Source: Bacteroidaceae bacterium (lineage in GTDB: Bacteria; Bacteroidota; Bacteroidia; Bacteroidales; Bacteroidaceae). From it: DNA of 47,316 bases. This document shows positions 1 through 47,316 of this stretch, in pieces. Under the pieces are notes generated by a model. The model saw nothing but the letters and a program-made list of their open reading frames with translations. It was not told the DNA's origin and did no database searches. The stretch covers positions 1-47,316 of the forward strand of contig JAFXTO010000011.1 in NCBI GenBank assembly GCA_017535725.1, written 5' to 3'. Every line of letters starts with the position of its first letter. Positions within the stretch are counted from its first letter, which is position 1. A program made the position numbers and the translations under genes.

Positions 1-567
1 GGCAACATTCAGAACATCGGCTTCCTCTGCATAGATGATGTTGGCCTGCTCGCGTGTCACCTCCTCAGGTATGAGGTGGCTCTTGATTGCATCGGTATGA
101 ATGCGGTAGTTGATCTTCGACAGTTCGCGCTTCGCCGACCATGCAAGTTGCTTCTGTTCGTCAGCCTTAAGACGTTGGAACTCGCGAACAACATAGACTT
201 TGAATTCCGGACTAATCCACATAGCGAATTCGAAGGCAATGTCTTTATGGGCGTAAGTGCCGCCATACCTTCCAGCTTTTGCCTGCAAAGAAATTGCGCC
301 TGTACGAGCCACAAATTCTTTGACACTAATTTTGAAGCTGTTTAGACCAGCTTGATTTCTAATTGTGGCGAATTCGCCATAATTAAAATTGGGATTGTAA
401 ATACGCTCCCACACGCCAAGGAACTCCATTGTATTACGATTGCGGAGCCAGTCTGTCACAAAGAAATCACCATCCTTGGCCTTCAGCATATCAGTAATGC
501 AGATATAATCCTCACCCTTTATAATTGAGACCGATATCTCTGTGTCTTGAACTATTATCTTTGCCAT
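1..567 (-). CDS. KilA-N domain protein, C-terminus beyond window
   Basis: The frame is open from ATG at 567 to the window edge (189 codons, no stop), so the protein is partial. It starts MAKIIVQDTEISVS and carries a full KilA-N domain: DYICITDMLKAKDGDF (about 20-35), WLRNRNTMEFLGVWE (about 40-54), NPNFNYGEF, NQAGLNSF, GRYGGTYAHKDIAFEFAMW and a REFQRLKADE helix. KilA-N is a DNA-binding domain of phage and mobile-element proteins, often linked to antirepressors. AAAGGA lies 4 bases before the ATG. Two matching dyads lie 67-147 bases upstream and could be its binding sites (inference). Neighbours are decayed defence or mobile genes, consistent with a prophage or island remnant. The family call is firm; the role is not. 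Confidence 0.88.
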   Translation of the reverse strand, partial: MAKIIVQDTEISVSIIKGEDYICITDMLKAKDGDFFVTDWLRNRNTMEFLGVWERIYNPNFNYGEFATIRNQAGLNSFKISVKEFVARTGAISLQAKAGRYGGTYAHKDIAFEFAMWISPEFKVYVVREFQRLKADEQKQLAWSAKRELSKINYRIHTDAIKSHLIPEEVTREQANIIYAEEADVLNVA

Positions 568-633
568 ATCCTTTCATGTTATAGAATTCTAGTTATTTCG
601 ACGACATTAACAATACCTTAATTCCCTTTTTCC

Positions 634-714
634 AATTTGGCGGACGATGACCGCCGAATTCCAGATACTTAGTTATCAGCCGATTGTAATTTGGCAGTTG
701 TCAACCGCCAAATT
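634..714. promoter_or_regulatory. Pair of identical-architecture dyads (possible operator)
   Basis: Two inverted repeats share one design: 10-bp arms around a 7-nt spacer. Dyad 1 is AATTTGGCGG (634-643) and CCGCCGAATT (651-660). Dyad 2 is AATTTGGCAG (688-697) and CCGCCAAATT (705-714). Each has a single imperfect position, and the centres are 54 bp apart. They lie upstream of the KilA-N start at 567. An operator for that protein or a relative is an inference; two RNA hairpins are the alternative. Confidence 0.5.
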
Positions 715-865
715 GAAGAGGCACCAAAAATGAGCAATTGGGTATTGGTTCTATCGATGTAAGCCAGTTACGGGCCGTGAGCGAAAGGTTCACAGCGTGT
801 GCAGCTTGCGCTTGAAGTACGTCCTGCACCTGATTGATATGTCCTACTAATGATTCGAAGTTCAT
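701..865 (-). pseudogene. Remnant of DUF1016 (YhcG-type) nuclease gene, N-terminus only
   Basis: From ATG at 865 the minus strand reads MNFESLVGHINQVQDVLQ, then QAAHAVNLSLTARNWL. This is the well-conserved start of DUF1016 N-terminal domain proteins (PD-(D/E)XK family, often near restriction systems), normally about 330-370 aa. After ARNWL the expected GYYIVEFEQ-like continuation is replaced by unrelated residues and a stop at 701, leaving 54 codons. The join follows residue 35, and the stop lies in the second AATTTGGCGG dyad. It is a deletion or rearrangement scar with its start intact. No catalytic part remains in the window. Confidence 0.8.
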
Positions 866-929
866 AATTGGACGTTGTTTCGATGGTACTAACTATTCAT
901 CTACGCCCTACATCAGGGCTTTTTCAGCA

Positions 930-963
930 CAAATATAGTGATTATTTCACTTTTGTGTGCAAA
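930..963 (-). promoter_or_regulatory. Probable promoter of the DUF1016 remnant
   Basis: On the minus strand there is a -7 box TATATTTG (937-930) and a TTTG -33 element (963-960) with a 22-nt spacer, slightly longer than the usual 19-21. It precedes the ATG at 865 and suggests the remnant could still be transcribed. Confidence 0.45.
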
Positions 964-1101
964 AAAGAGGAGAAAAGATTGATGGATGGGAGAAAAACGA
1001 AATGTTTTTCAGGAAACTTAGCTCATAGCACAACTTACATCTTACGCTAATGGAATTCGCAATCTCAAATGCATAGAACAAAGGCACCTTTCACCTATGA
1101 G

Positions 1102-1410
1102 TTATAGCTTCTCTATGTCTTCGGCACTAAGGCCTGTATATTTCTCTATTAGTTCCACAGTCATACCATCAGCCTTCATCTTTCGAGCGGTATTCTGTTT
1201 TTCTTCTTCGCGACCTTCTTCGCGGCCTTGTGCAAGACTCTTCTTGATGGCCGTCTTCATCACACTATAGTTGTCCCAGAACACCTTCCTGCTCTCCTCA
1301 TATTCCCAGCGCTTTGCTTCTGAATATCGTGCTATCTCGGCCTGCTCGAACAGCTTCTTGAAGCCGAAATCGGTATATGGGTTTATGTATCTTTCACTTC
1401 CTTCTGGCAT
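1102..1410 (-). pseudogene. Internally deleted Rpn-family (PD-(D/E)XK transposase-like) gene
   Basis: The 102-aa frame joins the two ends of an Rpn-family nuclease. The N-terminus RYINPYTDFGFKKLF (residues about 7-21) is the typical opening of full-length proteins of about 300 aa. It runs straight into the typical C-terminal tail: EQAEIARYSEAKRWEYEES, an Arg/Glu-rich coiled segment REEGREEEKQ, and MKADGMTVELIEKYTGLS. The roughly 200 residues between them, with the nuclease core, are absent. The shared KLF(E) sequence at the junction suggests recombination over a short similarity. The frame stays open, so a short DNA-binding-like peptide could still be made. A TATATTTG -7 box lies at 1489-1482. 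Confidence 0.78.
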
Positions 1411-1560
1411 AACGCTTCGTTTTAATACGATAAGATGTGCCGACCGTCAACTGGGATGACTCACGATGGAGAAATCCGCTGCAAATATAAGGAGATTCTA
1501 TGAAACAGAAGCACAAAGGCAATAAATAATGTGCCTATAGTGACCAAAAAGTGATTTTTT

Positions 1561-1593
1561 ACACAAATTTATCACGAATGACTCCACGAATTA
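1561..1593 (+). repeat. Left copy of direct repeat flanking the toxin-antitoxin pair
   Basis: The 33-nt segment containing ATTTATCACGAATGA recurs at 2591-2623 in the same orientation with four mismatches. The copies lie on either side of pemK and its antitoxin. The rest of 1411-1762 shows no gene. Confidence 0.6.
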
Positions 1594-1762
1594 TCAAGAA
1601 TTATTGCTGCGCATAGAAATAGAGATTAAAAGTATCCTCACGGGCACTCGTGAATAGAAAATCTCGTCACTTCGTCACATTCTAATAGAATCTATTGTAG
1701 CCCAATAAATACTTTGTGACGATGACCGTGACGGAGTGTTACGTAATGACAAAAGCTGATAA

Positions 1763-2104
1763 TCAGAATATGGATTCAATGATTTTATCAACAATCTCGT
1801 TAAAATAAACCTCTTTGATAGCCCCAAGCCGACGAACGACATCTCGTTCGACATAGCCTGCAATAATCTGACACTTTACAAGACTGGGCTTCGCAAAAGT
1901 ATGCCCAATAATCATCTCGTCTGTTAAAGGGTATGAATATTGTGGATTTAACCAATCGTTGGACGTGATAAGCACGAGATAAAACATTCCATCTTCCGCC
2001 TCCTGTAACTCGTCATTCGAAACGATAATTGCAGGATGCGGCTTGAAAGTGCCATCAGGGAAGAGGAAGCTGACTTCTACGATATCTCTTTGATGATATT
2101 TCAT
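1763..2104 (-). CDS. PemK/MazF-family toxin
   Basis: A 113-aa protein matching the type II toxin PemK/MazF family, which are usually ribosome-dependent or free mRNA endoribonucleases with an SH3-like barrel. Family hallmarks are an N-terminal RDIVEVSFLFPDGTFKPHP (residues about 6-24, beta1-beta2 with Pro-rich loop), AIIVSNDEL (the V(I)S motif), YLVLITSND, and SLVKCQIIAGYVERDV, where the conserved Lys/Cys strand precedes the C-terminal helix. The start ATG overlaps the antitoxin stop by four bases (2101-2104), giving translational coupling. Length is normal for the family and nothing is broken. Target specificity cannot be read from sequence. Confidence 0.88.
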   Translation of the reverse strand: MKYHQRDIVEVSFLFPDGTFKPHPAIIVSNDELQEAEDGMFYLVLITSNDWLNPQYSYPLTDEMIIGHTFAKPSLVKCQIIAGYVERDVVRRLGAIKEVYFNEIVDKIIESIF

Positions 2105-2310
2105 ACGTAACGTGCAATGATGTTGGCCATTGATTTCTTTGAATGTGTAAGAAATGCTTGCATTTCTGCACGATGTGTTGCAACTTCTTCGGGAGTTGGC
2201 TCCTCCAGAATGATTTCTTTTTCTATAAAAAGTCCAGTAGCTAAAAGTGCGGCGAGTTTTCGCCGGGCAAGCGCATTATTAGGATTATATTCTAATGTAA
2301 CCGTACACAT
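2101..2310 (-). CDS. Antitoxin partner of PemK/MazF toxin
   Basis: A 69-aa protein directly upstream of, and overlapping, the toxin. It opens MCTVTLEYNPNNALARRKL, the form of small Bacteroidota antitoxins, with a predicted N-terminal beta strand and helix (dimerisation or DNA binding), then an acidic segment EKEIILEEPTPEEVATH. Antitoxin-first order and coupling fit a type II module in which the antitoxin neutralises the toxin and represses the operon. It has its own good promoter at 2339-2369. Family assignment rests on context and the N-terminal pattern. Confidence 0.78.
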   Translation of the reverse strand: MCTVTLEYNPNNALARRKLAALLATGLFIEKEIILEEPTPEEVATHRAEMQAFLTHSKKSMANIIARYV

Positions 2311-2338
2311 AATGTCATTTATCTATGGTTTTTCGCCG

Positions 2339-2369
2339 CAAAAGTAGGAATAAGTCGGGAATCGACAAA
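2339..2369 (-). promoter_or_regulatory. Promoter of the toxin-antitoxin operon
   Basis: Minus-strand -7 box TACTTTTG (2346-2339) and -33 TTTG (2369-2366) are separated by 19 nt, an excellent match to the Bacteroidota consensus. The predicted start is about 25 bases upstream of the antitoxin ATG at 2310. Confidence 0.75.
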
Positions 2370-2590
2370 GAAAATCAGCAGAAAAGTGATGTCGAAGGGT
2401 CATTATGCACCGAAAGAGGTCTTTTTTATAAGGTTTTTGTCAAAGAGGTTTGTAAATAACTTGCGAGAATCGAAGAAATGAAAAAAAGTTGACGCAAAAA
2501 CTATCCGATCATTCCGATACATTCCGATCAGAAGATAATTGTGAGAAAAACGAATTGCGGCTGAGTTGTTGGCGTGACGGATTCATCTTC

Positions 2591-2623
2591 ACATGAATTT
2601 ATCACGAATGAGTCCACAAATTA
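2591..2623 (+). repeat. Right copy of direct repeat flanking the toxin-antitoxin pair
   Basis: Second copy of the 33-nt repeat at 1561-1593, with four mismatches and the same orientation. Confidence 0.6.
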
Positions 2624-2684
2624 ATCATAAATTAAGGGACGAAACCAGCAGGGAGCGTTGGGAAATAGACACAGGAGGGCGGAC

Positions 2685-2704
2685 CGTTTGACTAATGTCA
2701 AACG
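2685..2704. repeat. Short perfect hairpin CGTTTGAC/GTCAAACG
   Basis: Perfect 8-bp inverted repeat with a TAAT loop, directly before the 22-bp tandem array. There is no T-run after it, so it is not a convincing terminator. Confidence 0.5.
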
Positions 2705-2709
2705 ATTCA

Positions 2710-2797
2710 CACGTCCGTACGTGTTTGCGTTCACGTACATACGTGGTTGCGTTCACGTCCGTACGTGTTTGGGATTACGTCCGTACGTGTTCAATGA
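2710..2797 (+). repeat. Four-unit 22-bp tandem array (CACGTCCGTACGTG core)
   Basis: Units start at 2710, 2732, 2754 and 2776. The shared core is ACGTCCGTACGTG followed by TTTGCGT-like sequence. The core has inverted ACGT half-sites, and the 22-bp spacing is close to two helical turns. Unit 4 diverges at its end. No coding frame spans it. Confidence 0.8.
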
Positions 2798-3122
2798 AAC
2801 GTAGGGATGTGCCTGGAGTGACGAAGGTAATTATTTGGTGAGGAAGTGACGAAACTTACTTTAGTTTATTCAAAAAACTATCCGATCATTCCGATACATT
2901 CCGATACTTTTGCACATTTTATCGGAATGTATCGGAATGATCGGATAGTTTTTGCGTCAACTTTTTCAAAATTTGAAGTTGCATTTACGTATAGACGTGT
3001 AGCTTGAAGGCCCAAGGGACTTCAAGCATAAGAAAAGGAACATAAAGGGAAGAGATCCATAACTTACGAGCATAAGATAAGATTCGCATCATGAAGCGGT
3101 GACAGATGCACATTTCTTACTG

Positions 3123-3158
3123 ACCGACACAATCTGTCGGTGAATATCAATACCTTTG
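3123..3158 (+). promoter_or_regulatory. Promoter with overlapping palindrome upstream of the lipoprotein gene
   Basis: A -7 box TACCTTTG is at 3151-3158. Where the -33 TTTG should be there is a 7-bp palindrome, ACCGACA (3123-3129) and TGTCGGT (3135-3141), with a 5-nt spacer. A regulator binding the dyad in place of a standard -33 contact is an inference. Confidence 0.55.
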
Positions 3159-3184
3159 CAGTTACATTACTAAACCCACAACGT

Positions 3185-3583
3185 ATGAAAAAGAAAATTT
3201 GCCTACTCTTGACATTGTTATCAATCCTTTTCAGCTCTTGCCATCAGGACAATCCACAGTATGAATACAAGATTCTGCAACTAAAAAGCGCAATCGATGA
3301 ACACATGACAGAGGATTTCCAGCCTTCGAAGTTCGATGATCCTACGCGTACGCTTAATCGTATGGCCAGTGAGGGCTGGACCCTCGACCACGTCTACACG
3401 GTCGTAGGCACCACCTACCCCAACCTTTCCACAGACAAAATGCACGTCGGCGGAATCCGTAGCAACACCAAAACACATTGCGTCTACTTTATTTTCAAAA
3501 GAAGAAGAATAGCAGGGACGAAAGAAGTGCAGGAAATGGAAACCATTAACGAGTATTCCATACCATTTACGGTGACGGAGTGA
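3185..3583 (+). CDS. Predicted lipoprotein with DUF4177-like fold
   Basis: The start at 3185 is chosen because MKKKICLLLTLLSILFSSC is a clean lipoprotein signal with the lipobox Cys at residue 19; the frame opens at 3140 but the extra residues do not help. The mature part of about 113 aa has the DUF4177-like pattern: YEYKILQL near the N-terminus, LNRMASEGWTLDHVYTV in the middle and YFIFKRRR near the end. DUF4177 proteins are small and mostly uncharacterised. It is predicted to be anchored in the outer or inner membrane. It stands alone behind its own promoter, at the edge of the accessory region. Confidence 0.72.
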   Translation: MKKKICLLLTLLSILFSSCHQDNPQYEYKILQLKSAIDEHMTEDFQPSKFDDPTRTLNRMASEGWTLDHVYTVVGTTYPNLSTDKMHVGGIRSNTKTHCVYFIFKRRRIAGTKEVQEMETINEYSIPFTVTE

Positions 3584-3608
3584 GTTAAAAAAAAGTAAAT
3601 CTCATCAG

Positions 3609-3645
3609 TTTATTTTTAAGAACAAAATAATAATGATTACTTTTG
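3609..3645 (+). promoter_or_regulatory. Probable promoter of the zinc-ribbon/nuclease operon
   Basis: A -7 box TACTTTTG is at 3638-3645, 34 bases before the ATG at 3679. A T-rich GTTTATT at about 3608-3614 sits where the -33 element should be, though it is not an exact TTTG. Confidence 0.6.
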
Positions 3646-3678
3646 TACTGTAATAACAATAAAAAAGCTCAATAACAC

Positions 3679-3828
3679 ATGGTAGAATCTAACGGAACCA
3701 TCTTCTGCCCCATGTGCGGCAGCTACAACATTCTGTATGACTTCGGCGTACTGATATGCCAGGATTGCCAATGGACGTGGGAGCCGGATGAAGAAGAAGA
3801 ACAAGTGATTATAAACGAACTATATTGA
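3679..3828 (+). CDS. Zinc-ribbon microprotein (49 aa)
   Basis: A short frame with two Cys pairs: FCPMCGSYN (Cys10, Cys13) and ICQDCQWTW (Cys28, Cys31), 14 residues between the pairs, then an acidic tail EPDEEEEQ. This is a classic C4 zinc ribbon, similar to the N-terminal ribbon of PhnA/YjdM-type proteins but lacking their second domain. It follows the TACTTTTG box and ends 28 bases before the next gene, so it is probably the first gene of the operon that ends with the predicted nuclease. A metal-stabilised protein- or nucleic-acid-binding role is inferred only from the fold. Confidence 0.7.
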   Translation: MVESNGTIFCPMCGSYNILYDFGVLICQDCQWTWEPDEEEEQVIINELY

Positions 3829-3856
3829 ATTATGAATTAGAATAATAATAATACTT

Positions 3857-4231
3857 ATGGGAAAAAAGAAAGTTAATATTTATGAACCTTTCTGGAGATC
3901 TATTCTAAATGACATTCTAGAATGTATTGAAGACGGAGGCGATGACTTAGAAATAAAGAGGAAGACGTTTGAATCTTATGGTGGTGAACGTACTTCATCT
4001 GGATATGACTTCTCTATAAATTATGAAAATGGGGATTTAACTCTTTATGGGAATTCTTCATTACATTCTTCCGCCGTAGCCAGAGACCTTAACAATGTTC
4101 TGTCTAGTAGCTTGATCTTTAAAAAATTGGCAACTGGAAAACGAATTCATTTTCGTTGCAAGCAGGATAGAATGGATAAATCCCAATATCTTTTATGTAT
4201 AGAAGTAAATACTATTGACTATGGAGTATAA
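3857..4231 (+). CDS. Unknown protein A of the nuclease operon
   Basis: A 124-aa protein with no family I recognise. It has a Lys-rich start (MGKKKVNIYEPFW), an acidic helix, then an alternating pattern suggesting beta strands (GYDFSINYENGDLTLYGN) and a C-terminal SSLIFKKLATGKRIHFRCK segment. No signal peptide or membrane segment is visible. The sequence is AT-rich compared with the rest of the window. Its end overlaps the next gene by 11 bases (4221-4231), so the two are likely coupled and may act together. Confidence 0.7.
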   Translation: MGKKKVNIYEPFWRSILNDILECIEDGGDDLEIKRKTFESYGGERTSSGYDFSINYENGDLTLYGNSSLHSSAVARDLNNVLSSSLIFKKLATGKRIHFRCKQDRMDKSQYLLCIEVNTIDYGV

Positions 4232-5003
4232 AATAAAACATATATTAGCGACACAATTAATCAATGATTGGAGTTTAAAGGAAATGCTAGATGATATTGA
4301 TCGGATCAGCATCCTGACAATTCCAACTGATATTGCTAATTATATTCAGACAAAACAGTGGACTCAGGCTCTGACATATTTCAGTTCTTTGGAAGAAAAT
4401 GAAAAATATGATGATGAACGCCGTTTAATAGCCCTTTGGATAGCTAATCGATTGAGGCACAAAATCCGAAGCGAGGAAGAGGAGAGAATACAAAAAATGT
4501 TAGAAAAGAAAGAACAAGAAGAGGATGAACAATGGCAGAAGGAGGCAGAAGAAAGGAACGCTGCCAATGAGAACGCTATGGAAATAAGGAAAAAGACACA
4601 TTCTCAATGGACAAAGTCAACCCAAGAGGAATGTAACCAATTGTTGTTTGATTACGTTTGGGAAAATTTCCCTCTCCTAAAGAACGGTTATGATAGGAGT
4701 ATTTTTTCAAGCGCTCTATATAGCTATCGTTTTGATTCTAAATTTGATTATTACAGATTATCAACGGAAGCTCGAACAAAATATGATCAAGCTGTCGCAT
4801 ATGTGGAGACTGAAATTCGCAGACTCTTTGACGAATTCCAGAAAAATAATATAGAACAATGGATAGTAGACCTCAAGAAATGGATGATGGAACATGGTTT
4901 AAAAAAGTATACCAAAGGAACCATAATTTCTTTTTTTAAGGACAAGAAATTGAAAGTCTCAGAATTAACAATTGAAACTATCAGAGTTCAAGTAAACAAA
5001 TAG
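4221..5003 (+). CDS. Unknown protein B of the nuclease operon, central coiled coil
   Basis: Start ATG at 4221 is chosen; a TTG at 4215 is possible but weaker. The 260-aa product has an N-terminal helical domain (about 1-70), a strongly charged Glu/Lys/Gln segment (about 75-120, for example EEEERIQKMLEKKEQEEDEQ) predicted to be a coiled coil, then a helical C-terminal half with WENFPLLKNGYD and IEQWIVDLKKWMMEHG. No catalytic motif, signal peptide or membrane segment is seen. It overlaps protein A and ends 15 bases before the nuclease gene. A sensor, scaffold or partner of the nuclease is plausible but only inferred. Confidence 0.7.
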   Translation: MEYKIKHILATQLINDWSLKEMLDDIDRISILTIPTDIANYIQTKQWTQALTYFSSLEENEKYDDERRLIALWIANRLRHKIRSEEEERIQKMLEKKEQEEDEQWQKEAEERNAANENAMEIRKKTHSQWTKSTQEECNQLLFDYVWENFPLLKNGYDRSIFSSALYSYRFDSKFDYYRLSTEARTKYDQAVAYVETEIRRLFDEFQKNNIEQWIVDLKKWMMEHGLKKYTKGTIISFFKDKKLKVSELTIETIRVQVNK

Positions 5004-5018
5004 AAAATCGTCACTAAT

Positions 5019-5732
5019 ATGAAAATAGTTACTCGAAACATAAACCATAACAGGGCATCAAACAGCTATAAAGTCGACCTTCGCGGGCGGCATGATGACG
5101 AGGATTGTACAGTCTTAGTCAACGATGAAGGACTGGAATATACATTCATTTTTAAGGCAAAACAACTTATGGGGTGGAAAAGTCTTCATTTCACATATTT
5201 AGATGGGCAAATTGTTTGGAAATCTGTCAAGCCCCAAACACAGATTCCTTCAACACAAACTAAAGAAAGAAAAGATGTAACGTCTTATTCCCCAATGAAA
5301 ACCCAGTCTAATGGCCGAAAGGATTCTGACGAAACATACGTTATAGATTTGTGTGACGAAGTACTTAAACTACAAGCTTCGCGTCAGCACACTTTCCCAT
5401 TTTTAGTTGGAGATGGAGCGCGTCCTCGACGGCTCCCGGTTGACGCATACTATGAGCCACTTAAATTAGTTGTAGAATATCGTGAGTTGCAACATACCGT
5501 GGCTGTTCCTTTCTTTGATAAGCCAGATAAGAAGACCGTAAGTGGGGTTCCGCGAGGAGAGCAAAGGGCGCTTTACGATAATAAGCGACGCAACGTCTTG
5601 CCGAAACATGGAATTAACCTTGTTGAGATTTCCTATTTTGATTTTACTTATGAAGGTAAAAATAAACGACTTGTTCGGAATAGGGAAGCAGATTTAGATG
5701 TCGTCCTAAATAAGTTGTCAGCATTCTTGTGA
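5019..5732 (+). CDS. Predicted VSR/DUF559-like (PD-(D/E)XK fold) nuclease
   Basis: A 237-aa protein in two parts. Residues 1-70 look like a small beta-rich domain, followed by a polar linker (about 71-100). The C-terminal half has the pattern of the VSR/DUF559 endonuclease superfamily: LPVDAYY (Asp142), VVEYRELQHT (Glu153, Glu156, Gln158, His159), then RGEQRALYDNKRRNVLPKHG (residues 179-198) and LVEISYFDF. This mirrors D-x10-E...QH and YD-xxR-xx-L-xxxG-xx-L in that group. It is the last gene of an AT-rich operon, and its TGA abuts the stop of the WYL regulator on the other strand. DNA cleavage is inferred; the target is unknown. Confidence 0.68.
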   Translation: MKIVTRNINHNRASNSYKVDLRGRHDDEDCTVLVNDEGLEYTFIFKAKQLMGWKSLHFTYLDGQIVWKSVKPQTQIPSTQTKERKDVTSYSPMKTQSNGRKDSDETYVIDLCDEVLKLQASRQHTFPFLVGDGARPRRLPVDAYYEPLKLVVEYRELQHTVAVPFFDKPDKKTVSGVPRGEQRALYDNKRRNVLPKHGINLVEISYFDFTYEGKNKRLVRNREADLDVVLNKLSAFL

Positions 5733-6644
5733 TCACTCCTCATGCCTCCTCAAAGCCTCCCGATAGACGTCACGAACTCTATTGCGGAGGCTTTCGGGTT
5801 TCAGAACGGTGAGGGAGTTGCTGCGCGAAAGGAGGGCCATGACGAAATCGTTGGTTATGCGCAGACGAAGGGAGATGCGGAACTCCTGGTCATTGTCCAC
5901 GAGAATTCGCTGGGAGGGATGCAACGGCAGAGATTTGAGGAAACGACCGTCAAGAGGGCTATAGCAGAGTTCGATGTCTTCAATGGGCATCCGCTCATCG
6001 TTCCAAATGCCGTAGCAGTCGCGGTAGAGTTCTGCAACATTGATGTTCATACGACGGGAAAAGGTCTCAGCATCAAGGATGCAAAGATTAGATATGCGTT
6101 CGATACCGTAGGACTTGAGTTTGCCATCGTTGAAAGCTAGGAGATACCATCGCCCCTGGGACTCCTTGAGATAATGGGGATAAGCGCGTTCTACTTGGTA
6201 GGTGGTAACCTTGCGGTAGTCCTCGTAGACGAACTGAACGGGATGCTGTTCGCGAATGGCAGCAAGCAGAATGGCCATATTGTTGCTATGGGGCGGTCGG
6301 TGGTGCTCAGCGAGGATGTAAGAATGTAAAGGTGAATGGCTATCAAGTTCGTTCAGGAGGTCAAAGTTGAACAGCAGCTCTTCCAACCGTTCCTCACGAT
6401 TGCTTAAATCTTCTTTTATGGCATAGCACCCCAACTTTACATCGAATCCTATTGTTAGTCCGAAAGCTTCTTCGATGTGTCGGAAATCTCGTTCCAAGGT
6501 CTTCCCGGAAATATCCTTGTAACCACGTATTTCCATGCTATCATTCACCTCATTCAAAAGCTCTTGCTGGCTAATGTACCTTCTGCCACTCCTCACTTTT
6601 TGGATGATGACCAGCATTCGTTTGATACTTTCTAATTGACTCAT
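5733..6644 (-). CDS. WYL-domain transcriptional regulator
   Basis: A 303-aa protein. Residues 1-75 form an N-terminal winged helix (ISQQELLNEV, KTLERDFRHIEEAFG). The WYL domain is at about 125-195, with VQFVYEDYR, the hallmark GRWYLLAF (165-171) and SYGIERISNL, followed by a C-terminal WCX-like extension. WYL proteins bind nucleic acid or nucleotide ligands, and several control phage-defence loci (BrxR and CapW groups). Here the gene converges on the nuclease operon with no gap: its stop at 5735-5733 directly follows the nuclease TGA at 5730-5732. It may regulate that operon, or belong to the core genome beside it. No perfect -7 box was found upstream. Confidence 0.85.
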   Translation of the reverse strand: MSQLESIKRMLVIIQKVRSGRRYISQQELLNEVNDSMEIRGYKDISGKTLERDFRHIEEAFGLTIGFDVKLGCYAIKEDLSNREERLEELLFNFDLLNELDSHSPLHSYILAEHHRPPHSNNMAILLAAIREQHPVQFVYEDYRKVTTYQVERAYPHYLKESQGRWYLLAFNDGKLKSYGIERISNLCILDAETFSRRMNINVAELYRDCYGIWNDERMPIEDIELCYSPLDGRFLKSLPLHPSQRILVDNDQEFRISLRLRITNDFVMALLSRSNSLTVLKPESLRNRVRDVYREALRRHEE

Positions 6645-6703
6645 GACGATGTGAAGTGTGTCTTTGACAAAATAAATACGCGCTGGTATTTTCGTACATC
6701 AGT

Positions 6704-7489
6704 TTAGGGAAGCGTAAAGCGGGTACCGTCCCAACGGAAACGGAGGGGACGAAGCAGGGGAGTAATGAGCTGACGCTCGTACTTGTCGAGGTACGCGGGT
6801 TGGAGAGTGGCGGTCATCGTGACGGAATCCGGGGAGAGAGCGAGGCGCACGGGGTGGAAGGAGTCGAGCGAGCGAAGGGCCTGATGGAGGCTGTCTGAGG
6901 TAGAGGTTGCGGGTTCTGGAGTAACAAAGGCCGAGACAGGGGGAAGGGAGAAGCGGGGGAGGGCGGATGTGGTGCTGTCGAGGGGGGACCAGTCTGCATG
7001 AAAGAATTGGATGTTGGAGTCCTCGAGGCGACGAGGGGTGTCGGGTTCACCTGCCTGAATGGTGCGGACGAGGCAAAGGAGGAAGGTGGTGTCGGGGGAT
7101 GCAGCGGGGAGCAGCTTCATTTCCAAGAAGGAGGAAGGGCTGGTACGGAAGCGGGCGTAGTCGGAGGTGAGGGCTTCGAGGGTGACGTACTCATCGAGGG
7201 CATTGCGCACGCGCGCTTCCATGTTGTTCTCTATGAAGTCGATGCAATCCAGCCGGTTGTTCTTGGAAACCAGCGGGGCAATGGAGTCGGGCATCGCTGC
7301 AAAGACATCGCGCATCATTATCGGCTGCGCCGATAAAGTGAAAAGTGAAAAGCCCCTCTCCGACTCTCCCAGTGGGGGCGAGAGAGGTGAAAGGTGAAAG
7401 GTGAAGAGAGAAAAGGGGAAAGGGAATAATAGGGCTGCGCTGAAGAGGGAGCGGAGGAAGAGTGGACGTAACATAGTATGTTTCTTCAT
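6704..7489 (-). CDS. DUF3256 family protein with repeat in its signal region
   Basis: The 261-aa product matches the Bacteroidota DUF3256 family: MRDVFAAMPDSIAPL, NRLDCIDFIENNM, ALDEYVTLEALTSDYARFR, MKLLP and TIQAGEPDTPRRLEDS (residues about 59-160). Function is unknown; members are secreted. The N-terminus has a hydrophobic start (MLRPLFLRSLFSAALLF) and the normal processing site region (LSAQPI). Between them lies an extra Ser/Pro/Phe-rich stretch of about 29 residues encoded by a palindromic repeat (7335-7405). Whether the signal still works is unclear. ATG at 7474 (residue 6) is an alternative start. The 3' half is rich in Ser/Thr/Pro. Confidence 0.75.
   Translation of the reverse strand: MKKHTMLRPLFLRSLFSAALLFPFPFSLFTFHLSPLSPPLGESERGFSLFTLSAQPIMMRDVFAAMPDSIAPLVSKNNRLDCIDFIENNMEARVRNALDEYVTLEALTSDYARFRTSPSSFLEMKLLPAASPDTTFLLCLVRTIQAGEPDTPRRLEDSNIQFFHADWSPLDSTTSALPRFSLPPVSAFVTPEPATSTSDSLHQALRSLDSFHPVRLALSPDSVTMTATLQPAYLDKYERQLITPLLRPLRFRWDGTRFTLP
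7335..7405. repeat. CCCCTCTCC-type palindromic repeat inside DUF3256 gene
   Basis: AGCCCCTCTCCGACTCTCCC followed by a GGGGGCGAGAGAGG arm forms a GC-rich hairpin, flanked by AAAGTGAAAAG and GGTGAAAGGTGAAAGG runs. It is read in frame within the signal region. The arm resembles those in truA and at 8581-8715. Confidence 0.65.
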
Positions 7490-7495
7490 ATTTTT

Positions 7496-7637
7496 TTCAA
7501 CATTTCAATTTTAACTTCGTTGACTTTTGATTCCCGAGCTTTGCTCGCCTACCCGTAGCCTTTCACGACTCGGCCATCTCAAGCAAGCTTGATGGCGCTC
7601 GCTGCTCCAAAAGTTCAACATTTCAACTTTTCAACTT
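7496..7637. repeat. Intergenic repeat block with direct repeats and small hairpin
   Basis: Direct repeats TTCAACATTTCAA begin at 7496 and 7614 and flank about 95 bp containing a CGAGC-TTT-GCTCG hairpin (7535-7547) and a GCAAGCTTG segment. No gene lies in the gap between DUF3256 and the transporter. Confidence 0.55.
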
Positions 7638-7638
7638 T

Positions 7639-8577
7639 TTACCGGCTTCCCAGGTACAGGAACACCATACTGAGTAGGACGAGGGCGAGGTCTACGACCT
7701 TGTAGCGCAGGTTCTTCTCGTGGAAGACGAGGGCTCCGACGAAGAAGCTGACGAGGACGCTGCCGCGACGTATCATGGAAACGACAGCTATCAGCGCATC
7801 GGGCACGCTGAGGGCGTAGAAATAGACGAAATCTGCGGCGCAGAGGAAGAGGGAGATGAGGGGGATGGACCAGTGCCAATGGAAGGCGGAGCTATGGGGA
7901 CTATGAGACCCAGAAGACCCATGAGACCTATACTTCAGAATAAGCAACACCACCGCCATCATCACGAACTGATAGAACATGAAGTAGCTCTGGACTACCA
8001 TCCGGTTAAGCCCTACCCCACCCGACTCTGCGGGTGCCAACAGGAACTTATCGTAGAGGGCGCTTACAGCACCAAAGGCGGAGGCCATCACGGCGAGGAC
8101 TATCCAACGGTTGTGGCGGAAGTCGATGCCTTCCTTCTTTCCACTGCGGCTGAGGAGGTAGAAACCGAAGACTGCACACATCACACCTATCCACTGGTAG
8201 AGGTTCAGCCGCTCGCCAAAGACGAGGATGGCTCCGAGGAGCACCATCACGGGGCGCGTAGCATTGATGGGACCAACAATCGTCAGCGGCAGGTTCTTCA
8301 GGGCGATGTAACCACAGAGCCACGAAGCCAGCACGATGATGGCCTTCAGGAAGACGTATTTGTGTACCTCCCAGCCACATACGGGGACATAGAAGATGGA
8401 ATCAGGGGGCAGCTGTCCCACGGCAGAAAGGAGGACAAAAGGCAAGAAGATGAACGACCCGAAGAGGGTGTTCAGCGTCAGCACGACCACGACATCATTG
8501 GCTTTCAAGGCTTGTTTCTTGAAAACGTCATAGAAGCCGAGGAGGGCGGCAGAGGTGAAAGCTAAGAGTAACCACAT
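7639..8577 (-). CDS. EamA/DMT-family transporter
   Basis: A 312-aa protein with about ten hydrophobic segments in two repeats, the EamA arrangement of drug/metabolite transporters. Repeat 1 includes LLLAFTSAALLGFYDVFKK and VGPINATRPVMVLLGAILVF. Repeat 2 includes AVMASAFGAVSALYDKFL and DALIAVVSMIRRGSVLVSFF. It sits in the inner membrane; substrate unknown. Between the two repeats, about residues 215-230, is a low-complexity stretch (SHGSSGSHSPHSS) encoded by a 9-bp tandem repeat, probably a cytoplasmic loop. A GTGAGG Shine-Dalgarno-like sequence 4 bases before the ATG comes from the neighbouring palindromic element. Confidence 0.85.
   Translation of the reverse strand: MWLLLAFTSAALLGFYDVFKKQALKANDVVVVLTLNTLFGSFIFLPFVLLSAVGQLPPDSIFYVPVCGWEVHKYVFLKAIIVLASWLCGYIALKNLPLTIVGPINATRPVMVLLGAILVFGERLNLYQWIGVMCAVFGFYLLSRSGKKEGIDFRHNRWIVLAVMASAFGAVSALYDKFLLAPAESGGVGLNRMVVQSYFMFYQFVMMAVVLLILKYRSHGSSGSHSPHSSAFHWHWSIPLISLFLCAADFVYFYALSVPDALIAVVSMIRRGSVLVSFFVGALVFHEKNLRYKVVDLALVLLSMVFLYLGSR
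7903..7929. repeat. Three 9-bp repeats inside the DMT transporter
   Basis: ATGAGACCC, AGAAGACCC and ATGAGACCT lie head to tail, 27 bp and in frame, encoding Ser/Gly/His-rich residues between the two EamA repeats. Confidence 0.7.
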
Positions 8578-8580
8578 ACA

Positions 8581-8715
8581 GCCTCACCCCCGGCCCCTCT
8601 CCTATTGGAGAGGGGAGTATATACTATTGAATAAAAAATACCTACTCGCATATCATATTTCAGTGTTAAAGGTAATCACTCCCCTCTCCAATAGGAGAGG
8701 GGGCGGGGGTGAGGC
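8581..8715. mobile_element. Composite palindromic element (MITE-like), truA/DMT junction
   Basis: Arms of 38 bp at 8581-8618 and 8678-8715 are inverted copies with a single mismatch, 59 bp apart. Each arm is itself a hairpin (CCCCTCTCC-TATT-GGAGAGGGG type). The right arm encodes the last residues of TruA, and the left arm ends 3 bases from the DMT start codon. There is no transposase. The architecture recurs in truA (9221-9369) and before purM (20702-20850), so it is a dispersed repeat, possibly non-autonomous. Confidence 0.7.
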
Positions 8716-9562
8716 AATACTCCACATTCTGCAGGAACAGCCCCCTTGCTGGCACGCTATCGCCTGCGGCACAGCGGTCTTTCTTCTCTATGACCTCGCG
8801 GAAACCATCGAGGGTGAGCTGACCACGGCCGACCTCCATGAGGGTGCCGACGATGGCGCGCACCATATTGCGGAGGAAACGGTCTGCGGTAATCTCGAAG
8901 CGCCACTCGTGGTCGGACAACTGTACCCAGCGCGCCGAACGGACATGACAGATATTGGTCTTCGTGTCGGTATTCAGCTTGGAGAAACTGGTGAAATCCT
9001 CGTATTCCAGGAGCAAGGCCGCCGCCCGGTTCATCGCCTCGAAGTCAGGAGTACGGACCAAACGCCAAGAACGGTCGCGCAGGAAAGGTGACTTGCGGGT
9101 ATGCACATAATAATAATAGGTACGCGCACGAGCAGAGAAGCGGGCATGCATGTCATCCGGTACAGGGACGATTTTGTGAATGGCGATATCAGGAGGCAGC
9201 ATCCCATTCAGGCGATAAACCCAGCCCCTCTCTAACTCACGGCCCCTCTCTAACTCCCCCCGTGGGGGGGAGGACTGCATGTCCTCAGGAAGAGAAAATG
9301 ATTCCCTTACCTCTGAGGATTTCTGCGGGAACGAGGCTCCCCCCCCCACGGGGGGAGCGGGGAGAGGGGTATCAAAATGTGCCACCATCAATGCTGCATG
9401 CACGCCTGCATCCGTGCGCCCGGCTCCCGTGACCGCAATCTCTTGGCGCAGCAACAGGGAGAGGGCACGCTGAAGCACTCCCTGAACGCTCTCGCCATTG
9501 GGTTGTATCTGCCAACCGTGGTAGGCGGTTCCGTCGTAGCTGAGGTAGATGAAGTAGCGCAT
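8666..9562 (-). CDS. truA: tRNA pseudouridine(38-40) synthase TruA
   Basis: TruA converts U38-U40 in the anticodon stem-loop of tRNAs to pseudouridine. Family landmarks: YLSYDGTAYHGWQIQPNGESVQG (3-25, including two tryptic-like motifs), TGAGRTDAGVHA with catalytic Asp51, LNGMLPPDIAIHKI (118-131), HARFSARARTYYYYV, and ADRFLRNMVRAIVGTLMEVGRG near the end. At 298 aa it is about 45-50 residues longer than usual because of an insert at about 65-114 encoded by a palindromic element. Its last residues (LTPAPSPIGEGSDYL) come from a second element. The ATG overlaps the stop of the upstream endonuclease as TGATG. Confidence 0.95.
   Translation of the reverse strand: MRYFIYLSYDGTAYHGWQIQPNGESVQGVLQRALSLLLRQEIAVTGAGRTDAGVHAALMVAHFDTPLPAPPVGGGASFPQKSSEVRESFSLPEDMQSSPPRGELERGRELERGWVYRLNGMLPPDIAIHKIVPVPDDMHARFSARARTYYYYVHTRKSPFLRDRSWRLVRTPDFEAMNRAAALLLEYEDFTSFSKLNTDTKTNICHVRSARWVQLSDHEWRFEITADRFLRNMVRAIVGTLMEVGRGQLTLDGFREVIEKKDRCAAGDSVPARGLFLQNVEYCLTPAPSPIGEGSDYL
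9221..9369. repeat. Composite palindromic element inserted in truA
   Basis: GC-rich hairpin arms (CCCCTCTCTAACTCCCCCC with GTGGGGGGGAG at about 9242-9273; CTCCCCCCCCCACGGGGGG with GAGAGGGG at about 9336-9369) flank about 60 bp. The whole is in frame and replaces a short surface loop between HFDT and LNGMLPPD. The layout matches the element at 8581-8715. Confidence 0.75.
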
Positions 9563-11058
9563 CAGCGGACAGAACGGTTGAAGGTTACTTTCTTCGTTTT
9601 CTCACCATCACGAACCAAATACACCCCACGACGAAGAGGCCGACTATGACCCAGACAGCGACCTTGTTCGTCGAAGAAGAGCCGAAAGGAAGGCCCATCA
9701 GCAGGAGAAGCAACGCCAACTGTCTCATCAAGAGTGACATCAATGGACTGGATGCGTGACTGGCCACTGGCTGTGGCCACGAAGGGAGACATGCTACCAG
9801 TCCACGTCAGTTCACTGTTATTGAATGAGTAGGTCCTTCCTCCAATGACAAGATCTCCAATCTTGCCACCTGCATGGAATACGACCTTGGTAACTTTAGC
9901 ACCCGAGATAACGAAGACCGACTTATCGTAGAAACGTAATTCCCCATACTGACTGACTGCAACGGGAGTCACCGTCGAGCTGGCCTTGTAGTAACTGATT
10001 GTCAACCCATTGGCAGTTGCTGTATAGCCCTCGCCGTATGTTCCGTCTGACGTGGACGTCCATGTGAGCTCACTCAATACAATCGAGCCGGAAACAGCTT
10101 CGGGATCGTCTGGGTCATCTGGATCATCTGGATCGTCTGGGTCATCGGGATCATCTGGATCATCAGGATTATCCGGGCCATCAGGATTATCAGGTATCTC
10201 GCTTTGTCCGTGCGGCAAGGACACATCGAAGGCATAGTTGATGCTGTCGCCCCATACAAACTCACACAACGAGGGATAGTCCACGAAGGGGTTGCGGTTC
10301 TTCTGAATCTTGTACACGGCCTCATTGCGTGCACGTTCCACATCGTCCACGGGGTCTTGCCTGGCCCAACGCAGCAACATCTTCAAGGCCCAGTCCTTCA
10401 GACCAGGGTACTTCTTTCCATCGAAGAACTGCGAGGCCGTTCCACCATTCCAGTTGGGATGCAAGTTCTCGTAGCAGGCAAGGACATAGAAGTAGATGCG
10501 CGCAATATCACCCTTGATTTCATCGTTGGGTTCAAAGCACTGGCCTGTATATCCGCTCACGGTGCAGGCACCCAGCTTGCTATACCCATTGGCAGACTGA
10601 TAGGTTTCACCCCTGTTCTCGCCGAAGGGATAGTTGCCGCGGCGGTTGTTGACGTAGCCATCCGTAGGAACGACCTGCACGAGGTCACTCTTCATCAGTC
10701 CGCTGCCAAACCAGCTCTGCGGAACGGTATGCTCGCGGTTGTAGCTGTCGCCCTCTTTCTTGTAGGAGCGATTCTCTGCGGAGCCGCCTATCTCATAGTT
10801 GGTCGCATTGGAGTACCAGTCACGCAGGTAGCCGTCGGCTCTACGGTCCGTCGTCTTGTAGGCTTCGAGCAGCCCATCGTAACCTACATTCGTATGGTTC
10901 GTGATGATGCCGTACATCGCAGTCTTCAGGGACGCGGCCTTCAGACCATTGGCATTGGCATAGTAGTTCTCCAACTTGAAGGACTGAGCCTGTACAGGAA
11001 AGGCTCCAAGACCCAGCAGGAGCAGCGACAGAATGAATGACGAAAAGACTTTTTTCAT
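9562..11058 (-). CDS. Secreted endonuclease I family nuclease
   Basis: A 498-aa secreted protein. Signal peptide: about 1-24 (LLLLGLGAFPVQAQ). The endonuclease I (EndA/NucM, His-Me finger) domain spans about 40-280, with YNREHTVPQSWFG (His110 as general base), SDLVQVVPTDGYVNNRRGNY and WARQDPVDDVERARNEAVYK. An Asp/Pro linker of repeated DDP units follows (about 290-320), then a beta-rich domain (330-450) and a tail GVYLVRDGEKTKKVTF similar to Bacteroidota type IX secretion sorting ends. It likely degrades extracellular DNA or RNA for nutrients. It has a textbook promoter at 11081-11111, and its stop overlaps the truA start. Confidence 0.88.
   Translation of the reverse strand: MKKVFSSFILSLLLLGLGAFPVQAQSFKLENYYANANGLKAASLKTAMYGIITNHTNVGYDGLLEAYKTTDRRADGYLRDWYSNATNYEIGGSAENRSYKKEGDSYNREHTVPQSWFGSGLMKSDLVQVVPTDGYVNNRRGNYPFGENRGETYQSANGYSKLGACTVSGYTGQCFEPNDEIKGDIARIYFYVLACYENLHPNWNGGTASQFFDGKKYPGLKDWALKMLLRWARQDPVDDVERARNEAVYKIQKNRNPFVDYPSLCEFVWGDSINYAFDVSLPHGQSEIPDNPDGPDNPDDPDDPDDPDDPDDPDDPDDPEAVSGSIVLSELTWTSTSDGTYGEGYTATANGLTISYYKASSTVTPVAVSQYGELRFYDKSVFVISGAKVTKVVFHAGGKIGDLVIGGRTYSFNNSELTWTGSMSPFVATASGQSRIQSIDVTLDETVGVASPADGPSFRLFFDEQGRCLGHSRPLRRGVYLVRDGEKTKKVTFNRSVR
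10102..10193. repeat. 9-bp tandem repeats encoding a DDP linker
   Basis: Nine-base units of the GGATCATCT/GGATCGTCT type (minus-strand codons for Asp-Asp-Pro) run head to tail about ten times in the endonuclease linker. The length could change by slippage without a frameshift. Confidence 0.85.
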
Positions 11059-11080
11059 GATTGATGCGTTTATTTGGCGA

Positions 11081-11111
11081 CAAAATTACATGTTTTTCGC
11101 CGACCCACAAA
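11081..11111 (-). promoter_or_regulatory. Promoter of endonuclease I-truA
   Basis: -7 box TAATTTTG (11088-11081) and -33 TTTG (11111-11108) are separated by 19 nt, 23 bases upstream of the ATG at 11058. Confidence 0.78.
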
Positions 11112-11198
11112 ATTCTGAGACAAAAAAGAGCCAAGACCGAGGCCTTGACTCCCATTATTTCAAGGTTTGCGCGTAGGCGCGTACCTTTTTAAGTCTGT

Positions 11199-13427
11199 TT
11201 ACTTCACCACCACTTTCTTGCCATCAACGATGTAGAGGCCACTGCGGTTGATGGTCTTCACGCGCTGACCAGCGATGTTGTAGATGGTCTGGTTGGAAGA
11301 TGCGGTGGGGAGGTTGTTCACAGCTGTAGTGATGGTCTGGCCGTCAAAACTCCAGTCAGCAACATTCTTCACACCAGGAACAGAGAAGTACGTAAGGAAT
11401 TCACCCTGAATCCAGATTTTCTTGCCAAGGTTCTCAGGTACGGCCTTCAGGCTCAGAACTTCGCGCATGTCGAACTGCTTGCTCAGCTGCACGGGAATGC
11501 AATTGGCGGCATCTGTCTCGTCGGCCGAAGCAGCGAGGAGGATATTGGTTTCCAGCACTTCCTTGCCTTCGGGAGCCTCAACGCCAAAGACGCTGTTCTT
11601 CATGGAGCCATCAGCATAACCGACAATGTAACCCATGACCCAACCAGTGATACCGTTCTCCTTCACGTTGCCAATATGCTGAATATCAGCAATCGTGTAG
11701 GGATCATCGAGCTGTCCAGCACCTTCCAATTCATATTCTACAGGCTGTGGCTCTGTCTGGCCGTTGAGGGAATAGAGCTTGCTGCCAGTAGCAAATTCAA
11801 GGGTGGAGACTTCATCCTTGACATAATTGGTGATGAAGCCCACTACGATAACCTCGTCGCCCACCTTGAGGGTGTCTGTTCCGGTGAAGTTCTCACCGCC
11901 AAGACCCTTGCCGCGATAGACATAGAACTGGTTTTCAGTCTGACCGTCGTCGCTGATGTAGTAAGTAGCATTGCCATGCTCAATACTCATTTCCACCATC
12001 TCAGAAACGATACCTTTCACGAATACCTCAACATCGCTCTTGGCGCCACCTTCCAGCTTGGAAGCCTTCTCGATGAGGGCTGCAACGGTGAGAGGAGCTT
12101 CAGCAGAGCTGGTCCAGTCGATACCAGGAGTGGGAGGTTCAGGATTACCGCCGTCGGTCACACCATTGAGGCTGTAGATGAAACTCTCCTTGGAAACAGT
12201 TTCGGGAGTATTGCCATTGTAGTTCATAATCTTACCACAGACGATAACGGTATCGCCTACAGCAATCTGAGTGTCACCTTCTACCCATGCACGGTTGCCA
12301 AGATAATAGGTGCTGTAGACCTGGAACTGGTTTTCGGTGGTGCCATCGTCGGAAATGAAGAAGGTGGCAGTTCCATATTGTGCACTAAAGGTGTACTTGA
12401 TCTGAGAAATCTTGCCAGCAATATAGTAGTCCTGCTCGCTCTTTGCACCAGCCTCGAGTGCGCTTGCAGCCTTGATAGCAGCGAGGTAGTTGAATGGATT
12501 CTCCAGAGAGCCGTCGCCCCGCTCGCCTTCGGTGGGCTGAGGACCAGGCGTATCACCGCCAGCGGTCTCACCATTCAGGCTATAGATTTTGTTGCCCTGA
12601 TTCACTTCAATCGTGGAAACTTCGTCCTTGACATAGTTCTTGATGACGCCGACGACAACGACTTCATCGCCCACCTTGATGTCACCTTCAGCAAGCTTTG
12701 CGCCATCCAGACCGAAGCCACGGAAGACAACCAGTCCCTGAGCAGTGCCCGGGTCGTCAACTATGGTATAGGTAGCATTTCCATAAGGCTCGCCAGTACT
12801 CTGGTTGATGGTTCCTATTTCTGTGATTTCGGAAATCAGTCCCTTGACATAAACGTCCTTGCCACTTGTCTCGCCACCTTGGAGCTGAGCTGCTTTCTCC
12901 AAAACGGCAGCCACGGTCAGAGGAGCCTCTGCGGAGCTGGTCCAGTCAATCGTGGGAGTGGGAGTGGGCACTTCGCCACCGAGGTTGACAGTCATACTCT
13001 TAATCTGCGTGTTGGCAGCAACAGTAATCACAACCTCTTCGGCTTCACCAGTCCATTCTCCTTTGCCCAGGGTTCCTACATTGGCGGTATTGGCATCACC
13101 CCACTTGCTGCTGTTGAGAACAAAGTTGATGGAAGTAATCTTCTCGCCATTGGAAGCAACGGTCAGAGTTCCACCGTACATACGGAGGGAGCCGCTCCAC
13201 ATACGGTTGGCATTCGATTTCCCTGAGGGAGAAACAGTTATGGTCACATCACCAGAGGTGACGGAGCCATCTTCCGTGAAATCGCCGAAGTTATCTGTAC
13301 TGGACGAGAAACCAGTAAATCCAAACAACTCATAAGCATTGTCTGTGGAGAAGTCAAATACGACTTGTGCCTGTGCCATACCACAAACGGTTAACAAGGC
13401 CATCAAAAAAGAGTAGAATTTTCTCAT
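11199..13427 (-). CDS. Secreted multidomain protein with OB-like repeats
   Basis: The start at 13427 is chosen because MRKFYSFLMALLTVCGMAQAQ is a clean signal peptide; the frame extends to 13487 without one. The 742-aa protein has an N-terminal beta domain (about 20-150), then three related modules beginning IDWTSSAEAPLTVAA or a relative, each with VYVKGLISEI-like, NATYTIVDD/ISDDG and KVGDEVVVVGVIKNY-like segments and ending IYSLNG, the pattern of OB-fold-like domains. A fourth, DUF6359-like domain (YTIADIQHIGN, GWVMGYIVG) is followed by a C-terminal YNIAGQRVKTINRSGLYIV sorting-type tail. It is predicted to be exported or surface-bound. Function unknown. Confidence 0.8.
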   Translation of the reverse strand: MRKFYSFLMALLTVCGMAQAQVVFDFSTDNAYELFGFTGFSSSTDNFGDFTEDGSVTSGDVTITVSPSGKSNANRMWSGSLRMYGGTLTVASNGEKITSINFVLNSSKWGDANTANVGTLGKGEWTGEAEEVVITVAANTQIKSMTVNLGGEVPTPTPTIDWTSSAEAPLTVAAVLEKAAQLQGGETSGKDVYVKGLISEITEIGTINQSTGEPYGNATYTIVDDPGTAQGLVVFRGFGLDGAKLAEGDIKVGDEVVVVGVIKNYVKDEVSTIEVNQGNKIYSLNGETAGGDTPGPQPTEGERGDGSLENPFNYLAAIKAASALEAGAKSEQDYYIAGKISQIKYTFSAQYGTATFFISDDGTTENQFQVYSTYYLGNRAWVEGDTQIAVGDTVIVCGKIMNYNGNTPETVSKESFIYSLNGVTDGGNPEPPTPGIDWTSSAEAPLTVAALIEKASKLEGGAKSDVEVFVKGIVSEMVEMSIEHGNATYYISDDGQTENQFYVYRGKGLGGENFTGTDTLKVGDEVIVVGFITNYVKDEVSTLEFATGSKLYSLNGQTEPQPVEYELEGAGQLDDPYTIADIQHIGNVKENGITGWVMGYIVGYADGSMKNSVFGVEAPEGKEVLETNILLAASADETDAANCIPVQLSKQFDMREVLSLKAVPENLGKKIWIQGEFLTYFSVPGVKNVADWSFDGQTITTAVNNLPTASSNQTIYNIAGQRVKTINRSGLYIVDGKKVVVK

Positions 13428-13457
13428 AAATAAATAGGGTTTAAAGTGAATACGGCG

Positions 13458-13488
13458 CAAAGGTAATGCTATTTGACGTAACGGCAAA
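13458..13488 (-). promoter_or_regulatory. Promoter of the secreted OB-repeat protein
   Basis: -7 box TACCTTTG (13465-13458) and -33 TTTG (13488-13485), 19-nt spacer, 31 bases upstream of the ATG at 13427. This supports the shorter start. Confidence 0.8.
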
Positions 13489-13561
13489 ACTTATCTCCTT
13501 ATTTTTTCAGAAAAGACAGAAAAAAGAGCAATTTTGCGGTTGCAAGTCTCGCAGGAAGGAA

Positions 13562-13599
13562 GAAGACCGCTACCCTCACGGGCGGCGGTCTTCTTTTTT
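13562..13599 (+). terminator. Rho-independent terminator-like hairpin with T6
   Basis: GAAGACCGC (13562-13570) pairs with GCGGTCTTC (13585-13593), followed by TTTTTT on the plus strand. No annotated plus-strand gene precedes it. On the minus strand it lies downstream of the Spy-like gene with a weaker TTCCTTCC tail, so it may serve that gene or end a short plus-strand RNA. Confidence 0.65.
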
Positions 13600-13714
13600 G
13601 CATGCAGCTTGCGCTGCACACTCAATCAACTAATCAATCTAAAACTAATCTTTACTTATGCAATGCTTTATTTCCTAACGTGTGAAGTATTTTGTGTTTG
13701 TGTTGTTCTCATGT

Positions 13715-14263
13715 TCAGAAGTCTCCACCTCCGAAGCCTCCACCGAAGCCACCGCCTCCGCCGAAGCCTCCACGGGGACCACCACCGAAGCCGCCACGTC
13801 CACCTTGTCCGCCCTGACGATTACGGTTACCTTGACGCATTCCTTGGGGCTGTTGGAACACTTGGAGCAATTGCTGGGGAGTGAGTATGGAAGAGAGTTC
13901 TGCACAGTATTTCTTCTGTATGTCCAGACGAAGCTGCTGCTGCTGAATCTGCTCGGCCTGACGGGCGAACACCTCGTTCAGCTTGGCTGTTGCCTCCTCG
14001 TCAGTGAGGTCTTTCTTAGTGCTTTCCTCGCGGCCGTTAGTCTGTGTACGAGTGGCTGCGAGTTCTTCGAGATAGCGCTTGTAGATAGCTTCGAACTGGG
14101 TTTGCTTTTCGCCCTCAAGTTTTAGATCCTTGACGAGACGCTCGGTCATGCGAGCCTGCATTTCCTGACGACGTGAGTCGCGGTTATCGTCCTGAGCGGA
14201 AACTGTGGTGATAGCGCCAAAAAGGAAGGCGACCAAAGCAGTGATAATAATATGCTTTTTCAT
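13715..14263 (-). CDS. Spy/LTxxQ-like periplasmic protein with Gly-rich tail
   Basis: A 182-aa protein with signal peptide MKKHIIITALVAFLFGAITTVSAQ, a helical middle (about 30-135) of the Spy/CpxP type (MTERLVKDLKLEGEKQTQFE, ILTPQQLLQVFQ with the LTxxQ motif) and a disordered Gly/Phe/Arg C-terminus (about 140-182, RGGFGGGPRGGFGG). LTxxQ proteins act as periplasmic chaperones or stress sensors. The acidic/basic helices and many Gln residues fit a dimeric helical cradle. The Gly-rich tail resembles the one on the TPM protein at 19.1 kb. No clear promoter box was found upstream. Confidence 0.72.
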   Translation of the reverse strand: MKKHIIITALVAFLFGAITTVSAQDDNRDSRRQEMQARMTERLVKDLKLEGEKQTQFEAIYKRYLEELAATRTQTNGREESTKKDLTDEEATAKLNEVFARQAEQIQQQQLRLDIQKKYCAELSSILTPQQLLQVFQQPQGMRQGNRNRQGGQGGRGGFGGGPRGGFGGGGGFGGGFGGGDF

Positions 14264-14425
14264 TTTTGTCTTAATTTAGTGAGATGATTTGAATATGTCT
14301 ATTGGTTAATTGTGTGACCACATGGTTATGACACGACGGGAAGAGGAAGGTTTAACCCTGAACGAAAATTTTAGATTTGTTAACAAAACAGCCTTGACTT
14401 CATTCCCGAACTCACGTCGCTTTTC

Positions 14426-15355
14426 TCACCTTACAGTAATATGGAAGCAACCCTGCTTCACCTCATACTTGACAAAACAGCGTCCTTCTGCGCGGGCATC
14501 ACGCAGGACTTCAGAGAGGACGAACTTCAGGGTATCATTGCGAACGGCACGGCGTTCGGCCTCACCCGGAGGTGTTACAGTATGGTAGCGGTTGTAGGAT
14601 ATGTCGAAGGTAGTGCCAAAGCGGTGACAGCTCTGCTCAGAGGCATTGCCGTTGATGCGGCGCAGATGCTGCACATCCTCTTCCGTTCGCAGTACGCTGG
14701 TGACAATCAACGTGTGCAACGGAATGCCTTTCACGGCCAGCGAGTCGATAAAACGACGACCGATATGCTGTAGCAGCTGGCTCGCGCGCGGTACTAAATA
14801 AGGTATACTGCGGGACATGGCCGGGTCGATGGTGTAGTAGGGATTACTACCGACAAAAAGCAGTTCACTTTTTCGCTCCTCAGCCTCCAGCCGGTTGGCC
14901 ACGGGGCGCACGCCATTGGCACGAGCTGCCGGATACTGGACGTCCTGTACGTCGGGGAAGCAGTCGCGGTAAGAAGGTACGCTGAGAATACGATGCTTAT
15001 AGCCAAAGTCCAACACAGGGACAACAGGGTAGTCGGGATGCAAGTCATCACGGGGATTCTGGCGAAGTACGGGCTGAGAGGGAAGTAAGGAAAGTCCCAT
15101 AGACACCGAATCGCCCACCACCTCAATGGTCTCCACAACCACGGTAGAGTCAGCGCGTCCATCCACCACAACGTCCTCTTCTCCCTGTAATTTGTTAACA
15201 CTGGGGAACAGGAGCCGGATGATGAACAAGAGCGCCACAATAACGCACACCAACCTTACGAAAACCTTCTTCTTTAGTCTACGAAATACCACTTCAGTCA
15301 ATTTGTGGTGCAAAAGTAGCATAAAAAATCCAAATAGCGCACGCTTTTCCACCAA
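14426..15355 (-). CDS. DUF5715 protein with LAS/M15 peptidase motifs
   Basis: A protein of up to 309 aa. One N-terminal membrane segment (VRLVCVIVALLFIIRLLF, about 33-50) suggests anchoring with the body in the periplasm. The C-terminal half matches DUF5715: PYYTIDPAMSRSIPYLVP, IVTSVLRTEEDVQHLRR and NASEQSCHRFGTTFDISY. It fits the M15/LAS zinc peptidase pattern SxHxxGxxxD (Ser242, His244, Asp251), with Glu298 and His305 (KYEVKQGCFHI) as the remaining residues. Peptidoglycan cleavage is therefore inferred. The start is uncertain: a -7 box lies at 15318-15311, so the ATGs at 15355 and 15322 may be too early and a GTG at 15292 is possible. Confidence 0.78.
   Translation of the reverse strand: MVEKRALFGFFMLLLHHKLTEVVFRRLKKKVFVRLVCVIVALLFIIRLLFPSVNKLQGEEDVVVDGRADSTVVVETIEVVGDSVSMGLSLLPSQPVLRQNPRDDLHPDYPVVPVLDFGYKHRILSVPSYRDCFPDVQDVQYPAARANGVRPVANRLEAEERKSELLFVGSNPYYTIDPAMSRSIPYLVPRASQLLQHIGRRFIDSLAVKGIPLHTLIVTSVLRTEEDVQHLRRINGNASEQSCHRFGTTFDISYNRYHTVTPPGEAERRAVRNDTLKFVLSEVLRDARAEGRCFVKYEVKQGCFHITVR
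15311..15318 (-). promoter_or_regulatory. Probable -7 box for DUF5715 gene
   Basis: TACTTTTG on the minus strand (15318-15311). A TTTG at 15334-15331 is only 12 nt away, so the -33 element is poor. If real, transcription starts inside the long version of the frame. Confidence 0.45.
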
Positions 15356-15362
15356 AAATCGC

Positions 15363-15370
15363 TATTTTTG
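15363..15370 (+). promoter_or_regulatory. -7 box for the phoH operon
   Basis: TATTTTTG at 15363-15370, 28 bases before the phoH ATG at 15398. The -33 region is weak (TTTT at 15345-15348). Confidence 0.5.
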
Positions 15371-15397
15371 CACCGCAAATAAGCAAAAAGAGTCCGA

Positions 15398-16372
15398 ATG
15401 ACTGAAAAACATCTCATTCTGGAAGAAGCAGACCCTGTCATTTTCTACGGCGTTAACAATGCCAACATGCAAATGATCAAGGCGCTCTATCCGAAGCTCC
15501 GCATCGTAGCCCGAGGAAATGTCATCAAGGTAATGGGCGACGAGGAGGAACTGTGTGCCTTCGAGGAAAACATGGAACGCCTGCAGGCTCATTGCGTCAG
15601 GTTCAACAGCCTCAACGAGGAGGACATCCTACATATTATGAAGGGTGAACAGACCAAGCGCGACAGCATCCAAGGTGCCATCGTCTTCAGCGTGACCGGT
15701 AAGCCCATCACTGCCCGCAGCGAGAACCAGCAGCGACTGGTGGAAGCATTCGAGACGCACGACATGGTCTTCGCCATCGGACCTGCCGGCTCCGGCAAGA
15801 CCTACACAAGCATCGCACTCGCCGTGCGCGCTATGAAGAACAAAGAGGTGCGCCGCATCATCCTCAGCCGGCCAGCCGTGGAAGCGGGCGAGAAACTGGG
15901 ATTCCTACCAGGCGACATGAAAGACAAGATCGACCCTTACCTCCAGCCTCTCTACGACGCGCTGGAGGATATGATTCCACGGCAGAAACTGAACGAGATG
16001 ATGGAGCAGAACATCATCCAGATTGCACCCCTTGCCTTCATGCGCGGGCGAACGCTGAACGATGCCATCGTCATTCTGGACGAAGCACAGAACACAACTC
16101 CCGCACAAATTAAGATGTTCCTCACCCGCATGGGCATGAACACCAAGATGATTGTCACCGGCGACATGACGCAGATTGACCTGCCACCATCTCAACGCAG
16201 CGGCCTGAAAGACGCACTGCATGTTCTGAAGGACGTTCAGGGAATAGCCGTCATCGAGATGACGCAAAAAGACATTGTCCGCCATCGCCTCGTGACAAAG
16301 ATTGTCGAAGCCTACAACGAACGCGACCGCCAACGCCGCGAACAAGAATCTACAAACCCTTTAAATCCATAA
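15398..16372 (+). CDS. phoH: PhoH-family ATPase
   Basis: A 324-aa PhoH-like protein: an N-terminal KH-like region (about 15-75) followed by a P-loop ATPase domain. Walker A is [10 protein letters not shown] (about 130-140), Walker B is [10 protein letters not shown] (about 228-237), and there is a [10 protein letters not shown] sensor segment (about 259-268) and a C-terminal [15 protein letters not shown]. PhoH proteins are RNA-linked ATPases, with proposed roles in ribosome or RNA metabolism. It is the first gene of a run phoH-purC-menG-aroE; purC starts 4 bases after its stop. The family is certain, the exact role less so. Confidence 0.92.
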
Positions 16373-16376
16373 AACA

Positions 16377-17321
16377 ATGAATGCTTTAACCTCCACAGAT
16401 TTCAAATTCCCTGGGCAGAAGAGCGTCTACCACGGTAAGGTACGCGACGTGTACAACATCAACGACGACCTCATGGTCATGGTCGCTACCGACCGCATCT
16501 CGGCCTTCGACGTGGTTCTCCCCAAAGGCATCCCCTTCAAGGGCCAGGTGCTGAACCAGATTGCCGCCGCCTTCCTCGATGCCACCGCCGATATCGTCCC
16601 CAACTGGAAGCTGGCCACTCCCGACCCGATGGTCACCGTGGGACTGAAAGCCGAGGGGTTCCGCGTGGAGATGATTATCCGCGGCTACCTCACCGGCTCT
16701 GCCTGGCGTGAATACAAGAACGGCTGTCGTGAGCTTTGCGGCGTGAAGCTGCCCGACGGTATGCGCGAGAACCAGCGTTTCCCCGAACCCATCATCACCC
16801 CAACGACCAAGGCCGACGAGGGACACGACGAAAACATCTCCCGCGAGGAAATCATCGCACAGGGTCTTGTCAGCGCAGAGGACCATGAGGTGATGGAACG
16901 CTACACACGCGCTCTCTTCCAGCGCGGCACTGAGATAGCAGCCCAGAAGGGACTCATCCTCGTAGATACCAAATATGAATTCGGTAAGCGCGACGGCAAG
17001 GTCATCCTTATTGACGAAATCCACACCCCGGACAGCAGCCGCTACTTCTATGCCGAAGGCTATGAAGAGAAGTTCGAGAAGGGCGAGCCCCAGCGCCAAC
17101 TCTCCAAGGAGTTCGTGCGCCAGTGGCTCATCGACCACAATTTCATGAACCGTCCCGGCGACGTCATGCCCGAACTGACGGATGATTTCGTCGAAAGTAT
17201 CAGCGACCGCTACATCGAACTCTACGAACACATCGTAGGCAAAAAATTCGTGAAAGCGGAGTCGGACGAAGACGTGGCAGCACGCATTGAACGTAATGTC
17301 AAGGACTGGCTTGGACAATGA
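16377..17321 (+). CDS. purC: Phosphoribosylaminoimidazole-succinocarboxamide synthase
   Basis: PurC joins aspartate to CAIR using ATP in purine synthesis. The 314-aa form is the longer type. Markers are [37 protein letters not shown] (residues about 20-56; nucleotide- and substrate-binding), [61 protein letters not shown] and [10 protein letters not shown]. The next gene, menG, starts in its stop codon (ATGA, 17318-17321), so the two are translationally coupled. Its antisense frame is long but only a codon-bias shadow. Confidence 0.97.
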
Positions 17322-18121
17322 TTCACTACCCCGAACAGGATTCCATAGAGCCCACTCCATCGAAGAAACAGAAGAAGGCAGAGGCTAAGAGGACGGCCCG
17401 GGTGGCGGCTCAACCCGCATCACCCGCGCCAGACCCCGAGAAGGTGGTTGCGATGTTCAATAGCATCGCACCTACCTACGACAGCCTCAATCATTCCCTT
17501 TCCCTCGGTATCGACCGCCGCTGGCGCCGCAAGGCCATCGATGCCCTGAAGCCCTTCGCTCCGCAGACGATTCTCGACATCGCCACCGGCACGGGAGACT
17601 TTGCCATCCTGGCAGCCCAACGACTGGACCCCGACCGCATCATCGGCGTGGACATCAGCGAGGGGATGATGGCCGTGGGAAGCGAGAAGGTAAAGACTGC
17701 CGGACTGGACAATGTCATCTATTTCATGAAGGACGACAGCACCGACCTCTCCTTTGACGACGAGACATTCGATGCCGTGACCGTGGCATACGGTGCACGC
17801 AACTTCCACGACCTCGACGCTGGACTACGCGAAATGTGCCGCGTGCTCATCCCGGGCGGACATCTCATGCTCGTGGAGCTGACCACGCCGCCCCGCTTCC
17901 CGATGAAGCAACTCTTCCACATCTATTCACACACGGTGATGCCTTTCATCGGACGGCTCATCAGCCACAACGATAGTGCCTACACCTACCTGCCGCAATC
18001 CATGTCCGCCTTTCCCCAGGCCGAGGAGCTGAAGCCACGCCTGCTAAAAGCAGGATTCAGCGATGTTCAGTTCCAACGATTTACCTTCGGCCTTTCCACC
18101 ATGTATTTAGCAACAAAATGA
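17318..18121 (+). CDS. menG: Demethylmenaquinone methyltransferase (UbiE/MenG)
   Basis: The 267-aa SAM-dependent methyltransferase completes menaquinone by C-methylation of demethylmenaquinone. After a Lys/Ala-rich N-terminal extension (about 1-40) come [36 protein letters not shown] (SAM motif I, about 87-102), [14 protein letters not shown] and [20 protein letters not shown], the last being typical of UbiE/MenG. Bacteroidota respire with menaquinone, so menG is preferred to ubiE. It overlaps purC and aroE by four bases each. Confidence 0.93.
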
Positions 18122-18957
18122 AAGAATACGGTCTTCTTGGCTATCCTCTCGGCCACTCCTTCTCGCGTGCATTCTTTACTCAGAAGTTTGCGGACGAAGG
18201 CATCGATGCTGCCTACCTCAACTTCGAGCTGCCGTCTGCGAACATGCTTCCCCAGATTATCGCTGAACACCCCAACCTCTGTGGGCTCAACGTCACCCTG
18301 CCCCATAAGCAGGCCGTCATCCCCCTGCTTAATGAACTCTCGGACGAAGCCCGCGCCATCGGTGCAGTGAATGTCATCAGAGTCACTCGCATAGCACCCA
18401 GCGAGACCAGCTCCCAGCCTGCCGAGCCCCGTTTTCTCGGCGGTCCGTCCGCCGAGTCCCCTCGCGTCTACCTCAAAGGTTTCAACTCCGACATTATTGG
18501 CTTCATGGACAGCATCCGTCCACTCCTGCAGCCACACCATCGGAAAGCCCTCGTCCTCGGCACCGGCGGAGCCTCCAAGGCCATCTGCCGCGGCCTCGAG
18601 AAACTCGGCATCGAATGGCGCTACGTCAGCCGCACCCGTAAGCCTGTCCCGTCTTCGGAGGCGTCCCTTTCGAATACCACCCTCACCTACTCCGACATCA
18701 CCCCTTCCCTCCTCGCCGACTACACCGTCATCGTCAACTGTACTCCACTCGGCATGTTTCCAAAGACAGACGTCGCACCACCCTTGGCCTACGCGGCCCT
18801 CTCGCCTCGTCACCTCCTCTACGACCTCGTCTACAACCCCGAAGTCACTGAATTCATGCGCCAAGGCAGCCGCTTCGGAGCCACCGTCAAAGGCGGCCTC
18901 GAAATGCTCCATCGGCAGGCCATAGCCAGCTGGGAGTTCTGGAACGGGAAAGAGTAA
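18118..18957 (+). CDS. aroE: Shikimate dehydrogenase with repeat insert
   Basis: AroE reduces 3-dehydroshikimate to shikimate with NADPH. Landmarks: YPLGHSFS (9-16, substrate), [11 protein letters not shown] (58-68, catalytic Lys64), [19 protein letters not shown] (121-129), [11 protein letters not shown] (nucleotide loop) and [10 protein letters not shown]. At 279 aa it is longer than the usual 245-250: about 25 extra residues (91-118; [16 protein letters not shown] and so on) sit in the loop before GFNSD and contain a 21-bp palindrome (18436-18456). The ATG overlaps the menG stop. The insert is probably tolerated because it lies on the surface. Confidence 0.95.
18436..18456. repeat. 21-bp palindrome (8-bp stem, 5-nt loop) inside aroE
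   Basis: CTCGGCGG (18436-18443), TCCGT, CCGCCGAG (18449-18456) form a perfect stem, in frame. The same design is found in miaA (33364) and the helicase (37416). Confidence 0.75.
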
Positions 18958-18982
18958 GGCTATTTCAAAATAGGCAGAAGGA

Positions 18983-19025
18983 ATCTGTCATCTATTAAAT
19001 AAGGTATCTGTCATCTATTAAATAA
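18983..19025 (+). repeat. Two-copy tandem repeat between aroE and the TPM gene
   Basis: A 20-bp unit beginning ATCTGTCATCTATT occurs at 18983-19002 and 19006-19025 (23-bp period). The rest of this gap shows nothing clear. Confidence 0.75.
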
Positions 19026-19083
19026 TGTGAACAGAGGTCACTTCGCTAACCGAATGGACATAAAAGGACAAAATCGAAGCATT

Positions 19084-20010
19084 ATGAAAAAAGTTCTTTT
19101 CCTTTGCACAATGCTGCTGACGACCACCCTTCTGGCCGCCACCTACACCCCCGACAACCTGCCCATCCCCTACCTGCAAGACAAGACACAGTACGTCTCC
19201 AACCCCGACGGCATCCTCTCGCAGACCACCGTGGATTCCCTGAACCTCTGGCTTGGGCAGATGGAAGCGTCCCACGGCGTGCAGACGGTGCTGGCTGTAG
19301 TGGAACGCATCGAAGGCGGCGAGGCGTATGATTTTAGCATGGCGCTCGGACGCAAGTACGGCATAGGTAGCAAAGAACAAAACACCGGCCTCATCATCGT
19401 CCTCGCCACAGAAGACCGTGCCTACTACATTCTCACCGGCCGCGGACTCGAAGGTACCTTACCTGATGCTATCTGCAAGCGCATCGAGAACAATCAAATG
19501 CTGCCTTACTTGCGTGACGGAGAGTGGGACGAAGCCATGCTGAACAGTGTACGTGCCATCACCAAATATGTGGATGGCGATGACTCCCTCGTGGGCTCCT
19601 CGGACTTCGAAGATGACGACGACACCGGAGCACTTATAGCGTTCGTTGTCTGCATGGCTATAGGCGTCGGGCTCGTCTTCTTAGGCGCCTGGTACGAAGA
19701 ACGCAAGAAATCCTACTGCCCCAGCTGTCATAAGCACAAGATGAAGAAAATCAGCGGATACACCACCAAAAACAAAATCCTCGGCGTGCTTACTCACCAT
19801 GATACCTACCGCTGTTCCAACTGTCAGTTCACAAAAGAATTACATTGGGACGAGAACCTCAACAACAGAGGTGGCTCCGGTGGTGCAGCAGCCGGCAGTG
19901 CCCTCGGCGGCAGCTTCTTCGGTCGCGGTGGTGGCTTCGGTGGAGGCGGCTTCGGAGGCAGCTTCGGAGGAGGCAGTTTCGGAGGAGGTGGAGCCGGAGG
20001 ACACTTCTAA
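19084..20010 (+). CDS. TPM-domain protein with zinc ribbon and Gly-rich tail
   Basis: The start at 19084 gives signal peptide MKKVLFLCTMLLTTTLLAA; the frame opens earlier at 19027 without one. The 308-aa protein has a TPM (DUF477/YgcG) domain at about 25-165 (VSNPDGILSQTTVDSLN, NTGLIIVLATEDRAYYILTGRGLEG), a membrane segment (about 178-200), a C4 zinc ribbon (YCPSCHKHK and YRCSNCQF) and a Gly/Phe-rich end. TPM proteins are membrane or periplasmic proteins with reported roles in photosystem repair in plants and unknown roles in most bacteria. It pairs with lemA 105 bases downstream, a common partnership. Confidence 0.85.
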   Translation: MKKVLFLCTMLLTTTLLAATYTPDNLPIPYLQDKTQYVSNPDGILSQTTVDSLNLWLGQMEASHGVQTVLAVVERIEGGEAYDFSMALGRKYGIGSKEQNTGLIIVLATEDRAYYILTGRGLEGTLPDAICKRIENNQMLPYLRDGEWDEAMLNSVRAITKYVDGDDSLVGSSDFEDDDDTGALIAFVVCMAIGVGLVFLGAWYEERKKSYCPSCHKHKMKKISGYTTKNKILGVLTHHDTYRCSNCQFTKELHWDENLNNRGGSGGAAAGSALGGSFFGRGGGFGGGGFGGSFGGGSFGGGGAGGHF

Positions 20011-20020
20011 CTCACAACCG

Positions 20021-20114
20021 AAACTCATAAACTCAAAAAACTTAAGAACTCAAAAACTTAAATACTCATAAACTCATAAACTTAAGAACTCATAAACTCA
20101 TAAACTCATAAACT
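20021..20114 (+). repeat. AACTCATAA/AACTTAAG low-complexity tandem repeat
   Basis: Units such as AACTCATAAACTCATAAA and AACTTAAGAACTC fill the gap between the TPM gene and lemA, right up to the lemA ATG. Typical of intergenic simple repeats in this group. Confidence 0.75.
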
Positions 20115-20702
20115 ATGAAAAAGTCAAGCATCTATCTCATCATCGCTGCCGTCGTGGTCCTCTGTGGCTTCTATGGTTGCAACACCTACAACAGCCTCGT
20201 CAGCCAGGACGAGAACGTCTCCCGTGCATGGGCTGACGTCGAAGCTCAGTACCAGCGTCGCGCAGACCTCATCCCCAACCTCGTCAATACCGTCAAGGGT
20301 TATGCTGCTCACGAAAGCGGGACTCTGGAGGCCGTCGTCGCTGCTCGCAGCAAGGCGACCCAAATCACCGTAGATCCCGAGAATCTCACCCCCGAGAAAC
20401 TGGCTGAATACCAGGCTGCACAGGGCGAAGTCAGCCAAGCTCTGGGACGCCTGCTCGCCATCACCGAGAACTATCCCGACCTGAAGGCCAATGAGCAGTT
20501 CAGCGAATTGCAGGCACAACTCGAAGGCACCGAGAACCGTATCGCCGAGTCCCGTCGTCTGTTCAATGAAGCAGCACAGGCTTACAACGTTTCCGTTCGC
20601 CGTTTCCCTGCCAACCTCTTTGCTAATATATTCGGTTTCAGCGTCAAAGGCAACTTCAAGGCTGATGCTGGCGCAGAGAAAGCTCCAGAGGTACAGTTCT
20701 AA
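20115..20702 (+). CDS. lemA: LemA family protein
   Basis: The 195-aa LemA protein has a hydrophobic N-terminus (IYLIIAAVVVLCGFYGCNTYNSLV, about 6-29) that places it in the membrane. Its helical body carries the family core: VSRAWADVEAQYQRRADLIPNLVNTVKGYAAHE, with Arg/Asp/Pro conserved, and FSELQAQLEGTENRIAESRRLFNEAAQAYNVSVRRFP. The FGFSVKGNFKADAGAEKAPEVQF tail is typical. Function is unproven. LemA is often encoded beside TPM proteins, as here, and the pair may act together in the envelope. The gene follows a simple-repeat run. Its stop lies at the edge of a palindromic element. Confidence 0.93.
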   Translation: MKKSSIYLIIAAVVVLCGFYGCNTYNSLVSQDENVSRAWADVEAQYQRRADLIPNLVNTVKGYAAHESGTLEAVVAARSKATQITVDPENLTPEKLAEYQAAQGEVSQALGRLLAITENYPDLKANEQFSELQAQLEGTENRIAESRRLFNEAAQAYNVSVRRFPANLFANIFGFSVKGNFKADAGAEKAPEVQF

Positions 20703-20850
20703 GACCCACCCCTCACCCTCCCTCAAAGGGAGGGAGTGGTCACCATTCAAGAACCAACATCACTACTATTCTTTATATGGATAATCATCAAGCACCCCAT
20801 TCCACAGAAGATACCACTCTCCCCCTAAAGGGAGAGCGGGGAGGGGGTCT
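20702..20850. repeat. Composite palindromic element between lemA and purM
   Basis: Two GC-rich hairpin arms (AGACCCACCCCTCACCC and GGGAGTGGT at 20702-20740; ACCACTCTCCCCCT and GGGAGAGCGGGGAGGG at 20813-20850) are inverted relatives, about 72 bp apart. A purM start codon (20777) sits in the centre, and the right arm can be read in frame as LPLKGERGGG. Confidence 0.75.
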
Positions 20851-22039
20851 ATACATGGCACGTGGCGTCTCTGCCGCTAAGGAGGACGTCCACGCCGCCA
20901 TTAAAAACATCGACAAGGGTATCTTCCCACAGGCTTTCTGCAAGATCATCCCCGATATTCTGGGCGGAGACCCGGAGTATTGTAACATCATGCACGCTGA
21001 CGGTGCCGGTACCAAGTCAAGCCTCGCCTACGCTTATTGGCGCGAGACGGGCGACCTCAGTGTTTGGAAAGGTATCGCACAGGACGCTCTCATCATGAAT
21101 ACCGATGACCTGCTCTGCGTAGGGGCTGTCGATAACATCCTCGTTAGCAGTACCATTGGCCGCAACAAAATGCTCATCCCAGGCGAAGTCATCTCAGCCA
21201 TCATCAACGGAACGGATGAACTGCTTGCCGAGCTACGCCAGATGGGAATCGGTATCTACGCTACTGGTGGCGAGACGGCTGACGTGGGCGACCTCGTGCG
21301 CACCATCATCGTGGATAGTACCGTCACCTGCCGAATGAAGCGCAGCGATGTCATCAACAATGCAAATATCCGGCCAGGCGATGTCATCGTAGGCCTCGCC
21401 AGCTTCGGACAAGCTACCTACGAAAAGGAATACAACGGCGGCATGGGAAGCAATGGTCTCACTTCCGCCCGTCACGATGTCTTCAGTAAGTATCTTGCAG
21501 AACGCTACCCCGAGACTTACGACCACGCTGTACCAGAAGACTTAGTGTATTCAGGAAGCTATAACCTCCAAGACCCACTGCCTACAAAAGTGACCGCCCC
21601 CTCCCTAACAGGGAGGGCGGGGGGTGGGTCTTCCGTTGGGAAACTTGTATTATCCCCCACCCGCACCTACGCCCCCGTCGTCCGTCGCCTTCTCGACGAA
21701 CTCCGTCCCCGCATCCATGGCATGGTGCACTGCACCGGTGGCGCTCAGACGAAGGTGTTGCATTTCGTGGGTGAAAACTGTCGTGTCATCAAGGACAATA
21801 TGTTCCCCGTACCGCCCCTCTTCCGCATTATCGCTGAGGAGAGTGGTGCCGATTGGAGCGAGATGTACAAGGTCTTCAACTGCGGCCACCGTCTTGAAGT
21901 TTACGTCCGTCCCGAAGATGCCGACGCCGTCATCGCCATATCAAAGAGCTTCAATATCGACGCACAGGTCGTCGGCCGCATCGAGGAAGGTCCCCGTTCG
22001 CTCACCATCCGTAGCGAATTCGGCGAGTTCAACTACTAA
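20777..22039 (+). CDS. purM: Phosphoribosylformylglycinamidine cyclo-ligase (PurM, long type)
   Basis: PurM makes AIR from FGAM with ATP, the fifth step of purine synthesis; Bacteroidota have a long form of about 385-390 aa. Seen: ARGVSAAKEDVHAAIKNIDKG, HADGAGTKSSLAY, GGETADVGDLVRTIIVDSTV, GQATYEKEYNGGMGSNGLTSARHD, KLVLSPTRTYAPV and MVHCTGGAQTKVLHFV. The 420-aa frame carries two repeat-derived parts: residues 1-26 if the start is 20777, and about 265-286 (LPTKVTAPSLTGRAGGGSS). A likely original start is ATG at 20855 (MARGVSAAKEDV), with GGGGAGGGGG 6 bases upstream. Which start is used is unresolved. Confidence 0.9.
   Translation: MDNHQAPHSTEDTTLPLKGERGGGLYMARGVSAAKEDVHAAIKNIDKGIFPQAFCKIIPDILGGDPEYCNIMHADGAGTKSSLAYAYWRETGDLSVWKGIAQDALIMNTDDLLCVGAVDNILVSSTIGRNKMLIPGEVISAIINGTDELLAELRQMGIGIYATGGETADVGDLVRTIIVDSTVTCRMKRSDVINNANIRPGDVIVGLASFGQATYEKEYNGGMGSNGLTSARHDVFSKYLAERYPETYDHAVPEDLVYSGSYNLQDPLPTKVTAPSLTGRAGGGSSVGKLVLSPTRTYAPVVRRLLDELRPRIHGMVHCTGGAQTKVLHFVGENCRVIKDNMFPVPPLFRIIAEESGADWSEMYKVFNCGHRLEVYVRPEDADAVIAISKSFNIDAQVVGRIEEGPRSLTIRSEFGEFNY
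21570..21632. repeat. Palindromic element inside purM
   Basis: Outer arms AAGACCCAC (21570-21578) and GTGGGTCTT (21624-21632) surround a hairpin CGCCCCCTCCCT-AACA-GGGAGGGCGGGG. All 63 bp are read in frame. The outer arms match the end of the element before purM (AGACCCACC). Confidence 0.75.
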
Positions 22040-22122
22040 GCCCAAATCAGTCATCAGACAGACAGATTTGAGCTAAATCGACCCTTTCTTGTCTCCAAAC
22101 GAAAAGAAAAACGGGAAAAACG

Positions 22123-22153
22123 TTGGCGGTTTGAGGATTTTGTTGTACCTTTG
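22123..22153 (+). promoter_or_regulatory. Promoter of the tRNA gene
   Basis: -7 box TACCTTTG (22146-22153), with TTGG at 22123-22126 about 19 nt upstream as the -33 element. The tRNA starts 20 bases downstream. Confidence 0.65.
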
Positions 22154-22173
22154 CAGCCGCAAACAAGAAGGAT

Positions 22174-22251
22174 AGGAGCGTAGCTCAGTTGGTTCAGAGC
22201 GCTTCAGTCACATTGAAGAGGTCATCGGTTCGAGCCCGATCGTTCCTACCA
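22174..22251 (+). tRNA. tRNA-Val (anticodon CAC)
   Basis: All four arms fold: acceptor AGGAGCG/CGTTCCT with one G-U pair, D arm GCTC/GAGC, anticodon stem CTTCA/TGAAG, T arm ATCGG/CCGAT with TTCGAGC loop, encoded CCA end. The 7-base anticodon loop GTCACAT gives CAC at 34-36, reading GUG (Val). Positions 32 and 38 (G and U) are unusual. Identity follows from the anticodon only. Confidence 0.88.
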
Positions 22252-22260
22252 TCCACGAGA

Positions 22261-22290
22261 CGGCGGGCTTGCCAGACGGCAAGTCCGCCG
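22261..22290 (+). terminator. Terminator-like hairpin after tRNA-Val
   Basis: CGGCGGGCTTGCC (22261-22273) pairs with GGCAAGTCCGCCG (22278-22290): 13 bp with one G-U. It is followed by CTTTCTTTCC. It probably ends the tRNA transcript ahead of prfA at 22323. Confidence 0.65.
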
Positions 22291-22322
22291 CTTTCTTTCC
22301 ACACATTACAAATAATTCTTTT

Positions 22323-23432
22323 ATGATTGAAAACAACGAACTGTTAGATCGCCTGGAAGGACTCGTATCACGATACGAAGAGGTGGGGACACTCATCACC
22401 GACCCCGCTGTCATTGCCGACCAAAAGCGATACGTCAAGTTGACAAAAGAATACAAAGACCTGGGCGCCATCGTTAAGAAGCGCAAGGAATATATCACGG
22501 CTCTACAGACCATTGAAGACGCCAAGGAGATGATGGGCGAGGACGACCCGGACATCAAGGAGATGGCTCGTGAGGAAATGGCTGCTGCCCAAGAACGTCT
22601 TCCCCAACTGGAAGAAGAAATCAAGCTGCTACTCATCCCTGCCGACCCAGAAGACGACAAGAATGTCATCATGGAGATTCGTGGCGGCACGGGTGGCGAT
22701 GAAGCAGCCCTCTTCGCAGGCGACCTCTTCCGTATGTACTCGAAATACTGTGAGACAAAGGGTTGGAAGATTGCCGTATCAAGCTTCACCGAAGGCGCCG
22801 CCGGCGGATACAAGGAAATCATCTTCAGCGTCACGGGCGAAAAGGTCTATGGCACGCTGAAATACGAGAGCGGAGTTCATCGCGTGCAGCGCGTACCGGT
22901 CACTGAGACACAAGGACGCGTGCATACCAGTGCCGCCACTGTTGCCGTACTGCCCGAGGCAGAGGAATTCGACGTAGAAATCAACGAAGGCGCCATCAAG
23001 TGGGATACCTTCCGCAGCCAAGGCGCTGGCGGACAGAACGTGAACAAGGTTGAGTCGGGTGTCCGTGCCCGTTACATGTGGACAAACCCCAACACAGGTG
23101 TGACGGAAGAAATCCTCATCGAATGTACGGAGACGCGAGACCAACCTAAAAATAAGGAACGCGCGCTCGCGCGCCTGCGTACCTTTATATATGATAAGGA
23201 GCATCAGAAATACATCGACGACATCGCAGCACGCCGCAAGACGATGGTCTCGACTGGCGACCGCTCCGCAAAGATCCGGACCTACAACTATCCTCAGGGA
23301 CGCATCACCGACCACCGCATCGGTTACACCATCTACAACCTCGCCGCTTTCATGGACGGTGACATTCAGGAATGCATAGACCACCTCATCGTGGCGGAAA
23401 ATGCAGAACGTCTGAAGGAAAGTGCGCTGTAA
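22323..23432 (+). CDS. prfA: Peptide chain release factor 1
   Basis: RF1 releases the peptide at UAA and UAG. The start at 22323 (MIENNELLDRLEGLVSRYEE) is preferred to the upstream frame start because it matches the family N-terminus. Of 369 aa, the key parts are MEIRGGTGGDEAALFAGDLFRMY (about 118-140), HRVQRVPVTETQGRVHTSAATVAVLPE (with the PxT-type stop-codon recognition motif PVT) and RSQGAGGQNVNKVESGVR with the GGQ catalytic motif. IRTYNYPQGRITDHRIG near the end is typical of RF1. The following ADP-ribosylglycohydrolase gene is only 10 bases away. Confidence 0.97.
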   Translation: MIENNELLDRLEGLVSRYEEVGTLITDPAVIADQKRYVKLTKEYKDLGAIVKKRKEYITALQTIEDAKEMMGEDDPDIKEMAREEMAAAQERLPQLEEEIKLLLIPADPEDDKNVIMEIRGGTGGDEAALFAGDLFRMYSKYCETKGWKIAVSSFTEGAAGGYKEIIFSVTGEKVYGTLKYESGVHRVQRVPVTETQGRVHTSAATVAVLPEAEEFDVEINEGAIKWDTFRSQGAGGQNVNKVESGVRARYMWTNPNTGVTEEILIECTETRDQPKNKERALARLRTFIYDKEHQKYIDDIAARRKTMVSTGDRSAKIRTYNYPQGRITDHRIGYTIYNLAAFMDGDIQECIDHLIVAENAERLKESAL

Positions 23433-23442
23433 GAATGAAAGA

Positions 23443-24264
23443 ATGAAGACAGAAAACCCTACAATCGTATCTGGCTTGATGGGTGTCGTCTGCGGCGACG
23501 TAGCCGGACTACCATACGAATTCCGCGGAACCCGCACCAAGAACTACCATTTCCCTCTGCTACTGAACGACTTCTCCGACGACACCATCCTAACGATGGC
23601 TATTGCCCGGTGGATTATGGAGGGCGAACGGTCTGCAGCTCGGCTGAAGGGTCTCTTGTTGGAGTACGCCAACCGCTTCATCGACAAGAACGTATGGGGT
23701 AGAGGCTTCATGGAATGGGTGAAGTCCAACGGCACCATCGACCGCACGGGCGTCCGCTCGAACGGAGCCGCCATGCGTGCTGTTCCAATCGGTTACGCCT
23801 CGGATGACAAGCAGGAGGTACTTCGTCTGGCAGAGCTTTCGGCGCGCCTCACGCACGACAGCGACGAAGCAGCGCGAGGGGCACAGGCTGTGGCACTCGC
23901 CGTACTCATGGCTCGGCAAGGGCAGTCGAAGGAGGCTGTCAAGGCCGAACTCTCCTCGTTGTTCAACTACAACCTCGAACGGAAGGTGGAGGACATCCGG
24001 GTGGACTATAAGTTCGAAATCTTCTGCGACCTCTGCGTGCCCGAAGCCATCATCTGCTGGCTGCAATCCGACTCGTACGAGGCAACCATCCGCAATGCCG
24101 TCTCGTTAGGCGGCGACGCGGACACACAGGCAGCCATCGCGGGAGGTATCGCTACCGCCTCGGGAATGCTGATCCCGGAAGAAATTGCACAACCCTGCTA
24201 TAATCTCCTTCCTGCCGACTTCCGTCAAATCATCGAAACATTCAGTCACACCTACATATCATGA
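23443..24264 (+). CDS. ADP-ribosylglycohydrolase family protein
   Basis: The 273-aa protein (start 23443; 23422 also possible, overlapping prfA) has the DraG/ARH fold markers: VCGDVAGLPYEF (cf. GxxGDALGxPxEF), FSDDTILTMA (the metal-binding Asp pair), RSNGAAMRAVPIGYA, TH(D)SDEAARGAQA and SLGGDADTQAAIAGGIA (cf. GGDTDT). Such enzymes remove ADP-ribose from proteins, nucleic acids or metabolites with a binuclear Mg centre. The stop overlaps the DUF4153 gene start (ATGA), placing it in a prfA-ARH-DUF4153-pyrF run. Substrate is unknown; housekeeping context argues against a toxin pair. Confidence 0.9.
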   Translation: MKTENPTIVSGLMGVVCGDVAGLPYEFRGTRTKNYHFPLLLNDFSDDTILTMAIARWIMEGERSAARLKGLLLEYANRFIDKNVWGRGFMEWVKSNGTIDRTGVRSNGAAMRAVPIGYASDDKQEVLRLAELSARLTHDSDEAARGAQAVALAVLMARQGQSKEAVKAELSSLFNYNLERKVEDIRVDYKFEIFCDLCVPEAIICWLQSDSYEATIRNAVSLGGDADTQAAIAGGIATASGMLIPEEIAQPCYNLLPADFRQIIETFSHTYIS

Positions 24265-25988
24265 AACTGATAGATATTCTCTCGCAGGCCGTCCGCAACT
24301 GCTTCAAGCGCTTCCCTGCACCATCTGCCTTTGCTACTGCACTGACACTCTACGCCATCACAATCATCCTATTTGAGGTAACAAACGACCAGCTGGCGGG
24401 AGCCCTCGGCTACTTCCTTTCGGTAGGTCTGGTACTGTCGTTGTCGCTGGCATTGTGGAGCGAGGAACAAACATGGACAAAAAGGGTCACGAGGGTGCAT
24501 ATCATATCGTATATCATCCTCTTGATTGACACCATATACCTCTTTTACAGCGATGTCATGGACAGCGGAAACGGCATTGAAACCTTGCTGTTTCACGCCT
24601 CGGCGATTGTGGCATTGGTATTGTCGGTCTTCTTCATTTCCTTCACTCGTGAACGTGACGACATTCCTTCGTGGAACTTCACGCTCCATGTCACCATGAG
24701 TATAGTCGTCTGCTATCTTATTAGTTCGGTGCTCTTTGGAGGTCTCAGCCTGCTGTTCGTCTCTCTGAAATGGTTGTTCTCCATCAACCTTGGAGGGAAA
24801 TGGTACGCCATCACAGGCGTACTCTTCGGCGGATATTTGCCAACGCTGCTCCTGTTAGGACGAATCCCTGGTGGCGAACGCAAACATGACCATCAGCCCC
24901 TTTCTTCACCTTTCTTCGCCGGGGTCATCCGTTACCTCTTCCTGCCCTTGGAGGCGTTGTACCTCATAGTGCTTTATATCTATGCCATCCAGATTGTCGT
25001 CAACTGGGAACTACCTAATGGACAGGTCTCTTGGCTCGTCATCGTCTCATTCGTCGGCATGATAGCTATTGAGTTCGGACTCTATCCTATACGCCGTGCA
25101 GAGAATCGCCCCTTCGACCACAGCGTCACACGCCTGCTACCACTGATACTGATGCCACTATTGGTGCTCATGACAGTGGGTATAGTCCGTCGCTTCTCGG
25201 ACTACGGTATTACCATCGCCCGACTATATGTCGCCACGCTGAATGGCTGGTTCTACTTGGTCTGCCTCGGACTCTTCCTCAGCCGTGCCCGCCGCATCAG
25301 TTGGATTCCTATCAGCTTCAGCGTCCTCTTCCTGCTGACTTCGGCGCTGCCGATAAACTACGCCAGCATCACTCGCCGCGTCCTCTCTAATAAAGCGGAA
25401 CGCGCACTTGCGCGAGCTGGAGTAGAACAATTCCCCATTGACGTCGAACGCTACGATATGCTCATGCGTACATTATCGCCCGAAGAGCAGACATATATCA
25501 GTTCCAAGCTGAGTTACCTCCAACTCACCTACGACGAAAAGGCCATTGAGCCATTGGTGGTGGAGAACAAGAAAGGCTACCATTTCTACGACTATATCCA
25601 TGATAAAGAGAAGTTTGAAACGGACAGCGTTATTGTTGAAGCCACATCCGAACGCGTAGTATTCTACAACAATGCCCGCAATAATCATCTCAACATTCCA
25701 GAAGGATTCAGCAAACTCTATACCGACGTAAGTTGCGAAAACTTCAAATGTGACGCCACTCATGACACTTTAGAAGTTCAAGTCAACTCCAGCGAGGTAA
25801 GTGCCACGGTACTCATCAGCATCGAGGCAATGGAGCGCTACCACGAAGCAATGGACGACATAATCCCCCTCCCCACACATTCTCCTGATACCATCTTCCT
25901 GATGGACCATTTTTTCTTCTCAGGCGAAATGTCTGACAACAAAGGGGGCTCCTGGATTAACCTCCAAGGTCACCTGATTACCAAATAA
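24261..25988 (+). CDS. DUF4153-type membrane protein
   Basis: A 575-aa protein with about ten to twelve hydrophobic helices in the first 370 residues, spaced as in DUF4153 proteins of Bacteroidota (LTLYAITIILFEVTNDQLAG, WSEEQTWTKRV, PLEALYLIVLYIYAIQIVVNWELPNGQVSWLV, RFSDYGITIARLYVATLNGW). The C-terminal third (about 375-575) is soluble and beta-rich, including MRTLSPEEQTYISSKLSYL. It starts within the stop codon of the ADP-ribosylglycohydrolase gene. Function unknown; no catalytic motif seen. Inner-membrane location predicted. Confidence 0.85.
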   Translation: MKLIDILSQAVRNCFKRFPAPSAFATALTLYAITIILFEVTNDQLAGALGYFLSVGLVLSLSLALWSEEQTWTKRVTRVHIISYIILLIDTIYLFYSDVMDSGNGIETLLFHASAIVALVLSVFFISFTRERDDIPSWNFTLHVTMSIVVCYLISSVLFGGLSLLFVSLKWLFSINLGGKWYAITGVLFGGYLPTLLLLGRIPGGERKHDHQPLSSPFFAGVIRYLFLPLEALYLIVLYIYAIQIVVNWELPNGQVSWLVIVSFVGMIAIEFGLYPIRRAENRPFDHSVTRLLPLILMPLLVLMTVGIVRRFSDYGITIARLYVATLNGWFYLVCLGLFLSRARRISWIPISFSVLFLLTSALPINYASITRRVLSNKAERALARAGVEQFPIDVERYDMLMRTLSPEEQTYISSKLSYLQLTYDEKAIEPLVVENKKGYHFYDYIHDKEKFETDSVIVEATSERVVFYNNARNNHLNIPEGFSKLYTDVSCENFKCDATHDTLEVQVNSSEVSATVLISIEAMERYHEAMDDIIPLPTHSPDTIFLMDHFFFSGEMSDNKGGSWINLQGHLITK

Positions 25989-26025
25989 GTAGATATTCAT
26001 TATTAGTTTACATGATAACAAAAAT

Positions 26026-26871
26026 ATGACACGCGAACAACTTTTTGAGAACATACGACGGAAGCAGAGCTTCCTGTGCGTAGGACTGGACACGGATTTG
26101 AAGAAGGTGCCGCAATTCTTAGTGGAAAGAGCGGCAAACGACGATGGTTTCGACGCTATCTTCGAATTCAACAAGGCCATCATCGATGCTACGGCGCCCT
26201 ACTGCATTGCCTACAAACCCAACCTCGCTTTCTACGAAGCGCACGGAGTGAAGGGATGGATTGCCTTCGAGCGGACGGTGAAGTACATCCGCGAACAGTA
26301 CCCCGACCAATTCATCATCGCTGACGCCAAACGAGGCGACATCGGCAACACCAGCGCCCTTTACGCGCGAACCTTTTTTGAAGAGATCGATGTCGATGCC
26401 GTCACTGTTGCCCCCTATATGGGTGAGGACAGCGTGACTCCCTTCCTCGGTTACGAAGGCAAATGGGTGATTCTCCTGGCCTTAACCAGCAACAAGGGAA
26501 GTCACGATTTCCAACTCACCCAGGACGAAAAGGGCGAACGCCTGTTTGAAAAAGTACTGACACGTAGCCAACAATGGGCAGACGCCAACCAAATGATGTA
26601 TGTCGTCGGTGCTACGCAAGGCAGCGCCTTCGAAGATATCCGTCGTCTTGTGCCTAATCATTTCTTATTAGTACCTGGTATCGGCGCTCAGGGCGGCTCA
26701 CTCGAAGAAGTATGTAAGTACGGATGGAACGACCATTGCGGCCTCATCGTCAATAGCAGCCGAGCTATTATCTACGCCGACGCCACAGAGCGTTTCGCTG
26801 AAATCGCCGCAGAACGAGCCCGCGAAGTGCAACAACAGATGAGCACCATTCTCGAGGAACACGGTTTCTAA
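26026..26871 (+). CDS. pyrF: Orotidine 5'-phosphate decarboxylase (long type)
   Basis: PyrF makes UMP from OMP by decarboxylation. The 281-aa protein belongs to the longer type: [62 protein letters not shown] with the catalytic Lys/Asp set (DAKRGD, about 103-108), [16 protein letters not shown], and [15 protein letters not shown] for phosphate binding. It ends the prfA run and is followed by a 15-bp hairpin. It starts 37 bases after DUF4153. Confidence 0.96.
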
Positions 26872-26898
26872 CCATTTTCCACTTATCAGAACAGCAAA

Positions 26899-26936
26899 AT
26901 ACAGCCTGCTGCACATCGACATGCAGCAGGCTGTAT
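26899..26936 (+). terminator. Terminator hairpin after pyrF
   Basis: ATACAGCCTGCTGCA (26899-26913) pairs perfectly with TGCAGCAGGCTGTAT (26922-26936), 8-nt loop, then TGTTGTTTGTTGTT. A good end for the prfA-pyrF transcript, though the T tract is interrupted. The stem sequence (CTGCTGCA) echoes the repeat array that follows. Confidence 0.65.
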
Positions 26937-26973
26937 TGTTGTTTGTTGTTAGGTGCATGGACGGATTCAACTT

Positions 26974-27105
26974 GCTGCATACGCAGATGCAGCTGGCTGC
27001 ATAAGCAGATGCAACTGGCTGCATAGGCAAATGCAACTGGCTGCATAGGCAAATGCAGCTGGCTGCTGAGACGTATACGACCGACTGCACAGGCAGACAC
27101 AAACG
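26974..27105 (+). repeat. 22-bp tandem array (GCTGCATAGGCAAATGCA units)
   Basis: Four close units start at 26974, 26996, 27018 and 27040, each with inverted TGCAT/ATGCA half-sites. Two further decayed units follow (27062 and 27084). The period is exactly 22 bp, as in the unrelated array at 2710. No plausible gene spans it. Confidence 0.88.
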
Positions 27106-27303
27106 GTCATATTTTTTGTTCAAATACTGATTTTGAATAATAAATTATAAAATAACATCACTTATCTACCAATATTATATTAATATATTGAAATAATGTG
27201 AAATAAAATAGTAGAGGATTTATATAGAAGTAGATGATTTTCGATAATAAATCAAAGAAATGATATAATTTTATGATAAAATATGATTTTTCTTGCAAAA
27301 ATA
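27106..27303. other. Very AT-rich leader upstream of the vapE-like gene
   Basis: About 200 bp almost without G or C (TATATTAATATATTG, AATAAATTATAAAATAAC), between the 22-bp array and the promoter. No gene is seen. Such DNA can be an easily melted region, a nucleoid-protein target or simply foreign. Confidence 0.6.
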
Positions 27304-27335
27304 TTTGCACGATTCAAAAAAAAGGTCTACCTTTG
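27304..27335 (+). promoter_or_regulatory. Promoter of the vapE-like gene
   Basis: -33 TTTG (27304-27307) and -7 TACCTTTG (27328-27335) with a 20-nt spacer, 54 bases before the ATG at 27389. Confidence 0.8.
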
Positions 27336-27388
27336 CGCCACAAAAGAACGGAAAAGCTGACTAACTACAGAGCATAACTTCAACAACT

Positions 27389-29209
27389 ATGCTATGCACG
27401 ATATACAGTAAGACGACAAGGAGTAATAAAGAAAAAGCCAGCATTCTAGATCTGGAAGAGCTCGTAGCTCGGTTCCAGAATGATGAGAGAAGAAGAAGGA
27501 CGGTGGAGGCGTTAAGGGCAAAATTGCCCACGCTGCCACCGTCATCATTTTGGCAGGACATAGAGCGTCTGCCGCGTATTTGTCCAGGACTACTCCTCAA
27601 ACGTCGACGCAACGGCGAAGTACACACGACCTACACAGGCGTGGTATTGCTGGAAGTAGGCGGACTCACGGAGGCCGGCGAGGTGGAGCGCGTGAAGGCA
27701 AGAGCCGCCGGATGGCCTACTACCCTGGCGGCATTCATGGGAGCCAGCGGACAGACGGTGAAGATTCTGGTAAGCGGGACACTGGACGACGGCACCCTGC
27801 CGAAAGAATCTGCAAGCATTCTACGATTTCACCAACGGCTTTATGAGACGAGCACCCAAGCATACGCCAGTGTCATTGGACGACCGCTGAAGACAAAGGA
27901 TGCACGGCCGGACAATACTTTCTACTGGACGTACGACGCCAATCCCTTCCTGAACACCACGGCGGCTCCCATTCGAATACTTCGATACGACATACTGCAA
28001 ACAGACGAGAAAGGAGATCTGCAATGCAGTCGTAACATCCAGGATACCGTCTCGGGACTACAAGCCTACTTGCGCGCTCACTACGACCTGCGTTTCAATG
28101 AATTGACGAACTGTGTGGAATGGCGAAGCAACGACTCTGCCTCATACACCTTCTTGCCGTTAGACTCCCGCATGATGAACACCATGATACAGGAAGCACA
28201 CGAGAGCGGGCTGAAAATCGCGGACCGCGACATGAAAAGGTTCTTAGGTTCCACACGAGTGCGCAGCTACCACGCAGCCCGTGCCTACCTCCGCAATATC
28301 CGAGGGCACTGGGACGGACGCACCGATTACATAGGCCAGCTGGCAGACAGGATACCGACGTCCAACCAGTTGTGGCGCAAATACTTTCACCAATGGTTCT
28401 TAAATTTGGTCGCGCAGTGGGACAGCCCAGGCGAAGGTCACAGCGAGGGGATGACCCCCTTGATTATTGGTCCACGCGATTGCGGGAAGAGCACTTTTGC
28501 GAAGCTTCTATTGCCGCCGGAACTGCACGATATTGGCTACCGCGAACTCGCAGACTTCACCTCGAAAGCAGAAGTGGAACGGCAACTGACAACAAGCCTG
28601 CTCATCCACCTCAACGAAATCAACCAACCAATCGGAAAAATCTCACAACGGTTACTCAAGGACGTCCTACAGAAGTCGACCATCAGAGGGCGGCGTCCCT
28701 ATAGTAACGAGATTCAGGAACTGCCATGCTTCGCCTCTTTCATCGCCACGACAAGCACAACCGCCATTCTGACCGACGCAGGCTGTTTGAGCCGATTCTT
28801 TGTAGTGGAGCTCCGCAACGGCAAGCATATCGACACCTCTTCACCCCTACCCTATCCGCAGCTTTATGCCCAAGCCGTAACAGAGCTGGAAGCCAAGGAA
28901 AGGCCCTACCATTTCACTTCAGACTTATTGGCAGAACTGGAAATACACAACAGCCGCTACACTTCGGCTCCCGTGGAGGTGCTCCGCTTCCTGGAGACCT
29001 TTGCCCTCGCGACGGTTGCCGGCAAAGGGATGGAGAAGATGAAGCTATCAGACATCACAGACGCAGTACGTCGCCACACGGGCTACAGCTATTCCGACAA
29101 GTCGTTCAACTACCTCGGCCGTTGGCTAACGCGCGAGGCCAGGATGCAACACGTCCGCAAGACCGTGTCCAACGGTTCGCCACACTATCTGCTGAAACCA
29201 CTCTATTAG
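27389..29209 (+). CDS. VapE/DUF3874-type primase-helicase, orphan
   Basis: A 606-aa protein like the BT4734-type replication proteins of Bacteroidota mobile elements. Residues about 50-200 form the BT4734-like (primase-like) N-terminal domain (FWQDIERLPRICPGLLLKRR, YWTYDANPF). A VapE-type SF3 helicase core follows, with LIIGPRDCGKSTFAKLL (Walker A, about 360-376), LLIHLNEINQ (Walker B-like), and STIRGRRPYSNEIQELPCFASFIATT with SRFFVVEL. The C-terminus (about 500-606) matches DUF3874. It is complete but stands alone: no integrase, primase partner or portal gene is near. It has a clean promoter. Possibly a domesticated or element-derived gene. Confidence 0.85.
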   Translation: MLCTIYSKTTRSNKEKASILDLEELVARFQNDERRRRTVEALRAKLPTLPPSSFWQDIERLPRICPGLLLKRRRNGEVHTTYTGVVLLEVGGLTEAGEVERVKARAAGWPTTLAAFMGASGQTVKILVSGTLDDGTLPKESASILRFHQRLYETSTQAYASVIGRPLKTKDARPDNTFYWTYDANPFLNTTAAPIRILRYDILQTDEKGDLQCSRNIQDTVSGLQAYLRAHYDLRFNELTNCVEWRSNDSASYTFLPLDSRMMNTMIQEAHESGLKIADRDMKRFLGSTRVRSYHAARAYLRNIRGHWDGRTDYIGQLADRIPTSNQLWRKYFHQWFLNLVAQWDSPGEGHSEGMTPLIIGPRDCGKSTFAKLLLPPELHDIGYRELADFTSKAEVERQLTTSLLIHLNEINQPIGKISQRLLKDVLQKSTIRGRRPYSNEIQELPCFASFIATTSTTAILTDAGCLSRFFVVELRNGKHIDTSSPLPYPQLYAQAVTELEAKERPYHFTSDLLAELEIHNSRYTSAPVEVLRFLETFALATVAGKGMEKMKLSDITDAVRRHTGYSYSDKSFNYLGRWLTREARMQHVRKTVSNGSPHYLLKPLY

Positions 29210-29270
29210 TATCTGCAGAAGCCTCTCTATTAAGAGACTCTTTATCTGCTGAAACCACCCTATTAAAAGA
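29186..29270 (+). repeat. Three imperfect copies of CTGCTGAAACCACTCTATTA
   Basis: The last codons of the vapE-like gene (29189-29208) recur downstream at about 29213-29233 (CTGCAGAAGCCTCTCTATTA) and 29250-29269 (CTGCTGAAACCACCCTATTA). Copies 2 and 3 are outside the gene. It suggests local duplication of the 3' end. No gene between 29210 and 29415. Confidence 0.75.
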
Positions 29271-29374
29271 CTGTTTCTTGCGACTTTTGGTCAAAAACAG
29301 CTTCAAAGCCACACTCAAAACGTCAAGGGAACGAATTTTAACATCTGCAATTAGGTTATCTCAGACAAATTGAC

Positions 29375-29382
29375 TACCTTTG
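29375..29382 (+). promoter_or_regulatory. -7 box of the lpxD operon
   Basis: TACCTTTG at 29375-29382, 34 bases before the ATG at 29416. TTAG at 29351-29354 is a weak -33 element at the expected distance. Confidence 0.65.
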
Positions 29383-29415
29383 CGCCGCTAAATACAAACT
29401 ACTTGGAATATTTAC

Positions 29416-30477
29416 ATGGAATTCAAAGCCCAACAGATTGCAGCGTACCTCGGCGGAACCATAGAAGGAAACCCCGAAGTCTGCGTCAACACCTTCGCTA
29501 AAATCGAAGAGGGAACGGAAGGCGCATTGTCCTTCTACTACGACCCTAAGTTCGAACCCTATATCTATCAGACCCTGTCATCCGTCATTCTGGTTCCAAC
29601 GAACTTCCAGCCCTCGCAGCCCGTGAAGGCTACTTTGATTCACGTGGAAGACCCCCGTATGGCAATTGCCCGCTTGCTTGCTATGTACGAAGAGGCCACG
29701 AAACCCAAGCGCACAGGTATCGATCCATTAGCGTCCATAGCTCCGACAGCAAAGCTCGGCAAGGACGTTTATGTCGCTCCGTTCGTCGTGGTCGAAGACG
29801 GAGCAGTGATTGGCGACGGCACCCAGCTGCACGCCCACACCACCATCGGTGCCAACGTAAAGATTGGTCAGAACTGCGTGCTGTACCCCAATGTAACAAT
29901 CTATCACAGTTGCGTCATCGGCGACCGCTGCGTCCTGCACGCTGGCACCGTGATAGGAGCTGATGGCTTCGGCTTCCAGCCCGACAAGGACGGCTACCAC
30001 AAGATACCTCAAATCGGCATCACGGTGATTGAGGACGACGTGGAAATCGGCGCTAACTGCTGTATAGACCGCGCCATGATGGGAGAGACCATCATCCGTC
30101 GAGGAGTGAAGATCGACAACCTCGTGCAGATTGGCCACAATGCAGAAATCGGATCCCACACCGTGCTCTGCGGACAAGTGGGTATCGCAGGTTCCTCGAA
30201 GCTCGGCGAGTGGTGCGTGATGACCGGACAAGTGGGCGTTGCCGACCACCTTACCGTTGCTGACCACACCGTTGCTGCAGCCCAGGCAGGTATCGCCACG
30301 AGCATCCGCAAGCCCGGACAGACCATTATGGGTTATCCCGCTTACGACGCCAAGCAGTGCTCCCGCGCAAACATCGCTTTCAAAAGCCTGCCTGATATGC
30401 TCTTTCAGCTACGACAGCTCCAGAAAGAAGTCAGTACGCTGAAGGCCGAGCTTGCAGCCAAGACCCAGAACCAGTAA
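29416..30477 (+). CDS. lpxD: UDP-3-O-acylglucosamine N-acyltransferase
   Basis: LpxD adds the second, N-linked acyl chain in lipid A synthesis. The 353-aa protein has the N-terminal uridine-binding domain (about 1-100; YLGGTIEGNPEV, ALSFYYDPKFE) and the left-handed beta-helix of hexapeptide repeats (about 105-320) with the catalytic His in VQIGHNAEIG (about 240). HADGFGFQPDKDGYHKIPQIG-like residues (GADGFGFQ) are typical of LpxD. A coiled C-terminus ends it. It leads an operon with lpxC-fabZ (34 bases after) and lpxA. Confidence 0.97.
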   Translation: MEFKAQQIAAYLGGTIEGNPEVCVNTFAKIEEGTEGALSFYYDPKFEPYIYQTLSSVILVPTNFQPSQPVKATLIHVEDPRMAIARLLAMYEEATKPKRTGIDPLASIAPTAKLGKDVYVAPFVVVEDGAVIGDGTQLHAHTTIGANVKIGQNCVLYPNVTIYHSCVIGDRCVLHAGTVIGADGFGFQPDKDGYHKIPQIGITVIEDDVEIGANCCIDRAMMGETIIRRGVKIDNLVQIGHNAEIGSHTVLCGQVGIAGSSKLGEWCVMTGQVGVADHLTVADHTVAAAQAGIATSIRKPGQTIMGYPAYDAKQCSRANIAFKSLPDMLFQLRQLQKEVSTLKAELAAKTQNQ

Positions 30478-30511
30478 ATCCCCATTTCACATAATCCCCC
30501 GCACAGATTAA

Positions 30512-31897
30512 ATGTTAAAGCAAAATACTTTAGGCGGCAGCTTCACGCTCCACGGCAAAGGCCTGCACACGGGACTGAACCTCGTCGTCACCTTCAATCC
30601 AGCACCCGAGAACCACGGCTACAAAATCCAACGCATAGATCTTCCCGGAGAACCTATTATAGATGCCATCGCCGAGAACGTTATAGAAACAACGCGCGGC
30701 ACCGTACTCGCTAATGGCGAGGCTCGCTGCTCTACTGTTGAACACGCTCTGGCTGCCCTCTATGCCCTCGGCGTTGACAACTGCCTCATTCAGGTCAATG
30801 GCCCCGAAGTGCCTATCCTCGACGGTTCTGCCGAAATTTACGTGGAGAACATCCGCCGCGTGGGCGTCCAGGAACAGAATGCACCCAAGGACTACTACGT
30901 TGTCCACAAGAAAATCGAAGTGCGCGACGACCAGACAGGCAGCGTCATCACGATACTCCCCGACGAATCGTTCAGTATCACTGCGATGATTGCCTTCCAG
31001 AGCAAGGTACTCAGTAGCCAGTTCGCCACCCTCGACGATATGGCTGATTTCGAAAAGGAAATTGCCCCTGCACGTACCTTCTGCTTCGTCCGTGAAGTTG
31101 AAATGATGTTAGCTGCAAACCTCATCAAAGGCGGTGACCTCGACAACGCCATCGTCATTTATGAGAACCAGAAGACCCAGCAGGAGCTGGACCAGCTGGC
31201 AGACCGCATAGGTGCACCTCACCACGAGGCCACGGAATTGGGATACCTCCAGACGAAACCCCTGCAATGGGAGAACGAACCCGCCCGCCACAAGCTTCTC
31301 GATATTATTGGCGACATGGCACTCATCGGGAAACCCATCAAAGGACGTATCATCGCTACTCGTCCGGGACATACCGTGAACAATAAGTTCGCCCGCCTGA
31401 TGCGCAAGGAGATTCGCGCCCACAAGGTCCAGGCACCGTTCTACGACCCGAACAAGGCACCCCTCATGGATATCAAACGAATCAGGGAACTGCTGCCCCA
31501 CCGCTATCCGATGCTCTTCGTGGACAAGGCTATCGAAATGGACGCCAACAGCATTGTTGCCGTGAAGAATGTCACGGGCAACGAACCCTTCTTCCAAGGA
31601 CATTTCCCCGGAGAACCCGTAGTGCCTGGCGTACTGCTCATCGAAGCATTAGCGCAGGCTGGAGGGCTGCTCGTACTGAGTAACCTCGAAAGTCCAGAAA
31701 ACTACAGCACCTACTTCCTGCGCATTGACAACGCCAAATTCACGCAGAAAGTGGTACCTGGCGACACCCTCCTTTTCAAAGCCACCTTCACAGCACCCTT
31801 CCGCCACAACATTGCACAAATGCAAGGCTACGTCTTCGTTGGCGAAAATGTGGTGGCAGAGGCACAGCTCACCGCACAGGTGATTGCTAAGGCATAA
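30512..31897 (+). CDS. lpxC: Fused LpxC deacetylase - FabZ dehydratase
   Basis: A bifunctional 461-aa protein typical of Bacteroidota. Residues 1-305 are LpxC, the zinc enzyme that deacetylates UDP-3-O-acyl-GlcNAc: LHGKGLHTG, VEHALAALYALGVDNC (zinc His) and RHKLLDIIGDMALIG (zinc His and Asp). Residues about 315-461 are FabZ, 3-hydroxyacyl-ACP dehydratase: IRELLPHRYPMLFVDKA (catalytic His) and GHFPGEPVVPGVLLIEALAQ (catalytic Glu). Joining lipid A and fatty acid steps in one chain may balance the two pathways. It sits between lpxD and lpxA. Confidence 0.97.
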   Translation: MLKQNTLGGSFTLHGKGLHTGLNLVVTFNPAPENHGYKIQRIDLPGEPIIDAIAENVIETTRGTVLANGEARCSTVEHALAALYALGVDNCLIQVNGPEVPILDGSAEIYVENIRRVGVQEQNAPKDYYVVHKKIEVRDDQTGSVITILPDESFSITAMIAFQSKVLSSQFATLDDMADFEKEIAPARTFCFVREVEMMLAANLIKGGDLDNAIVIYENQKTQQELDQLADRIGAPHHEATELGYLQTKPLQWENEPARHKLLDIIGDMALIGKPIKGRIIATRPGHTVNNKFARLMRKEIRAHKVQAPFYDPNKAPLMDIKRIRELLPHRYPMLFVDKAIEMDANSIVAVKNVTGNEPFFQGHFPGEPVVPGVLLIEALAQAGGLLVLSNLESPENYSTYFLRIDNAKFTQKVVPGDTLLFKATFTAPFRHNIAQMQGYVFVGENVVAEAQLTAQVIAKA

Positions 31898-31930
31898 TTT
31901 CGTTTATACATATAACATTAATCCGCATAT

Positions 31931-32701
31931 ATGATTAGTCCCCTCGCATACATTCACCCCGAAGCCAAGATAGGCGACAACGTAGAGATAGGCCCCTTCT
32001 GCTACATCGACCGAGGCGTTGAAATCGGCGACAATAACACGCTGATGAACAGCGTCACCGTTCTCTACGGCTCCCGCATTGGAACGGGCAACATCTTTTT
32101 CCCCGGAGCCGTTATTGGCGCCATTCCCCAAGACCTCAAGTTCCGTGGTGAAGAAAGCCTCGCCATCATCGGCGACAACAACAAGATTCGCGAGAACGTC
32201 ACTATTAACCGAGGCACTGCCGCCAAAGGCCAAACCGTAGTCGGTAGCGGCAACCTCCTCATGGAAGGTTGCCACATTGCCCACGATGTCATCGTAGGAA
32301 ACGATGTCATCATTGGCAACACCACCAAGTTGGCAGGCGAAGTCACCGTTGATGACCATGCCATTTTATCGGCATGCGTACTCGTCCACCAGTTCTGCCG
32401 TATCGGTGGATATACCATGGTCGGCGGCGGCACCCGCACCTCCCAGAGTATCATGCCCTACAGTATCTGTGCCCGCGAGCCGGCCACCTACTGCGGACTG
32501 AATATCGTGGGACTTCGCCGCCGAGGCTTCGAGCGCGAAGTCATCAACACCATCCACGAAGCCTACCGCATCATCTTCCAGGGAGGCCTCTCGCTGGCCG
32601 ACGCCGTTCAGACCATCAAGAACGAACTATCCATAACACCTGAAATCCAATACATTCTCAACTTCATTGAAGAAACCAAGCAACGAGGCTTCGTCCGATA
32701 A
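31931..32701 (+). CDS. lpxA: Acyl-ACP-UDP-N-acetylglucosamine O-acyltransferase
   Basis: LpxA catalyses the first acylation in lipid A synthesis. The 256-aa protein has hexapeptide repeats from residue 1 (SPLAYIHPEAKIGDNVEIGPFCYIDRGV) forming the beta helix, with LMEGCHIAHDVIVGN (catalytic His about 120), AIPQDLKFRGE and a helical C-terminal domain (GLNIVGLRRRGFEREVINTIHEAYRIIF). It follows lpxC-fabZ by 33 bases, the usual order. Confidence 0.97.
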   Translation: MISPLAYIHPEAKIGDNVEIGPFCYIDRGVEIGDNNTLMNSVTVLYGSRIGTGNIFFPGAVIGAIPQDLKFRGEESLAIIGDNNKIRENVTINRGTAAKGQTVVGSGNLLMEGCHIAHDVIVGNDVIIGNTTKLAGEVTVDDHAILSACVLVHQFCRIGGYTMVGGGTRTSQSIMPYSICAREPATYCGLNIVGLRRRGFEREVINTIHEAYRIIFQGGLSLADAVQTIKNELSITPEIQYILNFIEETKQRGFVR

Positions 32702-32746
32702 ATTTACCTTGCCCGAAGGTTCCCCCGAGGGCTAAATACCACCGCT

Positions 32747-33316
32747 ATGCTACTAACTATCACTGCCGTATCCCCTGAAGTAGAAGATTTCGCCATCGAA
32801 CTGCTCATCGAGTCGGACTCTACATTTGAAGACCTCCATCACCTCATTCGCCAAACCTGCGGATGGGGACCTTCGCAGCCTGCCATCTTTTATGTCTGCG
32901 ACGACCGCTGGCGCCGTCGTAAGACTATTCCAGAGAAGAGCTACGAGTACGACACCATGGACGAAGTGGAACTCGGAGAGCACATCGAAGACGAAGGCCA
33001 GCGCCTGCAGTATATCTTCGACCCCGACTCCAACCGAGGGCTACTGATGGAAATCACACACATCTCATTCAACCGCCATATTGACCAGCCCACCTGTCAT
33101 CGAAGCCACGGAACCCCACCCGCCCTTCAGATTGTCAAGGAAACAGCAGCACCCAAGAGCCTCTCCCGCGAAGAACTGCTGGCACAACTCAACGCTGCAG
33201 CACTCGCAGACTCTAACATTCTCGCTGATGACGATGACATAGAGCCCTCTGACGAAGAACTCTTCGACATTGAGGAACTGGACCTCGAAGGTTTCGACTT
33301 CAACGAAGGACAATGA
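32747..33316 (+). CDS. PRiA4_ORF3 (IS1096 passenger TnpR-like) family protein
   Basis: A 189-aa protein with the PRiA4_ORF3 fold in residues 1-115: LLIESDSTFEDLHHLIRQTCGW, PAIFYVCDDRWRRRKTIP, YEYDTMDEVELGEHIEDEGQRLQYIFDPDS and LLMEITHIS. It then has a strongly acidic tail (about 150-189, ADDDDIEPSDEELFDIEELD). The family is found both on plasmids/transposons and, as here, fixed in Bacteroidota chromosomes. Role unknown. It overlaps miaA (ATGA, 33313-33316) and follows lpxA by 45 bases, so it is part of the envelope operon. Confidence 0.88.
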   Translation: MLLTITAVSPEVEDFAIELLIESDSTFEDLHHLIRQTCGWGPSQPAIFYVCDDRWRRRKTIPEKSYEYDTMDEVELGEHIEDEGQRLQYIFDPDSNRGLLMEITHISFNRHIDQPTCHRSHGTPPALQIVKETAAPKSLSREELLAQLNAAALADSNILADDDDIEPSDEELFDIEELDLEGFDFNEGQ

Positions 33317-34290
33317 GCCCGTTCCCCCCTCCTATCGACTCAACGGCCCTTCCCGGTTCTGTGTCCGGCGGTTCGTCCGTCGGAAAAACCTTGATAGTCC
33401 TACTTGGCCCCACCGCCGTCGGCAAGACAACATACTCCCTGGACCTCGCCGAAGCCCTCGGTTGCCCTATTCTGAATGCCGACAGCCGACAAATATACCG
33501 CGACTTACGCATCGGAACGGCAGCACCCACGGCTGAACAACAGGCTCGCGTCCGTCATTATTTCGTCGGAACACTAAATATCAACGAATACTACAGTGCC
33601 GCCCGCTACGAGGCAGATGTCCTCGCACTCTGTGAGGAACTCTTTCACGACCACAACACCCTCATTCTCAGCGGAGGCTCGATGATGTATATCGACGCTG
33701 TATGCCGCGGCATCGATGACATTCCAACTATCGACAATGAGGTGCGCGAACATTTGCGCCAGCGCTATGAGACCGAAGGCCTCCAGCCCCTGCTTGCCGA
33801 GTTGCGCCTCCTGGATCCCGAATACTACGCACAAGCCGACCTTCGCAACACCCGCCGCATCCTCCACGCGTTAGAGGTTTGCTACCAGAGCGGTTGTCCC
33901 TTCTCCAGCTTCCGTAGTGCTGCTAACTTCCACTCTGTCACACCCAAGCAACGCCCCTTCCGAATCCTGAAGGTAGGACTGCGCCGCCAGCGCGAAGACC
34001 TCTTCCAACGCATCAACAGCCGCGTGGATCAAATGATGGCCGACGGCTTCCTCGATGAAGCCCGACGCTTGTTGCCTTACCGCCAAGAGAATGCCCTGAA
34101 CACCGTGGGCTACAAAGAACTCTTTCAGGTACTCGATGGCAACTGGGAGCTCCCCTTCGCCGTCGAAAGAATAAAGAAGAACACGCGCGTGTACGCAAAG
34201 AAACAGATGACCTGGTTCTCCCGTGACCCCTCCATCCACTGGCTGGACCTCCCCACTTCCACCCTTTCCTCTATCCTCGCTCTCCTATGA
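33313..34290 (+). CDS. miaA: tRNA dimethylallyltransferase with repeat-derived N-terminus
   Basis: MiaA adds dimethylallyl to N6 of A37 in tRNAs reading UNN codons. The core starts TLIVLLGPTAVGKTTYSLDL (P-loop, about 27-46), then LNADSRQIYRDLRIGTA, NDY-like INEYYSAARYEAD, LSGGSMMYIDAVCRGID and KRNTRRYAKRQ-like RIKKNTRVYAKKQMTWF. The first about 26 residues (FPPPIDSTALPGSVSGGSSVGK) are not part of the family and include a 21-bp palindrome (33364-33384). The ATG overlaps the upstream stop, so the extension is probably translated. The stop overlaps the PBP start. Confidence 0.95.
   Translation: MSPFPPPIDSTALPGSVSGGSSVGKTLIVLLGPTAVGKTTYSLDLAEALGCPILNADSRQIYRDLRIGTAAPTAEQQARVRHYFVGTLNINEYYSAARYEADVLALCEELFHDHNTLILSGGSMMYIDAVCRGIDDIPTIDNEVREHLRQRYETEGLQPLLAELRLLDPEYYAQADLRNTRRILHALEVCYQSGCPFSSFRSAANFHSVTPKQRPFRILKVGLRRQREDLFQRINSRVDQMMADGFLDEARRLLPYRQENALNTVGYKELFQVLDGNWELPFAVERIKKNTRVYAKKQMTWFSRDPSIHWLDLPTSTLSSILALL
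33364..33384. repeat. 21-bp palindrome at the miaA 5' end
   Basis: TCCGGCGG (33364-33371), TTCGT, CCGTCGGA (33377-33384): 8-bp stem with one G-U, 5-nt loop. Nearly the same as the aroE palindrome. Confidence 0.75.
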
Positions 34291-36695
34291 AAAAGATACT
34301 TCACACCATCTACTCTGGCCCATGGTATAAGAAAATACTCGTCTGGCTGCTCACCCTGCTCCTGCTGGTGGTGCTCTTCTTCATCGCCGTCGATGTCAAC
34401 TTCCTGTGGCTCTTTGGCCGTTCTCCCAGCTTCCAGCAAATCAAGGCACCCGTCAGCAGCGAAGCCAGTGAGATATACTCCTGCGACAGCGTGTTGCTCG
34501 GTCGCTTCTTCAGCGAGAACCGCACCCCCGTGAAATATGAGGACATCAATCCCCTCGTTGTCCGGACACTTATCGCTACGGAGGACGAGCGTTTCTACAA
34601 ACACCATGGCGTGGACTTTGCAGGACTCTTCGCGGCCCTGAAAGACATCGCCAAAGGTCAGCCGCGCGGCGCCAGCACCATCACCCAGCAGCTGGCAAAG
34701 AACCTTTTCCGTGTGCGTACCAATTATTCGACGGGAATCACAGGAAAGATTCCAGGGGTGAAGATTTTTGTCATGAAAGCCAAGGAGTGGATTGTGGCCA
34801 CGAAACTGGAAATGGCATTCTCTAAGGAAGACATCCTCACTATGTACTTCAACACGGTGGACTTCGGCAGCAACAGCTTCGGTATCAAGACCGCAGCCCG
34901 CACCTACTTCGGCACCACTCCAGACAGTCTGGACTACCTGGAGGCTGCGACCCTCGTGGGACTCCTGAAGGCCACCAGTACCTACAACCCTCGCCTGCAC
35001 CCCGAAGCCTCACAGCGGCGCCGCAACGTCGTACTTCAGAACCTTTACCAACACGGCGGTCTGATTCTCAATGGCCGACAGGCTACTGCCGCACAGTTCG
35101 ACAGCCTGCTATCACAGCCAACCCGCACCGTCACCCACATCGAAGAAAGCAGCTACGACGGCCTGGCACCCTACTTCCGCACACAGTTGCAGGACTACAT
35201 CAACAACCTCTGTGACCAGGGGCTCGTCAATGGAGAGAACAACGACCGTCTGGATTTGTATGCCGACGGCTTGCGCATATACACCACACTTGATTCCCGC
35301 CTCCAGCAATATGCCGAACAGTCCGCACAAGAACAGATGCGCGTACTCCAGCAGCGCTTTGATGACCACTGGCGAGGTCAACACCCGTGGGTGGATCGCT
35401 ATTACCGTGAGATTCCCAACTTCATCGAGGATTTGGCCAAGAAAAGTTCACACTATAAGTACCTTGTCAAGCGTTTTCCCCAGGAGCCGGACAGCGTGGA
35501 TTTCTACCTCAACCAGCCTCACCGCGTGAAACTCTTCAGCTACGACGGCCCTATCTACCGCAACATCTCCACGATGGATTCCATCCGCTATATGGTCAGT
35601 ATCCTTCACTGCGGCTTTGTCGCCATCGAACCCGACACCCGTCACGTCAAGGCGTGGGTAGGCGACGTGGATTTCGATTCGTGGAAATATGACAAGGTCA
35701 CCGCCCAACGCCAGCCAGGTTCCACCTTCAAGCTTTTCGTCTATGCCGAAGCGATGAACAAGGGCCTCAATCCCTGCGACCGAAGACTGGATGCATGGAC
35801 CACCTATACCGACACCATCAAGGGGCAACCCAAACAATGGGCTCCACACAACGCCAACGGCACCTTCTCTGGCGCCAACATGACTTTGAAACTGGCTTTC
35901 GCCCAGAGTGTCAACAGCATAGCCGTCAAGCTCGGCTATGAAGTGGGAATCCGGGATATCATCAAGACCGCCCACCGTATGGGAATTCATTCCGAACTGG
36001 AGCCGGTTCCCTCGCTCAGTCTGGGAGCCAGTGACGTGAATCTACTGGAACTCGTGAACTCATATTGCACCGTCATAGACCGAGGAGAATACAGCGACCC
36101 TGTATTCATCACCCGCATTGAAGACCGCGAAGGCAACCTCATCTACGAAGCCCAACCCGACAAGCAGCACGCCCTCAGCGAACGCACCGCTTTCTTCATG
36201 GAACAACTGTTGCGCGGAGGACTGACGCAACCCGGAGGTACCACCGCCGCCCTCTGGCAATACATTCATCCCGTCTTGGACAAGGCCGAGTTTGGCGGCA
36301 AGACGGGCACCAGCAACAACCACTCTGATGCATGGTTCGTCGGTGTCACGCCCAAGCTGGTGGCCGGTGGTTGGGTGGGCGGTGAATACCGTAGTATTCA
36401 CTTCCGAACAGGACAGCTCGGACAAGGTAGCCGTACGGCGCTCCCCATTTTTGGCAAGTTCATTGCCCGCGTGCTGCAGGACCGCCGCTTCTCGCGTTAT
36501 TATGCCAAGTTCCCCGCACCTCCGGCAAACGTACTGCCCTCTGAATACGAGTGCGCCGCCACGATCTTCCCCAACGACACCCTCACCGCCGACTCCTTAA
36601 TCGAAGGTTTCCCCTTCGAGGAAGAAATCCCCTACTCTGGCAACCCCGAAGACCTCCCCCTCGAATTCGAAGAAACAGCCTCCGATAGCCTGTGA
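34287..36695 (+). CDS. mrcA: Class A penicillin-binding protein (PBP1A type)
   Basis: An 802-aa bifunctional cell-wall synthase. One membrane helix (about 13-32, ILVWLLTLLLLVVLFFIAV). The glycosyltransferase 51 domain (about 60-260) has ATEDERFYKHHGVDFAG (catalytic Glu) and GASTITQQLAKNLF. The transpeptidase domain (about 400-740) has GSTFKLF (SxxK nucleophile), SVN (QSVNSIA) and KTGTSNN. An acidic tail ends it. It polymerises and cross-links peptidoglycan at the inner membrane. It overlaps miaA (ATGA) and the helicase (GTGA). Confidence 0.96.
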   Translation: MKKILHTIYSGPWYKKILVWLLTLLLLVVLFFIAVDVNFLWLFGRSPSFQQIKAPVSSEASEIYSCDSVLLGRFFSENRTPVKYEDINPLVVRTLIATEDERFYKHHGVDFAGLFAALKDIAKGQPRGASTITQQLAKNLFRVRTNYSTGITGKIPGVKIFVMKAKEWIVATKLEMAFSKEDILTMYFNTVDFGSNSFGIKTAARTYFGTTPDSLDYLEAATLVGLLKATSTYNPRLHPEASQRRRNVVLQNLYQHGGLILNGRQATAAQFDSLLSQPTRTVTHIEESSYDGLAPYFRTQLQDYINNLCDQGLVNGENNDRLDLYADGLRIYTTLDSRLQQYAEQSAQEQMRVLQQRFDDHWRGQHPWVDRYYREIPNFIEDLAKKSSHYKYLVKRFPQEPDSVDFYLNQPHRVKLFSYDGPIYRNISTMDSIRYMVSILHCGFVAIEPDTRHVKAWVGDVDFDSWKYDKVTAQRQPGSTFKLFVYAEAMNKGLNPCDRRLDAWTTYTDTIKGQPKQWAPHNANGTFSGANMTLKLAFAQSVNSIAVKLGYEVGIRDIIKTAHRMGIHSELEPVPSLSLGASDVNLLELVNSYCTVIDRGEYSDPVFITRIEDREGNLIYEAQPDKQHALSERTAFFMEQLLRGGLTQPGGTTAALWQYIHPVLDKAEFGGKTGTSNNHSDAWFVGVTPKLVAGGWVGGEYRSIHFRTGQLGQGSRTALPIFGKFIARVLQDRRFSRYYAKFPAPPANVLPSEYECAATIFPNDTLTADSLIEGFPFEEEIPYSGNPEDLPLEFEETASDSL

Positions 36696-38533
36696 CCCCC
36701 ACAATAGATACCAGCACTCCGGAGTTTCAGGCGGCCCTGAACCTCATCCGCCACACCCACCACTCCCTCTTCCTCACCGGTAAAGCCGGAACGGGAAAGA
36801 GTACCTTCCTGCGCTACGTCAAAGACAACACCAAGAAGAAGTGTGTAGTGCTCGCCCCCACGGGTATTGCAGCTATCAACGCAGGCGGTGTCACACTCCA
36901 TAGTTTCTTCAAACTGCCCTTCCACCCCCTGACTCCCGATGACTCGCGCTATGCGGGACGTCGCATCCGTGAATTCCTGAAGTACGGCAAGGACCAGATC
37001 AAACTCCTCCAGAGTCTGGAACTCATCATTATTGATGAGATATCCATGGTTCGCGCGGATATCATAGACTTCATCGACCGCATCCTCCGCACCTACACCC
37101 ACAACTTCCGTCAGCCCTTCGGCGGCAAGCAGTTGCTACTTATCGGCGACGTATTCCAATTGGAACCTGTTGTGAAAACAGACGAGCGTGACATCCTCTC
37201 ACGCTTTTACCCCTCACCCTATTTCTTCTCGGCTCATGTCTTCCGCCAGATGGAGCTGGTCAGCATCGAGCTCACCAAGGTCTATCGTCAGCAGGACGCC
37301 CAGTTCGTAGCCGTTCTGGACCGCATCCGCACCAACCACTTCACCCCCTCCGACCTCGCCCTCCTGAACACCCGCGCCCAGCCCTCCCCCGCCTGTCCCC
37401 TCGTCCCCGTTGGTGCGGGCGAATTTACTTCGCCCGTCCCCTCCCACCTGGGCATCACCCTCTGCACCCGTCGCGACGACGTGGATTTCATCAACACCAA
37501 TGAACTCGCCCGCTTGGACGGCGAAAGCATGATACTGCGCGGCCGCATCCGCGGCGACTTTCCCTCTTCCTCCCTGCCCACGTTGCTCGACCTCGAAATC
37601 AAACTGGGTGCACAGATTATCTTCGTCAAGAACGACCAAGAGAAACAATGGGTTAACGGAACCCTGGGAACCATCATCGCCTTCAGCGACGAGCCTTTCG
37701 GTCTCGTGGTGATGACCGAGGAAGGCAAGGAAGTCTTCGTGGAAGAAGCCCAGTGGGCAAATGTACGCTATACGTACAACGAGCAAGAAAAGAAAATCGA
37801 AGAGGAAGAACTGGGAACCTTCACCCAATTCCCTATCCGGCTGGCCTGGGCTATCACCATTCACAAGAGCCAGGGGCTCACCTTCCAACGGGTCACCATT
37901 GACTTCGGAACAGGCACCTTCGCCGGCGGACAAGCCTACGTAGCACTCAGCCGCTGTACCTCCCTCGAAGGAATGACGCTGAAGCGCCCCGTCAGCCGTT
38001 CTGATGTCTTCGTACGACCGGAAATCGTTAACTTCGCAGCACACTTCAACAACCCACAGGCCCTGGACCGAGCCATGCAAGGCGCCAAGGCAGATATCGA
38101 ATACGGCGAGACCGTGCGCGCTTTCGACGAACGCCGCTGGGATGACTTCCTCCGCCATTTCTTCACCGCTATTCATGCCCGCTACGACATTGAATCGCCA
38201 CTCGCCCAACGATATATCCGCCGGAAGCTCAACATCATAAGTGCGCTCGAAGCTGAGAACGCATCACTCCGAGCCCAACTCCAAAAGCGGAGCAAGACGC
38301 TGCACAAGTTCGCCGAGGAATACTACCTCATGGGCAACGACTGCATCACCGACTTCCAGAATAATGCCGCCGCCCTGCGCAACTACGAAAAAGCGGTGGC
38401 GCTCTGGCCAGAGTTTGAAGCCGCACAGCAGCGACTCGGTGACGCCCTGGACCGCGAAGGACGGCGCGAAGAAGCACAAGTCCACTGGGATATCGCCGCC
38501 AAGCTACGACGGAGAAAGAAGAGAAAAAAGTAA
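36692..38533 (+). CDS. PIF1-like DNA helicase with C-terminal TPR-like tail
   Basis: The start is GTG at 36692, inside the PBP stop. The 613-aa SF1B helicase has LFLTGKAGTGKSTFLRYV (Walker A, about 26-43), VLAPTGIAAINAGG, LIIIDEISMVRADII (Walker B), LLIGDVFQLEPV (motif III), and WAITIHKSQGLTF and AYVALSRC (motifs V and VI). Residues about 238-258 hold a Ser/Pro/Gly insert from a 21-bp palindrome. After the core is a helical segment and a TPR-like AALRNYEKAVALWPEFEAAQQRLGDAL, then a basic end KLRRRKKRKK. It likely unwinds DNA in repair or fork progression. It is the last gene of the operon. Confidence 0.9.
   Translation: MTPTIDTSTPEFQAALNLIRHTHHSLFLTGKAGTGKSTFLRYVKDNTKKKCVVLAPTGIAAINAGGVTLHSFFKLPFHPLTPDDSRYAGRRIREFLKYGKDQIKLLQSLELIIIDEISMVRADIIDFIDRILRTYTHNFRQPFGGKQLLLIGDVFQLEPVVKTDERDILSRFYPSPYFFSAHVFRQMELVSIELTKVYRQQDAQFVAVLDRIRTNHFTPSDLALLNTRAQPSPACPLVPVGAGEFTSPVPSHLGITLCTRRDDVDFINTNELARLDGESMILRGRIRGDFPSSSLPTLLDLEIKLGAQIIFVKNDQEKQWVNGTLGTIIAFSDEPFGLVVMTEEGKEVFVEEAQWANVRYTYNEQEKKIEEEELGTFTQFPIRLAWAITIHKSQGLTFQRVTIDFGTGTFAGGQAYVALSRCTSLEGMTLKRPVSRSDVFVRPEIVNFAAHFNNPQALDRAMQGAKADIEYGETVRAFDERRWDDFLRHFFTAIHARYDIESPLAQRYIRRKLNIISALEAENASLRAQLQKRSKTLHKFAEEYYLMGNDCITDFQNNAAALRNYEKAVALWPEFEAAQQRLGDALDREGRREEAQVHWDIAAKLRRRKKRKK
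37416..37436. repeat. 21-bp palindrome inside the helicase gene
   Basis: CGGGCGAA (37416-37423), TTTAC, TTCGCCCG (37429-37436): perfect 8-bp stem, 5-nt loop, in frame. Same design as in aroE and miaA but a different stem sequence. Confidence 0.75.
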
Positions 38534-38612
38534 GTAGGTGTTCAATAATACCCACTTAGTTAAATAACCTTAATATTACACACCCCCGCGCGCGCAAGTC
38601 CTTTTTTTTTCA

Positions 38613-38620
38613 TACCTTTG
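38613..38620 (+). promoter_or_regulatory. -7 box of the glycoside hydrolase pair
   Basis: TACCTTTG at 38613-38620, 33 bases before the ATG at 38653. A T9 run lies just upstream. No TTTG at -33, which suggests help from an activator or another sigma factor. Confidence 0.6.
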
Positions 38621-38652
38621 GCCACAAATACACCCATAAACCGACTAAAAGT

Positions 38653-39642
38653 ATGAATTATCGCATTCTTTCCGCCCTCGCTATCGCACTCTGCATGGCA
38701 GGCAGCGTGAGCGCCAAGCCCAAGAACACCAGCGCTTACCTCTTCACGTACTTCACCGGCAACGCCCCCGAACAGGAGCAGATTTGCTATGCCATCTCAG
38801 AAGATGGTTGGAACTACACCCCACTGAACGATGGCAAACCCATCATCGCCTCCGCCGACATCGCTCTCACTGGCTGCGTCCGCGACCCCCACATTCTTCG
38901 CGGCGAGAACGGATGGTTCTATATGGTCGTCACAGACATGAAATCCAGCCTCGGATGGAGCAGCAACCGCGGTATGGTGCTCATGCGCAGCAAGGACCTC
39001 GTCAACTGGAAGTCCAGCACCATTCACTTCCCCGAACGCTACAAAGGCACGATGTTTGAGCACGTCACCCGTGTCTGGGCACCACAGACCATCTACGACC
39101 CCAGGACAAAAAAATACATCGTTTACTTCTCCATCCTCACCGACGACGGCTCCTGCCCCTACGACCGCGTCTACTGGGCCTACGCCAACAAGAACTTCAC
39201 CGACTTCGAGGGCGAGCCTCAACTGCTTTTCGATATGCGTTCGGCCTCCATCGACACCGATATTGTACAAGATGACCAGGGCCTCTTCCACATCTTCTTC
39301 AAGACCGAAGGCCAGCGCGAGAAAGGCATCAAGCAGTTCATCGCCAGCGACTTCTACGACGGACGCACCTGGCAGTTGCAGGACGGCTGGTGTCAGGACA
39401 CCAACAAGGCCGTCGAGGGCTCTGGAGTCTTCCGCCTGCACGATGGCAACTGGGTACTGATGTACGATTGCTACACCAGCGGACACTACCAGTTCTGCAA
39501 GAGCACCGACAACCTCCGCACCTTCCACCGCGTTCAGGACACCAAGACCGAAGGAGCGTTCACTCCGCGCCACGGAACAGTCATCGCCATCACCGACAAG
39601 GAACTCCAGCGCATCCAGCAAGCTTTCCCCAACACGAAATAA
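38653..39642 (+). CDS. Secreted glycoside hydrolase, GH43-like
   Basis: The 329-aa protein has signal peptide MNYRILSALAIALCMAGSVSA, then a five-bladed beta-propeller pattern: LFTYFTGNAPEQEQICYAIS, GCVRDPHILRGENGWFYMVVTD (the RDP Asp as a catalytic acid), VWAPQTIYDPRTKKYIVYFS (the W-A-P motif of GH43), SIDTDIVQDDQGLFHIFFKTEG and AVEGSGVFRLHDGNWVLMYD (catalytic Glu in VEGSG). GH43 enzymes cut arabinose- or xylose-containing polysaccharides. It precedes the large hydrolase by 21 bases. Substrate unknown. Confidence 0.87.
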   Translation: MNYRILSALAIALCMAGSVSAKPKNTSAYLFTYFTGNAPEQEQICYAISEDGWNYTPLNDGKPIIASADIALTGCVRDPHILRGENGWFYMVVTDMKSSLGWSSNRGMVLMRSKDLVNWKSSTIHFPERYKGTMFEHVTRVWAPQTIYDPRTKKYIVYFSILTDDGSCPYDRVYWAYANKNFTDFEGEPQLLFDMRSASIDTDIVQDDQGLFHIFFKTEGQREKGIKQFIASDFYDGRTWQLQDGWCQDTNKAVEGSGVFRLHDGNWVLMYDCYTSGHYQFCKSTDNLRTFHRVQDTKTEGAFTPRHGTVIAITDKELQRIQQAFPNTK

Positions 39643-39663
39643 CCACACAATCCACTTTACCTT

Positions 39664-42498
39664 ATGAGACGTTCCCTCTCCTGTATAATCCTCACCCTGG
39701 CGGCATTCCTGCCAGCCTGGGCGGGCAACACAACAACCTCCGTGGAACAGGTCACGGAGGCGGTGACCCTGTCGGAGGATGTAGATTACCACATCACCTC
39801 GACCACGCCCTTCGGTGACAACGGCTCCATCGATATCACGAACCTCGACCACGCCGTCATCATCTTCGACAACCTCAAGCCGTCCCTCGCCCTAAAGCGG
39901 CTTAGCAAAATCACAATCAACGGCGCCAAGGCTGTCAGCGAGAAGAACTGCCAAGTGCGTATCTATGACCGTGGAGCCATTCTCTTCCCCTACGGAAAGG
40001 AAGCCAGCACCACCACTGGCTTTCACCCCCTCACTGTTTACGACGAGAAGAACTGCCAAGGTAACTCCTGCTCCCTCTTTGGACTCGAGAGCAACAATGG
40101 CTATATGACCACCCTCACCGCGGCCAAGATGAACAACAAAATCCGTAGCTTCACCCTCAAGCGCGGTTATATGGTCACCTTCTCCCTCCGCACGGGTGGC
40201 TACGGCTACAGCCGCTGCTTCATCGCCGACAAGGCCGACCTCGTCGTCAACAGCCTGCCCAGCCTCATGGACCAGCGCATCTCCTCCTACCGCATCTTCC
40301 GCTGGCAGAACACCAGCAAGGTTGGCGTCGCAGACTACCTCGATGCCACGGCCCTCTCCAAGCTCAACGCGCAGAGTTCATTCACCTGGGGCACCGGCCA
40401 CGACATGCTACCGGACGTAGAAGTCGTGCCTCATCACATCAAGGAGAACTGGCCCAGCCCAGCTGACTGTGGAAAAGTGACCTACTCACCACATATGAAG
40501 ACCAATAACGAGCCACGTAACTCTGCCGACGATTCTCCGTGCGACATGGATGCCATCCTGGCCAACTGGCAGGATCTGATGCGAACGGGTATGCGCCTGT
40601 GTACACCTTCTTCATGGGACGGCAGCGACTATTGGAATGCAACGGGATTCCTCGCCGACTTCCTTAACGAAATCGATAATCGCGGCTGGCGATGCGACAT
40701 CATCGACCTGCACGGCTATTGGGACGAAGGAGCCTTCACCACCAATGTCAACAACTGGGCCCAGAAGTTCAAGCGCCCTGTGTGGATTACCGAATGGGTC
40801 TGGGGTTCTTCTTGGGGTCCTGCCGGAATCTTCAAACAAGCCAGCAGTCGCGACAACCCCACATCTGCCGACCTGCAACTGAACAAGACGGTCGTGAGCC
40901 GCATCCTCAACAGCCTGAACAGCAACAATGCCTGCGAACGCTATTTCTACTGGAACGGCGAAGCCAACTGCTCCAAGATATTGCGCGACGGCAACCTCAC
41001 ACCCGCCGGTGAGTATTTCGCCACTATGAAGACCAACGGCCCAGGCTACACGGGCTACGGCAATTACGTCCCCAAGACACCTCCCTTCAAGACGGTCAGC
41101 GACCTCGCTGTGACATACACCGCCAGAACAGGTGCCTGCAAGCTCACCTGGACCAACCCGAACTACGACCTCACAGATCTCACCATCCTGCAACACCGCA
41201 ACAACGGCGTGTGGACGACTATCGACACCCTCGCCTACAGCGAGCAATCCAACCGCACCGCCTCTACCACCATCGACAAGTACGAGAACCCGGGCACCAA
41301 TGAGTTCCGCCTGATATGCCACGATGCCGACGGCAAAACACGCACCAGCAACGTCGCCAGCATTTTCATCGGAGTGGCATCCACCTACGGCGATATCATG
41401 ACAGGACACATCGAGGCCAGCAACAGCGACCCCAGCTCCATCTACTTCGCTACGCAGGAAACCCTGCCCATTGCCATCACGGGAATTATCTCCAACCGCA
41501 ACGCGGGCAACGGTATCTTCAACCACATCAGCACCATCGCCAAGGATAACTTCACCTTCAACTTCGAGCCTTGGACTCAAGGGACGGCGCTGAACTTCAA
41601 GAACAGCGAGAACACAGACTACATCGTGCTCCAGCCGGGTTCCTACAGCTGGGGAGACCTCCGCGCCGAAGTGGACACCTGTATCTACATCAACAAATCA
41701 GGAATCCGCTCCACCATGAGTCAGGGCGACACCATCGAAGTGTTCTTCAAGCAACCCTTCCCCGAAGGAACCACTCCAGTAGTTATTCTCCAGAACGTTA
41801 CTTCTGAATCCGGCAGAGTCATTGCACCACGTGCCTTCGACGTCACCAACAAGGGATTCAAGATGAAGCTCATCCAGCAGGCCGCCATCACCAGCAAGCC
41901 CCGCCAGCAGTACACCTTCTATATCGCCATAACACAAGGCTCGGCATCGATTGCCGACACCGGTATGCGCATTCATGCAGGACGCTGCCCCGAACTCGTG
42001 GGCGGAACCTCCTTCACCTCCTGCACCTACCTTGACCAAGCGGGCGACACACTCTTCCTGCGCAACCCGTACGTTCTCATTGCGTCCCAGACCCACAACC
42101 TCGACTTCACCAGCGTGTTCCGTAAGAATTCAGACCTCACACGCGAGAGCTCCGACGGCCAGGGCGCAACCATCACCGAAGTCTATGGCTTCCGTGTACG
42201 TCGCCAGATGGACGGCACCGCCTCCATCCCCGCAGGTAGCAACACCGCCGAAAAGAGTGGCGACTACCTGGGATGGATTGCCATCGACCACGACCCCGCC
42301 GCCACTGGTATCACCACACCCCTCCTGCCTCAGCGCCAGTTCGTTGTGGAAGTGCGTGGCCGCCGCATCCTGCCCTCCGACCCCAACGCCCGTATCTACT
42401 CCGCCAGCGGACTCCAGATACAGTCTGGAATCAATGTGCCGCGAGGGGTGTACATCGTCACTAACGGACGAGCTACCACCAAGGTTTATGTCCGCTGA
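39664..42498 (+). CDS. Large secreted glycosyl hydrolase with FnIII and lectin-like domains
   Basis: A 944-aa protein: signal peptide (about 1-20, LTLAAFLPAWAG), a beta-rich N-terminal domain (about 25-215), then a catalytic-core domain like the Asl1/GH128 group (about 220-460) with KTNNEPRNSADDS (Glu as acid/base), DLHGYWDEG and VWITEWVWGSSWG (Glu as nucleophile). An FnIII-like domain (about 475-575) and an H-type lectin-like domain (about 580-780; FFKQPFPEGTTPVVILQN) follow. The tail RGVYIVTNGRATTKVYV is a Bacteroidota sorting-type end. Beta-1,3-glucan cutting is the family's known activity; here inferred. It forms an operon with the GH43 gene. Confidence 0.8.
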   Translation: MRRSLSCIILTLAAFLPAWAGNTTTSVEQVTEAVTLSEDVDYHITSTTPFGDNGSIDITNLDHAVIIFDNLKPSLALKRLSKITINGAKAVSEKNCQVRIYDRGAILFPYGKEASTTTGFHPLTVYDEKNCQGNSCSLFGLESNNGYMTTLTAAKMNNKIRSFTLKRGYMVTFSLRTGGYGYSRCFIADKADLVVNSLPSLMDQRISSYRIFRWQNTSKVGVADYLDATALSKLNAQSSFTWGTGHDMLPDVEVVPHHIKENWPSPADCGKVTYSPHMKTNNEPRNSADDSPCDMDAILANWQDLMRTGMRLCTPSSWDGSDYWNATGFLADFLNEIDNRGWRCDIIDLHGYWDEGAFTTNVNNWAQKFKRPVWITEWVWGSSWGPAGIFKQASSRDNPTSADLQLNKTVVSRILNSLNSNNACERYFYWNGEANCSKILRDGNLTPAGEYFATMKTNGPGYTGYGNYVPKTPPFKTVSDLAVTYTARTGACKLTWTNPNYDLTDLTILQHRNNGVWTTIDTLAYSEQSNRTASTTIDKYENPGTNEFRLICHDADGKTRTSNVASIFIGVASTYGDIMTGHIEASNSDPSSIYFATQETLPIAITGIISNRNAGNGIFNHISTIAKDNFTFNFEPWTQGTALNFKNSENTDYIVLQPGSYSWGDLRAEVDTCIYINKSGIRSTMSQGDTIEVFFKQPFPEGTTPVVILQNVTSESGRVIAPRAFDVTNKGFKMKLIQQAAITSKPRQQYTFYIAITQGSASIADTGMRIHAGRCPELVGGTSFTSCTYLDQAGDTLFLRNPYVLIASQTHNLDFTSVFRKNSDLTRESSDGQGATITEVYGFRVRRQMDGTASIPAGSNTAEKSGDYLGWIAIDHDPAATGITTPLLPQRQFVVEVRGRRILPSDPNARIYSASGLQIQSGINVPRGVYIVTNGRATTKVYVR

Positions 42499-42542
42499 CC
42501 GCAGAAGGCAATAAAGCTAAACAAGAATTGTTTCCCATAACA

Positions 42543-42581
42543 ACAGCGACTGTCATCCATCTTTTAGGTGACAGTCGCTGT
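42543..42581 (+). terminator. Terminator hairpin after the hydrolase pair
   Basis: ACAGCGACTGTCA (42543-42555) pairs perfectly with TGACAGTCGCTGT (42569-42581), 13-nt loop. No T-run follows (ATTATG). Confidence 0.6.
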
Positions 42582-42618
42582 ATTATGTAGGTACTCAAAT
42601 TTAGAGTACACATTATTA

Positions 42619-42711
42619 TTTAGTACACATAGTCACAGAGACGCAGAGGTATCCTATATTTTTCATTTTTCATTCTTTCATTTTTCATTTTAAGTATCTC
42701 TGTGTACTAAA
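42619..42711. repeat. Inverted repeat around a TTTTTCATT low-complexity run
   Basis: TTTAGTACACA (42619-42629) and TGTGTACTAAA (42701-42711) flank repeated TTTTTCATT. Both arms are followed inward by CAGAGA/TCTCTG. It lies between the converging hydrolase and MBL genes. No coding frame. Confidence 0.55.
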
Positions 42712-42731
42712 TTTATTAGATACTTAACCGC

Positions 42732-43490
42732 TCAAAGCTTCATCACACGCTTCATCTCCAGATTCTCGTAGCCCTCGGGGCAATGGGTGGAGAGATAGAC
42801 GGTAGGATTGTTATTGATGAACTCTCGCACGCGGTCAAGGGTCTCGCGGGCAGCAGCTTTGTCCTCAAAGATGATGGAGAGCTTGTTGGCCTTCAGGGCG
42901 GCGTCGCAGTAGGTGATGTCGCCGTGGAACATATAGTAGAGGCCATCGTGCTCCAGAATGACGATGCTGTTACCCTTGGTGTGGCCCTTAGCCTCGATAA
43001 ACCAGAGACCGTCAGCCACCTTCTCGGCACGGGGGAAGTTCTTGTAAGAATCCTTGTATTCAGAACGCACGATGTTACCACCTTCAGGAAGTTTCATCGC
43101 ATCGGCATCCTCAGGCGAGATATACACCTTAGCGTTGGGGAACTCGGCGATGCAATCTGAGTGGTCACCGTGCTTGTGGGTGATGAGGATCTTCGTCACC
43201 TGCTCAGGCTTGTAGCCCAGCGCGGCGAACGATGCCATATAGTCATCCACCTTGTCGCCCATATAGAGGGGACCGCCCAGCTTCTTGGCTGGGGCCGACA
43301 TGCCGGTTTTGAAGCCCGTGTCGATGAGGATAATGCCTTCGTCGGTCTCGATGAGGAAGTTCTGCAGCGAGCTGCGGTAGATGATTTGCTCATCGAATGC
43401 CTCCTTGCCTTCCTCACCGCCGAAGGCAAAAGGCTGGTTCATGAAGCCGTGGTCATACATGCACACGGCCTTGATTGCTTTGATTTCCAT
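42732..43490 (-). CDS. MBL-fold metallo-hydrolase
   Basis: A 252-aa metallo-beta-lactamase fold protein with the zinc motif ITHKHGDHSD (about 102-111, HxHxDH), GIILIDTGFKTG before it, AKGHTKGNSIVIL (the third His), MFHGDITYCDAA (Asp bridging ligand) and STHCPEGYE. The N-terminal pattern and spacing resemble lactonase-like MBL hydrolases. No signal peptide, so cytosolic. Final gene of the redox run, 38 bases after ZIP. Substrate unknown. Confidence 0.87.
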   Translation of the reverse strand: MEIKAIKAVCMYDHGFMNQPFAFGGEEGKEAFDEQIIYRSSLQNFLIETDEGIILIDTGFKTGMSAPAKKLGGPLYMGDKVDDYMASFAALGYKPEQVTKILITHKHGDHSDCIAEFPNAKVYISPEDADAMKLPEGGNIVRSEYKDSYKNFPRAEKVADGLWFIEAKGHTKGNSIVILEHDGLYYMFHGDITYCDAALKANKLSIIFEDKAAARETLDRVREFINNNPTVYLSTHCPEGYENLEMKRVMKL

Positions 43491-43528
43491 AATGTTATTC
43501 GTTTTGACAGAGTTTGGTTACATTTTAA

Positions 43529-44338
43529 TTAGCCCATTACCACGTCGAGCACCATCATCAGCACGAAGCCGACGGCAAAGCCGATGGTGCTGAGGTTGGA
43601 GTGCTGACCGCTGGAGGCTTCGGGAATCAGTTCCTCGACCACCACGTAAAACATGGCTCCTGCGGCAAAGGCGAGCATGTAAGGGAGGACGGGCAAGAGC
43701 AATGAGGCGAGCAGCAGAACGGCAAGGGCTCCAAGAGGTTCTACAGCCCCGCTCAGGGAACCAATGATAAATGAACGCCAACGACTGTTACCAGCTGCCC
43801 GCATCGGCATAGAGATGATGGCTCCTTCAGGTACGTTCTGGATGGCGATGCCCAATGACACAGCAACGGCACTGGCCAATGAAATATGCGCTACTCCGTT
43901 CTCCGCCCCGGCGAACACCACACCAACAGCCATACCTTCAGGTAGGTTGTGGATGGTGACGGCCAGGGCGAGCATCGCTGTCTTTGACAGATGAGAGCGC
44001 AGGCCTTCTGGCTTGTCTGTGCCGATATGCAAGTGCGGCGTCAGTTCGTCTATCATCAGTAGGAATCCCACACCCAACAGGAAACCGACGGCCGCAGGCA
44101 GCACCGACCATGCACTATCCTCATTATGCATTATGAATTGTGCATTATGAATTGATGCCATTTCCATTGCTGGAATCAGCAGCGACCACACCGATGCAGC
44201 CACCATCACGCCCGAAGCAAAGCCCAATAGCAACTTCTGCACACGCGCCGACATCTCGTCCTTCATGAAAAAGACGAAGGCCGAGCCGAGCATCGTGCCC
44301 AGCAGAGGGATGAGCAGTCCTATAAGGAGTGTCGCCAT
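43529..44338 (-). CDS. ZIP-family metal transporter
   Basis: A 269-aa membrane protein with eight predicted helices and the ZIP signature: AVTIHNLPEGMAVGVVFAG (helix 4, His/Asn/Pro-Glu metal site) and GIAIQNVPEGAIISMPMRA (helix 5). A poorly conserved loop (about 62-90, IHNAQFIMHNEDS) lies between helices 2 and 3. It imports divalent metal, mostly zinc, across the inner membrane. Three bases separate it from the glutathione peroxidase stop, so they are co-transcribed. Confidence 0.9.
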   Translation of the reverse strand: MATLLIGLLIPLLGTMLGSAFVFFMKDEMSARVQKLLLGFASGVMVAASVWSLLIPAMEMASIHNAQFIMHNEDSAWSVLPAAVGFLLGVGFLLMIDELTPHLHIGTDKPEGLRSHLSKTAMLALAVTIHNLPEGMAVGVVFAGAENGVAHISLASAVAVSLGIAIQNVPEGAIISMPMRAAGNSRWRSFIIGSLSGAVEPLGALAVLLLASLLLPVLPYMLAFAAGAMFYVVVEELIPEASSGQHSNLSTIGFAVGFVLMMVLDVVMG

Positions 44339-44341
44339 CTG

Positions 44342-44980
44342 TTATTTTGCCAATTCCGTCTCGATGCTCTCTTCCATTTCCTGCGGCTCTGTGGTAGGCT
44401 CGAAGCGGCAGACCACATTGCCTTCGCGGCTAATGAGGAACTTGGTGAAATTCCACTTGATGTCGGGCTTCGATGCGTAGTCTGGGTCTGCCTTTGTGAA
44501 CATCTCGTCGAGGATTTTCGTGAGCGGATGTTCTGGATTGAAACCTGCAAAGCCTGCCTGACTCTTCAGCCACTGGTAGATGGGATGAGCACCCTCGCCA
44601 TTGACTTCAATCTTCGACATTAGGGGGAAGGTTACTCCGTGGTTCAGACGGCAGAACTCCTCTATTTGCTCGTCGGTGCCGGGCTCCTGATGACCGAACT
44701 GGTCGCAGGGGAAACCAATGACAACAAGTCCCTGGTCCTTATACTTCTGGAAGAGGGCTTCCAGACCATCATACTGAGGGGTGAAACCGCATTTGCTGGC
44801 CGTATTGACTATCAGTAGCACCTTGCCCTTGTAGTCAGCAAAATTCACTTCCTTACCCTTGTTTGAGAGGGCAGTAAAATCATAAATATTTTCCATGTCG
44901 TTGTTGTTTGTTGTTGCATTGCAAGACATCAGGCTGATGATGGCTGCAAAAAGAGTGAAAGAATAATAGAAATGTTTCAT
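44342..44980 (-). CDS. Glutathione peroxidase family (lipoprotein form)
   Basis: The 212-aa protein has a lipoprotein signal ([20 protein letters not shown], lipobox Cys20). It then has a thioredoxin-fold peroxidase domain: [18 protein letters not shown] (catalytic Cys, about 63), [21 protein letters not shown] and [15 protein letters not shown] (conserved Trp/Asn/Phe). The Cys form in place of Sec is usual for bacteria and commonly uses thioredoxin to reduce peroxides. It is the fourth gene from the 3' end of the redox run. Confidence 0.92.
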
Positions 44981-44995
44981 ATTGTGGTTTGTGAG

Positions 44996-46102
44996 TTAGA
45001 TGGCAGTATTCTTCAATGACAGCATGATGTCAGACACTTCTTCTCTGTGTTCCCACAATGCACAGCCACCCGTATGTTCACCACCGACAAGCCGCGCGTC
45101 GCGGAGTCGTTGGAAAAGGGGTGACTTCAATGCACCACGCACACCGAGTTTGAGAACATTGCTGTCGCTGAAGGGAGAGAACGGACAAGGTTCGGCAGAT
45201 CCGTCAGGACCGATGTGGAAGAAACCACGTCCACCGGCAAGACAACCGCCCATGTGCTTCTCGTCACCAGGGAAAGAGATGATAACCATGTTGGGGAATT
45301 GTTCACGCTGATGTTCTTGCACCATTTCCATCTGTTCGTCCCCGGACTCGTTCAACGCCAAATGTTCCGTCCCCTGTTCTGTTGGCACATATTCCACGTA
45401 GATGATAAGTTTACAGCCAAGGTCTTGCAACTGACTGACAAACGAGTCTGAAATCACGTAGTCAATGTTCTCCGTAGTGACCGTGATGCTCGTTCCAAAG
45501 AAAAGGTTCTCCTTCTTCAGCATCTCCATCGACATCATGGCACGTCTGAACATACCCTTGCCTCGACGCTCGTCGGTACTATGCTCTGCTCCCTCGATGC
45601 TTATGACAGGCACCATGTTGAGGTTTTTCTTCAGAAACTCCAGGTACGATGGGCCGATGAGTGTGCCGTTGGTGAAGATTGGAAAAATCATATCCTTCAC
45701 CTCTGCCACTTTCTCCAATATATCCTTTCGCATCATAGGTTCACCACCTGCCAAAAGCGAGAAGTTGATACCCAGGTCGGCCGCCTCGGTGAAGACCTGC
45801 TTCCATTCCTCTGGCGACATGGTCTCACGTTGACTCCTGCCTGGTGCGTCGGCGATGCCGTTGGCACGTGCATAACAACCCTTGCACGAGAGGTTGCAGG
45901 TCGTGGAGATGCTGCAGATGAGGAAAGGAGGCACGTCTAAACCCTCCTCCCGTTTCACTTTAGCCCTCCGCTTTTCAGAACGGGCAAAGGTCTGTTGCAG
46001 CTTCAATACAAATCTCGCCTCACGCGGGTTGGTCAGCACACTCTTGTATGCTCTCGCCATGATGTTACGGATGGCGCCGCTCATGTATTCATTCAGTTGC
46101 AT
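44996..46102 (-). CDS. Radical SAM protein
   Basis: The 368-aa protein has the [4Fe-4S] motif CNLSCKGCYARANG (CxxxCxxC, about 73-86) in a TIM-barrel core, GGEPMMRKD (SAM-binding GGEP, about 120-128), PIFTNGTLI and PVISIEGAEHSTDERRG. The C-terminal part has further Cys residues: MGGCLAGGRG and AEPCPFSPF (about 285-310), and TGGCALWEHRE at the end, consistent with an extra cluster-binding region. Its reaction is unknown. It sits 13 bases after the flavodoxin gene, which could supply its electrons (inference). Confidence 0.9.
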   Translation of the reverse strand: MQLNEYMSGAIRNIMARAYKSVLTNPREARFVLKLQQTFARSEKRRAKVKREEGLDVPPFLICSISTTCNLSCKGCYARANGIADAPGRSQRETMSPEEWKQVFTEAADLGINFSLLAGGEPMMRKDILEKVAEVKDMIFPIFTNGTLIGPSYLEFLKKNLNMVPVISIEGAEHSTDERRGKGMFRRAMMSMEMLKKENLFFGTSITVTTENIDYVISDSFVSQLQDLGCKLIIYVEYVPTEQGTEHLALNESGDEQMEMVQEHQREQFPNMVIISFPGDEKHMGGCLAGGRGFFHIGPDGSAEPCPFSPFSDSNVLKLGVRGALKSPLFQRLRDARLVGGEHTGGCALWEHREEVSDIMLSLKNTAI

Positions 46103-46115
46103 AGGAGAAAAAAGT

Positions 46116-46532
46116 CTATTGGGCGAGAGCCGTTTTCACAAATTCCTTGAATGCTCTTATGTCAGCAGCATTCGGATGTCCTGCCTTGACAGGCCCCATC
46201 GAACCACTGCACGTGAATTCCATGTCGCTCACGATGATGCCCTTGGCTTGGAGGGCTTGCCGCATTTGTGGCACTGGCGACTTGATGATGGCGCACGAAC
46301 CAAAACATACCACACGTTTCACTAAATCAGGCGTGATCGATTGGATAAAGTCAATCACACTGCCGTTAACCTTGCCCAAGAAGACTCCAGCCCCAAGAAA
46401 AAGCGTGTCAACAGGTTCAGATAGTGGCACACTGACCAACTGTGGCTCTGCACCCACGATGTCTTTCACGGCCTCCACCATCTTCTCCGTGTGGCCGAAC
46501 TTACTGTAATAGCGAATAGCGTTTGTTGCCAT
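46116..46532 (-). CDS. Flavodoxin-like protein
   Basis: The start at ATG 46532 is preferred to GTG 46538. The 138-aa protein has the flavodoxin fold: IRYYSKFGHTEKMVEAVKD (phosphate loop, about 4-22), DTLFLGAGVFLGKVNGSVIDFI (second loop) and VVCFGSCAII. It differs from classical flavodoxins in its phosphate loop and is shorter, as in the flavodoxin domain family of anaerobes. It could carry electrons for the radical SAM gene downstream or for rubredoxin, 13 bases upstream. Cytosolic. Confidence 0.82.
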   Translation of the reverse strand: MATNAIRYYSKFGHTEKMVEAVKDIVGAEPQLVSVPLSEPVDTLFLGAGVFLGKVNGSVIDFIQSITPDLVKRVVCFGSCAIIKSPVPQMRQALQAKGIIVSDMEFTCSGSMGPVKAGHPNAADIRAFKEFVKTALAQ

Positions 46533-46545
46533 AATCACGTTAGGT

Positions 46546-46707
46546 TTATTCTTCCACGGCTACAAATTTCTCTTTCTTGCGCTTGCAGCGTGGACAGCGC
46601 CATGTGTCGGGCAACTCTTCAAAAGGAGTGCCGGGAGGGATATTCTGCTTAGGGTCGCCCTTTTCGGGGTCATAGGTGTACTTGCAGGGGCATTTGAACT
46701 TTGTCAT
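46546..46707 (-). CDS. Rubredoxin, atypical first Cys pair
   Basis: The 53-aa protein is a rubredoxin: [40 protein letters not shown]. The second Cys pair (CPRC) is normal, but the first reads KCPCKY (Cys-Pro-Cys; Cys6 and Cys8) where family members have CxxCGY. One residue of the iron-binding knuckle appears missing, or the second Cys has moved. If iron still binds, redox potential may differ. It is co-transcribed with a flavodoxin, a radical SAM protein and a peroxidase. Confidence 0.85.
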
Positions 46708-46735
46708 ATCGGTCTTTCGTTTTAGGATTAGAAAA

Positions 46736-46757
46736 GGGGAGAGCCGAGGCCCTCCCC
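46736..46757 (-). terminator. Possible terminator or attenuator upstream of rubredoxin
   Basis: On the minus strand GGGGAG and CTCCCC arms enclose a GC-rich 10-nt loop, followed by TTTTC. It lies in the 110-bp gap between the winged-helix stop and the rubredoxin start. It would split the redox run into two units. Confidence 0.45.
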
Positions 46758-46817
46758 CGTGTCAAGAAATTTGTATGCATCGTGGTGCGGTTGCACACAT
46801 CGAAGCCTTTAGAGAAA

Positions 46818-46988
46818 TCAAGCGGGTTGCCACTTGCAGCGGACGGGCGACACAATGGCACCCTCCTTCTTTAACTCTGCAAATGCCTTGTCCACTTCCT
46901 TGCGGTCGGCACCCAGTGCCTTTGTAACGTCGCCTGCCGACACTGGTTTGCCAGCATCGCGCATTGCCTGTAATACTTTTTCTTTCAT
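46818..46988 (-). CDS. Small winged-helix protein
   Basis: The start at 46988 (MKEKVLQAMRDAGKPVSAG) is chosen over 47021 because the extra N-terminal residues are non-homologous looking. The 56-aa protein is one winged helix: helix 1 KEKVLQAMRDAG, helix 2 SAGDVTKALG, recognition helix RKEVDKAFAELKKEG and wing AIVSPVRCKWQPA. It resembles small DsrD-like or MarR-like winged-helix proteins found beside redox genes. Probably regulates its neighbours; 13 bases after the FMN protein. Confidence 0.72.
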   Translation of the reverse strand: MKEKVLQAMRDAGKPVSAGDVTKALGADRKEVDKAFAELKKEGAIVSPVRCKWQPA

Positions 46989-47001
46989 AACTTGTAAATG
47001 T

Positions 47002-47316
47002 TTAGAATGTAACTGTCTCAACCAATTCCATCATCTTGAAGAAGTCGGCCTTGGCATCCTTTAGATAGTACATAACGCCGTTCTCGCCGTTCTCGCCAAG
47101 CGCACTCTTCAGCACAGGCATCTTCTCGACAAGTGCCCTGCCCACCTCGGGACGGTTGTCCTCCACGAGTTTACATTCAACGCGCAGCGTCTGTCCCTTG
47201 AAGGCGCAGATTTCTGCCTTCTGGTTTGCTGCTATCTGGCGTGTGGCATTTGTCTTTCCGAACGCCATGATGTAAATCTTGTCTTCAAAATACAACATTG
47301 CTCCGTAGGGACGAAC
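47002..47316 (-). CDS. FMN-binding split-barrel (pyridoxamine oxidase-like) protein, partial
   Basis: The frame runs off the window end (VRPYGAMLYFEDKIYIMAFGKTNATRQIAANQ at its visible start), so the N-terminus is missing. An ATG at 47298 exists but RPYGA before it matches the family. Visible are the beta strands AMLYFEDKIYIMAF and AEICAFKGQTLRVECKLVED, and a C-terminal helix region (FFKMMELVETVTF), typical of small PNPOx-like flavin-binding barrels. Probably reduces or senses redox molecules. First visible gene of the redox run. Confidence 0.75.
   Translation of the reverse strand, partial: VRPYGAMLYFEDKIYIMAFGKTNATRQIAANQKAEICAFKGQTLRVECKLVEDNRPEVGRALVEKMPVLKSALGENGENGVMYYLKDAKADFFKMMELVETVTF

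What the first reader, a model, noticed from the sequence alone, without database searches (positions are those of the whole stretch)
3638..6644. AT-rich four-gene operon ending in a VSR/DUF559-like nuclease, facing a WYL regulator
One promoter box (TACTTTTG) precedes a 49-aa C4 zinc ribbon, a 124-aa unknown protein, a 260-aa coiled-coil protein and a 237-aa protein with VDAYY...VVEYRELQH...RGEQR...YDNKRR, the VSR/DUF559 nuclease pattern. Genes overlap or are 15-28 bases apart, so they are probably one unit. A WYL protein, a class known to control phage-defence loci, converges on it. Base composition differs from the core genome, and neighbours are remnants of defence and mobile genes. I know of no described system with this set; a new defence module is inferred.
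Basis: partly seen in the sequence, partly recalled or inferred. Interest (0 to 1): 0.8.

Follow-up and report, generated by a model that had tools for sequence, protein, structure and literature searches.

The report
Vsr-like nuclease island with WYL regulator
A bacterium carries an acquired DNA island whose last gene encodes a probable small DNA-cutting enzyme of the Vsr/PvuRts1I type next to a regulator; regulators of this branch recur beside small nuclease genes in related bacteria, although the exact four-gene set was found nowhere else.

The parts
3638..3645 (+). TACTTTTG, Bacteroidales-type -7 promoter-like box (consensus recalled)
   Evidence: 30 such boxes in window vs 18.5 expected, so weak alone
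3679..3828 (+). P1, 49-aa C4 zinc-ribbon protein (two CxxC pairs)
   Evidence: weak similarity to the C-terminal zinc ribbon fused to P4-family nucleases in L009, L010, L011 (blastp 7e-5 in a small set; phmmer 0.004 in a larger one) and L014 (0.023; 0.72)
3857..4231 (+). P2, 124-aa small domain protein
   Evidence: relatives in 5 of 392 other order genomes; same domain C-terminal to a GIY_YIG_2 protein in L031 and to a KAP NTPase in L099
4221..5003 (+). P3, 260-aa charged protein, apparently helix-rich by reading, without known relatives
5019..5732 (+). P4, 237-aa protein: N-terminal ~95 aa beta-rich part of unknown type plus C-terminal Vsr/PvuRts1I-like endonuclease domain (residues ~100-237)
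   Evidence: fold; motif; family
5442..5495 (+). predicted catalytic motif D142-x10-E153-x2-E156-x2-H159 of P4
5733..6644 (-). WYL-WCX transcriptional regulator, convergent, part of the acquired island
   Evidence: no ortholog in 24 genus-mates; clade
6645..6703 (.). junction between the island and the conserved core block (6704-7489, EamA 7639-8577, truA 8666-9562)

Best explanation
The stretch is the inner part of an acquired island inserted beside a conserved chromosomal block. Its effector is P4, an endonuclease of Vsr/PvuRts1I type that cuts or nicks DNA with D142, E153, E156 and H159 at the metal site. Relatives of P4 carry interchangeable N-terminal domains in the same chain or stand alone, some of them inside R-M operons. 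Here P4 lacks a C-terminal SRA-like domain, so target choice is probably supplied by its own N-terminal part and by P1 (zinc ribbon), P2 (adaptor/sensor-like domain also joined to a GIY-YIG nuclease and a KAP NTPase) and P3. The convergent WYL protein comes from a clade that travels with small nucleases and probably keeps the nuclease in check or senses infection. Most likely role: restriction of incoming, perhaps base-modified, DNA. SHOWN: gene layout, island, fold prediction, motif, family spread, WYL clade pattern. INFERRED: nuclease activity, cooperation of P1-P3 with P4, regulation by WYL, defence, modified DNA as target.
Confidence: 0.5

Rival explanations
1. P4 is a standalone nuclease gene, and P1, P2 and P3 are unrelated cargo that happen to lie in one transcription unit of a gene-collecting island; no four-part complex exists.
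For: Some family members are single-domain proteins (143 aa in L017, 151 aa in L023). P2 relatives never share a genome with P4 in the order sample apart from the window's own. GC3 runs from 26% (P2) to 56% (P1).
Against: 11-nt overlap and gaps of 15 and 28 nt. A zinc ribbon is fused to P4-family nucleases in Prevotella-type loci, and P2's domain is fused to another nuclease, so links of these domain types to nucleases recur; the ribbon similarity to P1 itself is weak.
Confidence: 0.35
2. The nuclease serves DNA repair (very-short-patch or base-excision type) rather than defence.
For: Best fold match is the repair enzyme Vsr. A plasmid relative lies next to a uracil-DNA glycosylase. A standalone P2 relative overlaps a gene that by reading looks like a DNA glycosylase (L098; not family-tested).
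Against: Patchy, mobile distribution and R-M or type IV neighbours. The motif spacing equals that of the restriction enzyme PvuRts1I. A partner cytosine methylase was not searched for as such, and the neighbour lists show only 25 of 126 and 201 families.
Confidence: 0.15
3. Homing-type or self-propagating nuclease: the domain spreads itself by cutting DNA without the island (as I-Bth0305I does, from recall).
For: I-Bth0305I catalytic domain is among the top fold matches; copies on prophage contigs and plasmids.
Against: Recurrent co-location with WYL regulators and R-M operons, and fusion to zinc ribbon or interchangeable N-terminal modules, fit restriction better. Intron or intein context was not searched for.
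Confidence: 0.08
4. WYL gene and nuclease share only a preferred insertion neighbourhood; WYL does not regulate the nuclease.
For: Convergent orientation here; other genes lie between them in L013 and L019; no shared operator.
Against: In L181 and L184 the GIY-YIG-like gene ends 12 and 9 nt before the WYL gene on the same strand; in L021 WYL, a small gene and the nuclease overlap. The regulator tree separates Vsr from GIY partners with 100/99 support.
Confidence: 0.35

Closest known systems
PvuRts1I / AbaSI family (5hmC-dependent type IV endonucleases)
   Different: No C-terminal SRA-like domain; N-terminal part unknown; three extra small genes; sequence similarity only PF21598 at 0.0017 in a relative, below cut-off
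Vsr very-short-patch repair endonuclease and DUF559-like proteins
   Different: Below the curated DUF559 cut-off; no partner cytosine methylase noticed, though none was specifically searched for
Winged-helix fusion endonucleases (wH-GIY-YIG, PD-(D/E)XK-wH, 6mA-dependent type IV restriction; PMC11037411, passages seen)
   Same: Small nuclease domains combined with small reader-like domains; among the relatives one N-terminal module occurs on Vsr-like (L021, L022) and on GIY-YIG-like (L071, L178) proteins, and L184 has HARE-HTH before a GIY-YIG-like part
   Different: The window's P4 has no recognised wH domain; candidate readers are on separate genes; WYL regulator attached; no target tested
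BrxR-type WYL regulators of defence islands (PMC9122601, passages seen)
   Same: WYL-WCX regulator in an acquired island; [quoted passage not shown]
   Different: Here convergent, and its clade is linked to single small nucleases; BrxR membership not tested
KAP NTPase and GIY-YIG proteins carrying the P2 domain
   Same: P2 domain at their C-terminus
   Different: In the window P2 is a free protein

Membership tests
PvuRts1I-like endonuclease | D-x10-E-x2-E-x2-H catalytic motif | tested here: met
   against residues given in PMC4157451
PvuRts1I-like endonuclease | SRA-like domain C-terminal to the nuclease | tested here: not met
   P4 ends five residues after the last nuclease helix (222-232 of 237)
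PvuRts1I-like endonuclease | Pfam PF21598 curated cut-off | tested here: not met
   P4 itself no match; best relative 18.9 bits vs 27
Vsr / PD-(D/E)XK fold | Vsr-like alpha-beta-alpha fold | tested here: met
Vsr repair endonuclease | nicks 5' of T in T/G mismatch (recalled) | not testable with these tools
   needs biochemistry
DUF559 (PF04480) | curated cut-off 20.6 bits | tested here: not met
   P4 no match; L017 13.2 bits
WYL regulator | WYL and WCX domains above cut-off | tested here: met
BrxR family | closest similarity to BrxR and R-box binding | not tested
   no BrxR sequence was compared
Known PADLOC defence system | P1-P4 match PADLOC models | tested here: not met
   P2, P3, P4 none up to E 1; P1 only weak hits (0.009 and higher); WYL matches CRISPR-accessory WYL models
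Type I R-M operon accessory | hsd genes beside P4 | tested here: not met
   none among the 9 window proteins between 1105 and 6644 scanned; other ORFs to 12 kb only read. Met in L091, L092 and, by reading plus tallies, L012, L024
Conserved four-gene module | P1-P4 together in another genome | tested here: not met
   P3 0 of 392 others with credible similarity; P2 and P4 genomes do not overlap apart from the window's own

The most novel reading that the evidence does not exclude
Bacteroidales hold an undescribed class of defence cassettes built on one clade of WYL regulators, in which the nuclease (Vsr-like or GIY-YIG) is swapped on a shared set of small reader-like domains. The window carries a split, multi-subunit version in which targeting has moved to separate proteins (P1, P2, P3).
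Probability: 0.3. Interest if true: 0.75.

Novelty: new variant of a known kind. Interest (0 to 1): 0.55.

Why it matters
If true, a widespread but unnamed nuclease family (11 of the 12 plasmid hits are annotated 'hypothetical protein' and the twelfth has no feature; no Pfam, NCBIfam or PADLOC model fits P4) becomes a testable set of restriction factors, and a single WYL clade becomes a handle for finding more small-nuclease cassettes in Bacteroidales and beyond.

Tried and rejected

Not in print, as far as seen: the listings (20 of 262 papers shown; 8 of 42; 3 of 3; 8 of 74; 8 of 109; 8 of 49; 6 of 377) showed no paper on this nuclease family or on WYL with Vsr-like or GIY-YIG cassettes. Unlisted papers and most subscription journals are not covered. 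I saw passages of PMC4157451 (plus its section 3.1 whole), PMC9122601, PMC11037411 and PMC4012209; of all others only listings with the start of the abstract.

Full report
WHAT IS THERE. The gene layout is as reported: P1 3679-3828, P2 3857-4231, P3 4221-5003 and P4 5019-5732 on the + strand, 28 nt apart, overlapping by 11 nt, and 15 nt apart; a WYL gene on the - strand at 5733-6644 whose stop codon abuts that of P4. WYL and WCX domains pass their Pfam cut-offs; P2, P3 and P4 match no credible model in Pfam, PADLOC or NCBIfam; P1 gives only weak zinc-ribbon hits. GC rises from 33-35% (P2, P3) through 41% (P4) to 49% (WYL), with P1 at 45%, against 53.5-58% in the core.

AN ACQUIRED ISLAND THAT INCLUDES THE WYL GENE. 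In the genus of the window the block truA - EamA transporter - 6704-7489 gene is conserved: the EamA protein is found in 23 of 25 genomes, own included, and 10 of the 11 neighbourhoods compared also hold the 6704 homologue (L135 does not). Beyond that gene the relatives carry other genes (read for 10 of the 11), for example one that by reading is ribosomal protein L31. None of 24 genus-mates has P4, P3 or an ortholog of the WYL gene; the best WYL match by E-value is 27% identical. These genomes are 61-92% complete, so single absences mean little, but the pattern is uniform. The WYL gene therefore arrived with, or into, the island and is not core.

MODULARITY. The nuclease stands alone, follows different N-terminal domains, or precedes, by reading, a hydrophobic stretch and a zinc ribbon (L009, L010, L011, L014, Prevotella and relatives). 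P1 matches these ribbons at 7e-5 (three) and 0.023 in a small set, but only 0.004-0.72 in a larger one, so this link is weak. One N-terminal module, its profile built from L006, L021, L022 (Vsr-like) and L071 (GIY-YIG-like), was then found in the new GIY-YIG-like protein of L178 (6.9e-23). The GIY-YIG-like profile was built from L069 and L071; Pfam sees L069, L071 and L181 only below its cut-offs. L184 has HARE-HTH above cut-off before a part that matches this profile at 3.9e-65. The same GIY-YIG type lies 2-2.5 kb from Vsr-like genes in L018 and L016/L090. P2's domain is the C-terminus of a GIY_YIG_2 protein (one of 5 members at 5e-38, by length L031) and of a membrane KAP NTPase that was not in the P2 profile (5.5e-17; KAP 6e-46). 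Two other P2 relatives are free proteins of 111 and 112 aa and one is a 61-aa ORF; their single-sequence E-values are 8e-4 to 0.007, and they are themselves rows of the P2 profile.

NEIGHBOURS OF THE NUCLEASE FAMILY. Among 22 loci (123 of 146 neighbours scanned) type I R-M genes occur in 4 (L012, L024, L091, L092; L091 and L092 confirmed one by one, L012 and L024 named by reading plus the tallies), a McrB-like EVE-AAA protein in L009, GmrSD in L089 and a deaminase of the dCMP type in L038. In L024 the order is hsdM, hsdS, nuclease, hsdR. Twenty arbitrary 7.5-kb stretches gave one type I methyltransferase and one specificity protein, taken as one locus (PADLOC only, 106 of 117 ORFs scanned; the lists show 25 of 47 and, for the nuclease neighbours, 25 of 201 families). 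The difference, 6 of 22 against 1 of 20, is suggestive only (p 0.096), and the two sides were not searched in exactly the same way.

THE WYL CLADE. WYL genes 44-51% identical to the window's lie beside P4-family genes in L013, L019 and L021, loci found through P4. Twenty WYL-centred loci from the order hold no P4-family gene, but L069 and L071 hold a GIY-YIG-like gene. Ten further WYL loci, taken from the families of G356 and G008 because these held clade members (a third family, of G365, gave none in 14 genomes), add L178, L181 and L184 with strong matches; L180 has a weaker one (9e-9), not counted. In a first tree of 23 the four Vsr-linked WYLs needed two changes and were not shown to be one group. 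In the tree of 33 (L082, broken, left out; it has no nuclease hit either) all nine nuclease-linked WYLs lie in one clade of 12 (100/100), Vsr-linked and GIY-linked on two sides of a 100/99 branch; 0 of the 21 other WYLs have either nuclease. For rows not found through P4: 5 of 8 against 0 of 21, p 4.7e-4; dropping two near-copies inside the clade 4 of 6 against 0 of 21, p 8.5e-4, near-copies outside (such as L182 and L183) being kept. Limits: the clade boundary was drawn after seeing the labels and the root is a midpoint; L069 and L178 are from one genus and look like one locus; G356 was already known to hold a GIY-YIG-like gene when its family was chosen; several outside loci are short contigs; only two nuclease types were sought.

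WHAT IT DOES. The likeliest reading is an acquired cassette in which a Vsr/PvuRts1I-type nuclease attacks incoming DNA under control of a WYL regulator. PvuRts1I has an SRA-like reader domain that P4 lacks at its C-terminus, and winged-helix nucleases read 6mA (PMC11037411, passages); here a reader could be the P4 N-terminal part, P1, P2 or P3. That the four proteins work together rests on packing and on domain associations seen elsewhere, not on conservation. Steps shown: layout, island, fold prediction, motif, distribution, clade. Steps inferred: activity, target, partnership, regulation, defence.

VERDICT. Observation confirmed; interpretation partly supported. The four-gene set is, in what was searched, unique to this genome. 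The more general and more testable finding is the link between one WYL clade and small interchangeable nucleases. P(P4 is an active endonuclease) about 0.85; P(anti-foreign-DNA role) about 0.6; P(P1-P3 needed for P4) about 0.45; P(WYL regulates it) about 0.5; these are judgements.

Noticed in passing
window 1763-2310 (-): MazF/PemK-like toxin gene (PF02452, 2.7e-7) preceded by a 69-aa ORF that may be its antitoxin, in the same AT-rich island.
   Followed up: no
window 1102-1410 (-): 102-aa remnant matching the end of a PDDEXK_2 family transposase (below cut-off).
   Followed up: no
window 3185-3583 (+): Lipoprotein-like gene with a DUF4177 match just above cut-off and its own TACCTTTG box 26 nt before the ATG at 3185.
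   Followed up: no
L181 5450-6892 and L184 5489-7204: Nuclease-WYL gene pairs 12 and 9 nt apart on one strand; L184's protein has HARE-HTH before a GIY-YIG-like part.
   Followed up: partly
L070 6439-8878, L180 3983-6422: WYL clade members without a counted nuclease neighbour directly follow a 498-aa AAA-type ATPase gene (by reading).
   Followed up: no
L099 6712-9633 (-): 973-aa membrane KAP NTPase with the P2 domain at its C-terminus: a possible defence NTPase with an undescribed sensor-like domain.
   Followed up: partly
L098 2745-3562 (-): Standalone P2 relative overlaps a gene that reads like a DNA glycosylase; hint at DNA-lesion sensing.
   Followed up: no
L013 8234-8656, L019 7743-8183: The same small exported-looking protein follows the WYL gene in both loci (by reading); not seen beside the window's WYL.
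   Followed up: no
L038 7261-8799 (viral contig): Deaminase-domain protein (PF00383 1.6e-16) resembling anti-phage dCTP deaminases (recalled) close to a P4-family gene.
   Followed up: partly
L018 9893-12018, L016 9896-11571: P4-family genes with a C-terminal membrane-like part, beside free or fused copies of the same N-terminal module: looks like recent duplication and domain shuffling.
   Followed up: partly
L006 1091-1809 (G376): A P4-family gene whose two parts lie in different frames; left as it is.
   Followed up: no
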